From the NCBI RefSeq assembly GCF_038022665.1, contig NZ_CP150629.1, forward strand, positions 1,532,480-1,596,479: 64,000 bases of DNA, in the 5' to 3' direction. The position numbers were made by a program, and so were the translations under genes. Origin of the DNA: Methanolobus sp. WCC4 (GTDB taxonomy: Archaea; Halobacteriota; Methanosarcinia; Methanosarcinales; Methanosarcinaceae). Below the pieces are notes generated by a model. That model was not told where the DNA came from. It did not search any database and worked only from the letters and a program-made list of their open reading frames with translations. Position 1 is the stretch's first letter; each line of letters begins with the position of its first letter. Below, one piece after another: positions 1 through 64,000 of this stretch.

Positions 1-1
1 T

Positions 2-742
2 GAGGTGGTCGTTGAGACAACACCTACCGATATTGTCACGGGTGGAGTGGGTCTTAAGAACATGCTCATGGCATTCGAGAAGGGTAGGGATCTGGTAACA
101 TCCAACAAAGGTCCTCTTGCAATGAAGTACGGTGAGCTCATGGAAAAGGCCGAAGCAGGTGGCTCTAAATTCCTGTTCGAGGCTACAGTTGGCGGTGCAA
201 TGCCTGTTCTGAACCTTGCAAGGGATGTACTTGCAGGTAACAACATCACCAATGTTGAAGGTATATTCAACGGTACATGTAATTACATACTTACCCGTAT
301 GATGGAAGAACGTGCTCCTTATGAGCAGATGCTTGCAGAGGCACAGGAACTCGGATATGCCGAGACCGACCCGACCTACGATGTAGAGGGTATCGATACG
401 GCATGTAAGCTGGTCATTCTGGCAAACAGTGTGTTCGGAATGAATGCGACCCACGAGGATGTCACTGTAACAGGTATAACGAAGATCACTCCTGAAGCAT
501 TGCTGCTTGCAGAGAACGATGGCTACGTCATCAAGCTCATAGGCGAGGTCAATGACAGCAGGATCAATGTTGCTCCAAAGCTTGTACCTATCGACCATCC
601 GCTTGCAGTAGGTGGCTCACTTAATGTCGCATCAGTGCAGACTGATCTCTCCGGACCTATCACTGTGACAGGACGTGGAGCAGGTTCCATCGAGACCGCA
701 AGTGCGATACTCAGTGACATGATATCCATTTACAGGGACTGA
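2..742 (+). CDS. hom: Homoserine dehydrogenase, C-terminal part (gene begins before the window)
   Basis: This enzyme reduces aspartate semialdehyde to homoserine with NAD(P)H, on the route to threonine and methionine. The open frame runs in from base 2, so the N-terminal nucleotide-binding domain lies outside the window. What is visible is the catalytic and dimerisation part, with the family's SNKGPLA segment near residue 36 and the FNGTCNYIL segment near residue 88. It ends at TGA 742 and is followed by a T-rich stretch that may terminate transcription. The next gene on the same strand, DNA ligase, starts 40 bases later. Family assignment is by recognised motifs. A GTG at base 5 is internal and is not the start. 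Confidence 0.93.
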
Positions 743-782
743 AAAGGTCTCTTCTCTTCTTTTTATTCTCAGGAAAGGTATT

Positions 783-2474
783 ATGACAGATTTCAGAGAA
801 TTCGCTCAGGCATGCAAGGTCATCGAAGGCACTTCAGGTTCACTTGATATGACCTCCCTTGTGGCGGAATTGCTTCAGAAGGTAACTCCAGAGGAACTTC
901 CGGTTGTGACCCATTTCGTGATGGGTGAGATCTTCCCTGCCTGGAGCAGTGAGGAAATAGGTGTTGGTGCAGGTATCCTGTATAATGCACTTGCCAAGTC
1001 TGCAGGTATCTCTGTTTCTGATATAAAGGAACTTGTAAGAGAGACAGGTGATATAGGCGAGACTGCCGTCAGGGCACTGAAGAAAGTGTCAAGTGGTCAG
1101 GCTACGTTCTCTTCTTTCCTTGAGGAGTCCAATGACATCTCTATACTTGAGGTATTTGACAGGTTCAAAGCCATCTCAAAGTCCTCAGGAAAAGGCTCCC
1201 AGACATCCAGGATCAAGCATCTTCAATATCTTTTCAATTCCGCATCTCCTGAAGAGGTCAGCTACATCGCCCGACTTGCAGTGGAAGAACTGCGGATCGG
1301 TGTCGGTGAAGGAATAGTCAGGGATGCTATAGCACTGGCATTTGATGTTCCATCGGAAGAGGTCGAGCGTGCTTTCATGCTTACCAATGACCTTGGCCTG
1401 GTCGCTGTAACTGCCAGGGAAGGCGGCAGGGATGCTGTACTGTCACTTGGACTTGAACTCAACCGTCCAATACGCATGATGCTGGCTCAGATCACTCCGG
1501 CTTTTGATACTGCGCTATCCGAACTTGGCACTGCTGCGATCGAGTGGAAGTTTGACGGTGCCAGAGTTCAGATCCATAAACAGGGTGATGATATAACCTT
1601 ATTCTCACGCAGACTTGAGAACATAACCGATTCACTTCCGGACATCGTGGAAGCAGTAAGAGAGAATGTCCATGCGGAATCTGCAATACTTGATGGTGAG
1701 GCTGTAGCTATCGATGAGAACGGAAGGCCAAGGGCCTTTCAGGATATATTGAAACGTTTCCGCAGGAAATATGATGTACAGTCAACTGCACGGGAGATCC
1801 CACTGACGCTCAATCTCTTTGATATAATGTACCTCAATGGTGAGGAACTGCTCGACCTCCCACTCACAGAGAGAAGGGCCAGACTCAGGGAATGTGTGAA
1901 TAACGGGAACAACATCAATGTTGATACGCAGTACCTGACAGATGATCCGGAGAAGATACTTGAGATCTACAATGATGCCCTCAAGGCGGGTCATGAAGGT
2001 GTGATGATAAAGAACCCTGAATCCCCATACTCTCCCGGAAAGAGGGGAAAGAACTGGCTCAAGAAGAAGCCGGTCATGGAGACTCTGGACCTTGTTGTCA
2101 TCGGTGCGGAATGGGGATACGGAAGGCGTACCAGTTTCCTCGGTTCTTATGCACTCGCATGTCACGACCCGGACACAGGTAGATTCCTGCCGGTAGGGCG
2201 TGTTGCAACAGGTTTTTCCGATGAACAGCTTGCTGAACTGACTGAGATGTTCTCTGATCTCATAGTTGTTGAATCAGGTACCGAGGTCGAGATAAAACCT
2301 GAGGTTATCTTCGAGGTAGCCTTCGAGGAGATCCAGAAGAGCGTCAATTACGAATCAGGCTACGCCCTTCGTTTCCCGAGACTTGTCAATGTAAGGTCTG
2401 ACAAATCCATCGAGGATGTGGAGACGATAGGACGTCTTGAGGAAATGTATCTGGTGCAGCGTGAAAGGAACTGA
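783..2474 (+). CDS. lig: ATP-dependent DNA ligase
   Basis: This protein seals nicks in DNA during replication and repair, using ATP. At 563 residues it has the normal length of an archaeal ATP-dependent ligase. The N-terminal third is the helical DNA-binding domain. The adenylation domain follows with the motif I sequence KFDGARVQ, whose lysine (about residue 256) is the AMP acceptor. Further motifs include ILDGEAV and the lysine-rich NWLKKKP segment, and the OB-fold is at the C-terminus. The start at 783 is preceded by GGAAAGG at a suitable distance. It lies 40 bases behind homoserine dehydrogenase, but the two have no functional link. Confidence 0.97.
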
Positions 2475-2519
2475 AACGCCATCAAAAGTGTTATTAGCAA
2501 ATACGATCTCTTCTAAGAT

Positions 2520-2909
2520 ATGAGACCAAAGAACCTTGTTCTTCTTTTGATGCTTGTATCCATACTGACTTTGTCCTTTTCAGGTTGTGTGGAGCGGACT
2601 CAGGATTCGGATGTGGATTCTGGAGATGTTGTTTCGGAGCCGATCGAGGTTGATGCTGTGATCTACATTTCGGAATATGAGTTCCATCCTTATATTGCTA
2701 CCATCTCATCAGGGGATACCGTTCAGTGGGTTAACAATGATTCGGTAGCTTTCATAATAAAGGGAAATCTTGTCGGCGGCGACAGTTTCCAGTCCCCAAC
2801 GCTCAGGAAAGGTGACACCTTCGTCTACACCTTCGATGACGCAGGTACCTACAAGTATGAACTTGTGACACACCCATGGACAAAGGGTGGACAGATCGTT
2901 GTAGAGTGA
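2520..2909 (+). CDS. Cupredoxin-fold lipoprotein with degenerate copper site
   Basis: This is a 129-residue exported protein. The N-terminus is a signal peptide ending in a lipobox (LSFSGC, cysteine about residue 22), so it is probably anchored outside the membrane by a lipid. Residues 45-129 form a plastocyanin-like fold, with the typical W-x-N-x-D turn and a Y-x-Y...HP...G ending. In active relatives four residues bind copper: His, Cys, His and Met. By motif alignment the first His is Phe (SVAF), the Cys is replaced in YELVTHP, and the Met after HPW is Thr. Only the His of HP remains, so electron transfer through copper is unlikely. It stands alone between DNA ligase and a convergent radical SAM gene. 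Confidence 0.85.
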   Translation: MRPKNLVLLLMLVSILTLSFSGCVERTQDSDVDSGDVVSEPIEVDAVIYISEYEFHPYIATISSGDTVQWVNNDSVAFIIKGNLVGGDSFQSPTLRKGDTFVYTFDDAGTYKYELVTHPWTKGGQIVVE

Positions 2910-2928
2910 CCAGAGTAAAAAGGTTCAT

Positions 2929-3984
2929 CTATATCAGGACATCCTTCAGTCCTGAATCCTTTACCATTTTTATTGCTCTTTCTTTTTCTTCAGATGTCAG
3001 CATCCGGTCGATCTCAGGATACCTGTAAGCAAGGTATTCCGGATGGTACTGGAACATGAGGTTGAAACGGATATTTGGTATCTCTCTGGATGTCCAGTCT
3101 ATAACATTCCGCGTACAGCAGTCTAGATGCCCGGGGAGTACCAGATGTCGCATCAATATCTCAGCATCCTTTATCGCATATTCTAGATTCCCGGTGATTG
3201 TTTCCATATACCTATCCACTTTTGAGTACTTTCTGGCACACTCATCATTTCCGTATTTGAGGTCTGCAAGGAACACGTCCACAACACCTTCAAGCAACTT
3301 TCCTGATTCAGGAGAATGGTACATGTTGGAGTTCCAGATGACAGGTGTATTCACGGATATTTTCCTGATAACTTTCAATATGTTGTGCATGTGTGGTGTT
3401 GGTGTAACAAGATTGAGGTTCCTTGCTCCTTCCTTTCTTCTTCTGTCCGCCAGCTCTGCAAGGTTGGTGGGAATAACCTCTCCTCCTGTCTCCGGGTGCA
3501 TGGATATGTCCCAGTTCTGGCAGTATACACAGGAAAGGACGCAGCCTGTGAAGAATATGGTGTGTGATGGTACCAGTTCCGGTTCCTCTCCCATATGAAT
3601 GAACTCGGCTGCATATCTTGAAGTATTGCTCAGTTTGCAGAATCCCTTTTCGCCTTTCTTGCGATTGGCCCCACACCTGTGCTGGCAAAGATGACAGTTC
3701 TCGATGACCCTGTCAGCAATGACTATCTTCAGGTCAAGAAGGCTCTTTCCTTCCCTTTTCTCCGGCATTTCGAAACCTGATGCATATATCCTATGTTTAA
3801 GTTTCCTGTAGTTCTCCATATGCTCATCGTGAAGTTCCCACAGTTCCTCCTCATCACTATCTTCATCAAAAGATACCGGGATGTTCTTCAGTATCTCTGA
3901 CCTTGAGGGTAATTCATTGTCGGCTATCGCCAGATAATTATCAAGGAACAGGGGTTTGGACATATCGGGCATAATATTTATCAT
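2929..3984 (-). CDS. Radical SAM protein, PflX-like (COG1313)
   Basis: This 351-residue protein resembles the PflX group, which is related to pyruvate-formate-lyase activating enzymes. The radical SAM cluster motif CxxxCxxC is present as CVLSCVYC near residues 147-154. An additional cysteine set upstream (CHLCQHRCG...GFC, about residues 98-117) could hold a further iron-sulfur or zinc site. The substrate of this group is not established. No ribosome-binding site is visible before the start, and a TATA-like TTATAAAGATAT lies about 30 bases upstream, so the mRNA may be leaderless. It is divergent from the PAP2 phosphatase gene and convergent with the cupredoxin gene. Confidence 0.88.
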   Translation of the reverse strand: MINIMPDMSKPLFLDNYLAIADNELPSRSEILKNIPVSFDEDSDEEELWELHDEHMENYRKLKHRIYASGFEMPEKREGKSLLDLKIVIADRVIENCHLCQHRCGANRKKGEKGFCKLSNTSRYAAEFIHMGEEPELVPSHTIFFTGCVLSCVYCQNWDISMHPETGGEVIPTNLAELADRRRKEGARNLNLVTPTPHMHNILKVIRKISVNTPVIWNSNMYHSPESGKLLEGVVDVFLADLKYGNDECARKYSKVDRYMETITGNLEYAIKDAEILMRHLVLPGHLDCCTRNVIDWTSREIPNIRFNLMFQYHPEYLAYRYPEIDRMLTSEEKERAIKMVKDSGLKDVLI

Positions 3985-4046
3985 TGAAAGTAAATTTACT
4001 TAATAATATCTTTATAACAAAAATGAGATGTTGTTAAGATGGTGAA

Positions 4047-4910
4047 ATGGTGGATATGAAACTGATGATCCTGTTCATTCCTGTGGTCCTTCTGATGAAT
4101 ATCATTGCATATTTCGTATTGATACCACGGAAATACAGGATTGAATATAAGAGAATGATAGCTGAGAACAAAGAAGCATACTCATTCACAAAGGAGATAT
4201 TTCCATATTTGCTGCTGGTCACTTTCATCTACCTTCTGGTAAAGTCACAGGGTATGATCCTGAGCGTGTTCGAGATAACTCCTTACCATTCGCTTGCGCA
4301 ATACATACTTCAGATAGAGGGGAGCACAGTGAGCATGTTCCAGAGCTTTACGAATCCTCTGCTTACCTACATAAGCTCGTTCATCTACCTATTCGGATTC
4401 GCCTTCCTGCTGATATTCACATTCGTAGCCCTGATATTCACAAGGAAGGTACGTGCACTACAGGAATATGCAATTGCAGTGGTACTTGTCTACATAGTGT
4501 CCTTTCCATTCCACATATTGACACCTGTGAAGGTCACGGGTTATACCCTGCCCAATGTGATACCATTGCTCTATGAGCTAAGCCCTGTGATATACAATGG
4601 GATAAGGACCGTTGATCCCTTCTTTGACAACTGTTTTCCCAGTCTTCATGCAGCACTTTCGTTCCTGGCGATGTTCATAATAATTTTCAAAACGGATATC
4701 AGGAGATTCAAGGTAGTAGCGGTGTTCATGACAGTTGCCATCCAGTTCACCATATTCTATCTGGGGATACACTGGATAACCGATCTGTTCGGCGGTATCC
4801 TTCTTGCCGTTATCAGTTATTATTTTGCGACCAGGTATCATGACCGGATCGTCCACAGACTCCGTCCCTCAATCGCAGGGAGTGATGGATATCAGGATAC
4901 GTCCCGCTAG
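4047..4910 (+). CDS. PAP2-superfamily membrane phosphatase
   Basis: This integral membrane protein of 287 residues has about six hydrophobic segments. It carries two of the signature motifs of the phosphatidic acid phosphatase type 2 family: CFPSLHAAL near residue 195 (PSxH) and GIHWITD near residue 235, which supply the catalytic histidines and aspartate. The classical first motif (K-x6-RP) is not evident, which is typical of the subgroup related to inositol-phosphorylceramide synthases. It probably acts on isoprenoid or lipid phosphates at the membrane. ATG codons at 4039 (other frame) and 4056 (in frame) make the exact start uncertain. The MFS transporter gene begins 57 bases downstream. 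Confidence 0.85.
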   Translation: MVDMKLMILFIPVVLLMNIIAYFVLIPRKYRIEYKRMIAENKEAYSFTKEIFPYLLLVTFIYLLVKSQGMILSVFEITPYHSLAQYILQIEGSTVSMFQSFTNPLLTYISSFIYLFGFAFLLIFTFVALIFTRKVRALQEYAIAVVLVYIVSFPFHILTPVKVTGYTLPNVIPLLYELSPVIYNGIRTVDPFFDNCFPSLHAALSFLAMFIIIFKTDIRRFKVVAVFMTVAIQFTIFYLGIHWITDLFGGILLAVISYYFATRYHDRIVHRLRPSIAGSDGYQDTSR

Positions 4911-4967
4911 CTGTTTCTTCCTTCTCATACTTTATAGTTTGAACAACAACCATCTTACACAGGTCTT

Positions 4968-6179
4968 ATGATGAACTCAGAACATACTGCACTTGATGAT
5001 GGTGAACAGAAATTGGACCCGGCACTGTATGTGCTCTCCCTTTCCAAATTGTTCAAGGATCTTGGGACCGGAATGCTCGCATTCCTGCTTCCTCTCTACA
5101 TCGTTGGTCTGGATGGTGGTGTATTCTCAGAGACCCCCATTGTAGTGAGAGCTGGTATCATCGCCACGGTATTCGGCCTGTCCAATGCCCTTTCGCAGCC
5201 ATTTATGGGCAGGCTGTCGGATTCCCTGAACAGGAGAAAGCCATTTGTTGTCATAGGTATGGCAGGTTTTACCGTCATATCCTTCATATATGCGAATACC
5301 AGCAGTTTCGACCATCTGGTCATCCTGCGTATTGTACAGGGACTTACCGTGGGTGCAACAGTACCTGCTATTGTGGCAATGGTGACACACCTTTCAACTT
5401 CCGGTACAAGAGGGGTTGCTATAGGTATATATTCAACTGTAAGGGGATTCGGGTTCGGTGTCGGTTCGATACTTGGTGGTATCGTTGCCAGTTATTACGG
5501 GTTCGTTACGGCATTCTACGTATGCTCTTTCCTTGGTCTTGCAAGTTTCATACTGATATCGTTCTTTGTATCCGAGACCCAGGATGGTACAGCAAGTAAA
5601 ACAACGATTTCAGGTCAGGAACACAGGTTCCAGTTCTTCGTCCTTGCGACTGCCATGTTCATGATGATGGTCGGTATAATGATAATATTCGCTTTCCTGC
5701 CTGAATATGAGACAAGGCTCGGCACGGGTGAGATATATCTCAGTATTGCTGTCTCTGCATATGTTATCATAAGGGTCCTTTTCCAGACGCCCATGGGTCT
5801 TCTGTCCGACCGTCTGGGAAGGAAGAGGATGATCGCACTGGGTCTGCTCTTAAATATACCGATAGTTATCGGTCTTGGTCATGTGGTGAATGTGGAACAG
5901 CTGATCATGCTGCGTGCGTTGCAGGGAATATCCATGGCTGCCGTGGAAACTCCTGTCATGGCCCTTGCGGTTGATCTTGCAGGGTTCTCAGTGAGTTCTA
6001 AGGTTAGTACCATCACTGCATCCCAGGCGGCTGGAATGGCTCTTGGTCCCATAATGGGTGGACTTCTTGCGGGTTATATCTCCTTTGAGATCCCCTTCTA
6101 TATCTGTGCAGGGCTATTGATGTTGTCACTACTGCTCGTGCTGGGTGGTGTAAGGGAACCTGAGCGTAAAATGAGTTAA
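4968..6179 (+). CDS. Major facilitator superfamily transporter
   Basis: This is a 403-residue membrane protein with about twelve transmembrane helices in two homologous halves. The MFS loop motif occurs in both halves, as GRLSDSLNRRKP after helix 2 and GLLSDRLGRKR after helix 8. The pattern resembles multidrug or sugar efflux permeases. No substrate can be read from the sequence, and the neighbours give no clue. A second ATG follows directly at 4971. It converges with the response regulator gene, whose stop lies 6 bases away. Confidence 0.92.
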   Translation: MMNSEHTALDDGEQKLDPALYVLSLSKLFKDLGTGMLAFLLPLYIVGLDGGVFSETPIVVRAGIIATVFGLSNALSQPFMGRLSDSLNRRKPFVVIGMAGFTVISFIYANTSSFDHLVILRIVQGLTVGATVPAIVAMVTHLSTSGTRGVAIGIYSTVRGFGFGVGSILGGIVASYYGFVTAFYVCSFLGLASFILISFFVSETQDGTASKTTISGQEHRFQFFVLATAMFMMMVGIMIIFAFLPEYETRLGTGEIYLSIAVSAYVIIRVLFQTPMGLLSDRLGRKRMIALGLLLNIPIVIGLGHVVNVEQLIMLRALQGISMAAVETPVMALAVDLAGFSVSSKVSTITASQAAGMALGPIMGGLLAGYISFEIPFYICAGLLMLSLLLVLGGVREPERKMS

Positions 6180-6184
6180 AGGTT

Positions 6185-6994
6185 TCAGGTGTAAGCGACG
6201 TCAAAACAGTGGAATGACCTCTCGATCTTCTTCCTTTCCGTAATATCATAGAATACAATGACAGTTCCTATGATCTCATTCCTGTGGTTGGTTATCGGTG
6301 AGCCGATCACATCGACAGGTATGTGGGTATTGTCCCTGGAAACAAGTGTTGTGTTCTCATCCAGACCGAAGAACGCTCCTTCTCTGAGGACCTTTTTTGT
6401 AGGATCTTCGGCACATCTGTCACTGCCCTCACAGATTACCTTGAGAATACTGCCTATATCGTGTCCCAGTGCTTCTTCCTTCTGATATCCGGTAAGCCCC
6501 TGTGCCAGGGTGTTCATGTATTTTATCTTACCATTGCTATCGGTGGAGATTATAGCATCAACACAGTTGTTGAGTAGTGAATTGATCATTTTCTCATGGT
6601 CGAAGAGCTGTTCTCTCTCCTTCCCTCTTTTATAGAGTGCGATCTCAATGTTAGTACGCAGTTCTCTCTCATCGAAAGGTTTCAGGATATGTCCGAAGGG
6701 TTCCGTGAGCTTTGCTCTCTGTAGAGTCTTCTCGTCAGAATATGCGGTAAGATAGATCACAGGTATGTCATGTTTCTCATGGATATTCCTTGCCGCTTCT
6801 ATACCATCTATATCCCCTTTCAGGATGATGTCCATCAGTATAAGGTCAGGATCACATTCCTCTATGGACCTTATAGCTTCTTCACCACTGGAAGCCATGC
6901 ATGGGACCGAGTATCCGAAATGTTCCAGACTATTCTTTATATCCAGAGCTACTATTTTCTCATCTTCGACTATCATTATCCTTTCTTTAGTCAT
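6185..6994 (-). CDS. Response regulator with receiver and PAS domains
   Basis: This is a 269-residue two-component protein. Residues 1-120 are a receiver domain with the acidic pair (VEDE), the phosphoacceptor aspartate in ILMDIIL near residue 53, the conserved Thr in YLTAYSD and the Lys in ILKPFDE. Residues 140-255 form a PAS domain ending in the usual DITERKK linker. There is no DNA-binding output domain, so the signal probably passes to another protein or back to a kinase. The start codon overlaps the stop of the upstream histidine kinase by one base (TAATG), so the two are co-transcribed and almost certainly partners. Confidence 0.93.
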   Translation of the reverse strand: MTKERIMIVEDEKIVALDIKNSLEHFGYSVPCMASSGEEAIRSIEECDPDLILMDIILKGDIDGIEAARNIHEKHDIPVIYLTAYSDEKTLQRAKLTEPFGHILKPFDERELRTNIEIALYKRGKEREQLFDHEKMINSLLNNCVDAIISTDSNGKIKYMNTLAQGLTGYQKEEALGHDIGSILKVICEGSDRCAEDPTKKVLREGAFFGLDENTTLVSRDNTHIPVDVIGSPITNHRNEIIGTVIVFYDITERKKIERSFHCFDVAYT

Positions 6995-8154
6995 TAGTAG
7001 TCCCTTCTCTTATACGACAGTTCTTTGAATTTGATCCTGAATTCCGTGCCATTGTCTCTAATGAGTTCGATCGATCCTTCCAGCTGTTCAACGAGTGAGA
7101 CTACAAGTTGCATCCCCAGTGAATCCGTATTCAGGGGATCAATATCTTCAGGGAATCCAATTCCATCATCCCTGATCATCAGCAGATGATCGTCATTCTC
7201 ATCAGGAAGTATATCGATCGTGATCTTTCCTGAGTGGTCCCTGAATGCGTGCTTAAATGAATTTGACACGATCTCGGTAATGATAAGGCCTAGCGGTATG
7301 GCCGTATCAATACCCTGTGTTAGGTTTTTAATCTTTATATCTATTTTGATATTCTCCGGATCACAGCCATAATTGTTGAGCAGATATCCTGTAAGTGTTT
7401 CAACATAGCTCCTGAGCTCTATGTTCTCAAGGTCACTTGACTGGTACATCTTTTCATGTGCTATTGCCATCGATCTTGCACGATCCTGACTTTTCCGGAA
7501 AGCCTCAACTGTTTCTTTTTCAGTGAATTTCCTTGACTGAAGCCTTAACATACTTGATATTATCTGGAGATTATTCTTCACACGATGGTGTATCTCCTTA
7601 AGCAGCAGGTCTTTGCGATGCATTTCCTCTGCCTGCTTGATCTCGGTTATGTCCTTTACAACAGCCAGTACTTCATCCTCACCATTGACCACCAGTCTCA
7701 GCTCAAAGTCTCTCATATCTCCCTTTACAGGTATTGTGTACTGCATTGTCTGCATTTTGTTTGTTTCAAGTGCCCTGTCTATTATGTCAAGTCCCTGCTT
7801 TGCAATATCTGCCGGAACTACATCATCAAGGGTTATACTGGAATCTGCTTCGGGGGATTCGTAGATGCATTTGTCCGTAGAGAGTTTGTAATTGAGTATC
7901 TTTCCATCTCTTTTGATCTGGAACATCATATCAGGCATTAGCTGTAAGATCGCTTTTATGGTGTTATCTCTAGTGACAACAAGGTTCTGTGCCCTTTCAA
8001 GTGATTCCAGCATGTAGTTTATGGATTCCCCAAGACTGGCAAGTTCATCATCGCCTTCATCAAAGACCCTTCTGGAGAAATCTTCGTCCTTCCCGATATC
8101 CCTTATATCATTTTGAAGTCTCTTGAGTCGCAATCTATGTGATTCTTCCAGCAG
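6994..8154 (-). CDS. Sensor-less histidine kinase: HAMP, PAS, HisKA_2, HATPase
   Basis: This kinase autophosphorylates on the histidine in KEIHHRVKNN (about residue 185) and probably phosphorylates the receiver encoded directly downstream. The order is a HAMP-like segment (first 50 residues), a PAS domain, HisKA_2 with the H-box, and an ATPase domain with IRDDGIGFPED. The sequence starts inside the HAMP domain, and the extracellular sensor and membrane helices that normally precede it are absent. The first standard start is TTG 8133, which has no ribosome site. A strong GGAGGGG (8163-8169) sits 8 bases before an in-frame CTG at 8154, followed by LLEESHRLRL, which extends the HAMP well. TAG at 8158-8160 closes the frame upstream. 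I give the CTG as start. It is either a non-standard start or the remnant of a truncated gene. Confidence 0.72.
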   Translation of the reverse strand: MLEESHRLRLKRLQNDIRDIGKDEDFSRRVFDEGDDELASLGESINYMLESLERAQNLVVTRDNTIKAILQLMPDMMFQIKRDGKILNYKLSTDKCIYESPEADSSITLDDVVPADIAKQGLDIIDRALETNKMQTMQYTIPVKGDMRDFELRLVVNGEDEVLAVVKDITEIKQAEEMHRKDLLLKEIHHRVKNNLQIISSMLRLQSRKFTEKETVEAFRKSQDRARSMAIAHEKMYQSSDLENIELRSYVETLTGYLLNNYGCDPENIKIDIKIKNLTQGIDTAIPLGLIITEIVSNSFKHAFRDHSGKITIDILPDENDDHLLMIRDDGIGFPEDIDPLNTDSLGMQLVVSLVEQLEGSIELIRDNGTEFRIKFKELSYKRRDY

Positions 8155-8159
8155 GTACT

Positions 8160-8470
8160 AAACCCCTCCAAAAATGCTGTCATCGATCAAAAAGCATCAT
8201 CCTGACCGGTATGGTCTCAATTATGTCCAATATCCTGTTGTATAAGGTACTACCTATTCATCTTTGAACAGTACATGGTATGTATGTACCTGTTTTTAAC
8301 CTTATATAACTCCCTTATAATTTATATCCATATATAATTGTTTCTGAACAACGTGCACATTTGCAAAGTAATATGCCTGCTCACAACCTCTGGTACGTGG
8401 TGATAATAGACACTAATCGGGCAGATGCACATTTTTATAAAATTAAACGCGTGTTGATCGTTAGAAAAAG
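8160..8470. other. Intergenic region upstream of the truncated kinase
   Basis: About 310 bases, rich in A and T, with no credible gene. Read on the minus strand it contains TATA-like elements around 8320-8335 that could drive the kinase and response-regulator pair. The in-frame sequence before the kinase reaches stops at 8158 and 8197 and shows no residual sensor domain, so the missing N-terminus is not simply hidden behind one frameshift. Confidence 0.5.
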
Positions 8471-8499
8471 AAAAGAGCATGAGAACATTTTGTTCTCAT
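8461..8499 (-). terminator. Terminator hairpin of pmbA
   Basis: A perfect 9-base-pair stem, ATGAGAACA (8479-8487) with TGTTCTCAT (8491-8499), has a three-base loop. On the minus strand it is followed by a T-rich tract (CTTTTCTTTTTC). It lies 16 bases after the pmbA stop codon. Confidence 0.7.
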
Positions 8500-8514
8500 A
8501 ATTCTGCTGAGATT

Positions 8515-9834
8515 TTAACCGACCACACTCATATCAGAGACCCTTATCGAAGGTGTGATGGTACCTCCAACCTTCCTTACATCGGTCCCGGCTCCGTTTA
8601 CATTCTTCAGCATATCGAAGATGTTGCCTGATATCATGAGTGACTTGATAGGTCTGTCAAGTTTTCCGTCCTTTATTGTGAAGGCATTCCTTGCCTCGAC
8701 CGAGAAATCCCCAGAGATACTGTTGGCTGTGTGGGCACCTATGACGGTGTTCACATATACCCCTGAGTCGGTGTCTGCTACAACATCACATTGCGGGAAG
8801 TCTATGATGAAGTTCCTGGGACCCACCGAAGGTGTGGACAGGTATGAGTTACGGGAGCCATTTCCGGTACTTTCCACACCATCCTTTCCTGCTGTGTAGG
8901 TGTCATAGAGATATGATCTGAATGTCCCTTTCTCGATCACTGTGGTCCTCTGTGACGCTACGCCTTCATCATCAGCTATGCCTGTCTCAATACCACCTTC
9001 AAGGAGTCCGTCATCGTAGATCGAGAGTTTCTCATTGGCTATTATCTCATCCTTCCTTCCAATAAGGTTAGACCTTCCCTTCTGGACATTATCAGCATCT
9101 ATAGAAGGCATAAATGCATTTTCGATAAGGTCTGAGAATGCGAATGGATGCAGTACGACCTCTGTTCTGTGCGGTTCCACAGATATCGTGTCCTGTGATC
9201 TTTTTGCAAGCTCTGCTGCATTCTTTCCTATGAGACCGAAGTCAATATCGTTACTGCGGGAGATGGCGAAGTCATAGGCTGTTGATGTCTCTCCTGAATT
9301 TGTGATGACATCCACGAATCCAGATACGGCAGTCCCTTCTTCTTCCACATCCACTCCATTGGTGTTGATTATCAGTCGCTTTCCGTGGCTGCGTCCAAAA
9401 CTACCTGATGTGACTGTTATGCCGGGTACGGTCTTTGCACTCTCTATCATTTCCATGGTATGTGCGATACAGTCATCAAGTTCCATGTTCTGAAGATCCG
9501 TATCAAAGATGCCGGAAACGGAAGGATACTTCTGGTTGGATGGCAGTGCTTTCCATTCCTTATCAGGATCCTGGGTTCTTGCAGATATCACTGCGTTCTT
9601 TGCAGCTTCCTCTATATGGCTCATGATATTGGTGCTTGCAAATCCTACTGCCCCATCCACAACAGCACGGATGCCGATCCCTGTTGTGATATTCTCCTTT
9701 GCGCCTTCTATCAGGTCCTTCTGTATATTGACAGAGGTCTTCTGACTTTCCATTATGTATACTTCAGCCTCTTTTGCACCATACTTTGTTGCTGCCTTAA
9801 GGGCCTTCTCAGCAAGTTCGTACATATCATGCAC
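8515..9834 (-). CDS. pmbA: TldD/PmbA family protein (PmbA/TldE subunit)
   Basis: This is the 439-residue PmbA (TldE) partner of the TldD protease. In known pairs TldD and TldE form a complex that degrades unfolded peptides and, in bacteria, matures microcins and processes CcdA. The sequence has the family's N-terminal half and a C-terminal beta domain with GIADDEGVASQRT and the conserved ending. It lacks the HExxxH zinc site, as expected for this subunit. Its start codon overlaps the end of tldD by 8 bases, so the subunits are translationally coupled. A hairpin terminator follows the stop. Confidence 0.92.
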   Translation of the reverse strand: MHDMYELAEKALKAATKYGAKEAEVYIMESQKTSVNIQKDLIEGAKENITTGIGIRAVVDGAVGFASTNIMSHIEEAAKNAVISARTQDPDKEWKALPSNQKYPSVSGIFDTDLQNMELDDCIAHTMEMIESAKTVPGITVTSGSFGRSHGKRLIINTNGVDVEEEGTAVSGFVDVITNSGETSTAYDFAISRSNDIDFGLIGKNAAELAKRSQDTISVEPHRTEVVLHPFAFSDLIENAFMPSIDADNVQKGRSNLIGRKDEIIANEKLSIYDDGLLEGGIETGIADDEGVASQRTTVIEKGTFRSYLYDTYTAGKDGVESTGNGSRNSYLSTPSVGPRNFIIDFPQCDVVADTDSGVYVNTVIGAHTANSISGDFSVEARNAFTIKDGKLDRPIKSLMISGNIFDMLKNVNGAGTDVRKVGGTITPSIRVSDMSVVG

Positions 9835-11158
9835 CTCCTACCATGGCCTTTGAGATGTAAAGGTGCGGGGAACCGTCTGTAACAGGGACGAGCTGTCCGC
9901 CTTTTCCGCATCTGCCGGAATTCATCTTCAGGTCGTTACCGACCATTTCCACATTGTTCAGTATCTCGAGTATCTTTCCGGAAAGTGATACGTCCCTGAG
10001 AAGTGTGGTGAGCTCTCCATTCTCTATCATGTATCCCTTTTCCGCATTGAACTGGAATACACCTTCTCCGGTGTTCACCTGTCCACCTCTGGAACCAATG
10101 AGGTATACTCCGTCCCCTATCTCTTCAAGCATCTCCTCAAATCCGGAGTTACCATTGTCGATGTAGGTATTGCTCATACGGATGATCGGTCTGGAATGTC
10201 CCTGTGCACGGCAGTGTCCTGGTGTTCCTCCAAGTTTTGCAGCCGTTTCTCTTGAATGCAGATATGACTTGAGTTCTCCGTTCTCTATTAATGTTGTCTT
10301 CTCAGATTGTGCTCCCTCATCATCGAATGGGAAATAGCCATATTCATGCAGTGTAGGGTCATCTATTATCGTTACAAGTGGTGATGCTATATTCTCACCG
10401 ATACGGTTCTCAAGGACCGAGCTTCCCTCAAGCACCAGGTCTGCTTCAGATGCGTGTCCTACGGCCTCGTGGGCAAAGACTCCTGCAAGCTCAGGGTCAA
10501 GTATCACCGGGAGGTTGCCACCTTTGGCCGGTTTTGCATCGAGGAGCTGTATCGCACTCTTTGCAGCTTCCTCTGCAAGTTCTGCTGCATTGTATTTGTC
10601 GAATATCTCATAGCCGGTCACACCATAACGGCTCTCTCTTCCTGCCTGGTAGAGACCGTTCCTCGATGCCACAGCACTGATCGCAAAGCCGGTACGTACA
10701 ATGTCATATTCCCCTTCAACACCGGTGGAGTCAGAATACATGATCTTGTAGGATGATTCGCTATATACGGCACTTGTGCTGCTTATCTCATCCATCTTTG
10801 CATGCTTGCCGAATTCCTTGAGGTTCTGTACTTTCTCCTCAAGTGATACATCCAGCGGGTTCTTCTTTACCTTAGGAAGATTGCTGACAACTGGCTTTGC
10901 GATCTCCTTCATCTGTACTTTCTCTTTGGGTGATTTCTCGTCCATACTGACAGCAAGTTCGGATGCTGCCCTGATGGCTTTCTCAACATCGAAATCCCCG
11001 TCAGCAGATGTGAATCCCCATGAACCACCTTTGAGCGCCCTTACAGCAGCGCCTTTTGTAAAATTCACAGATATCTGCTCTATTTTACCATTATCAAGGA
11101 CAATAGCGGTGGTGGTACCCTCAATGATCCTCGTATCAAAAAAGTCTACACTATGCAT
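9827..11158 (-). CDS. tldD: TldD metalloprotease subunit
   Basis: This is the catalytic subunit of the TldD/TldE peptidase. The zinc-binding motif HEAVGH is present near residue 230, followed by the conserved ASEADLVLEG. The frame is open to 11191, but the start at ATG 11158 (MHSVDFFD) is chosen because GGAGG lies 8 bases before it. The earlier start would add an AT-rich, implausible peptide. The 443-residue product fits the family. It overlaps pmbA downstream. lonB ends about 90 bases upstream and has its own terminator, so tldD-pmbA is probably a separate unit next to a second protease. Confidence 0.93.
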   Translation of the reverse strand: MHSVDFFDTRIIEGTTTAIVLDNGKIEQISVNFTKGAAVRALKGGSWGFTSADGDFDVEKAIRAASELAVSMDEKSPKEKVQMKEIAKPVVSNLPKVKKNPLDVSLEEKVQNLKEFGKHAKMDEISSTSAVYSESSYKIMYSDSTGVEGEYDIVRTGFAISAVASRNGLYQAGRESRYGVTGYEIFDKYNAAELAEEAAKSAIQLLDAKPAKGGNLPVILDPELAGVFAHEAVGHASEADLVLEGSSVLENRIGENIASPLVTIIDDPTLHEYGYFPFDDEGAQSEKTTLIENGELKSYLHSRETAAKLGGTPGHCRAQGHSRPIIRMSNTYIDNGNSGFEEMLEEIGDGVYLIGSRGGQVNTGEGVFQFNAEKGYMIENGELTTLLRDVSLSGKILEILNNVEMVGNDLKMNSGRCGKGGQLVPVTDGSPHLYISKAMVGGA

Positions 11159-11190
11159 AGTTCTAACTCCTCCCTGTATAAAGATATACA

Positions 11191-11230
11191 AGTTTAAATA
11201 AATAGTTTAAGCAAGTAGTTTAAATAAATA
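11191..11230 (-). promoter_or_regulatory. Direct repeats in the tldD promoter region
   Basis: The 14-base sequence AGTTTAAATAAATA occurs at 11191-11204 and again at 11217-11230, 26 bases apart, with a partial third copy between. These lie just upstream of tldD on the minus strand, where TATA elements are expected. They may be paired promoter elements or a regulator site, or simply AT-rich similarity. Confidence 0.35.
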
Positions 11231-11260
11231 TATAAATAAAAGTCACCTGCTTTAAGCAGG
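11230..11260 (-). terminator. lonB terminator overlapping its stop codon
   Basis: The stem CCTGC (11246-11250) and GCAGG (11256-11260) surrounds the lonB stop codon in its loop. On the minus strand it is followed by TTTTATTTATATATTTATTT. This is a plausible terminator built into the end of the gene. Confidence 0.55.
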
Positions 11261-13153
11261 GACTATATCAGGCATGTCAGGATTTATCTTGAGGTTGCTC
11301 AGATTCTTGAGCTTCTCAACGATATTGCTCTTCTCGGGTCCCACAAGACTGTGTTCGATAACTTCGATAATGTTGGTTACCGGAACTATCTCTATCTGAT
11401 CCTTGTAGGCTTCCTCGATAAGCACATCGGCCTCATTGGACTTTGGTATGATGACCTTCTTGATGCCTGCTCTTGCTGCAGCTTCTATCTTATAGGTAGC
11501 GCCACCGATAGGGAGTACGTCCCCTCTTACGGATAGCGAACCTGTCATTGCCACAGACTGGTCGATAGGTATATTCTCAAGAGCTGAGATAACAGCGGTT
11601 GCTATGGATATGGATGCACTGTCACCTTCCACGCCTTCATACGTTCCGATGAACTGGATATGGATGTCGTGGTTGGTTATGTCCTTGCCTGTTACGTTCT
11701 TGATAACAGCAGACACGTTCTGGACAGCTTCTTTTGCTATATCCTTGAGCATACCGGTTGCGATCACCTTTCCTTCTGAATTGGAGAGTGATGGTGCCAC
11801 ACCTGCCATTATCGGCAGTACGATACCGGAATCTCCTCCCATGACCGCAAGTCCATTGACCCTGCCAACGGCACTACCTGCCTTTTTAAAGAGCTGATAG
11901 TCGTTCTTGCGTTCGAGGTAGTTATCAGCAAGTTGCTGTTCTATGGACCTTGCCATCTTCTTTGCCGCAAGCACATGTTTTGCAGAGGTGACTGCTGCAT
12001 CCTCAGAGTGGGCAATGTCGCCAGCTACTCTTACAAGACCACCAAGGTCACGAAGTTTCAGTGTAAGATGTCCTTTCCTTCCTGCTCTTCTCTGGGCTTC
12101 ACGGATAACCTCATCTACAGCATCCTTATCAAATGGTGGGAGGTGTCCGTCTCTCATGACCTCCTGGGCCACGAACCTGACAAGGTTCTTACGATTCTCA
12201 GGTGTGTCTTCCATGGATTCCCGCATGAACAGTTCATATCCGTAACCCTTTATACGGGACCTGAGTGCAGGGTGCATCTTCTCCATTGCATCGAGGTTAC
12301 CTGCAGCAACCATGATGAAGTCACAGGGCACAGGTTCTGTCTTTACCAGCGCACCGGAACTCCTTTCTGATTGACCGGTGATAGGATATTCCTTTTCCTG
12401 AAGTGCTGTCAGCATACTCTGCTGGGATTCAAGGCTCAAGGTGTTGATCTCATCCAGGAAGAGAACACCTTTGTGTGACTTGTGTATGTCACCGCTCTCT
12501 ACCCTGTCATGTGCAGGAGTCTCAAGTCCTCCGGACTGGAACGGGTCATGCCTCACATCACCAAGAAGCGCACCTGCGTGGGTACCTGTGGCATCCAGGA
12601 ATGGTGCATGTTCCTTCTGGTAGTTGGAAACGATAAGTTTCGGTATCATCATCTCGTCTTTTGGCATGAACTGTCTTGTCAGGAGCAAGATCATAATTGC
12701 AGCTATGATACCCCACAGGAGCTGGCCTACGTAGAATGAATAGACGATAATACCGAATACCAGTATCATCATCAGCATGTTACGTGACTGGGCCTTCTTC
12801 TGGGCCTCCATCTTGTGGGCCATGACGATCTCCCTGCCTTTGCCGGCAGGAACAGAACGTATCTTTGGGTTGTTATTATCCTCTGGGTTAGGATATGCCA
12901 TGATATCCTGTAATTCTTCCTTTGGAAGAAGCTCGGCCATAGCCTTGGCAAGCAGGGACTTTCCAGTACCCGGGCTACCTATCATCATGACATGGCGCCT
13001 CTGGCTTGCTGCTTTTTTAACCACTTCCACTGCATGTTCCTGCCCGATGATCTGGTCGATCAGTAACTCAGGGACATCTATGGAGTCTGTGGTATCGAAA
13101 TTGTCCTCGTATAGTTCAATCTCTTCGCTAGGATCAGTAATCTCTTTTTCCAT
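11252..13153 (-). CDS. lonB: Archaeal Lon protease, membrane-bound LonB type
   Basis: This ATP-dependent protease of 633 residues is anchored in the cell membrane and degrades damaged and regulatory proteins. The AAA+ domain has Walker A GSPGTGKS near residue 60 and Walker B VLFLDEIN. Two hydrophobic helices (about residues 122-155) are inserted between them, which is diagnostic of archaeal LonB. The protease domain carries the catalytic serine in EGDSAS near residue 511 and the lysine in ATYKIEAA about 45 residues later. A 12-base palindrome and a TATA element lie before the gene, and a hairpin overlaps its stop. Confidence 0.96.
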   Translation of the reverse strand: MEKEITDPSEEIELYEDNFDTTDSIDVPELLIDQIIGQEHAVEVVKKAASQRRHVMMIGSPGTGKSLLAKAMAELLPKEELQDIMAYPNPEDNNNPKIRSVPAGKGREIVMAHKMEAQKKAQSRNMLMMILVFGIIVYSFYVGQLLWGIIAAIMILLLTRQFMPKDEMMIPKLIVSNYQKEHAPFLDATGTHAGALLGDVRHDPFQSGGLETPAHDRVESGDIHKSHKGVLFLDEINTLSLESQQSMLTALQEKEYPITGQSERSSGALVKTEPVPCDFIMVAAGNLDAMEKMHPALRSRIKGYGYELFMRESMEDTPENRKNLVRFVAQEVMRDGHLPPFDKDAVDEVIREAQRRAGRKGHLTLKLRDLGGLVRVAGDIAHSEDAAVTSAKHVLAAKKMARSIEQQLADNYLERKNDYQLFKKAGSAVGRVNGLAVMGGDSGIVLPIMAGVAPSLSNSEGKVIATGMLKDIAKEAVQNVSAVIKNVTGKDITNHDIHIQFIGTYEGVEGDSASISIATAVISALENIPIDQSVAMTGSLSVRGDVLPIGGATYKIEAAARAGIKKVIIPKSNEADVLIEEAYKDQIEIVPVTNIIEVIEHSLVGPEKSNIVEKLKNLSNLKINPDMPDIVPA

Positions 13154-13187
13154 AGTTTTCTCACAAGGTTTGTGTGGTTGTTCACAG

Positions 13188-13215
13188 TTGTACGTACAAA
13201 ATATATACTTGACGG
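13188..13215 (-). promoter_or_regulatory. lonB promoter with perfect palindrome
   Basis: The sequence TTGTACGTACAA (13188-13199) is a perfect 12-base palindrome. On the minus strand it directly follows a TATA-like GTATATATTTTG, so it would cover the transcription start region of lonB. That is a typical place for an archaeal repressor to bind. The regulator is unknown. Confidence 0.45.
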
Positions 13216-13353
13216 CTTTTATAATTATAGTAGGTCGTAGGTTGGATCAATTAGTTTCAGGTTATTATATTTAACTTGTGAGTAAAGTTAATATTATTAA
13301 AGGGTCATCAGGATATAAGAAACTATGCATTTTTTCAACCAGGAAATGATAAA

Positions 13354-13800
13354 ATGAAGCTGACAGCCTTTCTGGTCATTGCATTGATCATCGCTCTTCT
13401 CTCGTTCTCTGCCAGTTATAATGTCATTTCAACAGGTGAGGAATATATGGTGGTTGACCAGGTGAACATGAGATTCCAGGGCACGGACGCGGTCATCACC
13501 ATGTCATACGGTCTGGATATGTTCTCCAGTATGTATGTATTCCTTATGGGTGCACATAATCTTGAAACTGCGATAGATGATTTTTTCTTTGAGTTCGGTG
13601 ATGTCGAGATAGTTGAGATCGGTAATGGCAGGGCTGTTATCTTTGCGACGAACGTATCACGTGAGAATGACGAGTTCTATCTTCATGATTCCCATGAACT
13701 GGGAAGCAATGTCAGGCTCATTACCCTTGTCTATCCTGATGGTTCTATACGCACTGTCCTGAACTCGAATGCTACACCGGATACTTTTTACAGTGAGTGA
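13354..13800 (+). CDS. Secreted or membrane-anchored protein of unknown function
   Basis: This is a 148-residue protein that I do not recognise. The first 25 residues form one hydrophobic segment that is either an uncleaved anchor or a signal peptide. The remainder is soluble and acidic, with alternating beta-type sequence, and is predicted to lie outside the cell. GGAAATGAT precedes the ATG at 13354, which supports the start. It is divergent from lonB across a 200-base promoter region and precedes the tRNA cluster. No cysteines or obvious catalytic motif are seen. Confidence 0.7.
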   Translation: MKLTAFLVIALIIALLSFSASYNVISTGEEYMVVDQVNMRFQGTDAVITMSYGLDMFSSMYVFLMGAHNLETAIDDFFFEFGDVEIVEIGNGRAVIFATNVSRENDEFYLHDSHELGSNVRLITLVYPDGSIRTVLNSNATPDTFYSE

Positions 13801-13931
13801 AGCCCGAAACTATCCATAAAATATGGTTTTTATCAGCTCATTTTTCCACGGAATGACCGGATTACCATGTTTGCTGGGAGCCATTATTACAGCGATTTAT
13901 ATGCAAATGTCCATGTTGTGCCTGTTTACCC

Positions 13932-14051
13932 AAAAGGTTTATCATCTATTATGCATTATGTGGGGTGCTGGTAAGCGCCAAGGCATGCGATAATAGCACT
14001 CAAGTGCCATTAAGCAGCAAGGTGTTTACAGATATTCGCTAACTGTTCAAT
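13932..14051 (+). promoter_or_regulatory. Probable promoter and structured leader of the tRNA cluster
   Basis: AAAAGGTTTATCATC at 13934-13946 resembles an archaeal BRE plus TATA box. Transcription would begin near 13965, and the following 85 bases before tRNA-Val contain the pairing GTGCT (13965-13969) with AGCAC (13995-13999). This may be a tRNA leader or a small RNA of its own. I cannot assign it to an RNA family. Confidence 0.35.
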
Positions 14052-14128
14052 GGGCTCGTGGTCTAGCTGGTTATGACGTCGCCTTGACATGGCGGAGGTC
14101 CGGAGTTCGACTCTCCGCGGGCCCACCA
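14052..14128 (+). tRNA. tRNA-Val (GAC)
   Basis: A full cloverleaf can be drawn: acceptor GGGCTCG pairs with CGGGCCC, anticodon stem TCGCC/GGCGG with loop TTGACAT, and T-stem CGGAG/CTCCG with loop TTCGACT. The anticodon GAC reads valine codons GTC and GTT. The 3' CCA (14126-14128) is encoded in the DNA. It is the first of three tRNA genes on this strand. Confidence 0.95.
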
Positions 14129-14182
14129 CAAACAGTTAAGTTTAAATGTAGAAGCAACAATAGGTGCATGGGTTATCACAAC

Positions 14183-14255
14183 GCCCAGGTAGCTCAGTTG
14201 GGAGAGCGCTGCCCTGAAGAGGCAGATGTCCCTGGTTCAAGTCCGGGTCTGGGCA
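14183..14255 (+). tRNA. tRNA-Phe (GAA)
   Basis: Acceptor GCCCAGG pairs with TCTGGGC, with one G-T pair. The anticodon stem is CTGCC/GGCAG with loop CTGAAGA, giving anticodon GAA for phenylalanine. The T-arm has TTCAAGT. The discriminator base is A, and a complete CCA is not encoded. A TATA-like GTTTAAATG about 40 bases upstream could give it its own promoter. Confidence 0.95.
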
Positions 14256-14268
14256 CCTAATGCATAGA

Positions 14269-14340
14269 ACACCAGTAGTGTAGCGGTTATCACCGGGCGT
14301 TGCCAACGCTCGAACCCGGGTTCGAATCCCGGCTGGTGTA
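14269..14340 (+). tRNA. tRNA-Gly (GCC)
   Basis: Acceptor ACACCAG pairs fully with CTGGTGT. The anticodon stem is GGGCG/CGCTC with loop TTGCCAA, so the anticodon is GCC for glycine codons GGC and GGT. The T-arm has CCGGG and TTCGAAT. CCA is not encoded. A T-rich tract (CTTCTCTTCTTTTTC) follows and probably terminates the cluster. Confidence 0.95.
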
Positions 14341-14463
14341 CTTCTCTTCTTTTTCAGATCACTAAGATCATAGCAGTCAGTTCCTTAGTTCAATTAGCTA
14401 CTTATTAGTGATTGATCCTTAGTAGAACAAATCAATTCAATTACCAAAGGATGTGATATTCGA

Positions 14464-14592
14464 ATGTCAAAAGAAAAATGTGATGTAAAGAGTAGTTCAT
14501 GTGGGTGTGGTTGTTCCTGTGGTATCAGCGCGTTCAAGGTATGGGTGCTTATAGGTGCCATGATCGGTCTCATATGGTATTTTGTCCAATGA
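14464..14592 (+). CDS. Cys-rich small membrane peptide, 42 residues
   Basis: This short gene encodes 42 residues. The N-terminal half has five cysteines, four of them in an alternating CGCGCSCG motif (residues 13-20), which could bind a metal ion or a metal cluster. Residues 24-40 form a single hydrophobic helix rich in aromatic residues, so the peptide is probably inserted in the membrane with the cysteines on one face. GGATGTGAT precedes the ATG at 14464 and resembles the archaeal ribosome site. It lies between tRNA-Gly and a MATE transporter on the same strand. I do not recognise the family. Confidence 0.75.
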   Translation: MSKEKCDVKSSSCGCGCSCGISAFKVWVLIGAMIGLIWYFVQ

Positions 14593-14654
14593 CCCCACCT
14601 TTTATTTTTCATACCGGTCCTTTCTGAATACTTTATTATCAGGGTGTCCTTTGC

Positions 14655-16019
14655 ATGATGAATGAAAGATCTGACATGCTTGCCAATGAGAACATAAAGA
14701 AGCTCATCTACAGGATGTCAACCCCTGCGATAGTAGGGTTACTTGTGCAGGCATTCTACAATCTTGTTGACACCATTTTCGTTGGAAGGGGACTTGGAGC
14801 TGACAGTGCCCTTGGAATTGCAGGGATATCCGTTGCATTCCCTGTACAGATGCTCATGATGGGTATTTCCATGGGGCTGGGTATAGGAGGGGCATCTATC
14901 ATATCAAGAGCCCTCGGTATGGGTGATAACAAAACGGCCGAGAGGACCTTAGGGAATATGGTCACTCTTGTAGTTATATCAAGTATCATCTTTACCATAC
15001 TGGGACTGATATTCATCGACCCGGTGCTGCAACTGTTCGGAGCATCGGAAAGTATACTTCCATTTGCAAGGGAATACACGAAGTATATACTCATGGGAAC
15101 CATATTCTTTGCATTCTCCGCAGCATTGAGCAATACCATAAGAGCCGAAGGACACGCAAAGTTTGCAATGTCCATCATGCTGTTCTCCAGTATCGTTAAC
15201 ATCATACTCGATCCGTTATTCATCTTCGAGTTCAACATGGGAATAATGGGAGCTGCTGTTGCAACGGTCATATCACAGATTGTAGGTTGTGTAATGGTGC
15301 TGCACTATTATTCAAGCAGTATCTGTATTGTTCCATTCAAGCTCGCTTATATGATGCCCGACCTCGCTCTTTCCCGGGAGACAATAAGCATAGGGATGTC
15401 TGAGTTCGTTTTCAATTCAGTTGAAAGTCTGGTATTCATTCTCCTGAACCAGAGCCTTCTGATATACGGAGGAGATATGGCGATTGCAGTATTCGGAATA
15501 ATCATCAAGGTCTTCATGCTCACTCTGATGCCTATAATAGGCATAAAGCACGGCATCCAGCCGATCATAGGTTTTAACTACGGCGCCAGTAATTTCGAAA
15601 GGGTCAGGGAAACCGTCTCCATCTCGAATTACATCGTGTTCGCCATGTGTACGCTGAGTGTAGTTGCAGTCTTCCTTGTCCCTGAATGGATATTCCGTGT
15701 TTTCAGCAGTGATACCGGATTGATAGAGATGGGAGTGCCGGCAATAAAGATAAGCTTCCTGATGATGCCATTCATCGGAACCCAGGTAGTGGCTATGGCC
15801 CTGCTTCAATCTCTCGGTAAGTCAAAAGGATCATTGATGATCACACTCTCAAGACAGATATTCTTCCTGCCACCCCTTGTATTGATACTCCCGTTGTTCA
15901 TGGGCCTGACAGGGATATGGGTGTCGTTCCCGATATCTGATTTTCTGGGGTTCGTTGTGGCAGTTGTCCTGATGAGAAGGGAAGTCAACAGACTCATGGG
16001 ATCAGTTCCTCAAAGCTGA
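14655..16019 (+). CDS. MATE-family efflux transporter
   Basis: This is a 454-residue membrane protein with about twelve helices. The N-terminal sequence (MSTPAIVGLLVQAFYNLVDTIFVG) and the GHAKFAM and IGIKHGIQPIIGFNYGA segments are typical of the NorM/DinF group, which exports drugs or small cationic compounds in exchange for sodium ions or protons. The start ATG at 14655 is followed by a second in-frame ATG at 14658. It follows the Cys-rich peptide gene by 62 bases. The substrate cannot be inferred. Confidence 0.93.
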   Translation: MMNERSDMLANENIKKLIYRMSTPAIVGLLVQAFYNLVDTIFVGRGLGADSALGIAGISVAFPVQMLMMGISMGLGIGGASIISRALGMGDNKTAERTLGNMVTLVVISSIIFTILGLIFIDPVLQLFGASESILPFAREYTKYILMGTIFFAFSAALSNTIRAEGHAKFAMSIMLFSSIVNIILDPLFIFEFNMGIMGAAVATVISQIVGCVMVLHYYSSSICIVPFKLAYMMPDLALSRETISIGMSEFVFNSVESLVFILLNQSLLIYGGDMAIAVFGIIIKVFMLTLMPIIGIKHGIQPIIGFNYGASNFERVRETVSISNYIVFAMCTLSVVAVFLVPEWIFRVFSSDTGLIEMGVPAIKISFLMMPFIGTQVVAMALLQSLGKSKGSLMITLSRQIFFLPPLVLILPLFMGLTGIWVSFPISDFLGFVVAVVLMRREVNRLMGSVPQS

Positions 16020-16122
16020 GGCTCAAAATATCTGACTTTTAGAGTGATGTGCTATAATACGGCTCTATAGAGATCCTACTTCACAATATTTTCATAATTA
16101 TTAATTATAATATGTATACCAC
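16020..16122. other. AT-rich spacer after the MATE gene
   Basis: About 100 bases with many short A/T runs and no gene. Together with the small interrupted gene and 280 bases beyond it, this makes a 570-base interval without a full-size gene before the secreted protein at 16594. Confidence 0.4.
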
Positions 16123-16311
16123 TTAAGAATTAATTATTCTTCCTGTGGTCCTTTTTGTTATCGTCTCTCCGTTTCCTGACCCGATCATCTTGTCATTCCC
16201 AGGAGTCCCGTTTTTGCTCTGAGATCAGTTTGTTGTATCGGTCCCTGCCGCGAATGCAGCGCTGCTCAATAGCGCGAATATTACAAGTAGGGATACTATT
16301 TTCTTAATCAT
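16123..16311 (-). pseudogene. Small secreted peptide gene interrupted by an in-frame TGA
   Basis: From ATG 16311 the minus strand encodes a clear signal peptide of about 21 residues ending in AFAA, then GTDTTN and a TGA at 16225-16227. The same frame continues without interruption for 33 more codons (SQSKNGTPGNDKMIG...) to TAA at 16123. GGGTGA precedes the start. Either a 28-residue exported peptide is made, or a 62-residue gene has been broken by a nonsense change. The Gly/Asn-rich tail recalls the ends of the two secreted proteins at 16594-17929, but no family is recognised. Confidence 0.5.
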
Positions 16312-16593
16312 AGTTTTCACCCTTATGTAATTCCAAAAGATTGTTTCCTGTTATAAATAAAATCTAAGAAGAAACTAATTACTTACTTTCTAAGAGCTAA
16401 CACTCCCACTCCCCATACGAACACCGGCATGTTCTCATTCTTCAACCTAATCTGGTATTAGTATTGAATGATATAGGACCAGGGGTACCAAAAAATTATC
16501 TATGGATCACTCCTGGCCACTATTGCATGTATGGTGTTGGTATCCAGATGAAAAATGCTCATCCGGTAAATTCTCCGATTCTATTTATTGTGT
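16312..16593. other. Spacer between the interrupted peptide gene and a secreted protein
   Basis: About 280 bases with no convincing gene on either strand. It probably contains the promoter of the small interrupted gene, with TATAAATAAAATC-like sequence near 16350 as read on the plus strand, and the 3' untranslated end of the gene at 16594. Confidence 0.35.
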
Positions 16594-17316
16594 TTAGTGG
16601 TTACCACCACCATGGTTACCGCCAGATCCACCGCCGAGCATCACATCGGCATAATTATATCCATAGAATTCCCTGTCCGTATATACTCCATCATCAAATG
16701 TACCTCTTATGAAGAATGCAACACGACCAATCTCCTCATTGACACAAGTATACTCGAGAAGGTCACCAACAGTCACCTCATCACCACTGGAATTATCCTT
16801 GTAGCCAATTACAAAATTAAACACGTCATTCCTTTTATACTGCATTACAAGCCTACCGCTATGGGGGCTGATCTCATAGTCTTTTCGATTATCAACGTCA
16901 ATTACTACTTTTCCTTCAATAGACTCGTTAAATTCGTCAACAATTTCGAATGGTTGACCATAGTTACCTTTCACAATGACTCCCAAAATGATATTTTGTG
17001 TACCTACGTTAGAATCATAAATGTCAGTAACATCATATGGTTCTGGAAAAAGTTCCTTAATATTATCTATGGTAGGAGGATAGACATCTACCAAACCTAC
17101 TATTTCTGCAAGTGTGATATTGTCATAGACCTCAACCTCTATGCCAAACATCGGAGAATTTGAACCCAGCATAATCGTGTCAGGTGACACAAGTATACAT
17201 ACATTTATCGGCTCTTGCACCGGCTCTTGTGCTGCAGAAGGAACTGCAGACATCCCCATCAGGACAATTGCAATGCCAATATATATTATCATAGTTTCAG
17301 TTCTCATTTCTTTCAC
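16594..17316 (-). CDS. Secreted protein with Gly/His tail, paralogue A
   Basis: This is a 240-residue exported protein of unknown function. A signal peptide of about 28 residues ends in SAA. The mature part is acidic and beta-rich. An early segment (VSPDTIMLGSNSPMF...VEVYD) matches one in the protein encoded just upstream, so the two are paralogues. The protein ends in GGGSGGNHGGGNH, a flexible tail that could bind metal or be buried in the cell surface. Initiation may be at residue 1 or at the Met 3 residues later. It is probably co-transcribed with its paralogue, as the gap is only 28 bases. Confidence 0.72.
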   Translation of the reverse strand: MKEMRTETMIIYIGIAIVLMGMSAVPSAAQEPVQEPINVCILVSPDTIMLGSNSPMFGIEVEVYDNITLAEIVGLVDVYPPTIDNIKELFPEPYDVTDIYDSNVGTQNIILGVIVKGNYGQPFEIVDEFNESIEGKVVIDVDNRKDYEISPHSGRLVMQYKRNDVFNFVIGYKDNSSGDEVTVGDLLEYTCVNEEIGRVAFFIRGTFDDGVYTDREFYGYNYADVMLGGGSGGNHGGGNH

Positions 17317-17344
17317 CCACTATTCTGGATAATTATCTATTGAA

Positions 17345-17929
17345 TCAATGTCCTCCATTGCCTACACCCGCAGGCTTACTTCTCTTGACTTTCACCTTGA
17401 CATCCGAATCACTTGCTGTGAATTCTATATCTCCCAATTCTTCATACCCTGAAATTCCCGAGTAATCAATTGTGCCTGTTACCTCAAATTGGAGATTTCC
17501 ATCCGTAAAATAATCAGGATAATTTTCAGCAAAGTCAGCATTCATATTCACTTCATCTCTGGCTATCATGATGGCTAAAACGTATTCGAAGGTCGTCTTA
17601 CTTAGTACGAGATCGTAACGGTCAAATGCTGCACCCTCATTGAATATCTCCGCGCCTGTAGTATTGCATATCTTTATATTTGTTATCTCCAAAGCAAGAT
17701 TATCAGCATCACCACTAGTAGTTAGTTTCTCAAAAGATGGGTAGTCCCCAAAACCTGGCTCATTAGCAGGATCATAAACATCCAGCTCTAACCAGGGACT
17801 TTTTGCACTCAGAACAAACATGTCTGGCATTACTTCCATTGTAAGATTGATTTCATTTGCCGAAACGGCACATATGCTCGTCAAAATTAGAGACATTCCT
17901 ATGCATACTGCTAAAGCCCCAGTTTTCAC
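17345..17929 (-). CDS. Secreted protein with Gly/His tail, paralogue B
   Basis: This is a 194-residue exported protein of unknown function. The signal peptide covers about 24 residues (ending CAVSANE). It shares with paralogue A an early segment (VMPDMFVLSAKSPW...LDVYDP), a central acidic beta-rich region and a short C-terminal tail ending GNGGH. Similarity is limited to these patches, so the pair is diverged. The location next to the S-layer gene and the export signals point to a role at the cell surface. It is the first gene of a two-gene unit. Confidence 0.7.
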   Translation of the reverse strand: MKTGALAVCIGMSLILTSICAVSANEINLTMEVMPDMFVLSAKSPWLELDVYDPANEPGFGDYPSFEKLTTSGDADNLALEITNIKICNTTGAEIFNEGAAFDRYDLVLSKTTFEYVLAIMIARDEVNMNADFAENYPDYFTDGNLQFEVTGTIDYSGISGYEELGDIEFTASDSDVKVKVKRSKPAGVGNGGH

Positions 17930-18241
17930 TCATATCACTCCCTATATTCATGTTTGTTACATCCTAATCTATAGAAGTGACTATCTGTAAGGTAGAGCAT
18001 GCCAAGAATCACTACATTCAAAAAAAGAGGTAGCTATACCTTGCCAACCTCCACAGACCAATATGTATTCCCATATACAATTCATATTTCATCATATATA
18101 CACACATTGGTAAATAATTATATACATTAAGAATAATACTCGATTATTGTATAATAATATCCACACTGTTAACCGCATTCTTAAATTATAAGAACTTAAG
18201 AAATTTAAATATAAATATCAACCATAAAATTAATATTCTTC
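17930..18241. other. AT-rich spacer upstream of the secreted pair
   Basis: No gene is supported here. On the minus strand a short hairpin AGGTA/TACCT (18028-18041) is followed by seven T residues, so a short minus-strand transcript may end there. TATA-like sequences occur repeatedly between 18060 and 18220. Confidence 0.35.
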
Positions 18242-18275
18242 AAAAAAAGAAAATGTACCTGCACAATGCAGGTAC
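18242..18275 (-). terminator. Terminator of the S-layer gene
   Basis: A perfect 9-base stem GTACCTGCA (18255-18263) with TGCAGGTAC (18267-18275) has a 3-base loop. On the minus strand it runs into ATTTTCTTTTTTTG. It lies 22 bases after the S-layer stop codon and is a strong terminator, which fits a highly expressed gene. Confidence 0.78.
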
Positions 18276-18297
18276 GGTATTATTCTCTGTATGCTTT

Positions 18298-20901
18298 TCA
18301 GTTATTCTCGTTTCTGCGTATCAGCATAGCAACAGCCATCATTGCAATGACCGCTACGAAGACACCCGGTCCGGGAATTGAACTCTTCTCAACATCGAAA
18401 CTTGCAGTAGCATCGCCGACCTGAGCCTCGTAGGTTCCGGCTTCCTCCATGGAAGTAGTGAAGGTCAGTGTGGTCTCGTCTCCTGTATCAAGTGTGATGC
18501 TCTGTGTATCAACAGTGCTTCCGTTGATCATCAGTTTCACATCCTTGTCACCTTCGGCTGTACCGGTGTTTGCAACATCCACTGTCACTGTCAACTCTTC
18601 CCCTGTCTTCACAAGGATTGGTGAGACCTGGAGGTTTGAGTATGTGAACTTTGCTTCAAGTGCAAGCACCTCAAGGTTGAGCTCTGCTTCAAGGTAGCCA
18701 TCTGCTGATGTTGTCAGTTTGTGAAGTCCTGTTTCCTTTACCGTGTATGTGATCATACCATTTGCATCTGTGGTTCCTATGTCCTTATTGTCATAGTAGA
18801 CCTGGACGCCTTCAACAGTCTCACCACCGATAGCTGTTACCACGGTGACCGTGACAGTGTCATCCTCTACAACGGTCTCAGGTGATACTTCGATCACCAG
18901 TGTCTTACTTGCGTCATCTGATGAGACAACTTCGACCTTCTTGCTTGCAGAAACATAGTCTTCCTTTTCGGCAGTGACTGTGAAGGTACCGGCATCATCG
19001 GTCCTGTAACGGATCGTACCATCCGTTGATGTCTCTCCTACTTCCTCATCGCCGAACATCACAAGTGCATCTTCAACTGCAGCACCTCTTGATGTCACAG
19101 TTATCTCGACCCTGTCACCTTCTTCTATAACAGAGTCCATCTCGATCGAAAGTGACTGTGATGGCTTGGTGGAGACCTCAATGAATGGATAATAGCGTAC
19201 GTCACCATCGTCTGCTACATTGAATGCTATGTCTCCCATGATCTCAACGATCTTTCCTCTGGAGAGTGATATGGAATCCTCGTTCTCAAGGACTATCTCG
19301 TCTGATGAGAAACTCTTGACTTCCATCTCACCGAACTTCTCATCGGCGGATATCTCGACAACATCCTCTGATATCTGGAAGATACCTTCAATGAACACTG
19401 CGTTTGTCTCTGTTCCCTGGAATATCTCATCAAAGTGTATCACTATGACAGGTACGTCATCGGTGGAGCCGATGTCCATCTCATAGACATAGTCATCATC
19501 TGAGGACACAATCCCTGTATCGATATCGTCGCCGTCCTTTACAAGGTTCACCATTACGCTGCTACCGTCAAGGTCCACCTCAACGATATAAAGCTCATAA
19601 CCGTCCTCAAGTACCAGTGAAGCACCTGAATAAAGGGATGTCTTGCTATCATCATCGATCAGTACTTCTGATAGCTGACCGTCGGAAAGCAGGCTTACAT
19701 CATCTGTGAACTCATTGTCAGGATATCCTGCGAAGTATTTCTCCGCCAGGAAACCGATTACCTGGAACTCTCCCCAGTCATCATGTTCGAAACTGACATC
19801 AAGTGGTACACTTCTGTAGACAAGGTCACCGTCATCGATGGTCCTTCCACCGAGATCCTCTATCTCAAGGGATTCGGTTCCCACGCCTTCGTCAATATTA
19901 TAGTAAAAGCCTTCAAAGTTAAGTGGTGTCCATTCCAGTTCTTCGTTCTCAGCAACAGTACCTCTGAGCTCATAGACACCAGGATCTGACATATCGACCA
20001 CAGGTCCGAATCTAAGTGTGCTGTCATCGGCAACAATGAATTTCAGTTTGCCCATAATTGTAACTGAATCTCCTCTGCCAAGGCTGATCGAATCAGAGTT
20101 CTCCATTGTGATCTTATCCGAACCAAGTGAATTGACCTCCATCTTTCCGAAGGTGTCACCGGATTCTATCTCTACGTAATCCTCTGATATCTGGAATATA
20201 CCTTCAACGAATACAGCGTTTGTCTCAGTTCCCTGGAATATGTCATTGAAATGTACTGCTATGATAGGAACATCCTCGTCCCCTAGTTCGATCTCGTAGA
20301 CATAGTCGTCATCTGAGGACACGATATCCGTGTCAAGATGGTCTCCATCCTTTTCAAGTGTAACGAGGACGCTGTTACCGTTGATGTCGACCTCTTCCAG
20401 ATTAAGCTCATATCCTTCTTCAAGCACAAGGGATGAGCCGGAGTAGAATGATATTTCCTCATCGTCATCTAACAGTACCTTTGTGAGTATACCATCGGAT
20501 ATCAGGCTTACATCGTCATCTGCGAATTCTGTGTCGTCGGTGTAACCTGCAAAGTATCTCTCTGCCATGAACCCGATAACCTGATAGGAACCCCAGTCGT
20601 CCTGTTCGAATTCCGTATCTATGGGTTCGGTGGAATACTCAAGGTCTCCGTCACCTATGTTCCTGTCACTGTCACTATCCAGATAGATGGTGAGTGTTTC
20701 CGATCCTTCGCCCGAATCAAGGTCGAAATAGAAACCGGAGTAGGTCATTGCAGTCCATGTATATTCAAGGGAGAGATTCTCATCTGCATCCCATATACGA
20801 TTGCCAGTGCTGTTATTAGTAGCAGCAGCGGCAGCTCCTGAAAGCAATACCAATGTAAGCATTGATATTACCGGTAAGTAATACTTGATCCTATTTTTCA
20901 T
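18298..20901 (-). CDS. S-layer protein with two S-layer repeats, Ig-like domains and PGF-CTERM-like tail
   Basis: This is a major cell-surface protein of about 867 residues. A signal peptide of about 27 residues is followed by two tandem copies (roughly residues 45-300 and 315-585) of the Methanosarcinales S-layer domain. They share blocks such as VSSDDDYVYE and FQGTETNAVF. Then come two Ig-like modules and a CARDB-like module (residues 600-835). The tail has the PGPG motif, one hydrophobic helix and RRNENN, matching the archaeosortase-processed PGF-CTERM type. The start at 20901 is preferred because GAGGGG precedes it. The frame is open to 20928. A strong TATA lies upstream and a strong terminator follows. 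The protein is very acidic. Confidence 0.9.
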   Translation of the reverse strand: MKNRIKYYLPVISMLTLVLLSGAAAAATNNSTGNRIWDADENLSLEYTWTAMTYSGFYFDLDSGEGSETLTIYLDSDSDRNIGDGDLEYSTEPIDTEFEQDDWGSYQVIGFMAERYFAGYTDDTEFADDDVSLISDGILTKVLLDDDEEISFYSGSSLVLEEGYELNLEEVDINGNSVLVTLEKDGDHLDTDIVSSDDDYVYEIELGDEDVPIIAVHFNDIFQGTETNAVFVEGIFQISEDYVEIESGDTFGKMEVNSLGSDKITMENSDSISLGRGDSVTIMGKLKFIVADDSTLRFGPVVDMSDPGVYELRGTVAENEELEWTPLNFEGFYYNIDEGVGTESLEIEDLGGRTIDDGDLVYRSVPLDVSFEHDDWGEFQVIGFLAEKYFAGYPDNEFTDDVSLLSDGQLSEVLIDDDSKTSLYSGASLVLEDGYELYIVEVDLDGSSVMVNLVKDGDDIDTGIVSSDDDYVYEMDIGSTDDVPVIVIHFDEIFQGTETNAVFIEGIFQISEDVVEISADEKFGEMEVKSFSSDEIVLENEDSISLSRGKIVEIMGDIAFNVADDGDVRYYPFIEVSTKPSQSLSIEMDSVIEEGDRVEITVTSRGAAVEDALVMFGDEEVGETSTDGTIRYRTDDAGTFTVTAEKEDYVSASKKVEVVSSDDASKTLVIEVSPETVVEDDTVTVTVVTAIGGETVEGVQVYYDNKDIGTTDANGMITYTVKETGLHKLTTSADGYLEAELNLEVLALEAKFTYSNLQVSPILVKTGEELTVTVDVANTGTAEGDKDVKLMINGSTVDTQSITLDTGDETTLTFTTSMEEAGTYEAQVGDATASFDVEKSSIPGPGVFVAVIAMMAVAMLIRRNENN

Positions 20902-21364
20902 ATTATTTCCCCTCTGTTCTGTTTTCAAGGTATAGTATATACCTGAATAATTATTGAGGTAATACCATATAAAAATATATCACTGTCTTTTATAATATTT
21001 CAGTGATGTTCTTTTCATGGTCATGTTGCACTATTATTCAAATTACAGTTAGTGATAAGCAGAAGCGAATATAAGCATACTTTACTTCATGTTGATGCAG
21101 GTCCCCTATCCTGCATAAAATAAGCCCTGAATAGACTTATTTTACTTGATAATACTTTATATTGCTTTAGATCTGCTTTCAAGATCGATCTTTTAAATTT
21201 ATATGATATTGAATTATCCAATACACTACAAAATTCACCATGTACACTATGCAGTGTTACGGGAACACATAAAATACCATGAACAGCCTGTCAGCTAAAC
21301 AGACAGTAATCGTTTTTTGTTCAATGGAAAAGTCAGATACTTACAGATAATATGGAACCACGGT
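20902..21364. other. Spacer between the S-layer gene and the glucan cluster
   Basis: No gene is seen. The S-layer promoter is probably the TATA-like element at 20967-20980 on the minus strand. On the plus strand, TATA-like GAATATAAGC (about 21067-21076) lies 25 bases before two consecutive hairpins: ATGCAGG/CCTGCAT (21095-21116) and AAAATAAG/CTTATTTT (21117-21143). These could be a very short RNA or regulatory stems. Confidence 0.35.
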
Positions 21365-21589
21365 TCAATTTCCATCTGGTTTTAATACTAAAGACCAGGA
21401 ATTACCGTTCTTTTCCATACATATCTTATCCTCTCTTGCAAGCCATCCTATGGCCATGAACGTTGTCTGCTGATCAAAGCCATTCTCTTTGAGATGACCC
21501 TTCAGCTTTGCCATGTTCGACTCCCCACTTTCCAGCATCCTGTAAACATAACCGGCTGCTTCTCCTATGTTCAAACACTTTTCATCCAT
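21365..21589 (-). CDS. Small winged-helix protein (DUF2582-like)
   Basis: This protein of about 74 residues has the pattern of a single winged-helix domain of the DUF2582 group: helix (IGEAAGYVYRML), turn helix (NMAKLKGHL) and recognition helix (TTFMAIGWLAREDKI). Such proteins are presumed to bind DNA, but no target is known. The start at ATG 21589 is chosen because AGGTGAT, a near-perfect ribosome site, lies just upstream. The GTG at 21598 is inside that site. It is the last gene of the minus-strand glucan string, so it may regulate that cluster. That is inference. Confidence 0.75.
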   Translation of the reverse strand: MDEKCLNIGEAAGYVYRMLESGESNMAKLKGHLKENGFDQQTTFMAIGWLAREDKICMEKNGNSWSLVLKPDGN

Positions 21590-21672
21590 ATCTATCACCT
21601 GAACTTATCAGTTAAAAACCCACAAGTGTTATAGTAAAATATACTCAAATTGCTATAAATATTACGAATGAG

Positions 21673-23634
21673 CTATTGATCCTCTGGAAATACATCCTCC
21701 ACATAACATCTCATGACCTCGGCCACGCTCCATGCCTGAGATATACACCCTCCGGGAGCATGAGGACTATCACCATCGAATACTTCGGATATGGTGCCGA
21801 TACCTGCATCATCCAGGTGTATCTCAATTCCCTGAAGGAAGGTCCGAAGTTTTTTCTCAATTCCCTGATGATCACGGTTCACTTTCCTGTAAGCTGTTAT
21901 GTAAGGTCCGAGCAACCAGGGCCATACAGTACCATTATGGTATGCAGTGTCCCTCTGTTCAGTATTCCCTCCATAGTGACCGATGTACTTACTGTCATGA
22001 GGAGAGAGGGTTCTCAGTCCGTAAGGTGTCAACAGTTCTTCAGTTACAGTATCAACTATTCCCCTCGCTATTTTTTCAGTGACCATCGTATGAGGTAAAG
22101 AAACTGCAAATATCTGGTTAGGTCTTACTGAGGCATCCTTCCATTCATCATCTTTCGAACCGGATATCAGGTCATAGAGACAACTCTTTTTTTCATTCCA
22201 GAACTTTTCCCTGAAATTGTTCCCTGTCATTTCAGCAATGTCAATATAGTTGGAAACATCCAGTTCCAGACGTTCCCCTATCTCAGTTGCATAGATCAGG
22301 GCATTGTACCAGAGTGCATTTATCTCACATGCTTTCCCTTTTCGGGGAGTGATCTCCCAATCCCCTATTTTAGCATCCATCCACGTTAGTTGTCCCCCAT
22401 GTTCTATCAGGCCGTCATCATCCATTCTTATTCCGAATGAGGTACCTTCCATGTAGTTATCTATTATACTCCGGACCGAAGGCCAGAGCTTCTCTACAAA
22501 TTCGATGTCATCTGTGTAGTCAAGATATCTTCCGGCGGCATGTATGAACCACAGGGATGCATCTACTGTGTTGTAGATAGGTGACTCGTTTGCATTCTCC
22601 GGGAAGTTGTTGGGTATCAGTCCATCCTTGCAGTTAGCTGCAAAAGTGGAAAGTACGGACCTCGCATCATCGAACCTTCCTGTTACAAGTGTCAGCCCGG
22701 GTAGGGAGATCATAGTGTCCCGTCCCCAGTCCCCGAACCAGTGATATCCTGCAATTACCGACTTAGAATCTGTGGACCTTCTGTCAACGATGAAAGAATC
22801 GCCAGCTATCATCAGTTTTTCCAGGAATGTATCATCCATGGTCTTTTTATTCACCAGGGAATTCTGACGTTCTCTCTCATTCCGGAACAGTTCCTCCACT
22901 GTTTGCACATTCCATTCCATGTCAGGTTCAGTGGATGCGATAACGAAACAGGAAGCATCAGTTCCTTCTATTTCCAGTTCGAAATATCCCGGGTTGAAGT
23001 TGTCTTCCCTGTATGGATATCCTCTTTTCATTTCTACATGGTATTCAAAATTGTAGTACCAGTGTTCTTTTTCTGTGTATGGTACGCTGGCAGCAAGTAC
23101 AAAAGGAATCCCATCGCTGACCAGTTTTGTTCCTTTTTCCATTGCTTCCTGTGTAATGGATAGATCGTTTGAACTGCTGAGATTATGTATGGACCTGTTA
23201 TTGATAAGTGGTAATATCCTGAGTACAGCTTCCTTTTCAGAAGGGTTGATAATATCATATCTCACGATGGTCGTGTTCTCACCATGGATCATCATGATCT
23301 GCTTTATGATCGTTATTCCATTCACAATGTATTCGAAGGTGGGAAAAGGATGCGTAGTGAACTTTTCCAGCATTTCGTTGCCATGCGGGTATATAGCATC
23401 GGGATACCTGTGTACTGCAAGTTTGTGAATGTCGACTCCTATAATTAGTTCTTCGTCAAGGGACGATAACATGAGTCTTCTTTCAACAGGAGGGTTCAGG
23501 GAAGCTATCAACAGTCCGTGGTACTTTCGCGTATTCATACCAATTGTCGTGGAAGAAGCATATCCTCCAAGGCCGTTGCTTATGATCCATTCCTTCTCCG
23601 TTCCCGGGATATGGTCTGTATAGCTCATGTTCAT
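21673..23634 (-). CDS. Amylo-alpha-1,6-glucosidase (glycogen debranching enzyme)
   Basis: This enzyme of 653 residues probably removes alpha-1,6-linked branches from glycogen. The N-terminal beta domain has the typical NGLGGYASSTTIGMNTRKYHGLL. The C-terminal (alpha/alpha)6 barrel has DWGRDTMISLPGL near residue 300, NFPENANESPIYNTVDASLWF, and LTWMDAK. These blocks are diagnostic of the bacterial and archaeal GDE family (GH133). AGGT precedes the ATG at 23634, and a second ATG follows two codons later. It lies 27 bases downstream of the GH15 gene in the glucan string. Confidence 0.93.
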   Translation of the reverse strand: MNMSYTDHIPGTEKEWIISNGLGGYASSTTIGMNTRKYHGLLIASLNPPVERRLMLSSLDEELIIGVDIHKLAVHRYPDAIYPHGNEMLEKFTTHPFPTFEYIVNGITIIKQIMMIHGENTTIVRYDIINPSEKEAVLRILPLINNRSIHNLSSSNDLSITQEAMEKGTKLVSDGIPFVLAASVPYTEKEHWYYNFEYHVEMKRGYPYREDNFNPGYFELEIEGTDASCFVIASTEPDMEWNVQTVEELFRNERERQNSLVNKKTMDDTFLEKLMIAGDSFIVDRRSTDSKSVIAGYHWFGDWGRDTMISLPGLTLVTGRFDDARSVLSTFAANCKDGLIPNNFPENANESPIYNTVDASLWFIHAAGRYLDYTDDIEFVEKLWPSVRSIIDNYMEGTSFGIRMDDDGLIEHGGQLTWMDAKIGDWEITPRKGKACEINALWYNALIYATEIGERLELDVSNYIDIAEMTGNNFREKFWNEKKSCLYDLISGSKDDEWKDASVRPNQIFAVSLPHTMVTEKIARGIVDTVTEELLTPYGLRTLSPHDSKYIGHYGGNTEQRDTAYHNGTVWPWLLGPYITAYRKVNRDHQGIEKKLRTFLQGIEIHLDDAGIGTISEVFDGDSPHAPGGCISQAWSVAEVMRCYVEDVFPEDQ

Positions 23635-23660
23635 TGTACCTTTGAACGTAGTTCAATGGT

Positions 23661-25631
23661 CTATCCATTGTCAGGGGACCTGTAGAGTTTGTCCAGCAGT
23701 ATTATGTTATCCAGCATCAGCGCACAACTCCAGCTTAGAGGTATCGCCCATGCAGGCCTGCCGGTGTATTTATTGACCTGCTCCGGGAGCATACCTGCAC
23801 CGGTTGCACCTTTAAGTGACCATTTGATGTATTTCAGTGCCCCATTGCCCAGTGTCTGAAGTTCATCCTTATCGTTATCACTATCATCGATCGTGATCGC
23901 AAGTTCAAGTAATGCCTTTGAGAGCCAGAGGGTTGTGACTATCCAGGGATTTCCATCGATGTAGTTGTCATCAACATATCTCTTGATGCCGAAGTGTTCG
24001 TTCACAGGCACCCTGAGATACTTCTCGATGTTCTGTATCATTGACATGATCATCTCCCTCTCTTTCTTATTATCCGGAGAGAGCATGTTGAAAGGGACAA
24101 AGGTACCTAATATACTTGCATCAATAGCAGTATCTAGTTCACCATTATTGAGTCCCCTTGCAAAATAACCTTCATCGAGCCAGAACCTTTCTATGGTGGT
24201 CTTCTTGATGAGCTCGGCACGTTCGATCCACCTGTCGGCAAGTCCCTTTTCATTGTAGTCAATAGCCATGTTCGCAGCTCCGATGAGTCCTGCATATATG
24301 GCGGCATTGGTGTATGTGAACACGCCGGAATGTGTCTCCCACAGACACAGGCATGTCTCATGAAGTCCACTGCCGGTTCTTTTCATGAGGTACTCCGCTG
24401 CACAGAGGACCGTTGCCCACATGTTGTCAAGGAACTCCGCTTTCACAGGTTGTTCAAGGGTCCGGTAATACCTGTCCATAGCAAAGATCGTGGTGCCAGT
24501 CTCATCTATCTGGGTGGTGGAACTGAAATTTCCCCATGAAGGTGCGGTATTCCCGTCCAGCCAGTAACGCTGGAACCATGAACCGTCCTGAAGCTGCGTG
24601 CCCTTGCACCATTTGAAGAAACGGGCACAATGATCAGGATAACCTGCTTCCATAAGGGATGTGACTATCTCCGCGGAATCCCTGTGCCAGCAATAACCGT
24701 ATCCGCCGCTTTTCTCGAACTCATGGTCGAATTCAGGAGCAGCGAGGAAAGACCCTTTTCCGGGGTCGTTGAGTATACTTAAAGCAAGTATAGAGCGGTT
24801 GAAAGCATTGAGAAGTTCCAGCCTGAACGACCCCAAACCAGGATATTCCGGTAGCTCAAGGAGCTTCTTCTTTGAAAGCCATCTGATCCATTTCTCCTGT
24901 GTATCATTATATATGCTCTCTACAGGTTCCTTCAGTACCTCACGCATCCTTCTGTAAAGCGCAGGTCTTCTTGAAGCCGCACCAATGAAAACAGTGATTA
25001 CCACGGGTTTTGACGGTTCTAAGTCGAGCTTCCATCCAACGGCGCAATTCAGGTTTCCTATATCCTCATTGTTCCGCTGTAGCTCTCCATCCTCCATGTC
25101 ATATTTGGCATTGGTCCACCATATCGTATCCATTGCCTTACCTACCTGCCATTCCTCGAACATCGGAGTGGATGTTATCCCTACATAGTAGTTCTTCCAG
25201 TATTGTGCCAGCAGGCCTGAATCGTGGTCACAGAAAGCGGAGTTCTTCCTCTTCATCTCACCCACCTGGAGGTTGGAGAAGTAAAAGAACTTCCCATGGA
25301 ACCCTTTACTGGAACTTATCCGGTATTTGCGCACAAGTACCGGCAGGGTGGGGTGGACGAGATCAAGTATCTCCATCTTAAGCCCGGAAGGATGGGTGAG
25401 TTCTGTGTTCAATATATTTGTGTCATCGATGTATCTCTGGTCTGCGTGCCACTCACGGGCATTGGACCAGATAAGTCCTTTCCCATCATGTATACATGCC
25501 TGTGACTCTTCAACATGCTGTGCAAAATCCTTCCCCGGATAATAATAACCGAATATCTCACCTTTCTTTCCCATTGTCACCAGCAATCTTTCATTGCCTA
25601 ATATCGCATTGGGCTGTCGGATCACGATCAT
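23661..25631 (-). CDS. Glycoside hydrolase family 15 (glucoamylase-like)
   Basis: This enzyme of 656 residues probably releases glucose from the ends of alpha-glucans. It has an N-terminal beta-sandwich (residues 1-255) and a C-terminal (alpha/alpha)6 barrel. Catalytic features include GYCWHRDSAEIV near residue 345, QIDETG with the general acid glutamate (about residue 395), and WETHSGVFTYTNAAIYAGL with a candidate second glutamate. No signal peptide is present, so it acts in the cytoplasm on stored glucan. The start overlaps the end of the V4R gene by 4 bases, so the two are coupled. Confidence 0.92.
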   Translation of the reverse strand: MIVIRQPNAILGNERLLVTMGKKGEIFGYYYPGKDFAQHVEESQACIHDGKGLIWSNAREWHADQRYIDDTNILNTELTHPSGLKMEILDLVHPTLPVLVRKYRISSSKGFHGKFFYFSNLQVGEMKRKNSAFCDHDSGLLAQYWKNYYVGITSTPMFEEWQVGKAMDTIWWTNAKYDMEDGELQRNNEDIGNLNCAVGWKLDLEPSKPVVITVFIGAASRRPALYRRMREVLKEPVESIYNDTQEKWIRWLSKKKLLELPEYPGLGSFRLELLNAFNRSILALSILNDPGKGSFLAAPEFDHEFEKSGGYGYCWHRDSAEIVTSLMEAGYPDHCARFFKWCKGTQLQDGSWFQRYWLDGNTAPSWGNFSSTTQIDETGTTIFAMDRYYRTLEQPVKAEFLDNMWATVLCAAEYLMKRTGSGLHETCLCLWETHSGVFTYTNAAIYAGLIGAANMAIDYNEKGLADRWIERAELIKKTTIERFWLDEGYFARGLNNGELDTAIDASILGTFVPFNMLSPDNKKEREMIMSMIQNIEKYLRVPVNEHFGIKRYVDDNYIDGNPWIVTTLWLSKALLELAITIDDSDNDKDELQTLGNGALKYIKWSLKGATGAGMLPEQVNKYTGRPAWAIPLSWSCALMLDNIILLDKLYRSPDNG

Positions 25632-26461
25632 CTACCTCTGAGCAGGTGTTCTATCTTAACATCTTCCGGAACAGGTGAGATGATGTGTTCGCAGAGAGTA
25701 TCTCCCATGGCCTTGCACCTTGTCTCACGGACCTGAACCACCTTTCCCAGTGATTCGGAGATATATCCTGCAATGAAACCACTGATGTATCCGCAAACGG
25801 GGACGTCGCTGTCCTCGTATTCTCCTGCAATGAAAGAATCGATCATCCTTGCAGTACCTTTCAGTTCAGTGATGTCCATATCATGCTCAAGGACCCCCCA
25901 TCCGGCTGCCACCAATAATTCCCCGAGCAGGTCCATGAAATTGCTGTCATCCATATCAGCTACTTCTTTCAGGTATCTTGCAGCACCTTCCCCGTTCCTC
26001 AGTCCGACTATGGTCAGCAGGCCTTCGGATTGTGGTACATGCTCGTTCAGGACATTGAGGAAATTGACAAAGGTCTTTGCCCTGATAAGCACTGCTCTGT
26101 CCCCGATGATATGTAATGGAAAATCAACGGACTGGATGACCCTGTTCTTTGAGACTCCCCACTCAATGTCGAGAACGACGTCCATCCTTTCAAGTTCATT
26201 TGCAATACTTTCTATATCCATGTCCTTTTTCGCTTCAGTGAACATCACATACCTGCCTCTGGAAGGGTCTTCCGAACTGTCCAGATATGCAAATCGTATG
26301 TCCAGTTCCTTTTCAGCAAAGAACGATGTTATGTCCGCTTCAGAATGCAATGTGTTCTCGTATGTGATCCTGAACCAGATGACATCTGCTTCAGTATCCA
26401 CTCTGGAGAACATGTAAAGGTCTCTTACCATATGCCAGAACTCCCATAGATAATAGGACAT
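25628..26461 (-). CDS. V4R-domain protein
   Basis: This is a protein of up to 277 residues. The C-terminal 130 residues match the V4R (4-vinyl reductase) fold, with the ending ETRCKAMGDTLCEHIIS, whose Cys and His positions are typical and may bind zinc or iron. The N-terminal half is an unrecognised alpha/beta domain. V4R domains often bind small hydrophobic ligands or act as sensors for regulators. An alternative start, ATG 26431, has GGGAG at good spacing and may be the real one. Its position between GH57 and GH15 genes, with overlap to the latter, suggests a regulatory or accessory role in glucan turnover. Confidence 0.8.
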   Translation of the reverse strand: MSYYLWEFWHMVRDLYMFSRVDTEADVIWFRITYENTLHSEADITSFFAEKELDIRFAYLDSSEDPSRGRYVMFTEAKKDMDIESIANELERMDVVLDIEWGVSKNRVIQSVDFPLHIIGDRAVLIRAKTFVNFLNVLNEHVPQSEGLLTIVGLRNGEGAARYLKEVADMDDSNFMDLLGELLVAAGWGVLEHDMDITELKGTARMIDSFIAGEYEDSDVPVCGYISGFIAGYISESLGKVVQVRETRCKAMGDTLCEHIISPVPEDVKIEHLLRGR

Positions 26462-26475
26462 TAAAAGATATATTA

Positions 26476-27672
26476 CTATTCTGTTGATGCAAGGTTCCTG
26501 AACACATGTGCCTTGAAATCAGTGAGTGCAGCCATGAAGTTGACAGCTGCATCGTAAGGTGACTCGTGGATGCTGAAATACGAATGCACATCCCCGTCAC
26601 CAAGCCATTTCGTGCTCATATAGTAATAGTGATCCGAGGTGAGCATATGTTTCCATATTCTCAGCATTTCCGCATCATGTGTCCTTTTGACATAGCTCTC
26701 AAGTATCTTTATCTCCTCAAAGCAACGTCTCTGCATATCGTTACCGAGCCATGCACTGGTATCCCTCTCGATGTCGGCCCACGATATTGTTGAGAAATCA
26801 CCCACATCGACCTCACCTGCTGGTTTGTAGGCTTCGATGGTCTGGGATGGGGTCAGGAAACGCATCCCTCTGTCCATTACCTCACCTGGAAGTGCCCTTA
26901 AGAATTCGAAGATGCCGGTATCCTCCCACTGGTGCTCGCCAAATGTCTCGTAATCCATGAAGATGTTCAGGGTCTCGCCATTGTTCCAGGAAGCCCAGTC
27001 CGCCCACTTGTTTGCAGTAAGCGGGTACTCCTCCCACCACTGTGAAGAAAAGCGATAGCCTATATCATCACTCAACTTGTAGTTACGGAGTAGTATCGCT
27101 ATGTCGGTATCTTTTGCTTTGTACACATGGTCAGGTGACCGTCCTCCAAGGATGCGTTCGATCCCTTCAGTGAGTATCGCTTTGTATCCCATCTGGTCTG
27201 CAAGCTGTGCTACACTATTATTGTAAAGCATCTCAGTATTCCTGAATATCTGAGGGGTGACACCAAGAAGTTCTGAAATGAGTTCACGGTGCTCTTTCAC
27301 CTCATCCATGAACTCTTCCTTTGATTCGAACAGGGATGCAAGTGAGTGATAGCATGTTTCATCCAAAAATTCAATGCACCCTGTCTCTGCAAGGTCACGG
27401 AAGGAATCAAGCACATCCTCTCCCCACTCCATACACTGTTCCAGCAGTGTACCGGTAACTGACATGCTGGCCCTGAAATTGCCATCTGTTTCATCCGTTA
27501 GTTCCAGCAGGGTCCTGTTAGCCGGAAGGTAGCATTTTCCTGCAACCTTCTGGAATATCTCCTTGTTCGTCCTTTCATCAAAATACCTGTCAAAGCCCTG
27601 TTTATTATCGGGCCAGAACCATCTGAGCCTGTATGGCTGGTGGATCTCGAAGAAAGGACATATGGAGCTCAT
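26476..27672 (-). CDS. GH57 glycoside hydrolase, active-site residues present
   Basis: This is a 398-residue alpha-amylase-type enzyme of glycoside hydrolase family 57. Conserved regions are visible: the N-terminal HQPYR, the nucleophile region with ILTEG (glutamate about residue 168), and the proton-donor region IFMDYETFGEHQ (aspartate about residue 239). It probably cleaves or transfers internal alpha-1,4 links in glycogen. No signal peptide is seen. Its start overlaps the stop of the upstream GH57 gene by 4 bases. The V4R gene follows after 14 bases. Confidence 0.93.
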   Translation of the reverse strand: MSSICPFFEIHQPYRLRWFWPDNKQGFDRYFDERTNKEIFQKVAGKCYLPANRTLLELTDETDGNFRASMSVTGTLLEQCMEWGEDVLDSFRDLAETGCIEFLDETCYHSLASLFESKEEFMDEVKEHRELISELLGVTPQIFRNTEMLYNNSVAQLADQMGYKAILTEGIERILGGRSPDHVYKAKDTDIAILLRNYKLSDDIGYRFSSQWWEEYPLTANKWADWASWNNGETLNIFMDYETFGEHQWEDTGIFEFLRALPGEVMDRGMRFLTPSQTIEAYKPAGEVDVGDFSTISWADIERDTSAWLGNDMQRRCFEEIKILESYVKRTHDAEMLRIWKHMLTSDHYYYMSTKWLGDGDVHSYFSIHESPYDAAVNFMAALTDFKAHVFRNLASTE

Positions 27673-28802
27673 CTTTTCGCCTCCCGGATGATCGCGCGTT
27701 CAATGTCGGAAAGTATAGAAAGGTCGTTCACAGCCCTCTCATATCCAAACCTTCTCTCCTCTGAGTTCATCTCAAGGAATATCTCACTCTGCTGCAGGTA
27801 GCGGTATATCCTGAGCATCTCTTTTCTCCGCTCAGGATCCTTTATTGATCCGATCTGTTCTCCTGTATCTACAAGTTCGTGCATGAAGAGGTGTTGTGCA
27901 TGGTTACCGAGCAGGTTATGCATTCCATAGCGTGCTGTGGTCTTTGAATCAAGGGATGAAAGGCTTGTACTTTTGAACATATCCACAGCATCTTCAGCCA
28001 GTACCATCTCTATTCCCTTCTCCTTTAAGCTCAGTGGCAGCTCTTTCAGGAACCTGAGTATTTCTTTGTTGTTCTGGAGATGGGTGTTGATCGCATCATA
28101 TTTTATGTAGAGCGTGATCACATCTCCTTCCATGCTGGCGATCCAGGAGGCAAACTTGTCGGCGATAAGGGGATATCCGGGCCATGCATTGTCAGAGAAC
28201 CTGATCTCAAGGTCCTCGCTCAGGTTTATGTGTCTCAGGAGAGTCGGAACGGTATTGTCGTAGACATGCATGGGGTCGTAGCCATTCATGATGTTGTGTG
28301 AGCCTTCTGAAATGAAGCATTTGAATCCCATCTCTTTGAGCACTTTCAATGCCCTTTTCTCAAAAAGGAGCTCGGTATTGACAAATGTCCTTGCCTCTCT
28401 GCCGAAGAGTTCCTTTATCATCCCCCGGTCCATTTCGACCTGCTCCCTGAACTCTGTCATATCAGGGAACATCGAGCATACTGAATGATAATATGGCGAA
28501 GCAGCAAAAGAGACGCTTCCCGGGTCAAGTTCCCTGAAACCATCGATTATCTCAGGAGACCATTTACATTGTTCAAGGAATACCCCTGATACGTCCAGTG
28601 TATATTTTCCACCGTTCTCTATTGATGCAGCCAGTGTATCGTTGAGAGTTTCCACATTCTCTGCCAGCTTTGTGAAATTATGGAATGCCTTCTCCATATC
28701 AAAGTACTTCTCGATATGCACATCCCCATAACCTTCCTGTGGCCAGTACCATCTGAGTGGTAAAGGAAGGTGTACCTCGAAACAAACACATACTGCTTTC
28801 AT
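27669..28802 (-). CDS. GH57-like protein with altered proton-donor region
   Basis: This is a 377-residue paralogue of the downstream GH57 enzyme. It keeps the N-terminal HLPLPLRWYWP and the nucleophile-like region FISEG (glutamate about residue 164). In the proton-donor block, however, it reads YIKYDAINTHLQ where the active paralogue reads FMDYETFGEHQ, placing Lys at the catalytic Asp position. It may be inactive, a glucan-binding partner, or a changed enzyme. The start is set at ATG 28802 because a 28-residue extension would run into the MscS gene and does not look like GH57. GAGAG precedes it. It overlaps the downstream GH57 gene by 4 bases. Confidence 0.85.
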   Translation of the reverse strand: MKAVCVCFEVHLPLPLRWYWPQEGYGDVHIEKYFDMEKAFHNFTKLAENVETLNDTLAASIENGGKYTLDVSGVFLEQCKWSPEIIDGFRELDPGSVSFAASPYYHSVCSMFPDMTEFREQVEMDRGMIKELFGREARTFVNTELLFEKRALKVLKEMGFKCFISEGSHNIMNGYDPMHVYDNTVPTLLRHINLSEDLEIRFSDNAWPGYPLIADKFASWIASMEGDVITLYIKYDAINTHLQNNKEILRFLKELPLSLKEKGIEMVLAEDAVDMFKSTSLSSLDSKTTARYGMHNLLGNHAQHLFMHELVDTGEQIGSIKDPERRKEMLRIYRYLQQSEIFLEMNSEERRFGYERAVNDLSILSDIERAIIREAKR

Positions 28803-28809
28803 GTTCTCT

Positions 28810-29688
28810 CTATTCCTGACCGTTATTTCCAATGATATGGTCTTCAGTTCTATCCGAAACAATGTTCCTTGTATTGAGATCACTTGCGAACCAGACGGTC
28901 CTCTGTGGGAACGCGATCTCTATTCCATTCTCTTCAAGTGTCTTCTTGATGATCCAGAGCAGTTTCATCTTCAGATCATACCATTCAGTTGCAGGGGCCC
29001 ATACCCTTACACTGATGTTAACGGCATTATCACCCAGATTATCTACAAATACAGAAGGTGAAGGGTTCACAAGTGCATAGGGTTGTTCATCGATGAGTTC
29101 CTTGATTATCCTGATAGCCTCATCGGCATCATCCTCATAGCGGATACCGACGACATATTCGAACCTTCTTGCAAGGTTTGCCACATAGTTTGTGATACTT
29201 GTTGTAAAAACGGTCTCATTGGGCAACCTTATGTAGAGTCCTTCGTATGTTCGGATAATGGTGGATATTATCTTTATATCCTCTACATAACCAAGTTTGT
29301 TATCGATATTCACCTGGTCGCCTATCTTTATAGGACGTTCTATCATCAGGAAAACACCTGATATGAAGTTGCCTACAATGCTCTGACTTGCAAAACCAAT
29401 GACTATACCCGCAACACCACCGGCAACAAGAAGACCGGATGTATCAATATTCAGGATAGGGAAGATGACACCAAGTATTGCAAACACTATCAGGCCGTAG
29501 TAGATCGTCTTGAGCAGGATGTTGAGATGTTCTTTATCCATCTTATCCTTCAGCGTTCTCTGAAGGTATATCGTGATACCTTTACCTAATAGAACGGTGA
29601 AGAAGAGTATCAGTAATATCGTGAATATCTGCAGGAAGGGATCGGAGAGTGGAGGTACATATTGGGAGATTAAAGTGCTGTTGCTCAT
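28810..29688 (-). CDS. mscS: MscS-type mechanosensitive channel
   Basis: This membrane channel of 292 residues opens under membrane tension to release solutes on osmotic down-shock. Three hydrophobic helices occupy the N-terminal 110 residues, and the pore-lining helix is rich in Gly and Ala (GVAGIVIGFASQSIVGNFISG). The cytoplasmic beta and alpha/beta domains follow, with the conserved RPIKIGDQV. The start overlaps the end of the DUF432 gene by 4 bases, and the GH57-like gene begins 8 bases downstream. This places an osmotic channel inside the glucan gene string. Confidence 0.94.
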   Translation of the reverse strand: MSNSTLISQYVPPLSDPFLQIFTILLILFFTVLLGKGITIYLQRTLKDKMDKEHLNILLKTIYYGLIVFAILGVIFPILNIDTSGLLVAGGVAGIVIGFASQSIVGNFISGVFLMIERPIKIGDQVNIDNKLGYVEDIKIISTIIRTYEGLYIRLPNETVFTTSITNYVANLARRFEYVVGIRYEDDADEAIRIIKELIDEQPYALVNPSPSVFVDNLGDNAVNISVRVWAPATEWYDLKMKLLWIIKKTLEENGIEIAFPQRTVWFASDLNTRNIVSDRTEDHIIGNNGQE

Positions 29689-30407
29689 AGACCGAACTCC
29701 ATTATTCCCTTAGTTCCGGTCATGGCCAGCTTACGTGCAGTGTAGAGTTCCATGGACCTCTTGAATCTTGAAGTTGTAGGGTATGTGATGAAATCGGTTT
29801 CCGCCAGGAGCTTGTTTATGATCCTCATGGATGCTTTCATACCAAGTCTCCTGTCACCATAATATATCTTCATCCCATAGGCGTTGAAAACAGCCTTTGT
29901 GACCTCCATCATGTGATTTGAGTCGTTTATGATATCAAGTTCGATGTATCCTTCGTACAATATATCTGTGTCAGGTTCCTCGAAGTACACATCACTTTCC
30001 CAGTGTCTGCAGATAAGCCCAAGATTATGACTTCCGTATAGTGTGAACTTGATCCTGGAATAGGTGAAGATATCAATGACTTCATAGTTCCCTGCTTTAT
30101 CCGTGACGAATACTCCTATCTCCACGGGGAATTTAAGGTATATCTTCTTCCGGTCGCCGGGACCTATCAAAACCGGACGTTTGAATTCGATCAGCAGGAA
30201 GGATGTGACCTTCTTTGGAAGGTTAACTGGTTCTATCGGGTTTATGAGTATATCTCCTTCATTTTTCAGCAGCACAAGCTCAGTCTCTTCCTGTCCCCGG
30301 AACGTTCTCCTGTAAACAAGGTTGTTTCCCTGCTTATCAACTGTGATAATGTTATCTTTGAGGTCATTCAGTTCTGTCGTGAACGGCGGGTGATATATCT
30401 CATACAT
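29685..30407 (-). CDS. DUF432-family protein
   Basis: This protein of 240 residues is assigned to the archaeal DUF432 family from its overall pattern (KFPVEIGVFV, YGSHNLGLICRHW). It is predicted to be cytoplasmic and beta-rich, with no membrane helix or catalytic motif. Its stop overlaps the mscS start by 4 bases, so the two proteins are made together. A role in controlling or assembling the channel is an inference. CorA lies 27 bases upstream on the same strand. Confidence 0.78.
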   Translation of the reverse strand: MYEIYHPPFTTELNDLKDNIITVDKQGNNLVYRRTFRGQEETELVLLKNEGDILINPIEPVNLPKKVTSFLLIEFKRPVLIGPGDRKKIYLKFPVEIGVFVTDKAGNYEVIDIFTYSRIKFTLYGSHNLGLICRHWESDVYFEEPDTDILYEGYIELDIINDSNHMMEVTKAVFNAYGMKIYYGDRRLGMKASMRIINKLLAETDFITYPTTSRFKRSMELYTARKLAMTGTKGIMEFGL

Positions 30408-30434
30408 TACTATCGGTATCCTTATCTTTAATGA

Positions 30435-31514
30435 TCAAAGCCAGTTCTTCCTTCGGAAATATATATACATTGAAAGGAATATCAATATATTTATTGTCCA
30501 CACAGCATGATATCCCCATTTCCATGCAAGTTCCGGCATATATGAGAAGTTCATTCCATACATTCCGGCAAGGAAGGTCAGTGGTATGAAAATGGTAGCT
30601 ATTATGGTAAGTGTTTTCATAACCTCATTCATTTTATTGCTTACACTTGACAGATATACATCCAGTATTCCGGAGAGTATGTCACGATACGTGTCTATCG
30701 TCTCCGCTATCTGGATCGTATGGTCGTATACATCTCTAAGGAATGTAAAGGTGGTCTCTTTAAAAAGAGAGGACTCTGTTCTTTCCATGTTATTGATGAC
30801 TTCCCGGAGAGGCCAGACGGATTTACGAAGGTAGATCATCTCTTTCTTCATGTCATGTATACTCTGGAGGGTCTCAGGGTTTGGATCCTCTATCAGTCTG
30901 TCCTCCAGTTCCTCGATAATATCTCCATATCTCTCTATGATCACGAAGTAATTGTCAACTATGGAGTCCATAAGTGCATACGCCAGATAATCAGCCCCCA
31001 TTGTCCGTATCCTTCCCTTTGAGTTCCTGATACGTTCTCTGACCGGGTTGAAAGTATCACCTTCAACCTCCTGGAATGACAGCACGAAGTCCTTTCCGAG
31101 TATTATGCTGACCTGCTCTCCCTTTACATTGATGTCGTCTTCTCTGGATCTGAGCATCTTGAGGACGATGTATATGTAAGAGTCATGGTCCTCCATCTTC
31201 GGTCTCTGGCCTGTGTGAACGATATCTTCCATTATCAGTGGATGCAGGCCAAAGTGTTTCCCAAGTTTCTCAACTATGTCTACCTGGTGGATACCATCGA
31301 TATTGATCCACGATACGGTGGGGGAATCTTTGAAAGGGAAACATTCCTCTACTTCATCAACAGTCCTTTCATGATAATTGGTCCGGTCGTAGTCTATAAT
31401 GGTTATCTTTACGTTCTCTGTCCTCTTCTCTCCCACATGGACCAGACTTCCGGGCATCATTCCCGCCTTCCTTGATACACGATTCGTGAGTTTTCTTATA
31501 GTAACACCCCGCAT
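30435..31514 (-). CDS. corA: CorA-type magnesium/cobalt transporter
   Basis: This divalent cation channel of 359 residues has a large acidic cytoplasmic domain and two C-terminal membrane helices. The signature YGMNF (GMN motif) lies at the end of the first helix near residue 327, and the C-terminus is positively charged (YFRRKNWL). It imports magnesium and possibly cobalt or nickel. It is in the middle of the minus-strand string, 39 bases after a glycosyltransferase and 27 before DUF432. Together with MscS this adds ion homeostasis to the glucan cluster. Confidence 0.95.
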   Translation of the reverse strand: MRGVTIRKLTNRVSRKAGMMPGSLVHVGEKRTENVKITIIDYDRTNYHERTVDEVEECFPFKDSPTVSWINIDGIHQVDIVEKLGKHFGLHPLIMEDIVHTGQRPKMEDHDSYIYIVLKMLRSREDDINVKGEQVSIILGKDFVLSFQEVEGDTFNPVRERIRNSKGRIRTMGADYLAYALMDSIVDNYFVIIERYGDIIEELEDRLIEDPNPETLQSIHDMKKEMIYLRKSVWPLREVINNMERTESSLFKETTFTFLRDVYDHTIQIAETIDTYRDILSGILDVYLSSVSNKMNEVMKTLTIIATIFIPLTFLAGMYGMNFSYMPELAWKWGYHAVWTINILIFLSMYIYFRRKNWL

Positions 31515-31553
31515 GCAATTTCTTTATCTTCATAGATAAGATGAAGAAAAAGG

Positions 31554-32726
31554 TCATGAAAGCATCTTTCTGTAAACATCGACCGTCATCTTTGCGATGT
31601 TGTTCCAGTTATACTTCGTTCCTATGAGCTCTTTCCCAACCTTTCCAAGCTCATCGTCCTCATAGTTGTCCAGCACATGGTTTATTCCCCACGCGATCGA
31701 TCCCGGGTTCTGGTAGACAATTACCCCGTCCCTGAAGTTATCGATGAGTGATATCGCATCCGTGGCAACGATATTCTTGCTGGCATCCCAGGCCTCCAGC
31801 AGTATGATCCCGAAAGGTTCATTCCTGCTTGGTACACAGATGAGATTGCAGGCGTTCATCCACTTCTTTTTGACGGATTCATCAACATAACCCAGGAAAT
31901 GACAGCTATCCTGAATGTTCAGTTCATAGGTGATACGTTCACATTCAGGTCGCATCTCACCTTCTCCTATGATCACGAATCTGGCATCCCATCTGTTAGC
32001 AAGCACATCAGGGATGGCCCTTACAAAAAGATCAGGTCCTTTCTGGTAGTTCATCCTTCCTACAAACAGGACTACAGGAGCATATGGATGTATACCATAT
32101 TCCTCCTTGACCTTTCCATGGTCAACATCCATCTGTATAGTATGTTCATATATCCCGTTCGGGACGATGGATATCTTGTTATCCGGTATCTGGTACAGGT
32201 ACTGTATCTCTTTTGTAAGGTTTGGGGATGTGGATATAACACAGGCTGATTCATACCCTCCTCTCCATTCACGATGGCTTATCTCTGTGGCCTCCCACCA
32301 AGTACCATGCTGGTTCCCGTTACGTCCCCATTCAGTGCTGTGATACGTAATTGCGAAGGCAAGGCCAAATTCCTCTTTAAGCCTGCATACAAGGTTCACA
32401 GGATGCCAGTCATGTACGTGTGTAAGGTCGAAATCCCCGAAATCCTTCGTTGCTTCGATAAAAGCGGTATACATGGAATCACACATGCTGTCCATCTGCT
32501 GGACTATTCCACCGTAGAGGGCATGGAATATACGATGGTAATGCACTCCGTTAACAATCTCATATGGAAGCATGTCCCTGTTCCTTGTGAATATATGGAC
32601 CTCATGTCCCATGCCGGCAAGAGCCTCGGATAGTTCGGTCACATGGGGTGCCAGTCCACCGACCTTTACAGCATTCAGGCTTTCCCACGAGAACATGGCT
32701 ATTCGTAATCTGTCTTCCATGTTCAC
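31554..32726 (-). CDS. Glycosyltransferase family 4-like
   Basis: This cytoplasmic enzyme of 390 residues has a GT-B fold. The N-terminus (MFSWESLNAVKVGGLAPHVTELS) carries the Gly-rich acceptor loop, and the C-terminal half has FVGRMNYQKGPD and the donor-site segment VPSRNEPFGIILLEA with the conserved glutamates. In this context it may make alpha-glucan or transfer glucose to a primer or compatible solute. The nucleotide-sugar donor is not known. The start overlaps the end of galT by 4 bases. Confidence 0.9.
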   Translation of the reverse strand: MNMEDRLRIAMFSWESLNAVKVGGLAPHVTELSEALAGMGHEVHIFTRNRDMLPYEIVNGVHYHRIFHALYGGIVQQMDSMCDSMYTAFIEATKDFGDFDLTHVHDWHPVNLVCRLKEEFGLAFAITYHSTEWGRNGNQHGTWWEATEISHREWRGGYESACVISTSPNLTKEIQYLYQIPDNKISIVPNGIYEHTIQMDVDHGKVKEEYGIHPYAPVVLFVGRMNYQKGPDLFVRAIPDVLANRWDARFVIIGEGEMRPECERITYELNIQDSCHFLGYVDESVKKKWMNACNLICVPSRNEPFGIILLEAWDASKNIVATDAISLIDNFRDGVIVYQNPGSIAWGINHVLDNYEDDELGKVGKELIGTKYNWNNIAKMTVDVYRKMLS

Positions 32727-33721
32727 CCCTCTTCAGGTATCAGTTCACTATTTTCCAGCAGATGTTCGACGGCTGTCTCAGGTGGCATTGTATTGATGTA
32801 TATGTCAGTGTTCTTCTCAAAACCAGCTGCAATTGATGTAACAGGTGCTATTCGGACATTGAAGTGATAGTTAGTGTCATCCTCTGCCTGGAAGAACATG
32901 TAATTATAAGCAAGCTGAGGTATGGTCTTCTCAAGGAGGAAAACAGCCTTTCGGATGCAGTCACCCAGTGAGAACAACAGTTCGTCGCTGAACCCGGATA
33001 TATGGTTCACATGGCGCTTTGGTAGCATCCACATCTCATAAGGTGACCTGGAATAGTAAGGAGCTATAAGGATGAAGTCATCATTCTCGTAGACATGCCT
33101 TTCACCGTCCTTCTCCTTTTCAACGATCTCGCAGTAAGGACACCTCTCAAGTCCTGAGATCACCTTTTTCTCTTTTCCGATGGAAGATGGCTCTATGGGA
33201 AGTGCTATGAGCTGCGAATGGGTATGTTCCAGTGAAGCACCAGCTTTCTTCCCCCAGTTCTTGAAAAGTGATACATATTCTATTCCCTCCATTGACCGGT
33301 AATGTACGACCCTGTCCCTGTAGGCTTTCATCAGCAGGAGTATCTGTTCATCCGAAAAGAGATGGAGCCTGCTTTCATGGTTAGGGTTCTCTATGATCAC
33401 TTCGTGGAATCCAAATCCTTTTTCAACATCAAATGAACTGTGTTCCACTTCAGAAGCCTCAGGTGACAATGCGGGATAAAGGTTAGGTATACATCTTATA
33501 TCCCATCCTGTGACCAGCTCTTCCTCTGTATCTTTCAGGATCTCACCATTTTTGTATACTGCATTTGCAGGAGGCGTCTGGTCCTCGTGTCCTTTGCAGA
33601 AAACACAGCTTAAGGATCTCTTTTCATCATCACAGGCTTTTGGGGCAGAAGGTCTTTTGCTTCTCCCGAAAGCTATTATGCAGTGCTCGTCAAGGAAATA
33701 ATGTTTGCGTATCTCGGACAT
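32723..33721 (-). CDS. galT: Galactose-1-phosphate uridylyltransferase family
   Basis: This HIT-superfamily nucleotidyltransferase of 332 residues has the catalytic motif HTHSQ (about residue 167), zinc-type cysteines near CVFCKGHEDQ and CPYCEIVEKE, and the FKNWGKKAGASLEH block. The standard reaction exchanges UMP between UDP-glucose and galactose 1-phosphate. In this cluster it may instead feed a nucleotide-glucose pool or act as a sugar-1-phosphate phosphorylase, as some archaeal relatives do. It lies 3 bases behind the glycogen synthase-like gene and overlaps the downstream glycosyltransferase. Confidence 0.9.
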   Translation of the reverse strand: MSEIRKHYFLDEHCIIAFGRSKRPSAPKACDDEKRSLSCVFCKGHEDQTPPANAVYKNGEILKDTEEELVTGWDIRCIPNLYPALSPEASEVEHSSFDVEKGFGFHEVIIENPNHESRLHLFSDEQILLLMKAYRDRVVHYRSMEGIEYVSLFKNWGKKAGASLEHTHSQLIALPIEPSSIGKEKKVISGLERCPYCEIVEKEKDGERHVYENDDFILIAPYYSRSPYEMWMLPKRHVNHISGFSDELLFSLGDCIRKAVFLLEKTIPQLAYNYMFFQAEDDTNYHFNVRIAPVTSIAAGFEKNTDIYINTMPPETAVEHLLENSELIPEEG

Positions 33722-33724
33722 GTT

Positions 33725-35527
33725 TCACTCCAGTCTTGTTCCTGTGAGGAGCTCATAATACGTTTTGATGGGTTCTTCCCAGTTCATGTCCTTTGCAAGC
33801 AGGTTCGCTTCCTGACAGAGGAGGTTGTACTTTACCTTATCATCCGTATACGTGTCGATGAAGTAATCCATGGCAAGGGCGTAATCAGCTACCGATTCCA
33901 GATAAGGGATATTGATATTGTCAACAACGATCACTCCCCCCATGCCCATGACCAGTCTTTTCAGTGTCTTGAGAGCATCGCTGAAGCCACAAACCTTGCT
34001 GACTATGCTAGGTGTGGATTCCTTTCCTGCTTCAAGTCCTGTCAGCAGGAATGGTTCGTATTTTGAAGGGAACACTCCGGCAATGCACCCGGCCATGAAC
34101 TCATCCGGAGTCATATTAAGACCGCCGTCATGGTCTGATATCCATTGTGGGTACAACACCGCTGAAACATGCCTGGTGCCATCCGGTATCTTCGAACATT
34201 CAAGTCCCCTGCCCTCTATCATCTGCTGGAGGCGTATCTCCTCACCGACAAGAACTTCCTCAGGAAGGTTGATCGGGAAATTCTCGGGAGTGTTCGTCTT
34301 CGGACCCTGGGCCGCGACAATGAAACATATAACACGATAGTCCTCATCCAGATGTCCGGCATCGATCTCGTTCTTTACCATCCTGTCAAGTATCACCAGG
34401 GAATCTAGAAGGTCAGGATAACCCTTATTCTCGACCTCGATCCTTGATATGGAGAATATGGGGATCATCCTGTCAGGTGGGATCACTTTGCTGTCGAACA
34501 CATTGTTTATCTTCTCAGAGAGGAATTCCTGTATCTTCTTTCTGGAAATGGTCTTCTTTTCCCAGTCGATCTCTTCATCTTCCTTATCGATACCATTTCG
34601 GACTATTATGGAGTCAATATTGTAGAATAGCTTTATTTCCTTACGTGTGGAATCTCCTACTGCTGTGACAACATCTGCGTAAGATGAAAGTGATTCCAGT
34701 TTCGCGTGGTTGAGGGGAACCCCACTATCCCATGAACTGTCGTTCTCCCTTATCTTCCGGATGGACTGGTGTCCTGATGATCTTCCCGGAAGTGTTGCAT
34801 GGTATGTTGCAACGGTTTTGACGTTGATCCCAAGCTTTTTAAGCCGTGCAAGTGCATAGAATACCCCGAATTCATGGCAGTGAAGTGAAACGTGGACTGT
34901 GGGCATAAGGGATGCTGCAAATTCTGATATTGCTTTGTCCTCATATTCCTCGGCATTTTTCTCTCTGGCAGTTGCCAGTGCTCTGACAAATTCCGATATG
35001 GCATAGGAAAGGTTCAGATAGTGGGTGTATTCCGCACCGTTACCCATACTCTCATAGGTCATGGAATCCAGTCCGATAAGGTCGTATGCCTCTGCTTTGA
35101 TCATACTGTCAAGACACATCTCCTTTCCTTTGTATTCCATGCCAAGCCTGCAGAAATCAAAGGTCTTGAACATAAGATGGATCACCTTCACACCTTTCAC
35201 CATCTCGATACCGACAAAGGATTCTATTCCTTTTGTTTTCAGTTTATCGATGGTCTCAAAGAGTTCCCCTTCCGGTTCCATCTCTTCAAAGGAACTCATG
35301 TCGGTTATACGGTTCAGGCCTTTGTTCCAGTCAGAACCGCTATGTCCATAGTAGGGTCCTGCAACGATGATACTTGGTGCTGTTTCCTCATCTATGATGC
35401 CTTTGCTGATAAGTCCGGCAAGGTTCTTTGCTTCGGCATCTATGACATTCCAGATACCTCCCATCTTGTTGGACCGTGGCCCGGCCTCCTCGCCAGCTAT
35501 TATTATACATTTGCTTTCTAGCGTCAT
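33725..35527 (-). CDS. Glycogen synthase-like glycosyltransferase
   Basis: This is a 600-residue GT-B enzyme resembling the eukaryote-type glycogen synthases (GT3). It has the N-terminal GEEAGPRSNKMGGIWNV glucosyl-acceptor region, VSLHCHEFG and TYHATLPGR in the N-terminal half, and PSKYEPFLLTGLEAG as the donor-site glutamate block near residue 500. It probably extends alpha-1,4-glucan from a nucleotide glucose. The start at ATG 35527 has GGGAG 7 bases upstream. The frame is open further, to 35581. It is the first gene of the long minus-strand string, and its promoter lies before 35530. Confidence 0.87.
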   Translation of the reverse strand: MTLESKCIIIAGEEAGPRSNKMGGIWNVIDAEAKNLAGLISKGIIDEETAPSIIVAGPYYGHSGSDWNKGLNRITDMSSFEEMEPEGELFETIDKLKTKGIESFVGIEMVKGVKVIHLMFKTFDFCRLGMEYKGKEMCLDSMIKAEAYDLIGLDSMTYESMGNGAEYTHYLNLSYAISEFVRALATAREKNAEEYEDKAISEFAASLMPTVHVSLHCHEFGVFYALARLKKLGINVKTVATYHATLPGRSSGHQSIRKIRENDSSWDSGVPLNHAKLESLSSYADVVTAVGDSTRKEIKLFYNIDSIIVRNGIDKEDEEIDWEKKTISRKKIQEFLSEKINNVFDSKVIPPDRMIPIFSISRIEVENKGYPDLLDSLVILDRMVKNEIDAGHLDEDYRVICFIVAAQGPKTNTPENFPINLPEEVLVGEEIRLQQMIEGRGLECSKIPDGTRHVSAVLYPQWISDHDGGLNMTPDEFMAGCIAGVFPSKYEPFLLTGLEAGKESTPSIVSKVCGFSDALKTLKRLVMGMGGVIVVDNINIPYLESVADYALAMDYFIDTYTDDKVKYNLLCQEANLLAKDMNWEEPIKTYYELLTGTRLE

Positions 35528-35749
35528 TCCCTTTCTCCCGAAGATCTCTTCTATCTTAATAAGGTTGCAATTATATATCAAAATATCTCAGGGTGTTTAC
35601 TGATAAGGATATTTCCAGCTATTTTTAGTATAGAGGCATCATTACATGTTCTTTTCATTCATCTCAACAAGCTGCGCTCTCAGAAAGCTTTTATTACTCT
35701 TGCAGGCATAAGAAGGACCGGGTTTTGAATACAGCCCAGCGGATAATAC

Positions 35750-36775
35750 ATGAATAATCTAATAATATGGTCCCTTATAGTTCTCTGTCTGATCCAGTCC
35801 GGGATATTTTCCGGTCTCACAATTGGTATGTTCGGACTCAGCCGTCTTCGTCTTGAGATCGAAGCAGAGGCTAAGAACGAGAACGCGAGAAAGGTCCTTG
35901 AACTCAGGCGCAATTCCCACCTGCTGCTTTCAACTCTTTTGTGGGGTAATGTAGGTATAAATGTTCTTCTGACATTGTTGACTGATTCGGTCATGGCTGG
36001 TGCTTCAGCTTTCATGTTCTCCACGGTCTTCATCACATTGTTCGGTGAGATCGCTCCACAGGCATATTTCACACGTAATTCACTGAGACTTGGAGCTACA
36101 CTCTCCCCACTTGTGAAATTCTACATGGTGGTGCTGTACCCGGTAGCAAAACCGTCTGCACTGCTTCTTGACATGTGGCTTGGGAAGGAGAAGATGGAAT
36201 TCTTCAAGGAACGTTCCCTTGGAATTATGCTTAAAAAGCATATAGTGTCTGAGGCTAGTGATATCGATCATCTTGAAGGTCTTGGTGCCCTGAACTTCCT
36301 TTCCATAGATGATCTTCACATAAAACAGGAAGGTTCGGTCGTCGACCCTTTGAGTATCATTTCGCTTCCTACTTACAATGGTCTTGTTATGTTTCCTTCA
36401 AAAGATGACCCGGAATTCGGTGATCTCCTTGAAAGTATGGCTTCAAGTTCAAAGAAATGGGCCATAGTGGTGGATGATACCAATGAGCCGGTACTTGCAA
36501 TAGATTCCGGTTCTTTCCTCAGGGATGCTATCTATGGAAAAAAGGAGTTCAATCCGTATCGTTACTGCCATCATCCTATCATCATACGTGACCCTGAAGA
36601 GAAGATCGGCAACGTACTCCATCGCCTGAAGGTCTATCCTGTGAATGCAGAGGATGATGTCATAGATGATGACCTGATACTTTACTGGAACAAGGAAGAT
36701 CCTGAAAAGATGATCATAACAGGGTCAGATATACTTGGTCGCCTCTTAAGAGGAATTGTTGTAAGAGTTGAGTAA
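35750..36775 (+). CDS. CNNM (DUF21) membrane protein
   Basis: This is a 341-residue protein with three or four N-terminal hydrophobic helices (residues 1-150) forming the CNNM/DUF21 transmembrane domain of the CorC-type transporters, which are linked to magnesium or cobalt efflux. The Pro-less pattern QSGIFSGLTIGMFGLSRLRLEIEAEA is characteristic. A cytoplasmic region of about 190 residues follows and appears to hold degenerate CBS-like repeats rather than clear ones. It is divergent from the glycogen synthase gene and 78 bases before a coiled-coil gene. Confidence 0.85.
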   Translation: MNNLIIWSLIVLCLIQSGIFSGLTIGMFGLSRLRLEIEAEAKNENARKVLELRRNSHLLLSTLLWGNVGINVLLTLLTDSVMAGASAFMFSTVFITLFGEIAPQAYFTRNSLRLGATLSPLVKFYMVVLYPVAKPSALLLDMWLGKEKMEFFKERSLGIMLKKHIVSEASDIDHLEGLGALNFLSIDDLHIKQEGSVVDPLSIISLPTYNGLVMFPSKDDPEFGDLLESMASSSKKWAIVVDDTNEPVLAIDSGSFLRDAIYGKKEFNPYRYCHHPIIIRDPEEKIGNVLHRLKVYPVNAEDDVIDDDLILYWNKEDPEKMIITGSDILGRLLRGIVVRVE

Positions 36776-36853
36776 GTCATTTTTTCTATTTTTAACGATA
36801 TATTTAATAACTTAAAAACTGCAAATATCTTTAGGGCTCGTGGAGGGGCTTTT

Positions 36854-37378
36854 ATGAAAGAAAATATTATCAAGATCAGAGCTGAGATTGATAAGCTCAT
36901 TGATAAAACGGGTGATGATGCAGAAATAATAGCACAGGATGTGAAGGTATCTGTAAAGGCTATTGTGGAGGAAATAAAAAGTATCGATCTTCAAGAGGAA
37001 ATGGAAAATATCTTCGAGGATATTGATGAGCTTGCCGAAAAGTCAGGTGAAAAGGGGAAAAACCTTGCTTTGAAGATAGGTGAACAACTTGATGTCCTTG
37101 CTGACAGGATAAACCTTGGAAGGAACTATGATAAGGTAAATGCAGGGATAGATTCTCTTATTGATTCAACAGGGGATGAAGCTGCAAAGATCACGGAAGA
37201 TGTGATGGATCATCTCAAAAAGATAGCGTCATCTATAGGATCAGTTGATCTTAAAGAAGATATAGAGGAAATAGCAAATAAGATGAAAGAACTTGCACAG
37301 GCTACTGGCAAGGAAGCTGAGGAAATGGCATCTGATATAAAAGAAAAGGTAAGGGACATTGGAAAGAAGAAAGAGTGA
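36854..37378 (+). CDS. Coiled-coil protein with internal duplication
   Basis: This highly charged protein of 174 residues is almost wholly alpha-helical. It consists of two repeats of about 85 residues: IDKLIDKTGDDAEIIAQDV...IKSIDLQEEMENI and IDSLIDSTGDEAAKITEDV...IGSVDLKEDIEEI. Each repeat contains a Gly-Asp break between helices, giving an LEA- or apolipoprotein-like pattern. GGAGGGG precedes the ATG at good spacing, so it is likely well translated. No membrane segment or cysteine is present. It lies between CNNM and MscS genes on one strand and may be a stress or membrane-associated protein. I do not recognise the family. Confidence 0.75.
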   Translation: MKENIIKIRAEIDKLIDKTGDDAEIIAQDVKVSVKAIVEEIKSIDLQEEMENIFEDIDELAEKSGEKGKNLALKIGEQLDVLADRINLGRNYDKVNAGIDSLIDSTGDEAAKITEDVMDHLKKIASSIGSVDLKEDIEEIANKMKELAQATGKEAEEMASDIKEKVRDIGKKKE

Positions 37379-37423
37379 TCTCTTTCTTTTCTATTTTACT
37401 ATACTGGTAAGAGTAATGATAAT

Positions 37424-38281
37424 ATGGCGTCGGATCTGCAGTATCTTACAAATTTAGATAATACACTATTGTCCTTTGGGGCAAAGGTTCTTGTGGTTAT
37501 CTTTCTGCTGGTCCTTGTCAGCATCTTTGTCGATACCCTGAAGAACAATCTTCTAAAGAAGGCAAAGACGAAGAAACAGACATCTAATATCAAATTGATG
37601 AGCCAGCTTTTCCGTTATGTGCTCTATCTTTTTATCATACTTTTTGCGACCCTCTCTTCTTCAGGTGCTCTGGCAGATTTCGGCATCTTCCTTGGTCTGT
37701 TATCAGCAGCAATTGGTTTTGCACTACAGAAACCCATGACAGGTATTGCAGCATGGATCATGGTCGTTTCAAAGAGACCTTTCGATATCGGTGACAGGAT
37801 CACAGTTGGTGATGTGAAGGGTGATGTTGTGGATATCAACCTGACACATGTGCATATCATGGAGGTTGGTGGACTTCTCGGTGATGAGGAGAATTCCGGC
37901 AGGGTGGTTATGGTGCCTAACTGGCTTCTTTTTGAGAAGAATATCATCAACTACACTTCAAACAATGATTTCGTGCTTCATAGTGTGATAGTAAATGTGA
38001 CCTATGAAAGCGATCTCGATAAGGCTATGGAAATAGCTGACCTTTCGGCACGTAAGTTCCTGGCAGGTCTTATCAGTACAAGTCCGGCAAGTCCTCATAT
38101 ACGGGTTGATTTCCAGCCAAGCGGTATAGATGTTCAGGTGAAGTATTTCTGTCCTTCCAGACAACTGCACGAATATTCATCAAAGATAACGAAAGAGATC
38201 TTTGACAGGATAAGGGTGGCTGATGATGTGGAGATAGCCTATCCGCATACAGAGGTTGTTTTCAGGAAAAAGAAAGAGTGA
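37424..38281 (+). CDS. MscS-type mechanosensitive channel, second copy
   Basis: This is a 285-residue channel of the MscS family. Hydrophobic segments lie at about residues 18-40, 62-85 and 86-115. The third, pore-lining one is Gly/Ala-rich (FGIFLGLLSAAIGFALQKPM). The conserved RPFDIGDRI begins the cytoplasmic domain. It is clearly diverged from the first MscS copy at 28810-29688 and belongs to a different subgroup. It follows the coiled-coil gene by 46 bases and converges with the P-type ATPase gene. Confidence 0.92.
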   Translation: MASDLQYLTNLDNTLLSFGAKVLVVIFLLVLVSIFVDTLKNNLLKKAKTKKQTSNIKLMSQLFRYVLYLFIILFATLSSSGALADFGIFLGLLSAAIGFALQKPMTGIAAWIMVVSKRPFDIGDRITVGDVKGDVVDINLTHVHIMEVGGLLGDEENSGRVVMVPNWLLFEKNIINYTSNNDFVLHSVIVNVTYESDLDKAMEIADLSARKFLAGLISTSPASPHIRVDFQPSGIDVQVKYFCPSRQLHEYSSKITKEIFDRIRVADDVEIAYPHTEVVFRKKKE

Positions 38282-38306
38282 TAATACAGGTCACACTGGC
38301 TAATGA

Positions 38307-41021
38307 TCACCATTTGAAATAGCGGATAACAAATTCAGAATCCTTTCTTATAGCGTATTTTCTCAGTTCATCGACACCTAGCAGGAGCAGGGCGAATGGG
38401 ACTGCGATAAGTATGTATTTCATTGATATTGCTGCTGTATTGAATATCAGGTTCACGAATGGGTTGAATATGATGAATGAAAGAATGATCAGTTCGCTGG
38501 CTATACCCAGGAGCACCATGCGGTTGCTAAGGAATCCCTTTGTGAGCACGGATTGCCTTCTTGTCTTCGATGTGAACACGTTCGCTATCTGGCATATGAT
38601 AACAGCTGCAAAGAAAGCCGTAATTGACTGCATGTAGAGCGGGTCAGAGAACGGTAGCTGCTGTCCCCATGTCCATCCTCCGTCGAATAAGACTGCAAAG
38701 TAACATGCAAATCCGGCTGCTGCCTCTATGGGTCCCTTGACACCATAGGATGTGAACAGTACCTGAGGTGTCAGAAGTTTCTCATCCCTCTTACGTGGTG
38801 GTCTTTTCATAATATCCCCTTCTCCCTTCTCAACCGCAAGCGAGAGTGCAGGAAGTATATCCGTTCCAAGGTCAATGGCAAGGATCAGCTGTACGTTCAT
38901 TGGCAGTGGCAGTGCCAGCAGTACAAAGGCTATGAAAGGAAGTATCTCCGGGATATTGCTTGTAAGGATGTAGGCTATGAATTTCTTGATATTATCAAAG
39001 ACCGTCCTTCCTTCCTCTATGGCATTTACGATAGTGGCAAAATTGTCATCCAGAAGGACCATATCCGCTGCTTCTCTTGCAACGTCGGTACCACTTCCCA
39101 TGGCAACACCCATGTCAGCATTCTTCATGGCAGGTGCATCATTGACACCGTCACCTGTCATTGTAACGATCTCACCGGCTGCCTGGAACGCCTGCACGAT
39201 CTTCAGTTTCTGAACAGGGGATGTACGTGCGAAAACAATGCTCGGAGCTTTCAGTTTTTGTGTGATCTCATCTGTCGAGAGTTTTTCAAGCTCCTCTCCT
39301 GTGATAAGTACAAGTTCTTCATGGTCGTTTGTAAGGCCAACTGTTGCAGCAATGGAACGTGCGGTAACCGGATGGTCACCTGTTATCATCACGACCTTGA
39401 TGCCTGCCCTGTGACATTTTCTGATAGCTTCCTTTGCTTCCGGTCTTGGCGGGTCCACAGCACCTGCGAAACCGAGGAAGATGAAACCATCATCATATTC
39501 ACTTGCGCTTTCAGCTTTCCTGTAAGCGAAGGCAAGTACCCTCTCGCCTTTCTTTGCCATTGAAAGATGCTCTTCTTCAAGACGCAGCTTGTCATTTTCA
39601 TCAAGTATATCCTCTTTTCCTTCAACAAGGATATGACTGCACATGTCAAGGATGACCTCTGGAGCACCCTTTAGATATGCTTCCATCTCACCGGAAGGCG
39701 TCTTGCAGATCACCTGCATCCTCTGTTTCTTTGAATCGAAAGGATACTCCTGCATCCTTGGGTAGTCATTTTTCAATTTCCCGATATCAGTGAAATTGCT
39801 TGAATAAACAAGCAGTGAGCCTTCAGTAGGGTCTCCTTTGTAACCGGGGTTCTCTTCTGTTAACCTTGAGTTATTACAGATGGTGAACACACGTAGTAAC
39901 ACATCAGGTGGAGTTTCTTTTTTCTCAACATCCAGATGTTTCGAACCTGTGTATACGGAATGGATCGACATTTTGTTCTGTGTGAGTGTTCCGGTCTTAT
40001 CGGTGCATATAACGGTAGTTGAGCCCAGTGTTTCCACTGATTCCAGTTGCTTGATCAATGCATTCCTCTTTGCCATCCTTTTGGATGCAAGGCTCAGGGA
40101 CAGGGTCACTGTGGGCAGGAGACCTTCCGGTACGTTAGCAACGATGATGCCTATGGCAAATATGAGGTTTGCAAGGAAGATATCCTGTATAAGGAAACCA
40201 ACGATGAAGAAAACAACTCCAAGGAAGATGGCTATTGCAGAGATTATCTTTATGAAATCATTAAGTTCCCGGCGAATAGGTGTGTCAACGGAAGATGTCT
40301 GTTCGGTAAGGGCTGCCAGTTTCCCTATCTGTGTATCGGAACCGGTTCCGAAGATGATCGCCTTACCATTTCCGGTCTGCACAAGTGTTCCTGAGAAAAC
40401 CATATTACGGCATTCGAGAATATTCGGATGGGTACATTCAAGTGAACGTAACTGTGGTTCTGCTTCCCCTGTTATGGGTGAGTTGTCCACTTTCAGTGAG
40501 TGTTCCTCGATGAGCCTGCCATCTGCCGGGATCTTGTCACCTTCTTCGAGGTAGATCACGTCACCGACAACCAGCTCAGTGGCCAGTATCTCTGTGATCT
40601 GACCATCACGCATTACCCTCGTCTTCGGAGGTATCAGGTTCCTGAAACTGGCCATGATCCTCTCGGCCTGATACTCCTGGATGAATGTGAAAGTACCGTT
40701 CAATACCACGACCCCGAGCAGTGCGATGGCAATGTAGATATTGCCCTGGCCGGGATCAAGCCATTCGGCAATGAAAGAGAGTATGGAACCGAACAGGAGC
40801 AGTAGTGAGAAGAAATTCCTATATTGCCTGAGATATCTGATGATAAGTTTTTCTTTTACGGTCTCTTCGAAGATGTTCCTTCCACAAAGAACTATCCTTC
40901 TGCCTGCCTCCGCAGAGGACAGACCTTCGGCTGTTCCTTTCAACCTTTCGAACATATGCTCCAGTGAGACCTTATGCTCATCACCACTGGACCTGCATTG
41001 AAAGTCCATCTCCTGTGGCAA
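38307..41021 (-). CDS. P-type cation ATPase resembling Na,K-ATPase alpha subunit (P2C)
   Basis: This ion pump of 904 residues has the P-type signature DKTGTLTQNK with the phosphorylated aspartate near residue 340, TGDGVNDAPA in the hinge, and about ten membrane helices. Membrane segment 4 reads VANVPEGLLPTVTLSLSLA and segments 5-6 read YILTSNIPEILPF and AIDLGTDILPALSLA. These match the Na,K-ATPase group, with its cation-binding Glu, Asn/Glu and two Asp residues all kept. It may export sodium or exchange sodium and potassium. No beta subunit gene is nearby. Translation may begin at TTG 41021 or ATG 41009. Confidence 0.88.
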   Translation of the reverse strand: MPQEMDFQCRSSGDEHKVSLEHMFERLKGTAEGLSSAEAGRRIVLCGRNIFEETVKEKLIIRYLRQYRNFFSLLLLFGSILSFIAEWLDPGQGNIYIAIALLGVVVLNGTFTFIQEYQAERIMASFRNLIPPKTRVMRDGQITEILATELVVGDVIYLEEGDKIPADGRLIEEHSLKVDNSPITGEAEPQLRSLECTHPNILECRNMVFSGTLVQTGNGKAIIFGTGSDTQIGKLAALTEQTSSVDTPIRRELNDFIKIISAIAIFLGVVFFIVGFLIQDIFLANLIFAIGIIVANVPEGLLPTVTLSLSLASKRMAKRNALIKQLESVETLGSTTVICTDKTGTLTQNKMSIHSVYTGSKHLDVEKKETPPDVLLRVFTICNNSRLTEENPGYKGDPTEGSLLVYSSNFTDIGKLKNDYPRMQEYPFDSKKQRMQVICKTPSGEMEAYLKGAPEVILDMCSHILVEGKEDILDENDKLRLEEEHLSMAKKGERVLAFAYRKAESASEYDDGFIFLGFAGAVDPPRPEAKEAIRKCHRAGIKVVMITGDHPVTARSIAATVGLTNDHEELVLITGEELEKLSTDEITQKLKAPSIVFARTSPVQKLKIVQAFQAAGEIVTMTGDGVNDAPAMKNADMGVAMGSGTDVAREAADMVLLDDNFATIVNAIEEGRTVFDNIKKFIAYILTSNIPEILPFIAFVLLALPLPMNVQLILAIDLGTDILPALSLAVEKGEGDIMKRPPRKRDEKLLTPQVLFTSYGVKGPIEAAAGFACYFAVLFDGGWTWGQQLPFSDPLYMQSITAFFAAVIICQIANVFTSKTRRQSVLTKGFLSNRMVLLGIASELIILSFIIFNPFVNLIFNTAAISMKYILIAVPFALLLLGVDELRKYAIRKDSEFVIRYFKW

Positions 41022-41099
41022 ATATCACCAACACTCCATCTTATGATATGTGTGTATTGGATAAAAATAGTTTTGTTTGTTGCCTTTATGACCATGGGA

Positions 41100-41765
41100 C
41101 TACTGGAACGATAAGTAGATGTTCCAGATACCAATGGTAATGAAATTAACGGCCATTGCTGCAAGCAGAAGTCCCATTAGTCTTGTGAACACCAGCATTC
41201 CGGTATATCCAAGGAACTTATAGATCCTTCTTGAGAAATGGAAAAGTACTCCTGTTATCAGGAAAGTGAGGAGGATAGCTGCTATCACCTCTCCTCTTTG
41301 CAGGACCGATACGGCACTCCCCATCAGGACTATTATGGTGGTGATGGTACCGGGTCCTGTCAGGAGAGGAAGTGCGATAGGGAATATCCATATATCACTA
41401 CGTTCCATTGATATGTCGATCTCTTTCTCTGTGACACTTTCACGGGAGACCTTTGCAAGGATCATATCGAATGCCACAACGAACAGCAGGATCCCACCGG
41501 CAACTCTCAAAGAATCGATACTCACTCCGAAGAAGTTGAGGATAATTTGTCCTGTGACTGCGAAGAATAAGGCAATTATACATGCAAGGATCACAGATTT
41601 GGATGCAAGATAATTTTTCTCATCCAGGCTCATGTCACTTGTCAATGATACAAATGTGATCACTCCGCCTACAGGACTGACTATGGCGAATAAAGAGCTG
41701 AATGCGTAGATAAAAAAAGCAAAATTGTCCGTCCTTGTCCCTCCTGTGTTACATCTTAATATCAT
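41100..41765 (-). CDS. MarC-family membrane protein
   Basis: This integral membrane protein has six hydrophobic helices (about 221 residues) of the MarC/UPF0056 family. The family's N-terminal AFSSLFAIVSPVGG and the PLLTGPGTI motif in the middle are present. Its function is not established. The frame is open to 41879, but a TATA box (CAGTATATAAATG on the minus strand, about 41877-41889) puts transcription initiation near 41857, so the start must be internal. ATG 41765 is the first suitable codon. An internal GGAGG sits just after it, which leaves some doubt. Confidence 0.82.
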   Translation of the reverse strand: MILRCNTGGTRTDNFAFFIYAFSSLFAIVSPVGGVITFVSLTSDMSLDEKNYLASKSVILACIIALFFAVTGQIILNFFGVSIDSLRVAGGILLFVVAFDMILAKVSRESVTEKEIDISMERSDIWIFPIALPLLTGPGTITTIIVLMGSAVSVLQRGEVIAAILLTFLITGVLFHFSRRIYKFLGYTGMLVFTRLMGLLLAAMAVNFITIGIWNIYLSFQ

Positions 41766-41835
41766 TTTCAAAAACAAATAAAAGTTACGGTGATAGTTTA
41801 TATGCACTTTTTTGAGTATGTGCGCAACTAAATAT

Positions 41836-41898
41836 TGGTTTACAATTGTTTGTGTAAAATCAGATTTGTTAACTATCATTTATATACTGGTTTACAAT
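41836..41898 (-). promoter_or_regulatory. marC promoter with repeated TGGTTTACAAT
   Basis: The 11-base sequence TGGTTTACAAT occurs at 41836-41846 and 41888-41898, on either side of the TATA-like element and start region of the MarC gene. Repeats flanking a promoter in this way could bind a regulator. AT-rich chance similarity is possible. Confidence 0.35.
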
Positions 41899-41990
41899 AT
41901 TGGTTGTTATTTTGTTACACAGATGAAAAATATATGCTCTGTATTTATATAGAGTACAATAACTTTATATTCTAGTAATCATAGAATGAT

Positions 41991-42110
41991 AATTTGCCAG
42001 AGAAATATTACTCTGGTGCATGGGTGTGGGTCATTTGAAAATCCATCTACTACCTCCTTCAAACTAACCACATCCCCTTTCTAAGTTACCCTGGCTTTAT
42101 GCCAGGGTCA
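41991..42110 (+). ncRNA. Candidate small RNA A with TCTACTACCTCC element
   Basis: No gene is encoded here, but the sequence looks like an independent RNA. TATA-like CTTTATATTC (41963-41972) lies about 25 bases before a 5' hairpin, CCAGAG/CTCTGG (41997-42016). A long unpaired segment follows, with TGGGTCA (42027-42033) and TCTACTACCTCC (42046-42057). A perfect 8-base hairpin ACCCTGGC/GCCAGGGT (42088-42108) closes it. The last bases of the element, ACCTCC, are complementary to archaeal ribosome-binding sites. The same TGGGTCA and TCTACTACCTCC pair occurs in candidate RNA B near 53.2 kb. There is no strong T-tract, so the 3' end is uncertain. Confidence 0.5.
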
Positions 42111-42251
42111 CTTCCCACTAAGAATTATCTTCTATTTCTTTATAATTCACGAATGCTGACCATAATGGAGGTTTACAAAAGAATGGTCAACGTGTCGTTT
42201 CGGTCAATGGTCAAAGTGACCTGCATCTCTATATAATCCTGCAACCGTCTT
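42111..42251. other. Spacer with repeated GGTCAA boxes
   Basis: This 140-base stretch between candidate RNA A and the multi-PAS kinase contains GGTCAA at 42185-42190, 42202-42207 and 42209-42214. The last forms GGTCA-N3-TGACC with 42217-42221. A good TATA-like CTCTATATAATCC follows at 42226-42238. The layout resembles a regulated promoter directed toward the 3' end of the kinase gene, that is, antisense to it. Confidence 0.35.
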
Positions 42252-45200
42252 TCAATCATTGATCGGGATCCTGAATGTAAAATTACTTCCCTTGCTTACT
42301 TTACTTTCAACCCAGATCCTTCCGCCATGTAATTCCACGATATCTTTTACAAGAGCAAGACCAAGTCCTGTTCCTGCATATCTTCTGGATATGGAAGAAT
42401 CTATCTGGCTGAAGGGTTTGAAGAGCTTTCTCTGGTCGATCGGAGATATACCGATCCCTGTGTCTATAATGGATGTCTGCAGATAGCTGCCTTTTGTTTC
42501 AGTATGAATTGTGATCCTTCCATCATTATCTGTGAATTTGATGGCATTTCCGATGAGGTTATATAAGATCTGTTTGATCTTTGATCGGTCTGCAATTATC
42601 CCCGGAAGATCATCAGGCAGGTCAATATCGACTGTCAGGTTCTTTTCTGCAGCAAGCGGACGCATTATTGTAACGACCTCATTGACGGCTGATGAGATAT
42701 CAACGATATCGAAATTCAGTTCCATCTTGCCTGCTTCGATCTTCGAGATATCGAGAATATCATTTATAAGGCTCAAAAGATGGTGTCCACTATCAGATAT
42801 ATTTTGAAGATAATGTTTCTGCTTATTATCGATCTCCCCTGCCATACCATCTACCATTGCATCTGAAAAACCGATTATAGAATTAAGTGGTGTACGCAGT
42901 TCATGGCTCATATTGGCAAGGAACTCGCTTTTTGTACGATTGGCAGTCTCAGCTTCTATCTTTGCAGTTATCATGGCCTCTTCAGCTATCACCCGGTCAG
43001 TTATATCCCTGGCTACGGTCTGTATAAGGTCCTGCTCTTCCGCTTCGAGGAATGTAGCACTCAGATCCGCATATACGATAGTTCCATCAGAACACAGCAT
43101 CCTGTTATCTCTACGGCAGTGTCCTTCTTTCCTGAGTTCTTTCATCCTTGACCGTATCTCTTCCCTGTCCTCTGGTACTGTCAGGTCCATCATCGACTTC
43201 TGTTTAAGTTCCTCTTCATTATAATCGAACATTTCACAGGCCCTTTCATTTGCTTCCAGGATCTTTCCGTTGGTATCATGTATCATTATGGCATCATTGG
43301 ACCTTTCAAAAAGGCTTCTGTATTTAGCCTCGCTCCTGGCCATCTTATCTTCGGCTTGTTTACGTTCGGTAACGTCTTCCGAGAAGAACATCATTCCACC
43401 AACGGTACCATCTGCTGCTCTCCATGGTCGTACTTCCCCACGTACCCACTGTACCCTTCCATCAATTCTCTCAAAACGTGTCTCTGCGACAGGTATAACT
43501 TCACCTTTCAAGGCCCTTCGATGCATATCTTTCCATTCTTCAGGAATTTCAGGGAACACTTCGTAGTGTGATAATCCGGTCACATCCCTGTCTCCGAGAA
43601 AATAATCCGTTTTCCAGCGACGACTTGCAGCTATGTACCGCATATTGCGATCGACCATGGCTAAGGATGCTGGTGCATTCTCTATGAACATTCTGAGCTT
43701 TTCCTCGCTCTCTCGCAGTTTATTCTCATCATTTTTGCGCTCTGTGATGTCCTGGAACGATCCTCTTACCTTCACTACCTTTTCGTCTTCTATTATTGGA
43801 TTTCCAATTGTTCTTATCCATTTATGCGTACCTTTAGCTGTGATCAATTCCAGTTCAAGGTCGTAAGGTTCACCTTTTTGTACAGCATCATGGACAGCTT
43901 TTTCAATAAGCTCTTTTGAATCAGGGGGATAGAAACTCAATCCGAATTCCACATCTGTAGAATTTAAAGGATCCAGTTCATGGATCTTTGCAACTTCCTG
44001 TGTCCATGTTCCTTTACCAGTTGATGCATCAAATTCCCATCCTCCTATCTTTGCAATGATCCCAACTTCAGTTAGGAGAGCTTCACTCTCGCGTAAGTCC
44101 TCTTCTGCCTTTTTCTGCTCGGTAATATCCCTGAACTCAACAACCCTTACCTGCTTTCCTTTGTATGGTATGTTCCTTGCTTCCAGTCTGAGGGGATACT
44201 CGCTGCCATCTTTGCGACGTCCCATTGCTTCATACGGTTTCTCGTAACCTGCAAGGATATTGGTCATTACCCTGTCCCTGTGACTTTCAGCTATTAGCAG
44301 CAATCCGTCCATTCCTATCAGTTCTTCCCGCGAGTAACCGGTAATTTCAGAAAGACCCAGGTTACATTCAAGGATCTTCCCTTTATCGTGAATGGTGATG
44401 CCACCAAAAGATGCGTTATGTAATGCTTTGAACCGTTCTTCACTTTCTTTGAGTGCGATCTCAGCTTCTTTTCGTTCAGTAATGTCTTCTGAGAAAATTA
44501 TGATGCCACCAATGGTGTCATCGGCCTTCTTCCATGGTCTTACCTCCCAACGTGTCCAGCGTATGGTTCCGTCAGGAAGTTCGAAGCTATTTCCATCGTT
44601 TCGAATAACTTCTCCTTTAAGGGCACGCTTGTGTGCGGCTTTGATCTCATCAGGCAAGTATGACATTACATCATAATGTTTCATTCCGATGGTATCTATG
44701 TCATCAAAACCGAAGTAATCATTCCATCGCTGACTTACGGCTACATGTCTTAGATCATTATCCAGCATTAATAGTTCTACTGGCGCATGCTCGATCAGAA
44801 TTCTTAGTTTTTCCTCGTTATCACGCAATTTGTTCTCAGCATTATTGCGTTCTTCCTCGGTATTTTTCCTTTCAGTAATATTGGATGTGGTTCCAACCAT
44901 CCGATAAGTCCTGTTTCCTGTCGGACTGGAAGAACCCTGAGAGTTAACCCATGTAGTTCTTCCATCGTCTGACAAAACCCTGTACTCGACATCTATCGGA
45001 GTTTTTGGGTTTTCAAATGCAAGTTTCAATTTATCCTGCACCTTTTCCATATCATCCGGATGTATATGTGTAAAATAACATTCCCAGTCAGTTCCTATGG
45101 TGCCCTCGGGGAAACCCAGCATTTTATCCATTGGTTTGGAAATGTAAGTTTGTGCTGCATTTCCTGTATCATCAAAATCAGCTTTCCAGATAACGGTATC

Positions 45201-46190
45201 CAGTGATTCGATGATATCTTCATATTCCTGTTCTTTTTCAAGCATCAAGCTCTCTGCATTCCTGCGTTCAAGGATGCTGGCCATCATATTCCCTGCAATT
45301 TTCAGGATATGGAGATCCTTTTCTTCCCAATCATGTACCTCTTCCTTGCGATCAACACTGATAAAACCCTTGAAAAGACCATGGTGCGAAATAGGGATCA
45401 TTGCAATAGCCTTTATTTCCAGTTCCTGCAGTATCTTTTGCGCATCTTCACGTTCTTCCGGCATTCTGTCAACATCCGGGATATTGATGATCTGCATGCC
45501 GTTGAATTCAGTTAATACGAGTTTTTTGTAGTCCCATTTCCCATTCAGTGGTATTGTGGATATAACTCCATCAGCGTGCCATTCATGTGTCTTTACGAGG
45601 AAGTCGGTACCTTCATCTGTATAGAACAATGCTGCACGGTCCACTCCTGTATAGTCTGCAAGTTCCTCAAGCGTCCTGTTTATATCCTCATCGATCTCGC
45701 TAAAGCTGCTGTTGATAAAGCGGTCCGATATCTTTGAGACCAAACTGTCTTTGAGCCTGTTCTTCTCTATTTCTGCATCTACTGCTTTCTTATCAGTAAG
45801 GTCCTCAATGATAACATGACAGCCGTAGATCTCACCATTCTCATCTTTCAGGGGGAACGCCCTGAAACTCAAAAATAGTTCTTTACCCCATTTTGATGTG
45901 TAAGGTGTTTTTATCGATGTAATTTTTCCAGTAGTGAGTGCTTCTTCAAGGGTAGCAGAAATACCTGATCCTGCAAGAGGCGGGAATGTCAGCATGTTGA
46001 TCATCCTGGTGGAACCTGCTGAAGGAGATCCCAGTATCTTCAGGAGAAAATCATTTACAGCAGTGATATTCCCTTCCCTGTCACATGAAAGTATTCCAAG
46101 GGGTAATTCGTCAACGAGTTTCTCAAAACCAGAGTTATCGTTTTCGGGTATGTGCTGCTCAGTTACACCCACACGGCCACCTTCCGTCAT
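42252..46190 (-). CDS. Multi-PAS/GAF sensor histidine kinase
   Basis: This is a soluble histidine kinase of 1312 residues with no membrane helix. The order is PAS (about 20-130), GAF (150-310), six further PAS domains (about 325-1060), HisKA with SHELRTPLNSIIGFS (H near residue 1092), and an ATPase domain with DTGIGISP and GTGLGLALV. Two of the PAS units are recent duplicates (EEKLRILIEHAPVELLMLD and EEKLRMFIENAPASLAMVD). Such kinases sense redox state, ligands or light through bound cofactors, but no ligand can be read here. No response regulator is adjacent. A GTG at codon 7 with GGAAGGTGG before it is an alternative start. Confidence 0.93.
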   Translation of the reverse strand: MTEGGRVGVTEQHIPENDNSGFEKLVDELPLGILSCDREGNITAVNDFLLKILGSPSAGSTRMINMLTFPPLAGSGISATLEEALTTGKITSIKTPYTSKWGKELFLSFRAFPLKDENGEIYGCHVIIEDLTDKKAVDAEIEKNRLKDSLVSKISDRFINSSFSEIDEDINRTLEELADYTGVDRAALFYTDEGTDFLVKTHEWHADGVISTIPLNGKWDYKKLVLTEFNGMQIINIPDVDRMPEEREDAQKILQELEIKAIAMIPISHHGLFKGFISVDRKEEVHDWEEKDLHILKIAGNMMASILERRNAESLMLEKEQEYEDIIESLDTVIWKADFDDTGNAAQTYISKPMDKMLGFPEGTIGTDWECYFTHIHPDDMEKVQDKLKLAFENPKTPIDVEYRVLSDDGRTTWVNSQGSSSPTGNRTYRMVGTTSNITERKNTEEERNNAENKLRDNEEKLRILIEHAPVELLMLDNDLRHVAVSQRWNDYFGFDDIDTIGMKHYDVMSYLPDEIKAAHKRALKGEVIRNDGNSFELPDGTIRWTRWEVRPWKKADDTIGGIIIFSEDITERKEAEIALKESEERFKALHNASFGGITIHDKGKILECNLGLSEITGYSREELIGMDGLLLIAESHRDRVMTNILAGYEKPYEAMGRRKDGSEYPLRLEARNIPYKGKQVRVVEFRDITEQKKAEEDLRESEALLTEVGIIAKIGGWEFDASTGKGTWTQEVAKIHELDPLNSTDVEFGLSFYPPDSKELIEKAVHDAVQKGEPYDLELELITAKGTHKWIRTIGNPIIEDEKVVKVRGSFQDITERKNDENKLRESEEKLRMFIENAPASLAMVDRNMRYIAASRRWKTDYFLGDRDVTGLSHYEVFPEIPEEWKDMHRRALKGEVIPVAETRFERIDGRVQWVRGEVRPWRAADGTVGGMMFFSEDVTERKQAEDKMARSEAKYRSLFERSNDAIMIHDTNGKILEANERACEMFDYNEEELKQKSMMDLTVPEDREEIRSRMKELRKEGHCRRDNRMLCSDGTIVYADLSATFLEAEEQDLIQTVARDITDRVIAEEAMITAKIEAETANRTKSEFLANMSHELRTPLNSIIGFSDAMVDGMAGEIDNKQKHYLQNISDSGHHLLSLINDILDISKIEAGKMELNFDIVDISSAVNEVVTIMRPLAAEKNLTVDIDLPDDLPGIIADRSKIKQILYNLIGNAIKFTDNDGRITIHTETKGSYLQTSIIDTGIGISPIDQRKLFKPFSQIDSSISRRYAGTGLGLALVKDIVELHGGRIWVESKVSKGSNFTFRIPIND

Positions 46191-46425
46191 TAAATATGGA
46201 CTCGTTTTTGAAATTAAGTATATTTTTACTATTATCGATATTAGGTTTGTATGTTCAGTATTTATATTTTGTTACATCTTCAAATTAGAACTGTTCAACA
46301 ACATCAACCTATCTATGGTTAACTTCTTATTCTCAATCTTCTTAATATTTATGGGGTTAATGCAGATATTTGGATAGTTGCGACCTGCTACTTAGTTCAT
46401 ACCACAAAATAATGATGTGATCAAG

Positions 46426-47274
46426 ATGGATGAGAAAAAAGACAAAAAGAAATATCTGGAAGAGCAGTTCAGGGAGATGAAAGATTCTATTTCCAGGAAC
46501 ATCAGGGATCTGGAACTGGAAAAAGAGTTCGACAAACAGGTAAAGGAGATCAACGAATATCTCGACAGCAGCAAAAAGAAGATAAGAGCCATGGGTGAAA
46601 AGTCTCCAGAGGAACAAGTGACCATGCCTTTGATAGGTGATACTGCACCTTCATTTACTGCAGTGACGACAGCGGGAGATATAAACTTCCCGAAGGACTA
46701 CAAAGGTAAATGGGTCATACTTTTCAGCCACCCTGCAGACTTCACACCTGTATGCACTACAGAGTTCATGACCTTCTCCAGCATGCAGGAGGAGTTCGGG
46801 GAACTGAACACAGAGCTTATCGGTCTTTCCATAGACAGTATATATGCACATATCGCATGGCTCAGGACGATCAAAGAGAAGATCGAGTACAAAGGTATGA
46901 AGGATGTGGAGATAACCTTCCCTGTTATCGCTGATCTTAGGATGGATGTTGCAAAGAAGTTCGGAATGGTACAGCCAAATGCATCGGATACACAGGCTGT
47001 CAGGGCAGTGTTCATCATCGACCCAAAGGCAAAGATCAGGGCAATCATCTATTATCCACTGGCCAATGGAAGGAACATGGATGAGATCAGGAGACTATTG
47101 CTGGCTATGCAGAAGTCAGATGCAGAGGATGTAGCCACACCTGCTAACTGGCAGCCGGGTGATGATGTTATAATCCCTCCACCGGGTTCATGTGGAAGCG
47201 CAAAGGAAAGGGTCGAATCAGAAGAGGAAGGGAAATACTGTCTTGACTGGTTCATGTGCTTTAAGAAACAGTAG
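46426..47274 (+). CDS. Peroxiredoxin (Prx6 type) with N-terminal coiled coil
   Basis: This is a thiol peroxidase that reduces hydrogen peroxide and organic peroxides. The core of about 217 residues has the active-site HPADFTPVCTTE with the peroxidatic cysteine near residue 110. Cysteines near the C-terminus (GSCGS, KYCLDWFMCF) may resolve the disulfide. Unusually, 65 charged residues precede the core and form a coiled coil (KKKYLEEQFREMKDSIS...). Normal archaeal relatives begin at the TMPLIGDTAPSF region. The start at 46426 is set by GATGTGATC just upstream. GTG 46417 is an alternative. A strong terminator follows. Confidence 0.92.
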   Translation: MDEKKDKKKYLEEQFREMKDSISRNIRDLELEKEFDKQVKEINEYLDSSKKKIRAMGEKSPEEQVTMPLIGDTAPSFTAVTTAGDINFPKDYKGKWVILFSHPADFTPVCTTEFMTFSSMQEEFGELNTELIGLSIDSIYAHIAWLRTIKEKIEYKGMKDVEITFPVIADLRMDVAKKFGMVQPNASDTQAVRAVFIIDPKAKIRAIIYYPLANGRNMDEIRRLLLAMQKSDAEDVATPANWQPGDDVIIPPPGSCGSAKERVESEEEGKYCLDWFMCFKKQ

Positions 47275-47305
47275 AACAAAAAAATTCCAATTAACAAGAT
47301 AGATG

Positions 47306-47332
47306 AAAAGGACTTGATGTCCTTTTCTTTTT
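47306..47332 (+). terminator. Terminator of the peroxiredoxin gene
   Basis: A stem of 8 bases, AAAAGGAC (47306-47313) with GTCCTTTT (47319-47326), has a 5-base loop and continues into CTTTTT. It lies 32 bases after the peroxiredoxin stop codon. As an A/T-flanked hairpin it may also serve the convergent thiC gene. Confidence 0.75.
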
Positions 47333-47361
47333 GATCGAACAAAATAGGATAAAATAGAGAA

Positions 47362-48645
47362 TTATTCCTTCTTCTCTTCTTCAAGTGCCTTGCTGACGAT
47401 CTTCATGGCACAGAGGTCACCGCACATGGAACATGCTTCACTTCCGGTGTTCCTGCTATCCCTTATCCTCTTTGCCTTCTCACCGTCGATGGCAAGCTCG
47501 AACTGCGTATCCCAGTCAAGGCTCTTTCGTGCATGTGCCATCTTGTTGTCAACAGCTCTTGCACGTTCTTTCTGCCCTTCCTTTGCAAGGTCTGCTGCAT
47601 GTGCAGCTATCCTCGTGACGATGGTTCCTTCGCGGATGTCGTCCTTTGTTGGTAGTGCAAGATGCTCGGCAGGTGTTGTCATACACAGGAAATCTGCACC
47701 GCACATTCCTGCGAAAGTACCTCCGATGGCTCCAGTAATATGATCGTATCCCGGTGCGATGTCTGTGACAAGTGGACCAAGCAGGTATAGTGGTGCCTGA
47801 TGGCAGAGGTTCTTCATTGCTTTCACGCTGAGCTCGATCTCATCGATAGGAACATGCCCAGGGCCTTCAACAAAGCACTGGATGTTGGCTTCGTGTGTCC
47901 TCTTAACGAGTTCGCCAAGGGTTATGAATTCCATGAATGAAGGTCCGTCAGATGCATCATGGATACATCCGGGTCTCATACCATCCCCAAGGCTGATAGC
48001 CATGTCATACTCGTGTGCTATTTCCATCAGATAATCGTATTCTGCGTAGAATGGGTTGTCCTCACCGTTATGGAGCATCCATGCAAGGGTGAATGAACCT
48101 CCACGGCTGACGATGTCCATGAACCTGTTCCCCTGTTTGACCCTCTTCAGGGCATCCTGGTTCACAGCTGCATGTATGGTGACAAAATCGATACCATCCT
48201 TTGCGTGCTTGCGTACTGCATTGAACATGTCATCGGATGTCATATCAACAACAGCTTTCTGTGAGGCTGCTGCCTGGTAGATCGGTACGGAACCGATCGG
48301 GATGTTAACTGCATCCATTATTCTTTTTCTGGTAAGGTCGAGGTCCCCGCCTGTGGACAGGTCCATGAGTGCGTCGGCACCGAAAGCTTCTGCGGTCTTT
48401 GCCTTCTCCACTTCATCATTTATGTCGATGTAATCACGAGAGGTTCCAATATTTGCGTTGATTTTAGTACTGAGGTATTTGCCTATACCTACGACCCTGC
48501 ATTCCCTTACAGGGTTGTTGGGAATACTTATGGTCCCATTGGCAACACATGAACAGATGGTCTTTGCGTCAATGCCCTCATCCCTTGCAACAGCTTCCAT
48601 CTGGGGCGTGATCTTGCCCCTCTTAGCATCTTCCATTAGTGTCAT
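47362..48645 (-). CDS. thiC: Phosphomethylpyrimidine synthase ThiC
   Basis: This radical SAM enzyme of 427 residues converts aminoimidazole ribonucleotide to the hydroxymethylpyrimidine phosphate of thiamine. The C-terminal cluster motif [11 protein letters not shown] (CxxCxxxxC) is present near residue 408, and [18 protein letters not shown] and EGPGHVP are family blocks. GGAGATACA precedes the ATG at 48645. A TATA-like ACATATATATG lies about 55 bases upstream. I looked for a thiamine-pyrophosphate riboswitch in the short leader and see none. Archaeal ThiC is normally near this length. Confidence 0.96.
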
Positions 48646-48841
48646 TGTATCTCCGGTCTGCAGTGTCCTTTAGGTGCAGATACATTCTTGCCACATATAT
48701 ATGTTTCACAGCACTTATGGAATATTTGGAATTGTTTTTCATTTGTTCCTTTGTGATCATACTGGTCAATGAGTGGTGTTACCAGCACAAAAAGGATAAT
48801 CTTTCTTTCACAATCTGACATGCACAGTGGAGAACATAACT

Positions 48842-49228
48842 ATGGAAGAACAACATCCAATAGAATCACTGATCAACAAAGCTGATGCTGCTATAGGTCA
48901 GGGATATCTCGATACTCTGATAGATATCTATGCAGATGATGCTGTTCTGGTTATTCAGCCTGGGATGAATGCGGTTGGCAAAGAGCAGATCAGAAAAGCA
49001 TTTGAAGCGATTGCTGCTCATTTTGAGCATACACTGGAGGTCGAACAGGCCGGAATGGAAATTCTGGAAACCGGTGACGTTGCTCTGGTCCTATGTAATA
49101 CAATTGTTTCAGCTAAAGAACATCCCTGCCAGGAGCGTAAAGCAACCTATGTTTTCAAAAAGAATGCAAATGATGAGTGGCTCTGTGCGATTGACAACTC
49201 ATACGGACACGACTTGCTGGATGTTTGA
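48842..49228 (+). CDS. SnoaL/NTF2-like protein (DUF4440 type)
   Basis: This small protein of 128 residues has the cone-shaped NTF2-like fold pattern: a helical start (IESLINKADAAIGQGYLDTLIDIYADDAVLVIQPG) followed by beta strands. Proteins of this group bind small ligands or act as isomerases, and the ligand is unknown. The ATG at 48842 is chosen because GGAG lies 8 bases before it. The frame is open from GTG 48827. It stands alone after the thiC promoter region on the opposite strand. Confidence 0.78.
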   Translation: MEEQHPIESLINKADAAIGQGYLDTLIDIYADDAVLVIQPGMNAVGKEQIRKAFEAIAAHFEHTLEVEQAGMEILETGDVALVLCNTIVSAKEHPCQERKATYVFKKNANDEWLCAIDNSYGHDLLDV

Positions 49229-49593
49229 ATATTATGGATAATCAAAAAAGAGTGAATGCAACAAATTATTTTATCCACCTTTTCGGATTATGCCAGCTTC
49301 GCCGGGACCCTCCGGGATGGTTTAAGTTATTCATGACTATTGACCAGTCAAACTTATTGTCCCTTCATTCCTGTGTTTCTGATAACTCTACAAAAGCTCA
49401 CTGACAACTAGGAACAACACGGCCATCCGCCGCATGCGGCACATTCCATCAATGACATTATGAAGATCATTGAAATAGTCCATTATTGAAGATCGATAAG
49501 TTCAAAGCTGCAGATATCGCAGTTACTTTGAGATCAATGCGATTAACATAAATATCTTTCATGTGTTTATTTTTGGGGAGCAAGATTTCCATC
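49229..49593. other. Spacer without a gene; contains a GC-rich palindrome
   Basis: About 365 bases with no supported gene. GCCGCATGCGGC at 49429-49440 is a perfect 12-base palindrome in an otherwise AT-rich area, and TTGAC-N2-GTCAA at 49340-49351 is a shorter one. A GC-rich segment around 49290-49320 is also unlike its surroundings. I cannot tell whether this is a decayed gene or regulatory sequence. Confidence 0.35.
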
Positions 49594-50124
49594 ATGAAAC
49601 TGAAAGCATTACGAAATAACAAAAATAAATATTTGGGTACATTTGAAAACGCGTTCAGGAATCCAAAAAATTCAATCTTCCTGATCATTGGTATTCCATT
49701 TATATTTGCACTGGTCTGGGTGCTTTTGGGGAAACTATCAGATTCAGGAATACTGAATCTATTCACACATTTTTTTAATCCATACCTGATCTTAGTTATA
49801 TTAATGGGATCATTCATTCCATTCGTTCTTTATTCTTATTATACAGGGAACAAGGCCTCTTCTGCGATCATGGGCTTACTATTATTCCCTCTTATGTTCT
49901 TTTACGTTGAAATTATAGGCATAATGGCCAGTTTTGAATTTGAACGTTTGACTATACATTTTTATTGGGGCCATGCACTTAATAGTTTCAGGGGTATTTG
50001 GCCACTTTCGATAGTTCATGCATTAATAGGATTTCTAGTAGCCTCTAGAAAACAGATATATTTGGTTGCTGCTTTTTCACTTTTTATACTACAGCTTGCA
50101 GTACTGATCATGTCAATTGATTAA
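49594..50124 (+). CDS. Membrane protein of unknown function
   Basis: This protein of 176 residues is probably integral to the membrane, with four or five hydrophobic segments (about residues 27-45, 60-80, 89-112, 130-150 and 155-172). I do not recognise the family, and there are no catalytic motifs. The ATG at 49594 follows a GGGGAG that is somewhat distant. The frame is open upstream to 49561. Base composition is more AT-rich than in the flanking genes, which fits a less conserved or recently acquired gene. The GyrI-like gene follows after 43 bases on the same strand. Confidence 0.6.
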   Translation: MKLKALRNNKNKYLGTFENAFRNPKNSIFLIIGIPFIFALVWVLLGKLSDSGILNLFTHFFNPYLILVILMGSFIPFVLYSYYTGNKASSAIMGLLLFPLMFFYVEIIGIMASFEFERLTIHFYWGHALNSFRGIWPLSIVHALIGFLVASRKQIYLVAAFSLFILQLAVLIMSID

Positions 50125-50167
50125 TTAATCAAAAATTATGGAAACTGATTGATCAGGAGATATCATT

Positions 50168-50641
50168 ATGGAATCGAGGATCAAAACGCTTGAACCTACA
50201 AAACTCATCGGAATGCATCTAAAGACGTCTCTTGCACAGAACAGGACTGTTAAACTCTGGCAGAGTTTCATGCCAGGAAGAATGGAGATTCCAAACAGGA
50301 CAGATGCAGCATACATTTCCATGAATGTTTATCCTGAAGGCCAAAATGGAATGTTATCTCCAACAACCATCTTCGATAAGTGGGCTGCTGTAGAGGTTTC
50401 ATCACATGATGTAATTCCGGATGGAATGGAGGCATATACTTTGCAGGGAGGCAAATATGCGGTATTTATTCACAAAGGTCCTGCAAGTGCATTTCCGAAG
50501 ACCATGCAGTATATCTTCGGCGAATGGCTGCCGAATTCAGAATATGAGCTTGATGGCCGGGAGCATTTTGAGATATTATCAGAGGACTATGACAGGAACG
50601 ACCCGGAAGCTGAAGAGGAAGTGTGGGTCCCTATAAGGTAA
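50168..50641 (+). CDS. GyrI-like small-molecule-binding domain protein
   Basis: This is a 157-residue protein of the GyrI/AraC effector-binding fold. The pattern includes a conserved start with the motif LIGMHLKTSL, the central MNVYPEGQ region and the strand-rich AVFIHKGPAS...IFGEWLPNSEYELDGREHFEI. Such stand-alone domains bind toxic or hydrophobic small molecules, and some hydrolyse them. No DNA-binding part is present. AGGAGATATC precedes the ATG at 50168. The membrane protein gene lies upstream and topoisomerase I lies downstream. Confidence 0.85.
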   Translation: MESRIKTLEPTKLIGMHLKTSLAQNRTVKLWQSFMPGRMEIPNRTDAAYISMNVYPEGQNGMLSPTTIFDKWAAVEVSSHDVIPDGMEAYTLQGGKYAVFIHKGPASAFPKTMQYIFGEWLPNSEYELDGREHFEILSEDYDRNDPEAEEEVWVPIR

Positions 50642-50710
50642 TGTCTGGTTGATATCACTTTCACCCCGCAAGCTCAATTCTTATCTACCATCAGGACATA
50701 GGGTTGCAGC

Positions 50711-53047
50711 ATGTCTATAGTCGTATTCACGGAAAAGAACAAGGCAGCTTCCCAGATAGCAGGTATCCTGAGTGATGGACACTACAACCGTGCTTCGGTG
50801 GCAGGTCTTCCCGTATACGACTTTAAGCTCAATGGTCAGGAATGGCGGATAATGGGTCTTGCCGGTCACATCATGGGATATGATTTCCCAGAACAGTTCA
50901 ACAACTGGCGTGAATGCGACCCTGCGGTCCTCCTGGATACTCCTCCTGTGAAGAACGTCACCAAGAAACCTTATGCTGCTGCTATCTCGCTTCTTGCAAG
51001 CGGTGCTAAGGAAGTAGTACTTGCATGTGACTTTGACAGGGAAGGTGAGAATATCGGTTATGAGGCAAAGGAGATTGCTGAAAAAGTTGCTTCATTTCCG
51101 GTGAAGAGAGCTCGTTTCTCATCACTTTCAGTCAGCGAGATCAAAAAGGCATTTTCCAATCTGGTTGAACCTGACTACAATATGGCGATGTCAGCAGAGG
51201 CCCGTCAGATACTTGATCTTAAGATGGGTGCAGCATTTACCCGTTTCATGACACTTTCCGTCAGGGAGAGGGCCCGTACAAAGGGTGTTATCTCGATCGG
51301 TCCGTGCCAGACCCCTACATGTGGCTTTGTCTATGAGAGGGAGAAACTGATCAGGAACTTCAAACCGAAGGACTTCTGGAAGATAGAAGCGATCTTTGAT
51401 TCAAATGGTTCACAGTTCACAGGGACACACAGGGCAGGGAACATCCACGAAAAAGAGAAAGCTGATGAGATATTTGCCAGAATAAAGGACTGTAAGACCG
51501 GTATCGTGGATAAGAAAAGCGTGAAAGAGGCTCTTACAAACCCTCCGTATCCATTGAACACCACCGAGTTCCTGAAGCGTGCTTCCAAATTCCTGGGTGT
51601 AAGTCCCGAAGAGGCACTTGAAACGGCAGAGCAGTTATATCTTTCAGGATTTACCAGCTACCCGAGGACAGAGACAAACAAATATGCTGATGACTTTGAT
51701 TTCAGGTCCAAGGTTGTGGCTTTCTCATCGGGGATCTACCAGAAATATGCTCTTTCGATAATCTCTGCCGGTGAGATAAAATGCAGGAATGGTACTAAAG
51801 ATGGTCATGACCACCCTCCTATCCATCCCATTAAAGCGGCATCAAAGGATGATATTGAGAGAAGTATCAGGATGCCGAATGCGTGGAAGGTCTATGATCT
51901 GATATCAAGGCATTTCCTTGCAAACCTTATGGAGCCTGCAGTATTCGAGAAGACAAGGATGGAGATCCTTGTCAGTGATGAGATATTCGACGTAAAGGGT
52001 TCGATTCTCAAAAATGCAGGCTGGCTTGATGTCTATCCTTTTGAGACAAAGAACGATAAGCTTCTGCCATATGTTGAGGAAAAGGATGAGCTTGGCGTAA
52101 AGGAAATAAAGAACACAAAGTCCGAGACCACTCCCCCAAAACGACTTACTGAGGCTGAACTCCTCACTTTAATGGACAAGCATGGTATCGGTACCAAGGC
52201 TACAGCTCCGAGTCATATCGAGACCAACAAGAAAAGAGGGTACTTTGAAACAAAGGGTAAGACCATTGCTATTCTTGATACTGGTTTCACCCTGATGGAT
52301 ACGCTGGATGCCACGGTTCCCATACTTGTGCAGCCTGAGATAAGGGCACGTATCGAATCTCTCATACAGGATGTCGAGGATGGGAATAAATCACTTGATG
52401 CGGCTCTTTCAGAAGGAACCGATCTGATAAAACAGATGTACTCCCAGCTAACATCCAGCAAGGATGCCATTTCAGCAAGGATGGCAGGGACCATTGTGGA
52501 TGAGCAGGTTGCTACGGACAAGAAGAATTTCGTTGGGACCTGTCCTGAATGTGGAAGGATGCTTCGCATGATCAAGACCGATAATGGCAGGTTCGTGGGT
52601 TGTACGGGTTATCCTGAATGTAAGAACACATATCCTTTGCCAAAGGCAGGTGCACTTACAGTACTGCGTTCCCAGCAGTGTGAAAAGGATGGTGTTGCTG
52701 TCCTTAAGGTGGGTACTAAATACAACTGGGCTGTAGGTATTGGTCCCTGCTTCACATGTGATCTGGAAAAGAAGTGTTTCCCTCCTGAGATAGTCGGCCC
52801 ATGTCCTGCGTGCGATGGCTCGATGTTCCTCATAACTACAAAGGATTCCCGTTTCCTTGGTTGTACCAACAGGTGCGGGCACACACAATCCATCCCTAAA
52901 TCAGGTAGGCTTACTATCCTGAAAAATGCATGTGAACACTGTGGCTGGCAGTTACTTCGCGTCAAGGAGCAGAAACAGGATGCTGTGGAGTTATGTGCCA
53001 ACAGGAAATGTTCCGGAAAAACACAGCCGAAGTCCGGAGTAAAGTAA
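50711..53047 (+). CDS. topA: DNA topoisomerase I (type IA)
   Basis: This enzyme of 778 residues relaxes negatively supercoiled DNA by single-strand passage. The TOPRIM domain has the acidic CDFDREGENIGYE near residue 105, and the catalytic tyrosine is in SYPRTETNKY (about residue 317). The C-terminal 170 residues hold several four-cysteine zinc fingers (CPECGRML...CTGYPEC, GPCPACDGS...CTNRCG, CEHCGWQL...CANRKC). The start is the first ATG. There is no strong ribosome site. A perfect dyad and a candidate small RNA follow the stop. Confidence 0.95.
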   Translation: MSIVVFTEKNKAASQIAGILSDGHYNRASVAGLPVYDFKLNGQEWRIMGLAGHIMGYDFPEQFNNWRECDPAVLLDTPPVKNVTKKPYAAAISLLASGAKEVVLACDFDREGENIGYEAKEIAEKVASFPVKRARFSSLSVSEIKKAFSNLVEPDYNMAMSAEARQILDLKMGAAFTRFMTLSVRERARTKGVISIGPCQTPTCGFVYEREKLIRNFKPKDFWKIEAIFDSNGSQFTGTHRAGNIHEKEKADEIFARIKDCKTGIVDKKSVKEALTNPPYPLNTTEFLKRASKFLGVSPEEALETAEQLYLSGFTSYPRTETNKYADDFDFRSKVVAFSSGIYQKYALSIISAGEIKCRNGTKDGHDHPPIHPIKAASKDDIERSIRMPNAWKVYDLISRHFLANLMEPAVFEKTRMEILVSDEIFDVKGSILKNAGWLDVYPFETKNDKLLPYVEEKDELGVKEIKNTKSETTPPKRLTEAELLTLMDKHGIGTKATAPSHIETNKKRGYFETKGKTIAILDTGFTLMDTLDATVPILVQPEIRARIESLIQDVEDGNKSLDAALSEGTDLIKQMYSQLTSSKDAISARMAGTIVDEQVATDKKNFVGTCPECGRMLRMIKTDNGRFVGCTGYPECKNTYPLPKAGALTVLRSQQCEKDGVAVLKVGTKYNWAVGIGPCFTCDLEKKCFPPEIVGPCPACDGSMFLITTKDSRFLGCTNRCGHTQSIPKSGRLTILKNACEHCGWQLLRVKEQKQDAVELCANRKCSGKTQPKSGVK

Positions 53048-53059
53048 AGTTGATAAATT

Positions 53060-53085
53060 CGTAAATCAGTTTTCCTTGATTTACG
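53060..53085 (+). promoter_or_regulatory. Perfect 9-base inverted repeat upstream of candidate small RNA B
   Basis: CGTAAATCA (53060-53068) and TGATTTACG (53077-53085) are perfectly complementary with an 8-base spacer. The element lies 13 bases after the topA stop codon and just upstream of TATA-like TTATATAT (53104-53111). It could be the topA terminator stem, though no T-tract follows directly. Otherwise it is the binding site of a regulator that controls the small RNA. Confidence 0.5.
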
Positions 53086-53127
53086 TTCAATTTTGACAAA
53101 CACTTATATATGATCATGTCTATTTTA

Positions 53128-53250
53128 GGAGTTAGAGGCGAATAAAAGACCAATTTCCTGATCATAACCTCCAAGAAAAATGGGTCAGACCAGTCTACTA
53201 CCTCCAATCTACACAATAACAATTATAATTCGCCTCTGCCTCCAACTTTT
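53128..53250 (+). ncRNA. Candidate small RNA B with terminal stem and CCTCC loops
   Basis: No gene is encoded here. TTATATAT at 53104-53111 is a plausible TATA box that would start transcription near 53130. The RNA would begin with GGAGTTAGAGGCGAAT (53128-53143) and end with ATTCGCCTCTGCCTCC (53228-53243), which pair over 16 positions with one mismatch. This closes an 84-base loop region. CTTTTAATT follows as a possible terminator. Inside, ACCTCC occurs twice (53167-53172 and 53200-53205), the second within TCTACTACCTCC (53194-53205). TGGGTCA precedes it, as in candidate RNA A. The ACCTCC motif is complementary to ribosome-binding sites. It lies between convergent topA and nitroreductase genes. 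Confidence 0.6.
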
Positions 53251-53252
53251 AA

Positions 53253-53783
53253 TTAATTTTGATTAAATTGATTTCCATATTTCTCACTGTAGGTTATCTC
53301 ATCAAGGCTTTTTCTGGATGGTTCTTTCCCGGCGTCTGCAGGATTCCCTATTGCAAGTACTGCCATAAGCTCAAGTGATTCCGGACAACTAAGAATCAAG
53401 TTAACTTTATCTGCGTTGTTTAGTATCTCACCAAGCCAGACTGCACCGAGGTTCAGGTCACAGCATGCAAGAAGCATGTTCTGGATAGCTGCACCGATGG
53501 CCTGTATGTCCTTTGTTCTATTGTACATGGTCTCAGTATCGAGGTAGACTGCGATCAGAAGAGGTGCATCCTGTATTATCTTTGAATAGTGGGTACAACC
53601 TGCAAGTTCCTGCATGGTCTCATTGTTCCTTATTACGATGAACTTCCATGGCTGGTTGTTAAGTCCTGAAGGTGCCCATCTGCCTGCTTCAAGTATGGTT
53701 CTGATATCTTCATCACTGACCGGTTCTTCTGTGTATTTTCTGATGCTTCTTCTTGAAAGGATGGTGTCAATTACTTCTGGCAT
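53253..53783 (-). CDS. Nitroreductase-family FMN protein
   Basis: This 176-residue flavoprotein has the nitroreductase fold. The N-terminal RRSIRKYTEEPV and RWAPSGLNNQPWKFIV segments form the FMN site, and GAAIQNMLLACCDLNLGAVWLG and LAIGNPAD are also typical. It probably reduces quinones or nitro compounds with NAD(P)H, and its actual substrate is unknown. GGAGGTATCGAT gives an excellent ribosome site for ATG 53783. It is convergent with topA and the candidate small RNA, and its promoter precedes 53790. Confidence 0.92.
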   Translation of the reverse strand: MPEVIDTILSRRSIRKYTEEPVSDEDIRTILEAGRWAPSGLNNQPWKFIVIRNNETMQELAGCTHYSKIIQDAPLLIAVYLDTETMYNRTKDIQAIGAAIQNMLLACCDLNLGAVWLGEILNNADKVNLILSCPESLELMAVLAIGNPADAGKEPSRKSLDEITYSEKYGNQFNQN

Positions 53784-53873
53784 ATCGATACCTCCGGTTA
53801 AAGGGAATTATTTCTCAAATCAATATTAGATTATGGTTAAAAAGAATAAAAAAAGTTGTGTAGACCAATTGGT

Positions 53874-54881
53874 CTACTTCTCGTTAAGCTCACTGTTGAG
53901 CCATGGCATCTTGGCCCTGATCTCTTTACCGATGACTTCCAGAGGATGTTCTCTGTCCTGTCTCTCCATTGCGGTAAGGACTGGCCTGTTTGCCTTGCCT
54001 TCAAGTACGAACTCGCGGGCGAACTCTCCGTTCTGTATCCTCTCAAGTGCATCGTACATAGCTTCTCTGGAAAGCTCGTTGATGACCTTAGGTCCAACGG
54101 TCATTCCGCCGTATTCTGCTGTGTTGGATACTGAGTACCACATCTTGTCAAGGCCACCCTCGTGGATGAGGTCGACGATGAGTTTGAGCTCGTGGCATGT
54201 CTCGAAGTATGCCATCTCCGGCTGGTAACCTGCCTCAACAAGTACTTCGAAGGAAGTCTTGATAAGTGATGCTACGCCACCACAGAGGTCTACCTGCTCA
54301 CCGAAGAGATCTGTCTCGGTCTCCTCACGGAAAGATGTCTTGTATACGCCTGCACGGGTACATCCGACACCCTTTGCATGTGCAAGTGCCAGGTCCATTG
54401 CCTTGCCTGTTGCGTCCTGGTAGACTGCTACAAGACCTGGAACTCCTGCGCCCTCTACGTAGGTCCTTCTGACAAGGTGACCAGGGCTCTTTGGAGCTAC
54501 CATGTATACATCGATGTCCTTCTGTGGGACGATCTGGTTGTAGTGGATGTTGAATCCGTGTGAGAATACGATCGCGTTACCAGCTTCAAGTCCTGGCTCG
54601 ATATCGTTGTAGTATACCTGTGCCTGTGTCTCGTCAGGAAGGAGGATCTGGATGACGTCTGCCATCTTTGCTGCTTCTGCAACTGTCATGACCTTGAGGC
54701 CGTCCTCTTCTGCCTGCTTCCAGCGCCTGCTGCCTTCTCTGAGACCGACTGTGACATCAAGACCTGAGTCATGCAGGTTCTGTGCCTGTGCATGTCCCTG
54801 GCTTCCGTAACCCATTACAGCGATCTTTTTACCTTTGAGTAAGTTAAGATCAGCATCGTTATCATAATACATCTGTGCCAT
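53874..54881 (-). CDS. ilvC: Ketol-acid reductoisomerase
   Basis: This enzyme converts acetolactate and acetohydroxybutyrate to dihydroxy acids in valine and isoleucine synthesis, using NAD(P)H and magnesium. It has 335 residues, the usual class I length. The nucleotide-binding [17 protein letters not shown] near residue 24 is intact, and the metal-binding residues lie in [11 protein letters not shown] and [15 protein letters not shown] precedes the start. It is the last gene of the leuA/cimA-ilvB-ilvN-ilvC series and follows ilvN by 67 bases. Confidence 0.97.
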
Positions 54882-54948
54882 TCTATGTACCTCTTTAAGT
54901 GAAATATTTTTAATTCAGATAATTAGACACCTATAAGTGCCTGAATAA

Positions 54949-55434
54949 TTAAGAACTCTTCTGTCCTCTCTTAAGTGCTACCTTTCCGGTCCTTACCATT
55001 TCCTTTATTCCGAAAGGTCTGAGTAATTGCTCGATAGCGTTGATCTTGCCTTCGTCACCTGTGACCTCAATGACCATTGACTTTGAGGCAACATCGATGA
55101 TGCGTGCGCGAAATACGTCTGCTATCTGCATTATCTCTGAACGGTTGGCAACATCGGAGTTCACCTTTATCAGTGCCAGTTCTCTCTCAACGGATTCCTC
55201 TGATTTAAGGTCTGTGACCCTGATGACATCAATGAGCTTGTTGAGCTGCTTGGTAACCTGTTCAAGTACCTCATCATCTCCTTTGACCACAATGGTCATG
55301 CGGGACATGGTCGGGTCCTCGGTGACACCTACTGTAAGGCTGTCAATGTTATAACCTCTTCTTGAGAACATTCCTGCGACTCTTGAGAGTACTCCGTATT
55401 TGTTCTCAACCAGAACTGCAAGTGTATGTCTCAT
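54949..55434 (-). CDS. ilvN: Acetolactate synthase regulatory (small) subunit
   Basis: This is a protein of 161 residues with an N-terminal ACT domain ([31 protein letters not shown]) that binds valine for feedback control, and a C-terminal domain ending [16 protein letters not shown]. It raises the activity of the catalytic subunit. Its start codon overlaps the ilvB stop by 4 bases (ATGA), so the subunits are made in step. Confidence 0.96.
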
Positions 55435-57128
55435 TCTTTCCTCTCCAGGTCAAGTATTTCGTTAATGGCAGCACCTGCCGGTACCATTGGTGATACGTTC
55501 TCCTCGCATTCGACCACAAAGTCGATGACGGTTGGTCTTCCTGAGGCGATTGCTTCCTCGATAGCAGGGCGTACTTCATCACGTTTGGTTGCCCTGAGTC
55601 CAAGTGCACCATATGCTTCTGCAAGTTTGACGAAGTCGACGCTGTCCTGTATACAGGTTGCGGAATATCTCCTGTCGTGGAAGAGCTCCTGCCACTGCCT
55701 GACCATTCCAAGATAACCGTTATTGAAGATCGCTACAATTACCGGGACGTTCTCCTTGACAGCTGTTGCAAGTTCCTGTGAGTTCATCTGGAATGAACCG
55801 TCACCAGCAACGTCAAAGACAACTTTGTCAGGTCTTGCTATCTTGGCACCTATGGCTGCGGGGAATCCGTAACCCATTGTTCCAAGTCCGCCTGATGTGA
55901 TGAATGTCCTTGGTTCACTGAACCTGAAATACTGGGCAGCCCACATCTGATGCTGTCCTACTTCAGTAACTATGATCGCATCCTTGCATGCCTCACTGAT
56001 CTGCTCGACTATGTACTGTGGTTTGATACCATCTCCGTCGTCGGGCTGTACATAGTAGAGAGGATTGATCTTCTTCCAGTGTGCAATTCTGTCAAGCCAT
56101 TTCTCTGACTGTGCCGGGTTCGCATACTTCAGGAGCTTCTGAAGGGCTAATTTTGCATCTCCTACGATCGGTATGTCGACCTTGACGTTCTTTGAGATCT
56201 CTGCAGGGTCGATGTCGATGTGGATTATCTTTGCCTCTGATGCGAATGCCTTGAGCTTACCAGTGACCCTGTCATCGAATCTAGCACCGACAGCAATCAA
56301 AAGGTCGGATTCCTGTATCGCATAGTTGGCGTATTTGGTTCCGTGCATTCCTGGCATTCCAAGGAAAAGCTCGTGTTCAACAGGGAATCCTCCCATGCCT
56401 GTGAGGGTCGTTGTTACAGGTGCTTTTATCTTCTCTGCCAGTTCCCTGAGTTCTTTGCTTGCATCCGAGCTGATGACTCCGCCACCTGCATAGATCACAG
56501 GGTTCTTCGCCTTCTCTATCTCAGCTGCAGCTCTCTTTATCTGCTGGATATTGGCCTTATATGTTGGTTTGTATCCTCTCAGGTTCACAGTTTCAGGGTA
56601 GTAGAAGTCTATCTCCTGAACTGTGACGTCCTTTGGAATGTCGATAAGTACCGGGCCAGGTCTGCCTGTGGATGCGATATGGAATGCTTCCTTGATCACC
56701 TGTGGGAGTTCGTTGGCATCCTGCACAAGGTAGTTGTGCTTTGTAATGGGCATTGTTATGCCTGTGATGTTCGCTTCCTGGAACGCATCATTACCCAGCA
56801 GGGAGCTAGGTACCTGTCCTGTGAAGACTACCATTGGTATGGAGTCCATGTATGCATTTGCGATACCGGTTACAAGGTTTGTTGCTCCCGGTCCTGATGT
56901 AGCGATGCATACTCCGGTCTTTCCGGTAGCTCTTGCATATCCTTCTGCTCCGTGGACTGCAGCTTGCTCGTGGCGGACAAGTACATGACGGATATCCGCA
57001 TCATAGAGCTCATCATAGATGGGGAGCAGTACACCTCCCGGATATCCGAAGATGGTGTCGACACCTTCCCTGTACAGGCACTCGATGAAGGCTCTTGCAC
57101 CTGTCATTCTTTCCGTCTTCTCTGTCAT
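55431..57128 (-). CDS. ilvB: Acetolactate synthase catalytic (large) subunit
   Basis: This thiamine-diphosphate enzyme of 565 residues makes acetolactate from two pyruvates, or acetohydroxybutyrate, in branched-chain amino acid synthesis. The N-terminal [15 protein letters not shown] and catalytic glutamate ([16 protein letters not shown]), the FAD region around [11 protein letters not shown], and the cofactor motif [12 protein letters not shown]...NNGYLG are all present. It lies 80 bases after leuA/cimA and overlaps ilvN by 4 bases. The AGAGGATCA before the ATG at 57128 serves as ribosome site. Confidence 0.97.
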
Positions 57129-57208
57129 ATTGATCCTCTGAATTGTTAATATGTGATCGGTCGTTTGCGTGTAGATTGATAGTATCTAACTTATAGGTTT
57201 CTGATGTT

Positions 57209-58687
57209 TCAGATGAGGCGGTTTATTCCGTTTACCAGTGCCTCTACAGAAGCCATGACGATATCTGTGCGTGACCCTCTGGATGTTACCATCTTACCAT
57301 CTTTTGATAGCTTGACCAATACCTCTACAAGGGCATCGGTACCGCCGCTTATGGCATCTACATGATACTCTTCAAGCTGTACATCTGCAATACCTGAAAT
57401 TCCTTTCTTGATACTTGCAAAGGTGGCATCAACAGGACCGTCTCCTGTGCCAGCTTCTATCACTTCGTTCCCGTCCACCTTCATCTTGACAGAAGCTGTC
57501 GGGGTAACTCTGTTGCCTGATACTACAGTATACTCTTCGAGAATGACCTTTGCCTCTCTCTGGATATTGAGCACTGTTTCGGTAATGGTCTGGAGATCCG
57601 CATCGGTGACCTTCTTGCCGTGGTCCCCGAGTTCCTTGACACGGTTCAGGATCTCATGCAACTGGGAATCATCCACATCGAATCCCATTTCCTTGACAGC
57701 AAGTGTAACTGAACTCTTGCCTGCATGTTTTCCAAGCACGATCTTTCTTTCTCTTCCGAGTACTTCGGGTTTTATCGGCTCGTATGTTTCGGTGTCAGCC
57801 AGCAATCCGTGTACGTGGATACCTGCTTCATGGGTGAATGCATTACCACCAATGAGTGATTTGTTTGGTGCAACAGGTAATCCTGTGAGTTTGCTCACAA
57901 GTCTTGAGGTCTTGAAGATCTCTTTTGTGTCAATTCCGGTTTTGCATTTGTATAACCATTCAATGGTCATGACAACTTCTTCCAGGGCGGTGTTCCCGGC
58001 TCTTTCACCAATGCCGTTGATAGTTACGTGTGCCTGCTGTGCACCAGCTCTTAAAGCTGCTATGGTGTTCGCTGTTCCCAGGCCGAAGTCGTTATGGCAG
58101 TGGATACTTACAGGTGCTTTTACCGCAGAGCAGAGGTCACTGAACATAAATTCCGTTTTTTCAGGAACAAGTAACCCGACTGTATCACAGAAGCATAATC
58201 TGTCAGCTCCTGCATCAACACCGTCATTGTATAATGACTTAAGGAAGTCAAGGTCAGCCCTTGATGCGTCCTCTCCACTAAGCTCTACGATGAGGCCATG
58301 TTCCTTTGCATATTCGGTAACATCAATCGCCATCTGCCTGACAGTTTCCCTGTCCTTCTTGAGCTTTACGTTGATATGAAGGTCGGATACCGGAGCTACA
58401 AGATGGATGGAGTCCACATCACATGACAGTGCATGGTCTACGTCTGGCTTCATTATTCTGCAGTAGCTGCATATCTCTGCATTCAGCCCTTCAGCAACTA
58501 CAGCCCTGATGGACTCACGCTCGCCTTCTGAGGTGATGGCTGAGCCTGCCTCGATCACATCTACGCCAAGTTCATCCAATTTTGTAGCGATCTCTACCTT
58601 ATCTCTGCTGGTAAGTGCTACGCCTGGTGTTTGTTCGCCGTCTCTAAGCGTTGTGTCTAAAAACCGGATATTTTCGAATAATATAAT
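57209..58687 (-). CDS. 2-isopropylmalate/citramalate synthase family, no standard start codon
   Basis: This enzyme condenses acetyl-CoA with a 2-keto acid. Members make 2-isopropylmalate (LeuA) or citramalate (CimA), and the position before ilvB suits either. The TIM barrel has NIRFLDTTLRDGEQTPG, HCHNDFGLGTAN and GGNAFTHEAGIHVHG, followed by a C-terminal LeuA dimer domain (about 120 residues). The catalytic LDTTLRDGEQTPG is encoded upstream of the first standard codon (TTG 58579). Between the TGA at 58691-58693 and that TTG there is no ATG, GTG or TTG. Translation may begin at ATT 58687 or ATA 58684, behind GTGAGGG, or after a frameshift from GTG 58694. I give 58687 as the limit. Confidence 0.78.
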   Translation of the reverse strand: MILFENIRFLDTTLRDGEQTPGVALTSRDKVEIATKLDELGVDVIEAGSAITSEGERESIRAVVAEGLNAEICSYCRIMKPDVDHALSCDVDSIHLVAPVSDLHINVKLKKDRETVRQMAIDVTEYAKEHGLIVELSGEDASRADLDFLKSLYNDGVDAGADRLCFCDTVGLLVPEKTEFMFSDLCSAVKAPVSIHCHNDFGLGTANTIAALRAGAQQAHVTINGIGERAGNTALEEVVMTIEWLYKCKTGIDTKEIFKTSRLVSKLTGLPVAPNKSLIGGNAFTHEAGIHVHGLLADTETYEPIKPEVLGRERKIVLGKHAGKSSVTLAVKEMGFDVDDSQLHEILNRVKELGDHGKKVTDADLQTITETVLNIQREAKVILEEYTVVSGNRVTPTASVKMKVDGNEVIEAGTGDGPVDATFASIKKGISGIADVQLEEYHVDAISGGTDALVEVLVKLSKDGKMVTSRGSRTDIVMASVEALVNGINRLI

Positions 58688-58742
58688 CCCTCACGATATT
58701 TGTCTGCTACTGAGCAGCAGCTTTAAGGGATACACTGAAGTG

Positions 58743-58780
58743 CTATATATGTATGACGATGTTATATCATGATTCGTCAT
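58743..58780 (-). promoter_or_regulatory. leuA/cimA promoter with ATGACGA inverted repeat
   Basis: On the minus strand TATA-like CATATATAGC (about 58743-58752) precedes the leuA/cimA leader. Just upstream of it is an inverted repeat, ATGACGA (58753-58759) with TCGTCAT (58774-58780), separated by 14 bases. A dyad next to the TATA box suggests an activator or repressor of branched-chain amino acid synthesis. The leader also has a CTGCT/AGCAG stem just before the ribosome site. Confidence 0.5.
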
Positions 58781-58806
58781 AAAAAAGAGCGGGGAACTCT
58801 GTCCCC
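58780..58806 (-). terminator. Terminator of the M42 peptidase gene
   Basis: GGGGA (58791-58795) pairs with TCCCC (58802-58806) around a 6-base loop, and on the minus strand it runs into CGCTCTTTTTTATG. It follows the M42 peptidase stop by about 30 bases. Confidence 0.65.
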
Positions 58807-58834
58807 AATTAAGTATTCTAATGTATCTGTCGGA

Positions 58835-59890
58835 TCAGAAGTAATCATTTACACTGAGGACTGCCTTTGCCACGAGGTCAGAGCAGCTCTGAAGGTCTGA
58901 AAGGTCAAGGACCTCTACAGGAGAGTGTATGTATCTTGTTGCGACACTGATAACCGTTGATGGTATTCCTTCTCTTGTAAGGTGGATCGCTGTTGCGTCT
59001 GTTGTGCCTCCATCTCCTACGTCTGTCTGATATGCTATCTCATTCTTCTCAGCAGTCTCCACAAGCCATCTGACAACCTGTGGTGATGCAATTATACCTC
59101 TTCCTGCAGCATCAGCTATTGTTATCACACCGCCTTTTCCTGTGTCGAGTGCGGATTCATTTTTGCTCATGCCCGGATGGTCGCCGGGGATGGTCGTATC
59201 AATGGCGATAGCAATATCAGGATCAAGTCCGAATGCGGATGTGCGTGCACCTTTAAGGCCGACCTCTTCCTGCACAGTGCCAACTGCGTAGACGGTTGCT
59301 TTGATATCCATCTCTGCAATCTGGCGCATGGCATCGATCATTATAGCGCAACCTGCCCTGTTATCGAATGCTTTGCCTGTGATTTTATTGTTTGCGAGTT
59401 TTTTTACCTCGCGATCCATAGAGACAGGAGTTCCAACGATGATGCCCATATTCGTGGCGTCTTCTTTGTCCTTTGCACCCACATCGATGAACATCTCCTT
59501 AGCTTCCGGAGGTTTTTTCCTGTCATCAGGTTTCATGACATGTGGTGGTTTTGAACCAATAACTCCTGGTATTGGTCCGTTTGTGGTGTGAACGATGACT
59601 CTCTGGCTATGTAAAGTAGGGTCATACCATCCTCCTATCTTCACGAACTTGAGGAATCCATTGTCATCTATATACTTGACCATCAGGCCTATCTCATCCA
59701 TGTGTGCGGCAAGCATAATGGATGGTCCTTCTCCCTTTTTGACGGCTATTAGGTTTCCCATCTTGTCAATGCGCATCTCATCCATGTATGGTTCGAGCTC
59801 TTCTTCAAGCATGGTCCTTATGTCGCCTTCACTACCAGATATGCCGTGTGCATTGGATAATTTTGTGATTAGTTCTTCCATGATGATCAT
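58835..59890 (-). CDS. M42-family aminopeptidase
   Basis: This metallo-aminopeptidase of 351 residues belongs to the family that forms tetrahedral dodecamers in archaea and degrades peptides. All the metal and catalytic residues are visible: AAHMDEIGLM (His), DNRAGCAIM (bridging Asp), QEEVGLKGA (catalytic Glu and metal Glu), IAIDTTIPGDHPG (Asp) and YIHSPVEVL (His). It releases N-terminal residues from short peptides. The start may be ATG 59881 rather than 59890. The leuA/cimA gene follows on the same strand after a terminator. Confidence 0.94.
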   Translation of the reverse strand: MIIMEELITKLSNAHGISGSEGDIRTMLEEELEPYMDEMRIDKMGNLIAVKKGEGPSIMLAAHMDEIGLMVKYIDDNGFLKFVKIGGWYDPTLHSQRVIVHTTNGPIPGVIGSKPPHVMKPDDRKKPPEAKEMFIDVGAKDKEDATNMGIIVGTPVSMDREVKKLANNKITGKAFDNRAGCAIMIDAMRQIAEMDIKATVYAVGTVQEEVGLKGARTSAFGLDPDIAIAIDTTIPGDHPGMSKNESALDTGKGGVITIADAAGRGIIASPQVVRWLVETAEKNEIAYQTDVGDGGTTDATAIHLTREGIPSTVISVATRYIHSPVEVLDLSDLQSCSDLVAKAVLSVNDYF

Positions 59891-60009
59891 CTTCTGATGT
59901 TATTCAGGGAAGTATAGGATTGAAGGGATATAAAAGTTTGAGTTAGAAAAGAATCAGTATAATTATTTATGAGAATAAAAAAAGAGAAAAAAGGAGTAAG
60001 TTAAATCAC

Positions 60010-60582
60010 TTACTCTTCCTTACGGCGCTGCATGAAGAATGCAAGACCGATTATTGCAGCTACTGGGAGTGCAATGGTTGGGAATTCTGGGATTGCTCCA
60101 TAGAAATAGCTACTTGCTGCCCCTCTAAACTTTACTGTGAGTATTACATCGGACCCATCTGGATTTTTGAGTGTTGTTGGAACTCCATTGTCATCAACTA
60201 CACCTACATATAAGAACAGGAACTGTTCACCAACTTCTGTAACTGTAACATTTATTGCATTCAAATCGAAATAAGTATCAGCGCCAATTGGAGTAACCGG
60301 ATGGCCTTGATTTTTTAAGAAATCGACTTCTACGCCATCTGATGTTAGAATATCATTTACCATGTAAACTACATTCTCACCTGTAAAGTCACCTGTAGGA
60401 CTTTCATCTCCATATATCAGTATTGAAAAAGTTTCTGGAACATTGACTCTGAGTGTTTGGTCTTCTAGTGACAATGCCGTCATATCTGAGTTTACAATAT
60501 CTCCTGATACAGCACTAGCAACATTCATAAAGCCTATGAGGCATACGGTAGCCACTAATAGCATTCTAAAGTTTATTTTCAT
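60010..60582 (-). CDS. Exported protein with PEF-CTERM sorting tail
   Basis: This is a protein of about 190 residues with a signal peptide (ending ASAV) and a central extracellular beta-rich region. The C-terminal PEFPTIALPVAAIIGLAFFMQRRKEE is the PEF-CTERM signal, which archaeosortases of the ArtC type are known to remove while attaching the protein to the cell surface. The start at ATG 60582 is preferred because GGTGGT precedes it. GTG 60594 is an alternative. It begins a surface-related region that continues beyond the window. Its own function is not recognisable. Confidence 0.82.
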   Translation of the reverse strand: MKINFRMLLVATVCLIGFMNVASAVSGDIVNSDMTALSLEDQTLRVNVPETFSILIYGDESPTGDFTGENVVYMVNDILTSDGVEVDFLKNQGHPVTPIGADTYFDLNAINVTVTEVGEQFLFLYVGVVDDNGVPTTLKNPDGSDVILTVKFRGAASSYFYGAIPEFPTIALPVAAIIGLAFFMQRRKEE

Positions 60583-60750
60583 ATTTTGTACCACCTTTTG
60601 ATTTGTTAGATGCCTATGTCATCTTCATATAAAGTATAGTATTTCTCATATTACTTTATGAAGTCCTTGTATATATACATTTGTAAAAAGGAATAAATGT
60701 TATACTCATCATTATGATGAGTTTTTATTTTAGTTTTTTTCTATGGCATT

Positions 60751-63132
60751 TTATTCTTCATGTCTAGCTATCTTGAAAGCTTCATGATCATACAGGTTTT
60801 GTGAGTTAATGGTTGTTGCTGAGGCTATAACCGATGCATAACCATCACTTGTGTAGTCATCCATTGTTACAATATATGAATAGGTGCTATCTGAATAGCC
60901 TTTAAACACTACTTCTAAGTTCCTTCCTTTTGAGTCTCTGACCGTCACGGTAGGGTTATTTTGGAGTGTGGAGGATGGAATTATATATATAGTAGTTTCA
61001 TCTCCAGTTACCTTTCCAGGATCGATTGTAATGTCAAGTTCTTCTAATAACTCGGAAATCAGGATTGTTCCTAATGTATAGCCTGTATTACCTGCAAAAT
61101 CTTCTCCTGCAATCTCAAGGTCCAACTCGTCAATATCTTTTTCTACGTAATATTTTGTACTCCATACTATATTATTTGAACTTGTCAAGGTTATGGATTC
61201 AGATTCATCAAAGTTTCGTTCTGTAGCTGTACATGTCAATTTTCGTAGTGGCTCACTAGATTCAACAGTAATATAGGTAAAATCATTAGTTGGGTTCGGA
61301 GTTATGTCAAGTGAGATAATAGGGGCAAAATTATCAACAAAAGTATATGCATCAGCAACAGAATGTTCTTGTTCTTCTGTGAAAACATAATCAACTGCTT
61401 TAGACCGGAAGTAATAGGTATAACCCTCTTTACCTTCAAATGTAGCGGATGTCTCTTTGGTTTGACTCAACCAGCGCTTCCATTTTTTTCCGTCAGTACT
61501 ATAATCAATATCAAAGTACAGGATGCCTGTGTCTTCATCAGTTCCTTCCCACTTAACTGTAAAATTCTCAGTATTTATGTTGGATTGAAGTGGAAGCACC
61601 TTTGAAGTTGGAGGCACAAATTCAATGGTATTATCATTTTGTATATATGGAGATGCTTCTGATAATGGTAGGAAACTGATTTCATCGATAATCATAGATA
61701 CAGGGTGAATTACTTTATTTCTCTCTTGTTTCAATGTGAAACCAAGGATATTAGTTCCATTTTGTATTGTGACAGGGATTTGTATGTGCTGCCAGCCTTC
61801 ATCACCATTTATTCCATCCGACCAGACAATATCTCCATTGAGAATAACTTGTTTGAATTGAGTATCTTCTTCTTCATTATTTGTGTATGTATCCTTTAAG
61901 TAGACAGACAAAAGTACATTTTCTTTCCTAGAACTCTGTACTTCTTGCTGGACAGAATGTCTATTTTCTCTATAATTCTCTATTATGCCTTCATAAGTAC
62001 TTTGTATTACATAACCACCTGTCGAATATATTCCTAAATTTCTGTAATATCCTTTAGCATAGGTATCATTTGTAGAAGTAAATTGCCAGCTTTCATTAGA
62101 TTCCATTGAAGGGTTATCCAAGTTTATGAAGTCAATAAGTTTAGAATTAGTAGATGAAAAAGTGGTCAATTCCTGAGTTACCCACAAATAAACTGATCTA
62201 TGGTTATATCCATTTTTGTATAGTGCAAATTCTAATTTTTGTATTCCTTTTTTGTATTTTGTAGGTAAAATCGATACTTCTTCTTCCCATTTTTCATTTT
62301 TCTCTAGAAACACATCACTTTGTGCTACTATATCATTATCTAATTTCACTTGAAGTGTATAATTTGCAGATGCGGATTCATAATTCTCAATTCCTACAAT
62401 CAAACTTGTAGGTTGTATCATTGATAATGTACTTGGATAATTTTCAGCTTTTCCTTCTGGACCAAGAATATAAAGTGAAGTGAATGTCTCTTTCTCTTTT
62501 GTGAAAGTCTTATGAACAAAGGTACCACTTACAATAATTAGTGAACATAGTAATGCGATTAAAAGAGCTTTTCTTATTTTAGGTTCCACTCCTTCATCTA
62601 TGATTTCATTGAGTTTTGCTCCATTTATAGGTTTGACCTTTATTTTATTTTTGACAATGAATTTCTTTATGTCATCACTATCTTCTTTTATTCCACTATT
62701 TTCTTCGTTTTCATCTGTATGGAATTTTAGATATAAAGGAACAGTGAAACGTTCATTTTCATTGATACGACTTCTATTGATGTAAGCAAATAAACCAAGT
62801 ATGCAAGTGATAAAGAAAAGAGATATTGTGATTGAGCTTGGTTTGAAGAGCCATCCTGTTTGACTTATCAACAATCCATCTATTATGACTATGGTTATAC
62901 TAAAAGCTACACTCAATGTGAAACGTTGAACCCAATTAATTTCGTTCTTTCTTGGAAAGAAGGCAGCTATCAAAGCATATCCCGGGATGAAGAATATTAG
63001 TAATGATGCATATATTATTCTTAGTACTGTTTCATTTAAATGCGGAATCACTGTGAATATCACTGATAAAAAAGCAAGTATCAGTATTATTTTCAGGTCG
63101 AGTGTATAGTGATTGTTTTTGGGATTAAGCAT
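60751..63132 (-). CDS. DUF1616 membrane protein with large extracellular region
   Basis: This protein of 793 residues has the DUF1616 pattern in the first 330 residues: four N-terminal membrane helices (about residues 10-130), a hydrophilic stretch, a fifth helix near residue 190, then the conserved SLYILGPEGKAENYP region outside the cell. The remaining 450 residues are beta-rich, with lectin- or Ig-like modules and an FN3-like segment (SNINTENFTVKWEGTDEDTG). Such proteins occur with surface polysaccharide and S-layer genes in archaea. The start at 63132 has GGAATGG upstream. 63159 is possible but has no ribosome site. The gene is AT-rich compared with its neighbours. Confidence 0.78.
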   Translation of the reverse strand: MLNPKNNHYTLDLKIILILAFLSVIFTVIPHLNETVLRIIYASLLIFFIPGYALIAAFFPRKNEINWVQRFTLSVAFSITIVIIDGLLISQTGWLFKPSSITISLFFITCILGLFAYINRSRINENERFTVPLYLKFHTDENEENSGIKEDSDDIKKFIVKNKIKVKPINGAKLNEIIDEGVEPKIRKALLIALLCSLIIVSGTFVHKTFTKEKETFTSLYILGPEGKAENYPSTLSMIQPTSLIVGIENYESASANYTLQVKLDNDIVAQSDVFLEKNEKWEEEVSILPTKYKKGIQKLEFALYKNGYNHRSVYLWVTQELTTFSSTNSKLIDFINLDNPSMESNESWQFTSTNDTYAKGYYRNLGIYSTGGYVIQSTYEGIIENYRENRHSVQQEVQSSRKENVLLSVYLKDTYTNNEEEDTQFKQVILNGDIVWSDGINGDEGWQHIQIPVTIQNGTNILGFTLKQERNKVIHPVSMIIDEISFLPLSEASPYIQNDNTIEFVPPTSKVLPLQSNINTENFTVKWEGTDEDTGILYFDIDYSTDGKKWKRWLSQTKETSATFEGKEGYTYYFRSKAVDYVFTEEQEHSVADAYTFVDNFAPIISLDITPNPTNDFTYITVESSEPLRKLTCTATERNFDESESITLTSSNNIVWSTKYYVEKDIDELDLEIAGEDFAGNTGYTLGTILISELLEELDITIDPGKVTGDETTIYIIPSSTLQNNPTVTVRDSKGRNLEVVFKGYSDSTYSYIVTMDDYTSDGYASVIASATTINSQNLYDHEAFKIARHEE

Positions 63133-63223
63133 CAATGAACACCATTCCTTTATGTGCATATATTGATTATATTTCTTAAGGTATACTTATAAAAGCTCTT
63201 CTTTTGATGATGTATGGATTCTC

Positions 63224-64000
63224 TTAATCAGAAGAAATATGGTTCTCAAGGATTTTACATATCTTCTTGCTAGCATCGCCTTTTCCATATATCGTTTTGT
63301 CACCATCATCCCCTTCAAAAAAGTTTATTGCGCTCAGTATTTTGCTATGATTGAATCCAACAAGTATGTTGCTTCCAGCTTCAACTGTCTCGATCCACTC
63401 CGTATTATCGCGTAAAGTGATGCATGGAACATTTAGAATGTAAGCTTCTTTTTGGATACCACCAGAATCAGTAACTATCTTCTTAGATTTTGACATTAGT
63501 TTCAACATGTCGAAATAACCTAGTGGGGGGATAAATCTGATACTTGTATTGTACTTATCTAACAGATTGCATGCTTCCAGTGATTTTTTCGTTCTTGGGT
63601 GTAATGGTAGTATTATTTCGGTGTTGGATTCTGCAAGCGCTTTCATTATATTATTCAATTTATCAAGATTATCTGTATTAGAAGCGCGGTGCACAGTTGC
63701 TACAATATAGTCTTTCTCATTCAAGTTTAAGTCTTTAAGGATAGTTGATTTTCTTTCTGCTAATTTCAGGTTATTCTTCACAGCTTCAACCATGAGGTCT
63801 CCAACATTGTGGACATTTTCAATTACCCCTTCATAAGCTAAATTTTCAATTGCAGTTTGGGATGGACTCAGCAATATTTGCGATAAGTGATCAGTTACTA
63901 CTCTATTAATCTCTTCCGGCATGCTTCTGTCGAAAGAACGAAGTCCGGCTTCTACATGAGCAATATTCACATCTATTTTTGAAGCTGCAATGGCACCTGC
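63224..64000 (-). CDS. wecB: UDP-N-acetylglucosamine 2-epimerase, C-terminal part (cut by window end)
   Basis: This non-hydrolysing epimerase makes UDP-N-acetylmannosamine for surface polysaccharide. The frame is open to the window end, where it still reads AGAIAASKIDVNIAHVEAGLRS, the normal interior of the family, so the N-terminus lies outside. Visible blocks are HVEAGLRSFDRSMPEEINR, VHRASNTDN and TDSGGIQKEA with the catalytic region, then the C-terminal helix. The GTG at 63970 is internal. The DUF1616 gene follows on the same strand after 91 bases. Confidence 0.93.
   Translation of the reverse strand, partial: AGAIAASKIDVNIAHVEAGLRSFDRSMPEEINRVVTDHLSQILLSPSQTAIENLAYEGVIENVHNVGDLMVEAVKNNLKLAERKSTILKDLNLNEKDYIVATVHRASNTDNLDKLNNIMKALAESNTEIILPLHPRTKKSLEACNLLDKYNTSIRFIPPLGYFDMLKLMSKSKKIVTDSGGIQKEAYILNVPCITLRDNTEWIETVEAGSNILVGFNHSKILSAINFFEGDDGDKTIYGKGDASKKICKILENHISSD

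Follow-up and report, generated by a model that had tools for sequence, protein, structure and literature searches.

What, if anything, is encoded in the gap that follows topA in Methanolobus sp. WCC4, and what might it do there? In the complete 2.85 Mb chromosome of this organism, topA and a nitroreductase-family gene converge on about 205 bases that hold a TATA box, two ends able to pair with each other and copies of ACCTCC between them. The initial annotation of the window (the whole stretch of 64,000 nucleotides analysed here, positions 1,532,480 to 1,596,479 of NZ_CP150629.1) had read these features as a small RNA carrying an anti-ribosome-site sequence. Few archaeal regulatory RNAs are known in both their structure and a conserved pairing site. 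The features of the locus, together with an RNA from elsewhere in the host genome that is discussed further below, are listed in Table 1.

Table 1 Features of the topA/nitroreductase locus and of the mtaCB-associated RNA, in window coordinates unless another locus is named
Feature	Position	Strand	Remark
topA	50711..53047	+	Upstream neighbour in Methanolobus and Methanomethylovorans
Inverted repeat TAAATCA-N8-TGATTTA	53062..53083		Upstream of the promoter
TATA box TTATATAT	53104..53111	+	
Predicted small RNA	53128..53250	+	Start expected at about 53128-53134 from the TATA distance; end within the T-rich stretch
P1 terminal stem, 5' arm GGAGTTAGAGGCGAAT	53128..53143	+	Covariation; conserved core TTAGAGGCGAAT at 53132-53143
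P2 inner hairpin, 5' arm GACCAATTT	53148..53156	+	Covariation
ACCTCC in the P2 loop	53167..53172	+	Private to Methanolobus sp. WCC4
P2 inner hairpin, 3' arm AAATGGGTC	53178..53186	+	Covariation
Anti-Shine-Dalgarno strand TCTACTACCTCCAAT	53194..53208	+	CCTCC in 39/43 homologues
Place of the second anti-Shine-Dalgarno motif	53209..53227	+	ATACCTCCAATTT in several relatives, degenerate here
P1 terminal stem, 3' arm ATTCGCCTCTGCCTCC	53228..53243	+	Covariation; CCTCC at its end
T-rich stretch CTTTTAATTAATTTTG	53246..53261	+	Likely terminator, by sequence
Nitroreductase-family gene	53253..53783	-	Pfam Nitroreductase; convergent, constant neighbour of the RNA
mtaCB RNA	L196, about 410-540 (host genome near 2,052,293)	-	Also at L205, L206, L207 and L208

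Results

A family of homologues in the Methanosarcinaceae

By blastn the element was found in about 14 Methanolobus genomes, downstream of topA in those that were read. With two covariance models, R1 from 16 Methanolobus genomes and R2 from 35 matches, the RNA was traced in 25 of the 27 genomes of Methanolobus and in five more genera of the Methanosarcinaceae (g11, which is mostly Methanomethylovorans, together with g2, g9, g12 and g14), giving a total of 43 homologues in six genera; wherever the neighbourhood was checked, they converge on the same nitroreductase gene. In G044 the RNA occupies 742,699-742,834 on the minus strand. The members in g9 and g12, which were used in neither R1 nor R2, have significant scores and exactly adjoin that nitroreductase gene; since they lie outside both models and yet stand beside the expected neighbour, they provide independent confirmation of the family. 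The gene on the other side is more variable, and in g2 and g14 it is not topA.

No copy of the RNA was found at that place in Methanosarcina, Methanococcoides or Methanimicrococcus, and Methanosarcina has none either beside the nitroreductase gene or after topA. When R2 was run over 186 genomes of the order, g13 (presumably Methanosarcina) yielded only two short, weak and non-syntenic matches (L162 and L163), which were dropped for want of synteny and of the right kind of stem. The initial annotation had set the candidate in the context of the regulatory RNAs of Methanosarcina; the window, however, comes from Methanolobus, and by the covariance model Methanosarcina is without this RNA.

One genome, G110, carries the RNA in two tandem copies (L120, 1501-1628 and 1978-2106). 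The second of these adjoins an apparently truncated nitroreductase gene, and the RNA gene was therefore kept after a partial duplication. The same genome contains a further RNA-like palindromic element (GCGAACGGGU / ACCCGUUCGC; L164, 514-618) with CACC repeats and with TATATATA upstream, which is possibly a distant paralogue.

Fold, covariation and promoter point to a structured RNA gene

As originally described, all but one of the 16 positions in the two ends are paired; one of the 15 pairs is G-U, and the remaining position is a U/C mismatch. This stem alone proves nothing, because 16-bp stems with at least 15 pairs occur 24 times in the 64 kb, as against 11-32 times in shuffled sequence; with equally good stems this common by chance, the terminal stem was dropped as a proof in its own right. 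The 123-nt element as a whole has a predicted folding energy of -28.9 kcal/mol, compared with -15.8 kcal/mol for shuffles (z -4.88; 0 of 200 shuffles).

Covariation in the terminal stem, P1, was measured in an alignment of 25 sequences that was anchored only on the ends, with no model fitting. In this alignment 94.7% of cells are paired, two-sided changes are seen in 8 of 12 pairs and occupy 38 cells (13.5 in shuffles), and the covariation score is 0.405, whereas slid partners give at most 0.172. The compensated pairs include GGCG/CGCC, GACG/CGUC and GAUG/CAUC. When the inner hairpin P2 was taken together with P1 in a second alignment of 46 rows, three of them doubtful (L162-L164), 19 of 21 pairs had two-sided changes and double changes filled 161 cells against 54 in shuffles, counts that are biased towards the structure since this alignment was fitted to the model. 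P2 recurs at the same position while its sequence differs from genus to genus. Covariation of the stem among relatives had been suggested at the outset as a way to check the candidate, and on both alignments the outcome is strongly positive.

The TATA box reported in the gap after topA is likewise present. Of the 43 homologues, 40 have their best TATA-like site 21-26 nt upstream of the first P1 base pair; 34 of the sites match the pattern used perfectly, compared with 1 of 43 after shuffling. In Methanolobus psychrophilus the measured distance from TATA box to transcription start is about 19-22 nt (PMC5378194), and since the spacing found here matches that value the transcript is expected to begin at the base of P1. 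A TATA box at so constant a distance is the mark of a separate plus-strand gene rather than of the 3' UTR of topA; we infer expression from these sequence features, which suggest that the RNA is independently transcribed. Upstream of this promoter, the inverted repeat is kept in most Methanolobus and occurs once in the host genome. With no second occurrence there can be no regulon, so that a regulon operator was ruled out, leaving a topA terminator or a private operator as candidate roles.

Because of the fold z-score, the conservation, the covariation and the promoter, and not because of the stem alone, we accept the RNA as real. The proposal of a small RNA is thereby backed on every one of these lines, and the element is almost certainly a structured non-coding RNA that is conserved and has a promoter of its own.

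The best conserved unpaired part copies the end of 16S rRNA

The 16S 3' tail reads CTGGATCACCTCCTAAG at four loci of the host genome. Since all four 16S genes end in this way, with ACCUCC in the tail, the ribosome's anti-Shine-Dalgarno sequence has ACCUCC at its core, as the initial annotation had it. In the RNA, the strand that joins P2 to the 3' arm of P1 is the best conserved of the unpaired parts. It contains CCUCC in 39 of the 43 homologues, as against 3.9 in shuffles of those same strands; 13 homologues have it twice and four have none. The conserved joining stretch of Methanolobus group A is CUACUACCUCCAA. CCUCC is also present in the tail after P1 in 29/43 homologues, and a further CCTCC at 53239 forms part of the base of the P1 stem.

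Both of the ACCTCC copies previously noted between the two ends exist, but their standing differs: the one at 53200 is conserved, whereas the one at 53167 is found in 1 of 43 homologues. The related suggestion that the anti-ribosome-site sequence is exposed holds insofar as the motif is conserved and predicted to be unpaired; it lies, however, in the joining strand and not in hairpin loops.

Masking of ribosome sites, and other readings of the motif

Since the RNA copies the 16S tail, its natural partners would be Shine-Dalgarno sites. We consider it probable that it is a trans-acting RNA of about 120 nt, belonging to an undescribed family of the Methanosarcinaceae, which masks strong Shine-Dalgarno sites and represses translation. 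In such a molecule the long terminal stem P1 would act as a clamp and P2 would prevent the stretch next to it from folding, leaving single-stranded a joining strand in which ACCUCC stands once or twice, frequently with another copy in the tail. This strand would then pair with strong Shine-Dalgarno sites (of the UUGGAGGU type) in a limited set of mRNAs, and ribosomes would be kept off the paired sites, repressing translation in trans. That the RNA works by covering ribosome sites is, by analogy with sRNA41 and loop 2 of sRNA154 from Methanosarcina mazei and with rhizobial NfeR1 (see Discussion), a somewhat better than even expectation; from the same analogy we infer, as likely, the pairing with mRNA and repression as the sign of the effect. 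The presence of the motif in two unrelated conserved RNAs (see below) speaks for this reading, while the loss of the second motif from the host genome and the four joining strands that lack CCUCC speak against it.

The host genome was sampled for such sites in 403 start regions, drawn from the window and 20 other stretches, each 20 kb long. The full GGAGGT was found in only 14 of these, compared with 163 that have GGAG or GAGG, and because the full site is so rare the ACCUCC motif would select few mRNAs. Start regions with strong sites include those of mttP and of an mtaC-like corrinoid protein.

The same conservation would be accounted for by a protein that binds CCUCC. The RNA would on this account be a decoy titrating a factor specific for CCUCC in single-stranded form, such as one that serves ribosome assembly or initiation and normally binds the 16S 3' end, much as CsrB titrates CsrA in bacteria. 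An RNA whose unstructured strand repeats one short motif unchanged, with further copies in its tail and in two other RNAs (see below), does have the look of a titrating RNA. The conserved flanks (UCUACUACCUCCAAU), however, exceed the five-base core and lengthen the complementarity to real start regions, and we know of no such CCUCC-binding protein in these archaea. We regard the decoy as unlikely.

Judged by its surroundings, the RNA could instead act in cis on the convergent nitroreductase gene through overlapping 3' ends, since that neighbour is the same in every genus checked even though the other one changes, and since the 3' arm of the RNA overlaps the end of the nitroreductase gene in some genera. 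Against this, the overlap in Methanolobus is absent or amounts to a few bases, the second RNA copy of G110 stands beside what seems to be a truncated gene, Methanococcoides has topA and the nitroreductase gene adjacent without the RNA, and descent alone would give a constant gene order. A function in cis therefore strikes us as quite unlikely.

In group A the open frame MGQADLLPPIYLQF begins within the 3' arm of P2 and extends over at least 23 residues in 13 of 14 sequences, which would be expected if the region encoded a small protein, alone or beside an RNA function. Its ATG, however, has no Shine-Dalgarno sequence and is missing from L073 and outside group A, a frame shift in L065 spares the RNA motif, and the AUGGGUC is accounted for by the pairing of P2; this reading was rejected on these grounds, and we hold it to be very improbable. 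Finally, a conserved DNA element, such as a promoter or terminator of the flanking genes, with no RNA function of its own is scarcely credible. The locus does have a TATA box and a T-rich end, and conservation can extend to intergenic elements, but paired changes compensate each other across about 100 bases, the sequence of the joining strand is maintained and the homologues adjoin different upstream genes.

mttP as a candidate target

For an RNA that masks Shine-Dalgarno sites in trans, targets should carry its complement. The UUGGAGGUA complement stands before a start codon about seven times per Methanolobus genome. The nine-base ribosome-site pattern was discarded as a target finder, some of its roughly seven matches per genome being methylotrophy genes and many not being genuine starts. 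A recurrent UUGGAGGUA match is the gene of an EamA-type permease, lying in the host genome directly after apparent genes for MttB (trimethylamine methyltransferase) and MttC (a corrinoid protein), which we take to be MttP, the trimethylamine permease. There are 24 mttP orthologues, of which 23 have readable start regions; GGAGGUA is present in all 23 of these and UUGGAGGUA in 21.

On inspection, AUACCUCCAAUUU, which is the RNA's second motif, and the mttP site AAAUUGGAGGUAU are perfectly complementary over 13 bases in five species (G059-G063). The predicted pairing of the RNA with mttP ranks third of the 403 start regions in the host genome. Across most group-A genomes the cognate pairing is among the best 1-8% when set against 402 other start regions, and it is ordinary in the clade formed by G044, G047, G050 and G057. 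Since mttP was first noticed through its complement site, these ranks are suggestive only. By sequence, mttP is thus suggested as the best target candidate; that it is a direct target of this RNA is possible, though doubtful.

The perfect 13-base complement TTGGAGGTAGTAG was likewise given up as a target finder, since in group-A genomes it retrieves only the RNA gene itself. It is also the ribosome site of mttP in four genomes of another clade, in which the resident RNA copies match it poorly. In G047 and G050 (L219 and L222, near 1500), a leader with two to three tandem GGAGGTAGT-like sites precedes a short frame (TTGGAGGTAGTATTGGAGGTAGTTTTGATG); it could be a strong target of such RNAs or a sponge for them.

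Two further RNAs carry the same motif

A search with ACTACCTCCAA identified two unrelated conserved Methanolobus RNAs that have the same CUACCUCCAA, one in the gap between dapB and pyrI and the other 3' of mtaCB. On inspection, the three RNAs have no mutual sequence similarity beyond the motif. The first of the additional elements (dapB > RNA < pyrI; loci L243, L199, L200, L201, L203, L204, L254, L256 and L260) comes with a TATA box of its own, UUACUACCUCCAAACGUUUCUUCC and a terminal poly-U stretch, and in the host genome (893,774; L243 around 674) it contains three CCUCCA. The other is encoded 3' of the methanol operon mtaCB, which was identified by sequence, and on the same strand as that operon. 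It consists of a stem GGCUUUACAG/CUGUAAAGCC around a further stem and a loop containing UUCUACCUCCAACUCCACAACCUUC; G058 has it in two copies.

With the mttP leader, the loop of the mtaCB RNA alone has a predicted pairing energy of -33.9 kcal/mol, rank 1 of 403 start regions in the host genome, and with a longer stretch of this RNA the mttP pairing was equalled by 0-6 of 402 other start regions in the pairs tested. The predicted pairing in the host genome falls into two separate blocks (AUGAAGGUU and UUGGAGGUA). The three unrelated tail-copying RNAs could form a small circuit acting on shared strong ribosome sites of methylotrophy genes, in which methanol use would silence methylamine uptake, but we rate this speculative scheme as rather unlikely.

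Discussion

Several RNAs are known to pair with ribosome binding sites. In the Firmicutes, C-rich-loop RNAs such as RsaE use a conserved C-rich unpaired motif to pair with Shine-Dalgarno sequences; these are bacterial, their motif is UCCC and their architecture is a different one. Within the same family of organisms as the present RNA, the intergenic sRNA41 of Methanosarcina mazei has been proposed to mask ribosome binding sites of polycistronic mRNAs in trans (PMC5867862). The covariance model, however, detects no Methanosarcina homologue of the RNA described here, and at most a remote kinship with sRNA41 may exist.

Similar in form is sRNA154 of M. mazei, which is about 130 nt long, has stable stems and carries an anti-ribosome-site sequence, in its case in loop 2, where it blocks translation of glnA2 (PMC5867862, PMC3177094, PMC11456600). 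sRNA154 lies in the gap between MM3337 and MM3338, and is characterised by an NrpR operator, a leaderless frame of 20 residues, for which a small-protein function has also been proposed in M. mazei, and two functional loops. In contrast, the present RNA has neither an NrpR operator in its promoter nor a leaderless frame, and its site is in the joining strand. Within the window, 8277 and 31712 are the only positions with operator-like sites of the form GGTA-N6-TACC, neither of them in the RNA promoter.

The alpha-proteobacterial NfeR1 (alpha-r14, of the 'cuckoo' RNAs) silences mRNA start regions through three redundant motifs (PMC10746234), and resembles the present family in that one RNA carries the same anti-Shine-Dalgarno motif several times, each time in an unpaired region. 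Its plan is bacterial, with three hairpins and CCUCCUCCC in each unpaired region, whereas the folds and alignments of the present RNA give P1, P2 and the joining strand rather than three hairpins with CCUCCUCCC; the two have no stem architecture in common, and no sequence past the CCUCC core.

Rfam 15 contains no family that matches at gathering threshold, either at this place in the window or at four homologue loci from different groups, and permissive thresholds also returned no known RNA family. The family is thus new and absent from Rfam 15, with no detectable membership in the known families of anti-Shine-Dalgarno RNAs, while the anti-Shine-Dalgarno way of working is already known. What is novel appears to be the RNA family itself, in which the pairing strand is kept accessible by the inner hairpin on one side and the long clamp stem on the other.

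If ribosome sites are masked as we propose, then a small number of mRNAs with the full GGAGGU would be translated more upon deletion of the RNA. Should the same hold for the other two RNAs that carry the motif, the strategy of the rhizobial NfeR1 RNAs would have arisen in archaea by convergence, and the choice of substrate in methylotrophic methanogens could be controlled in part by RNA.
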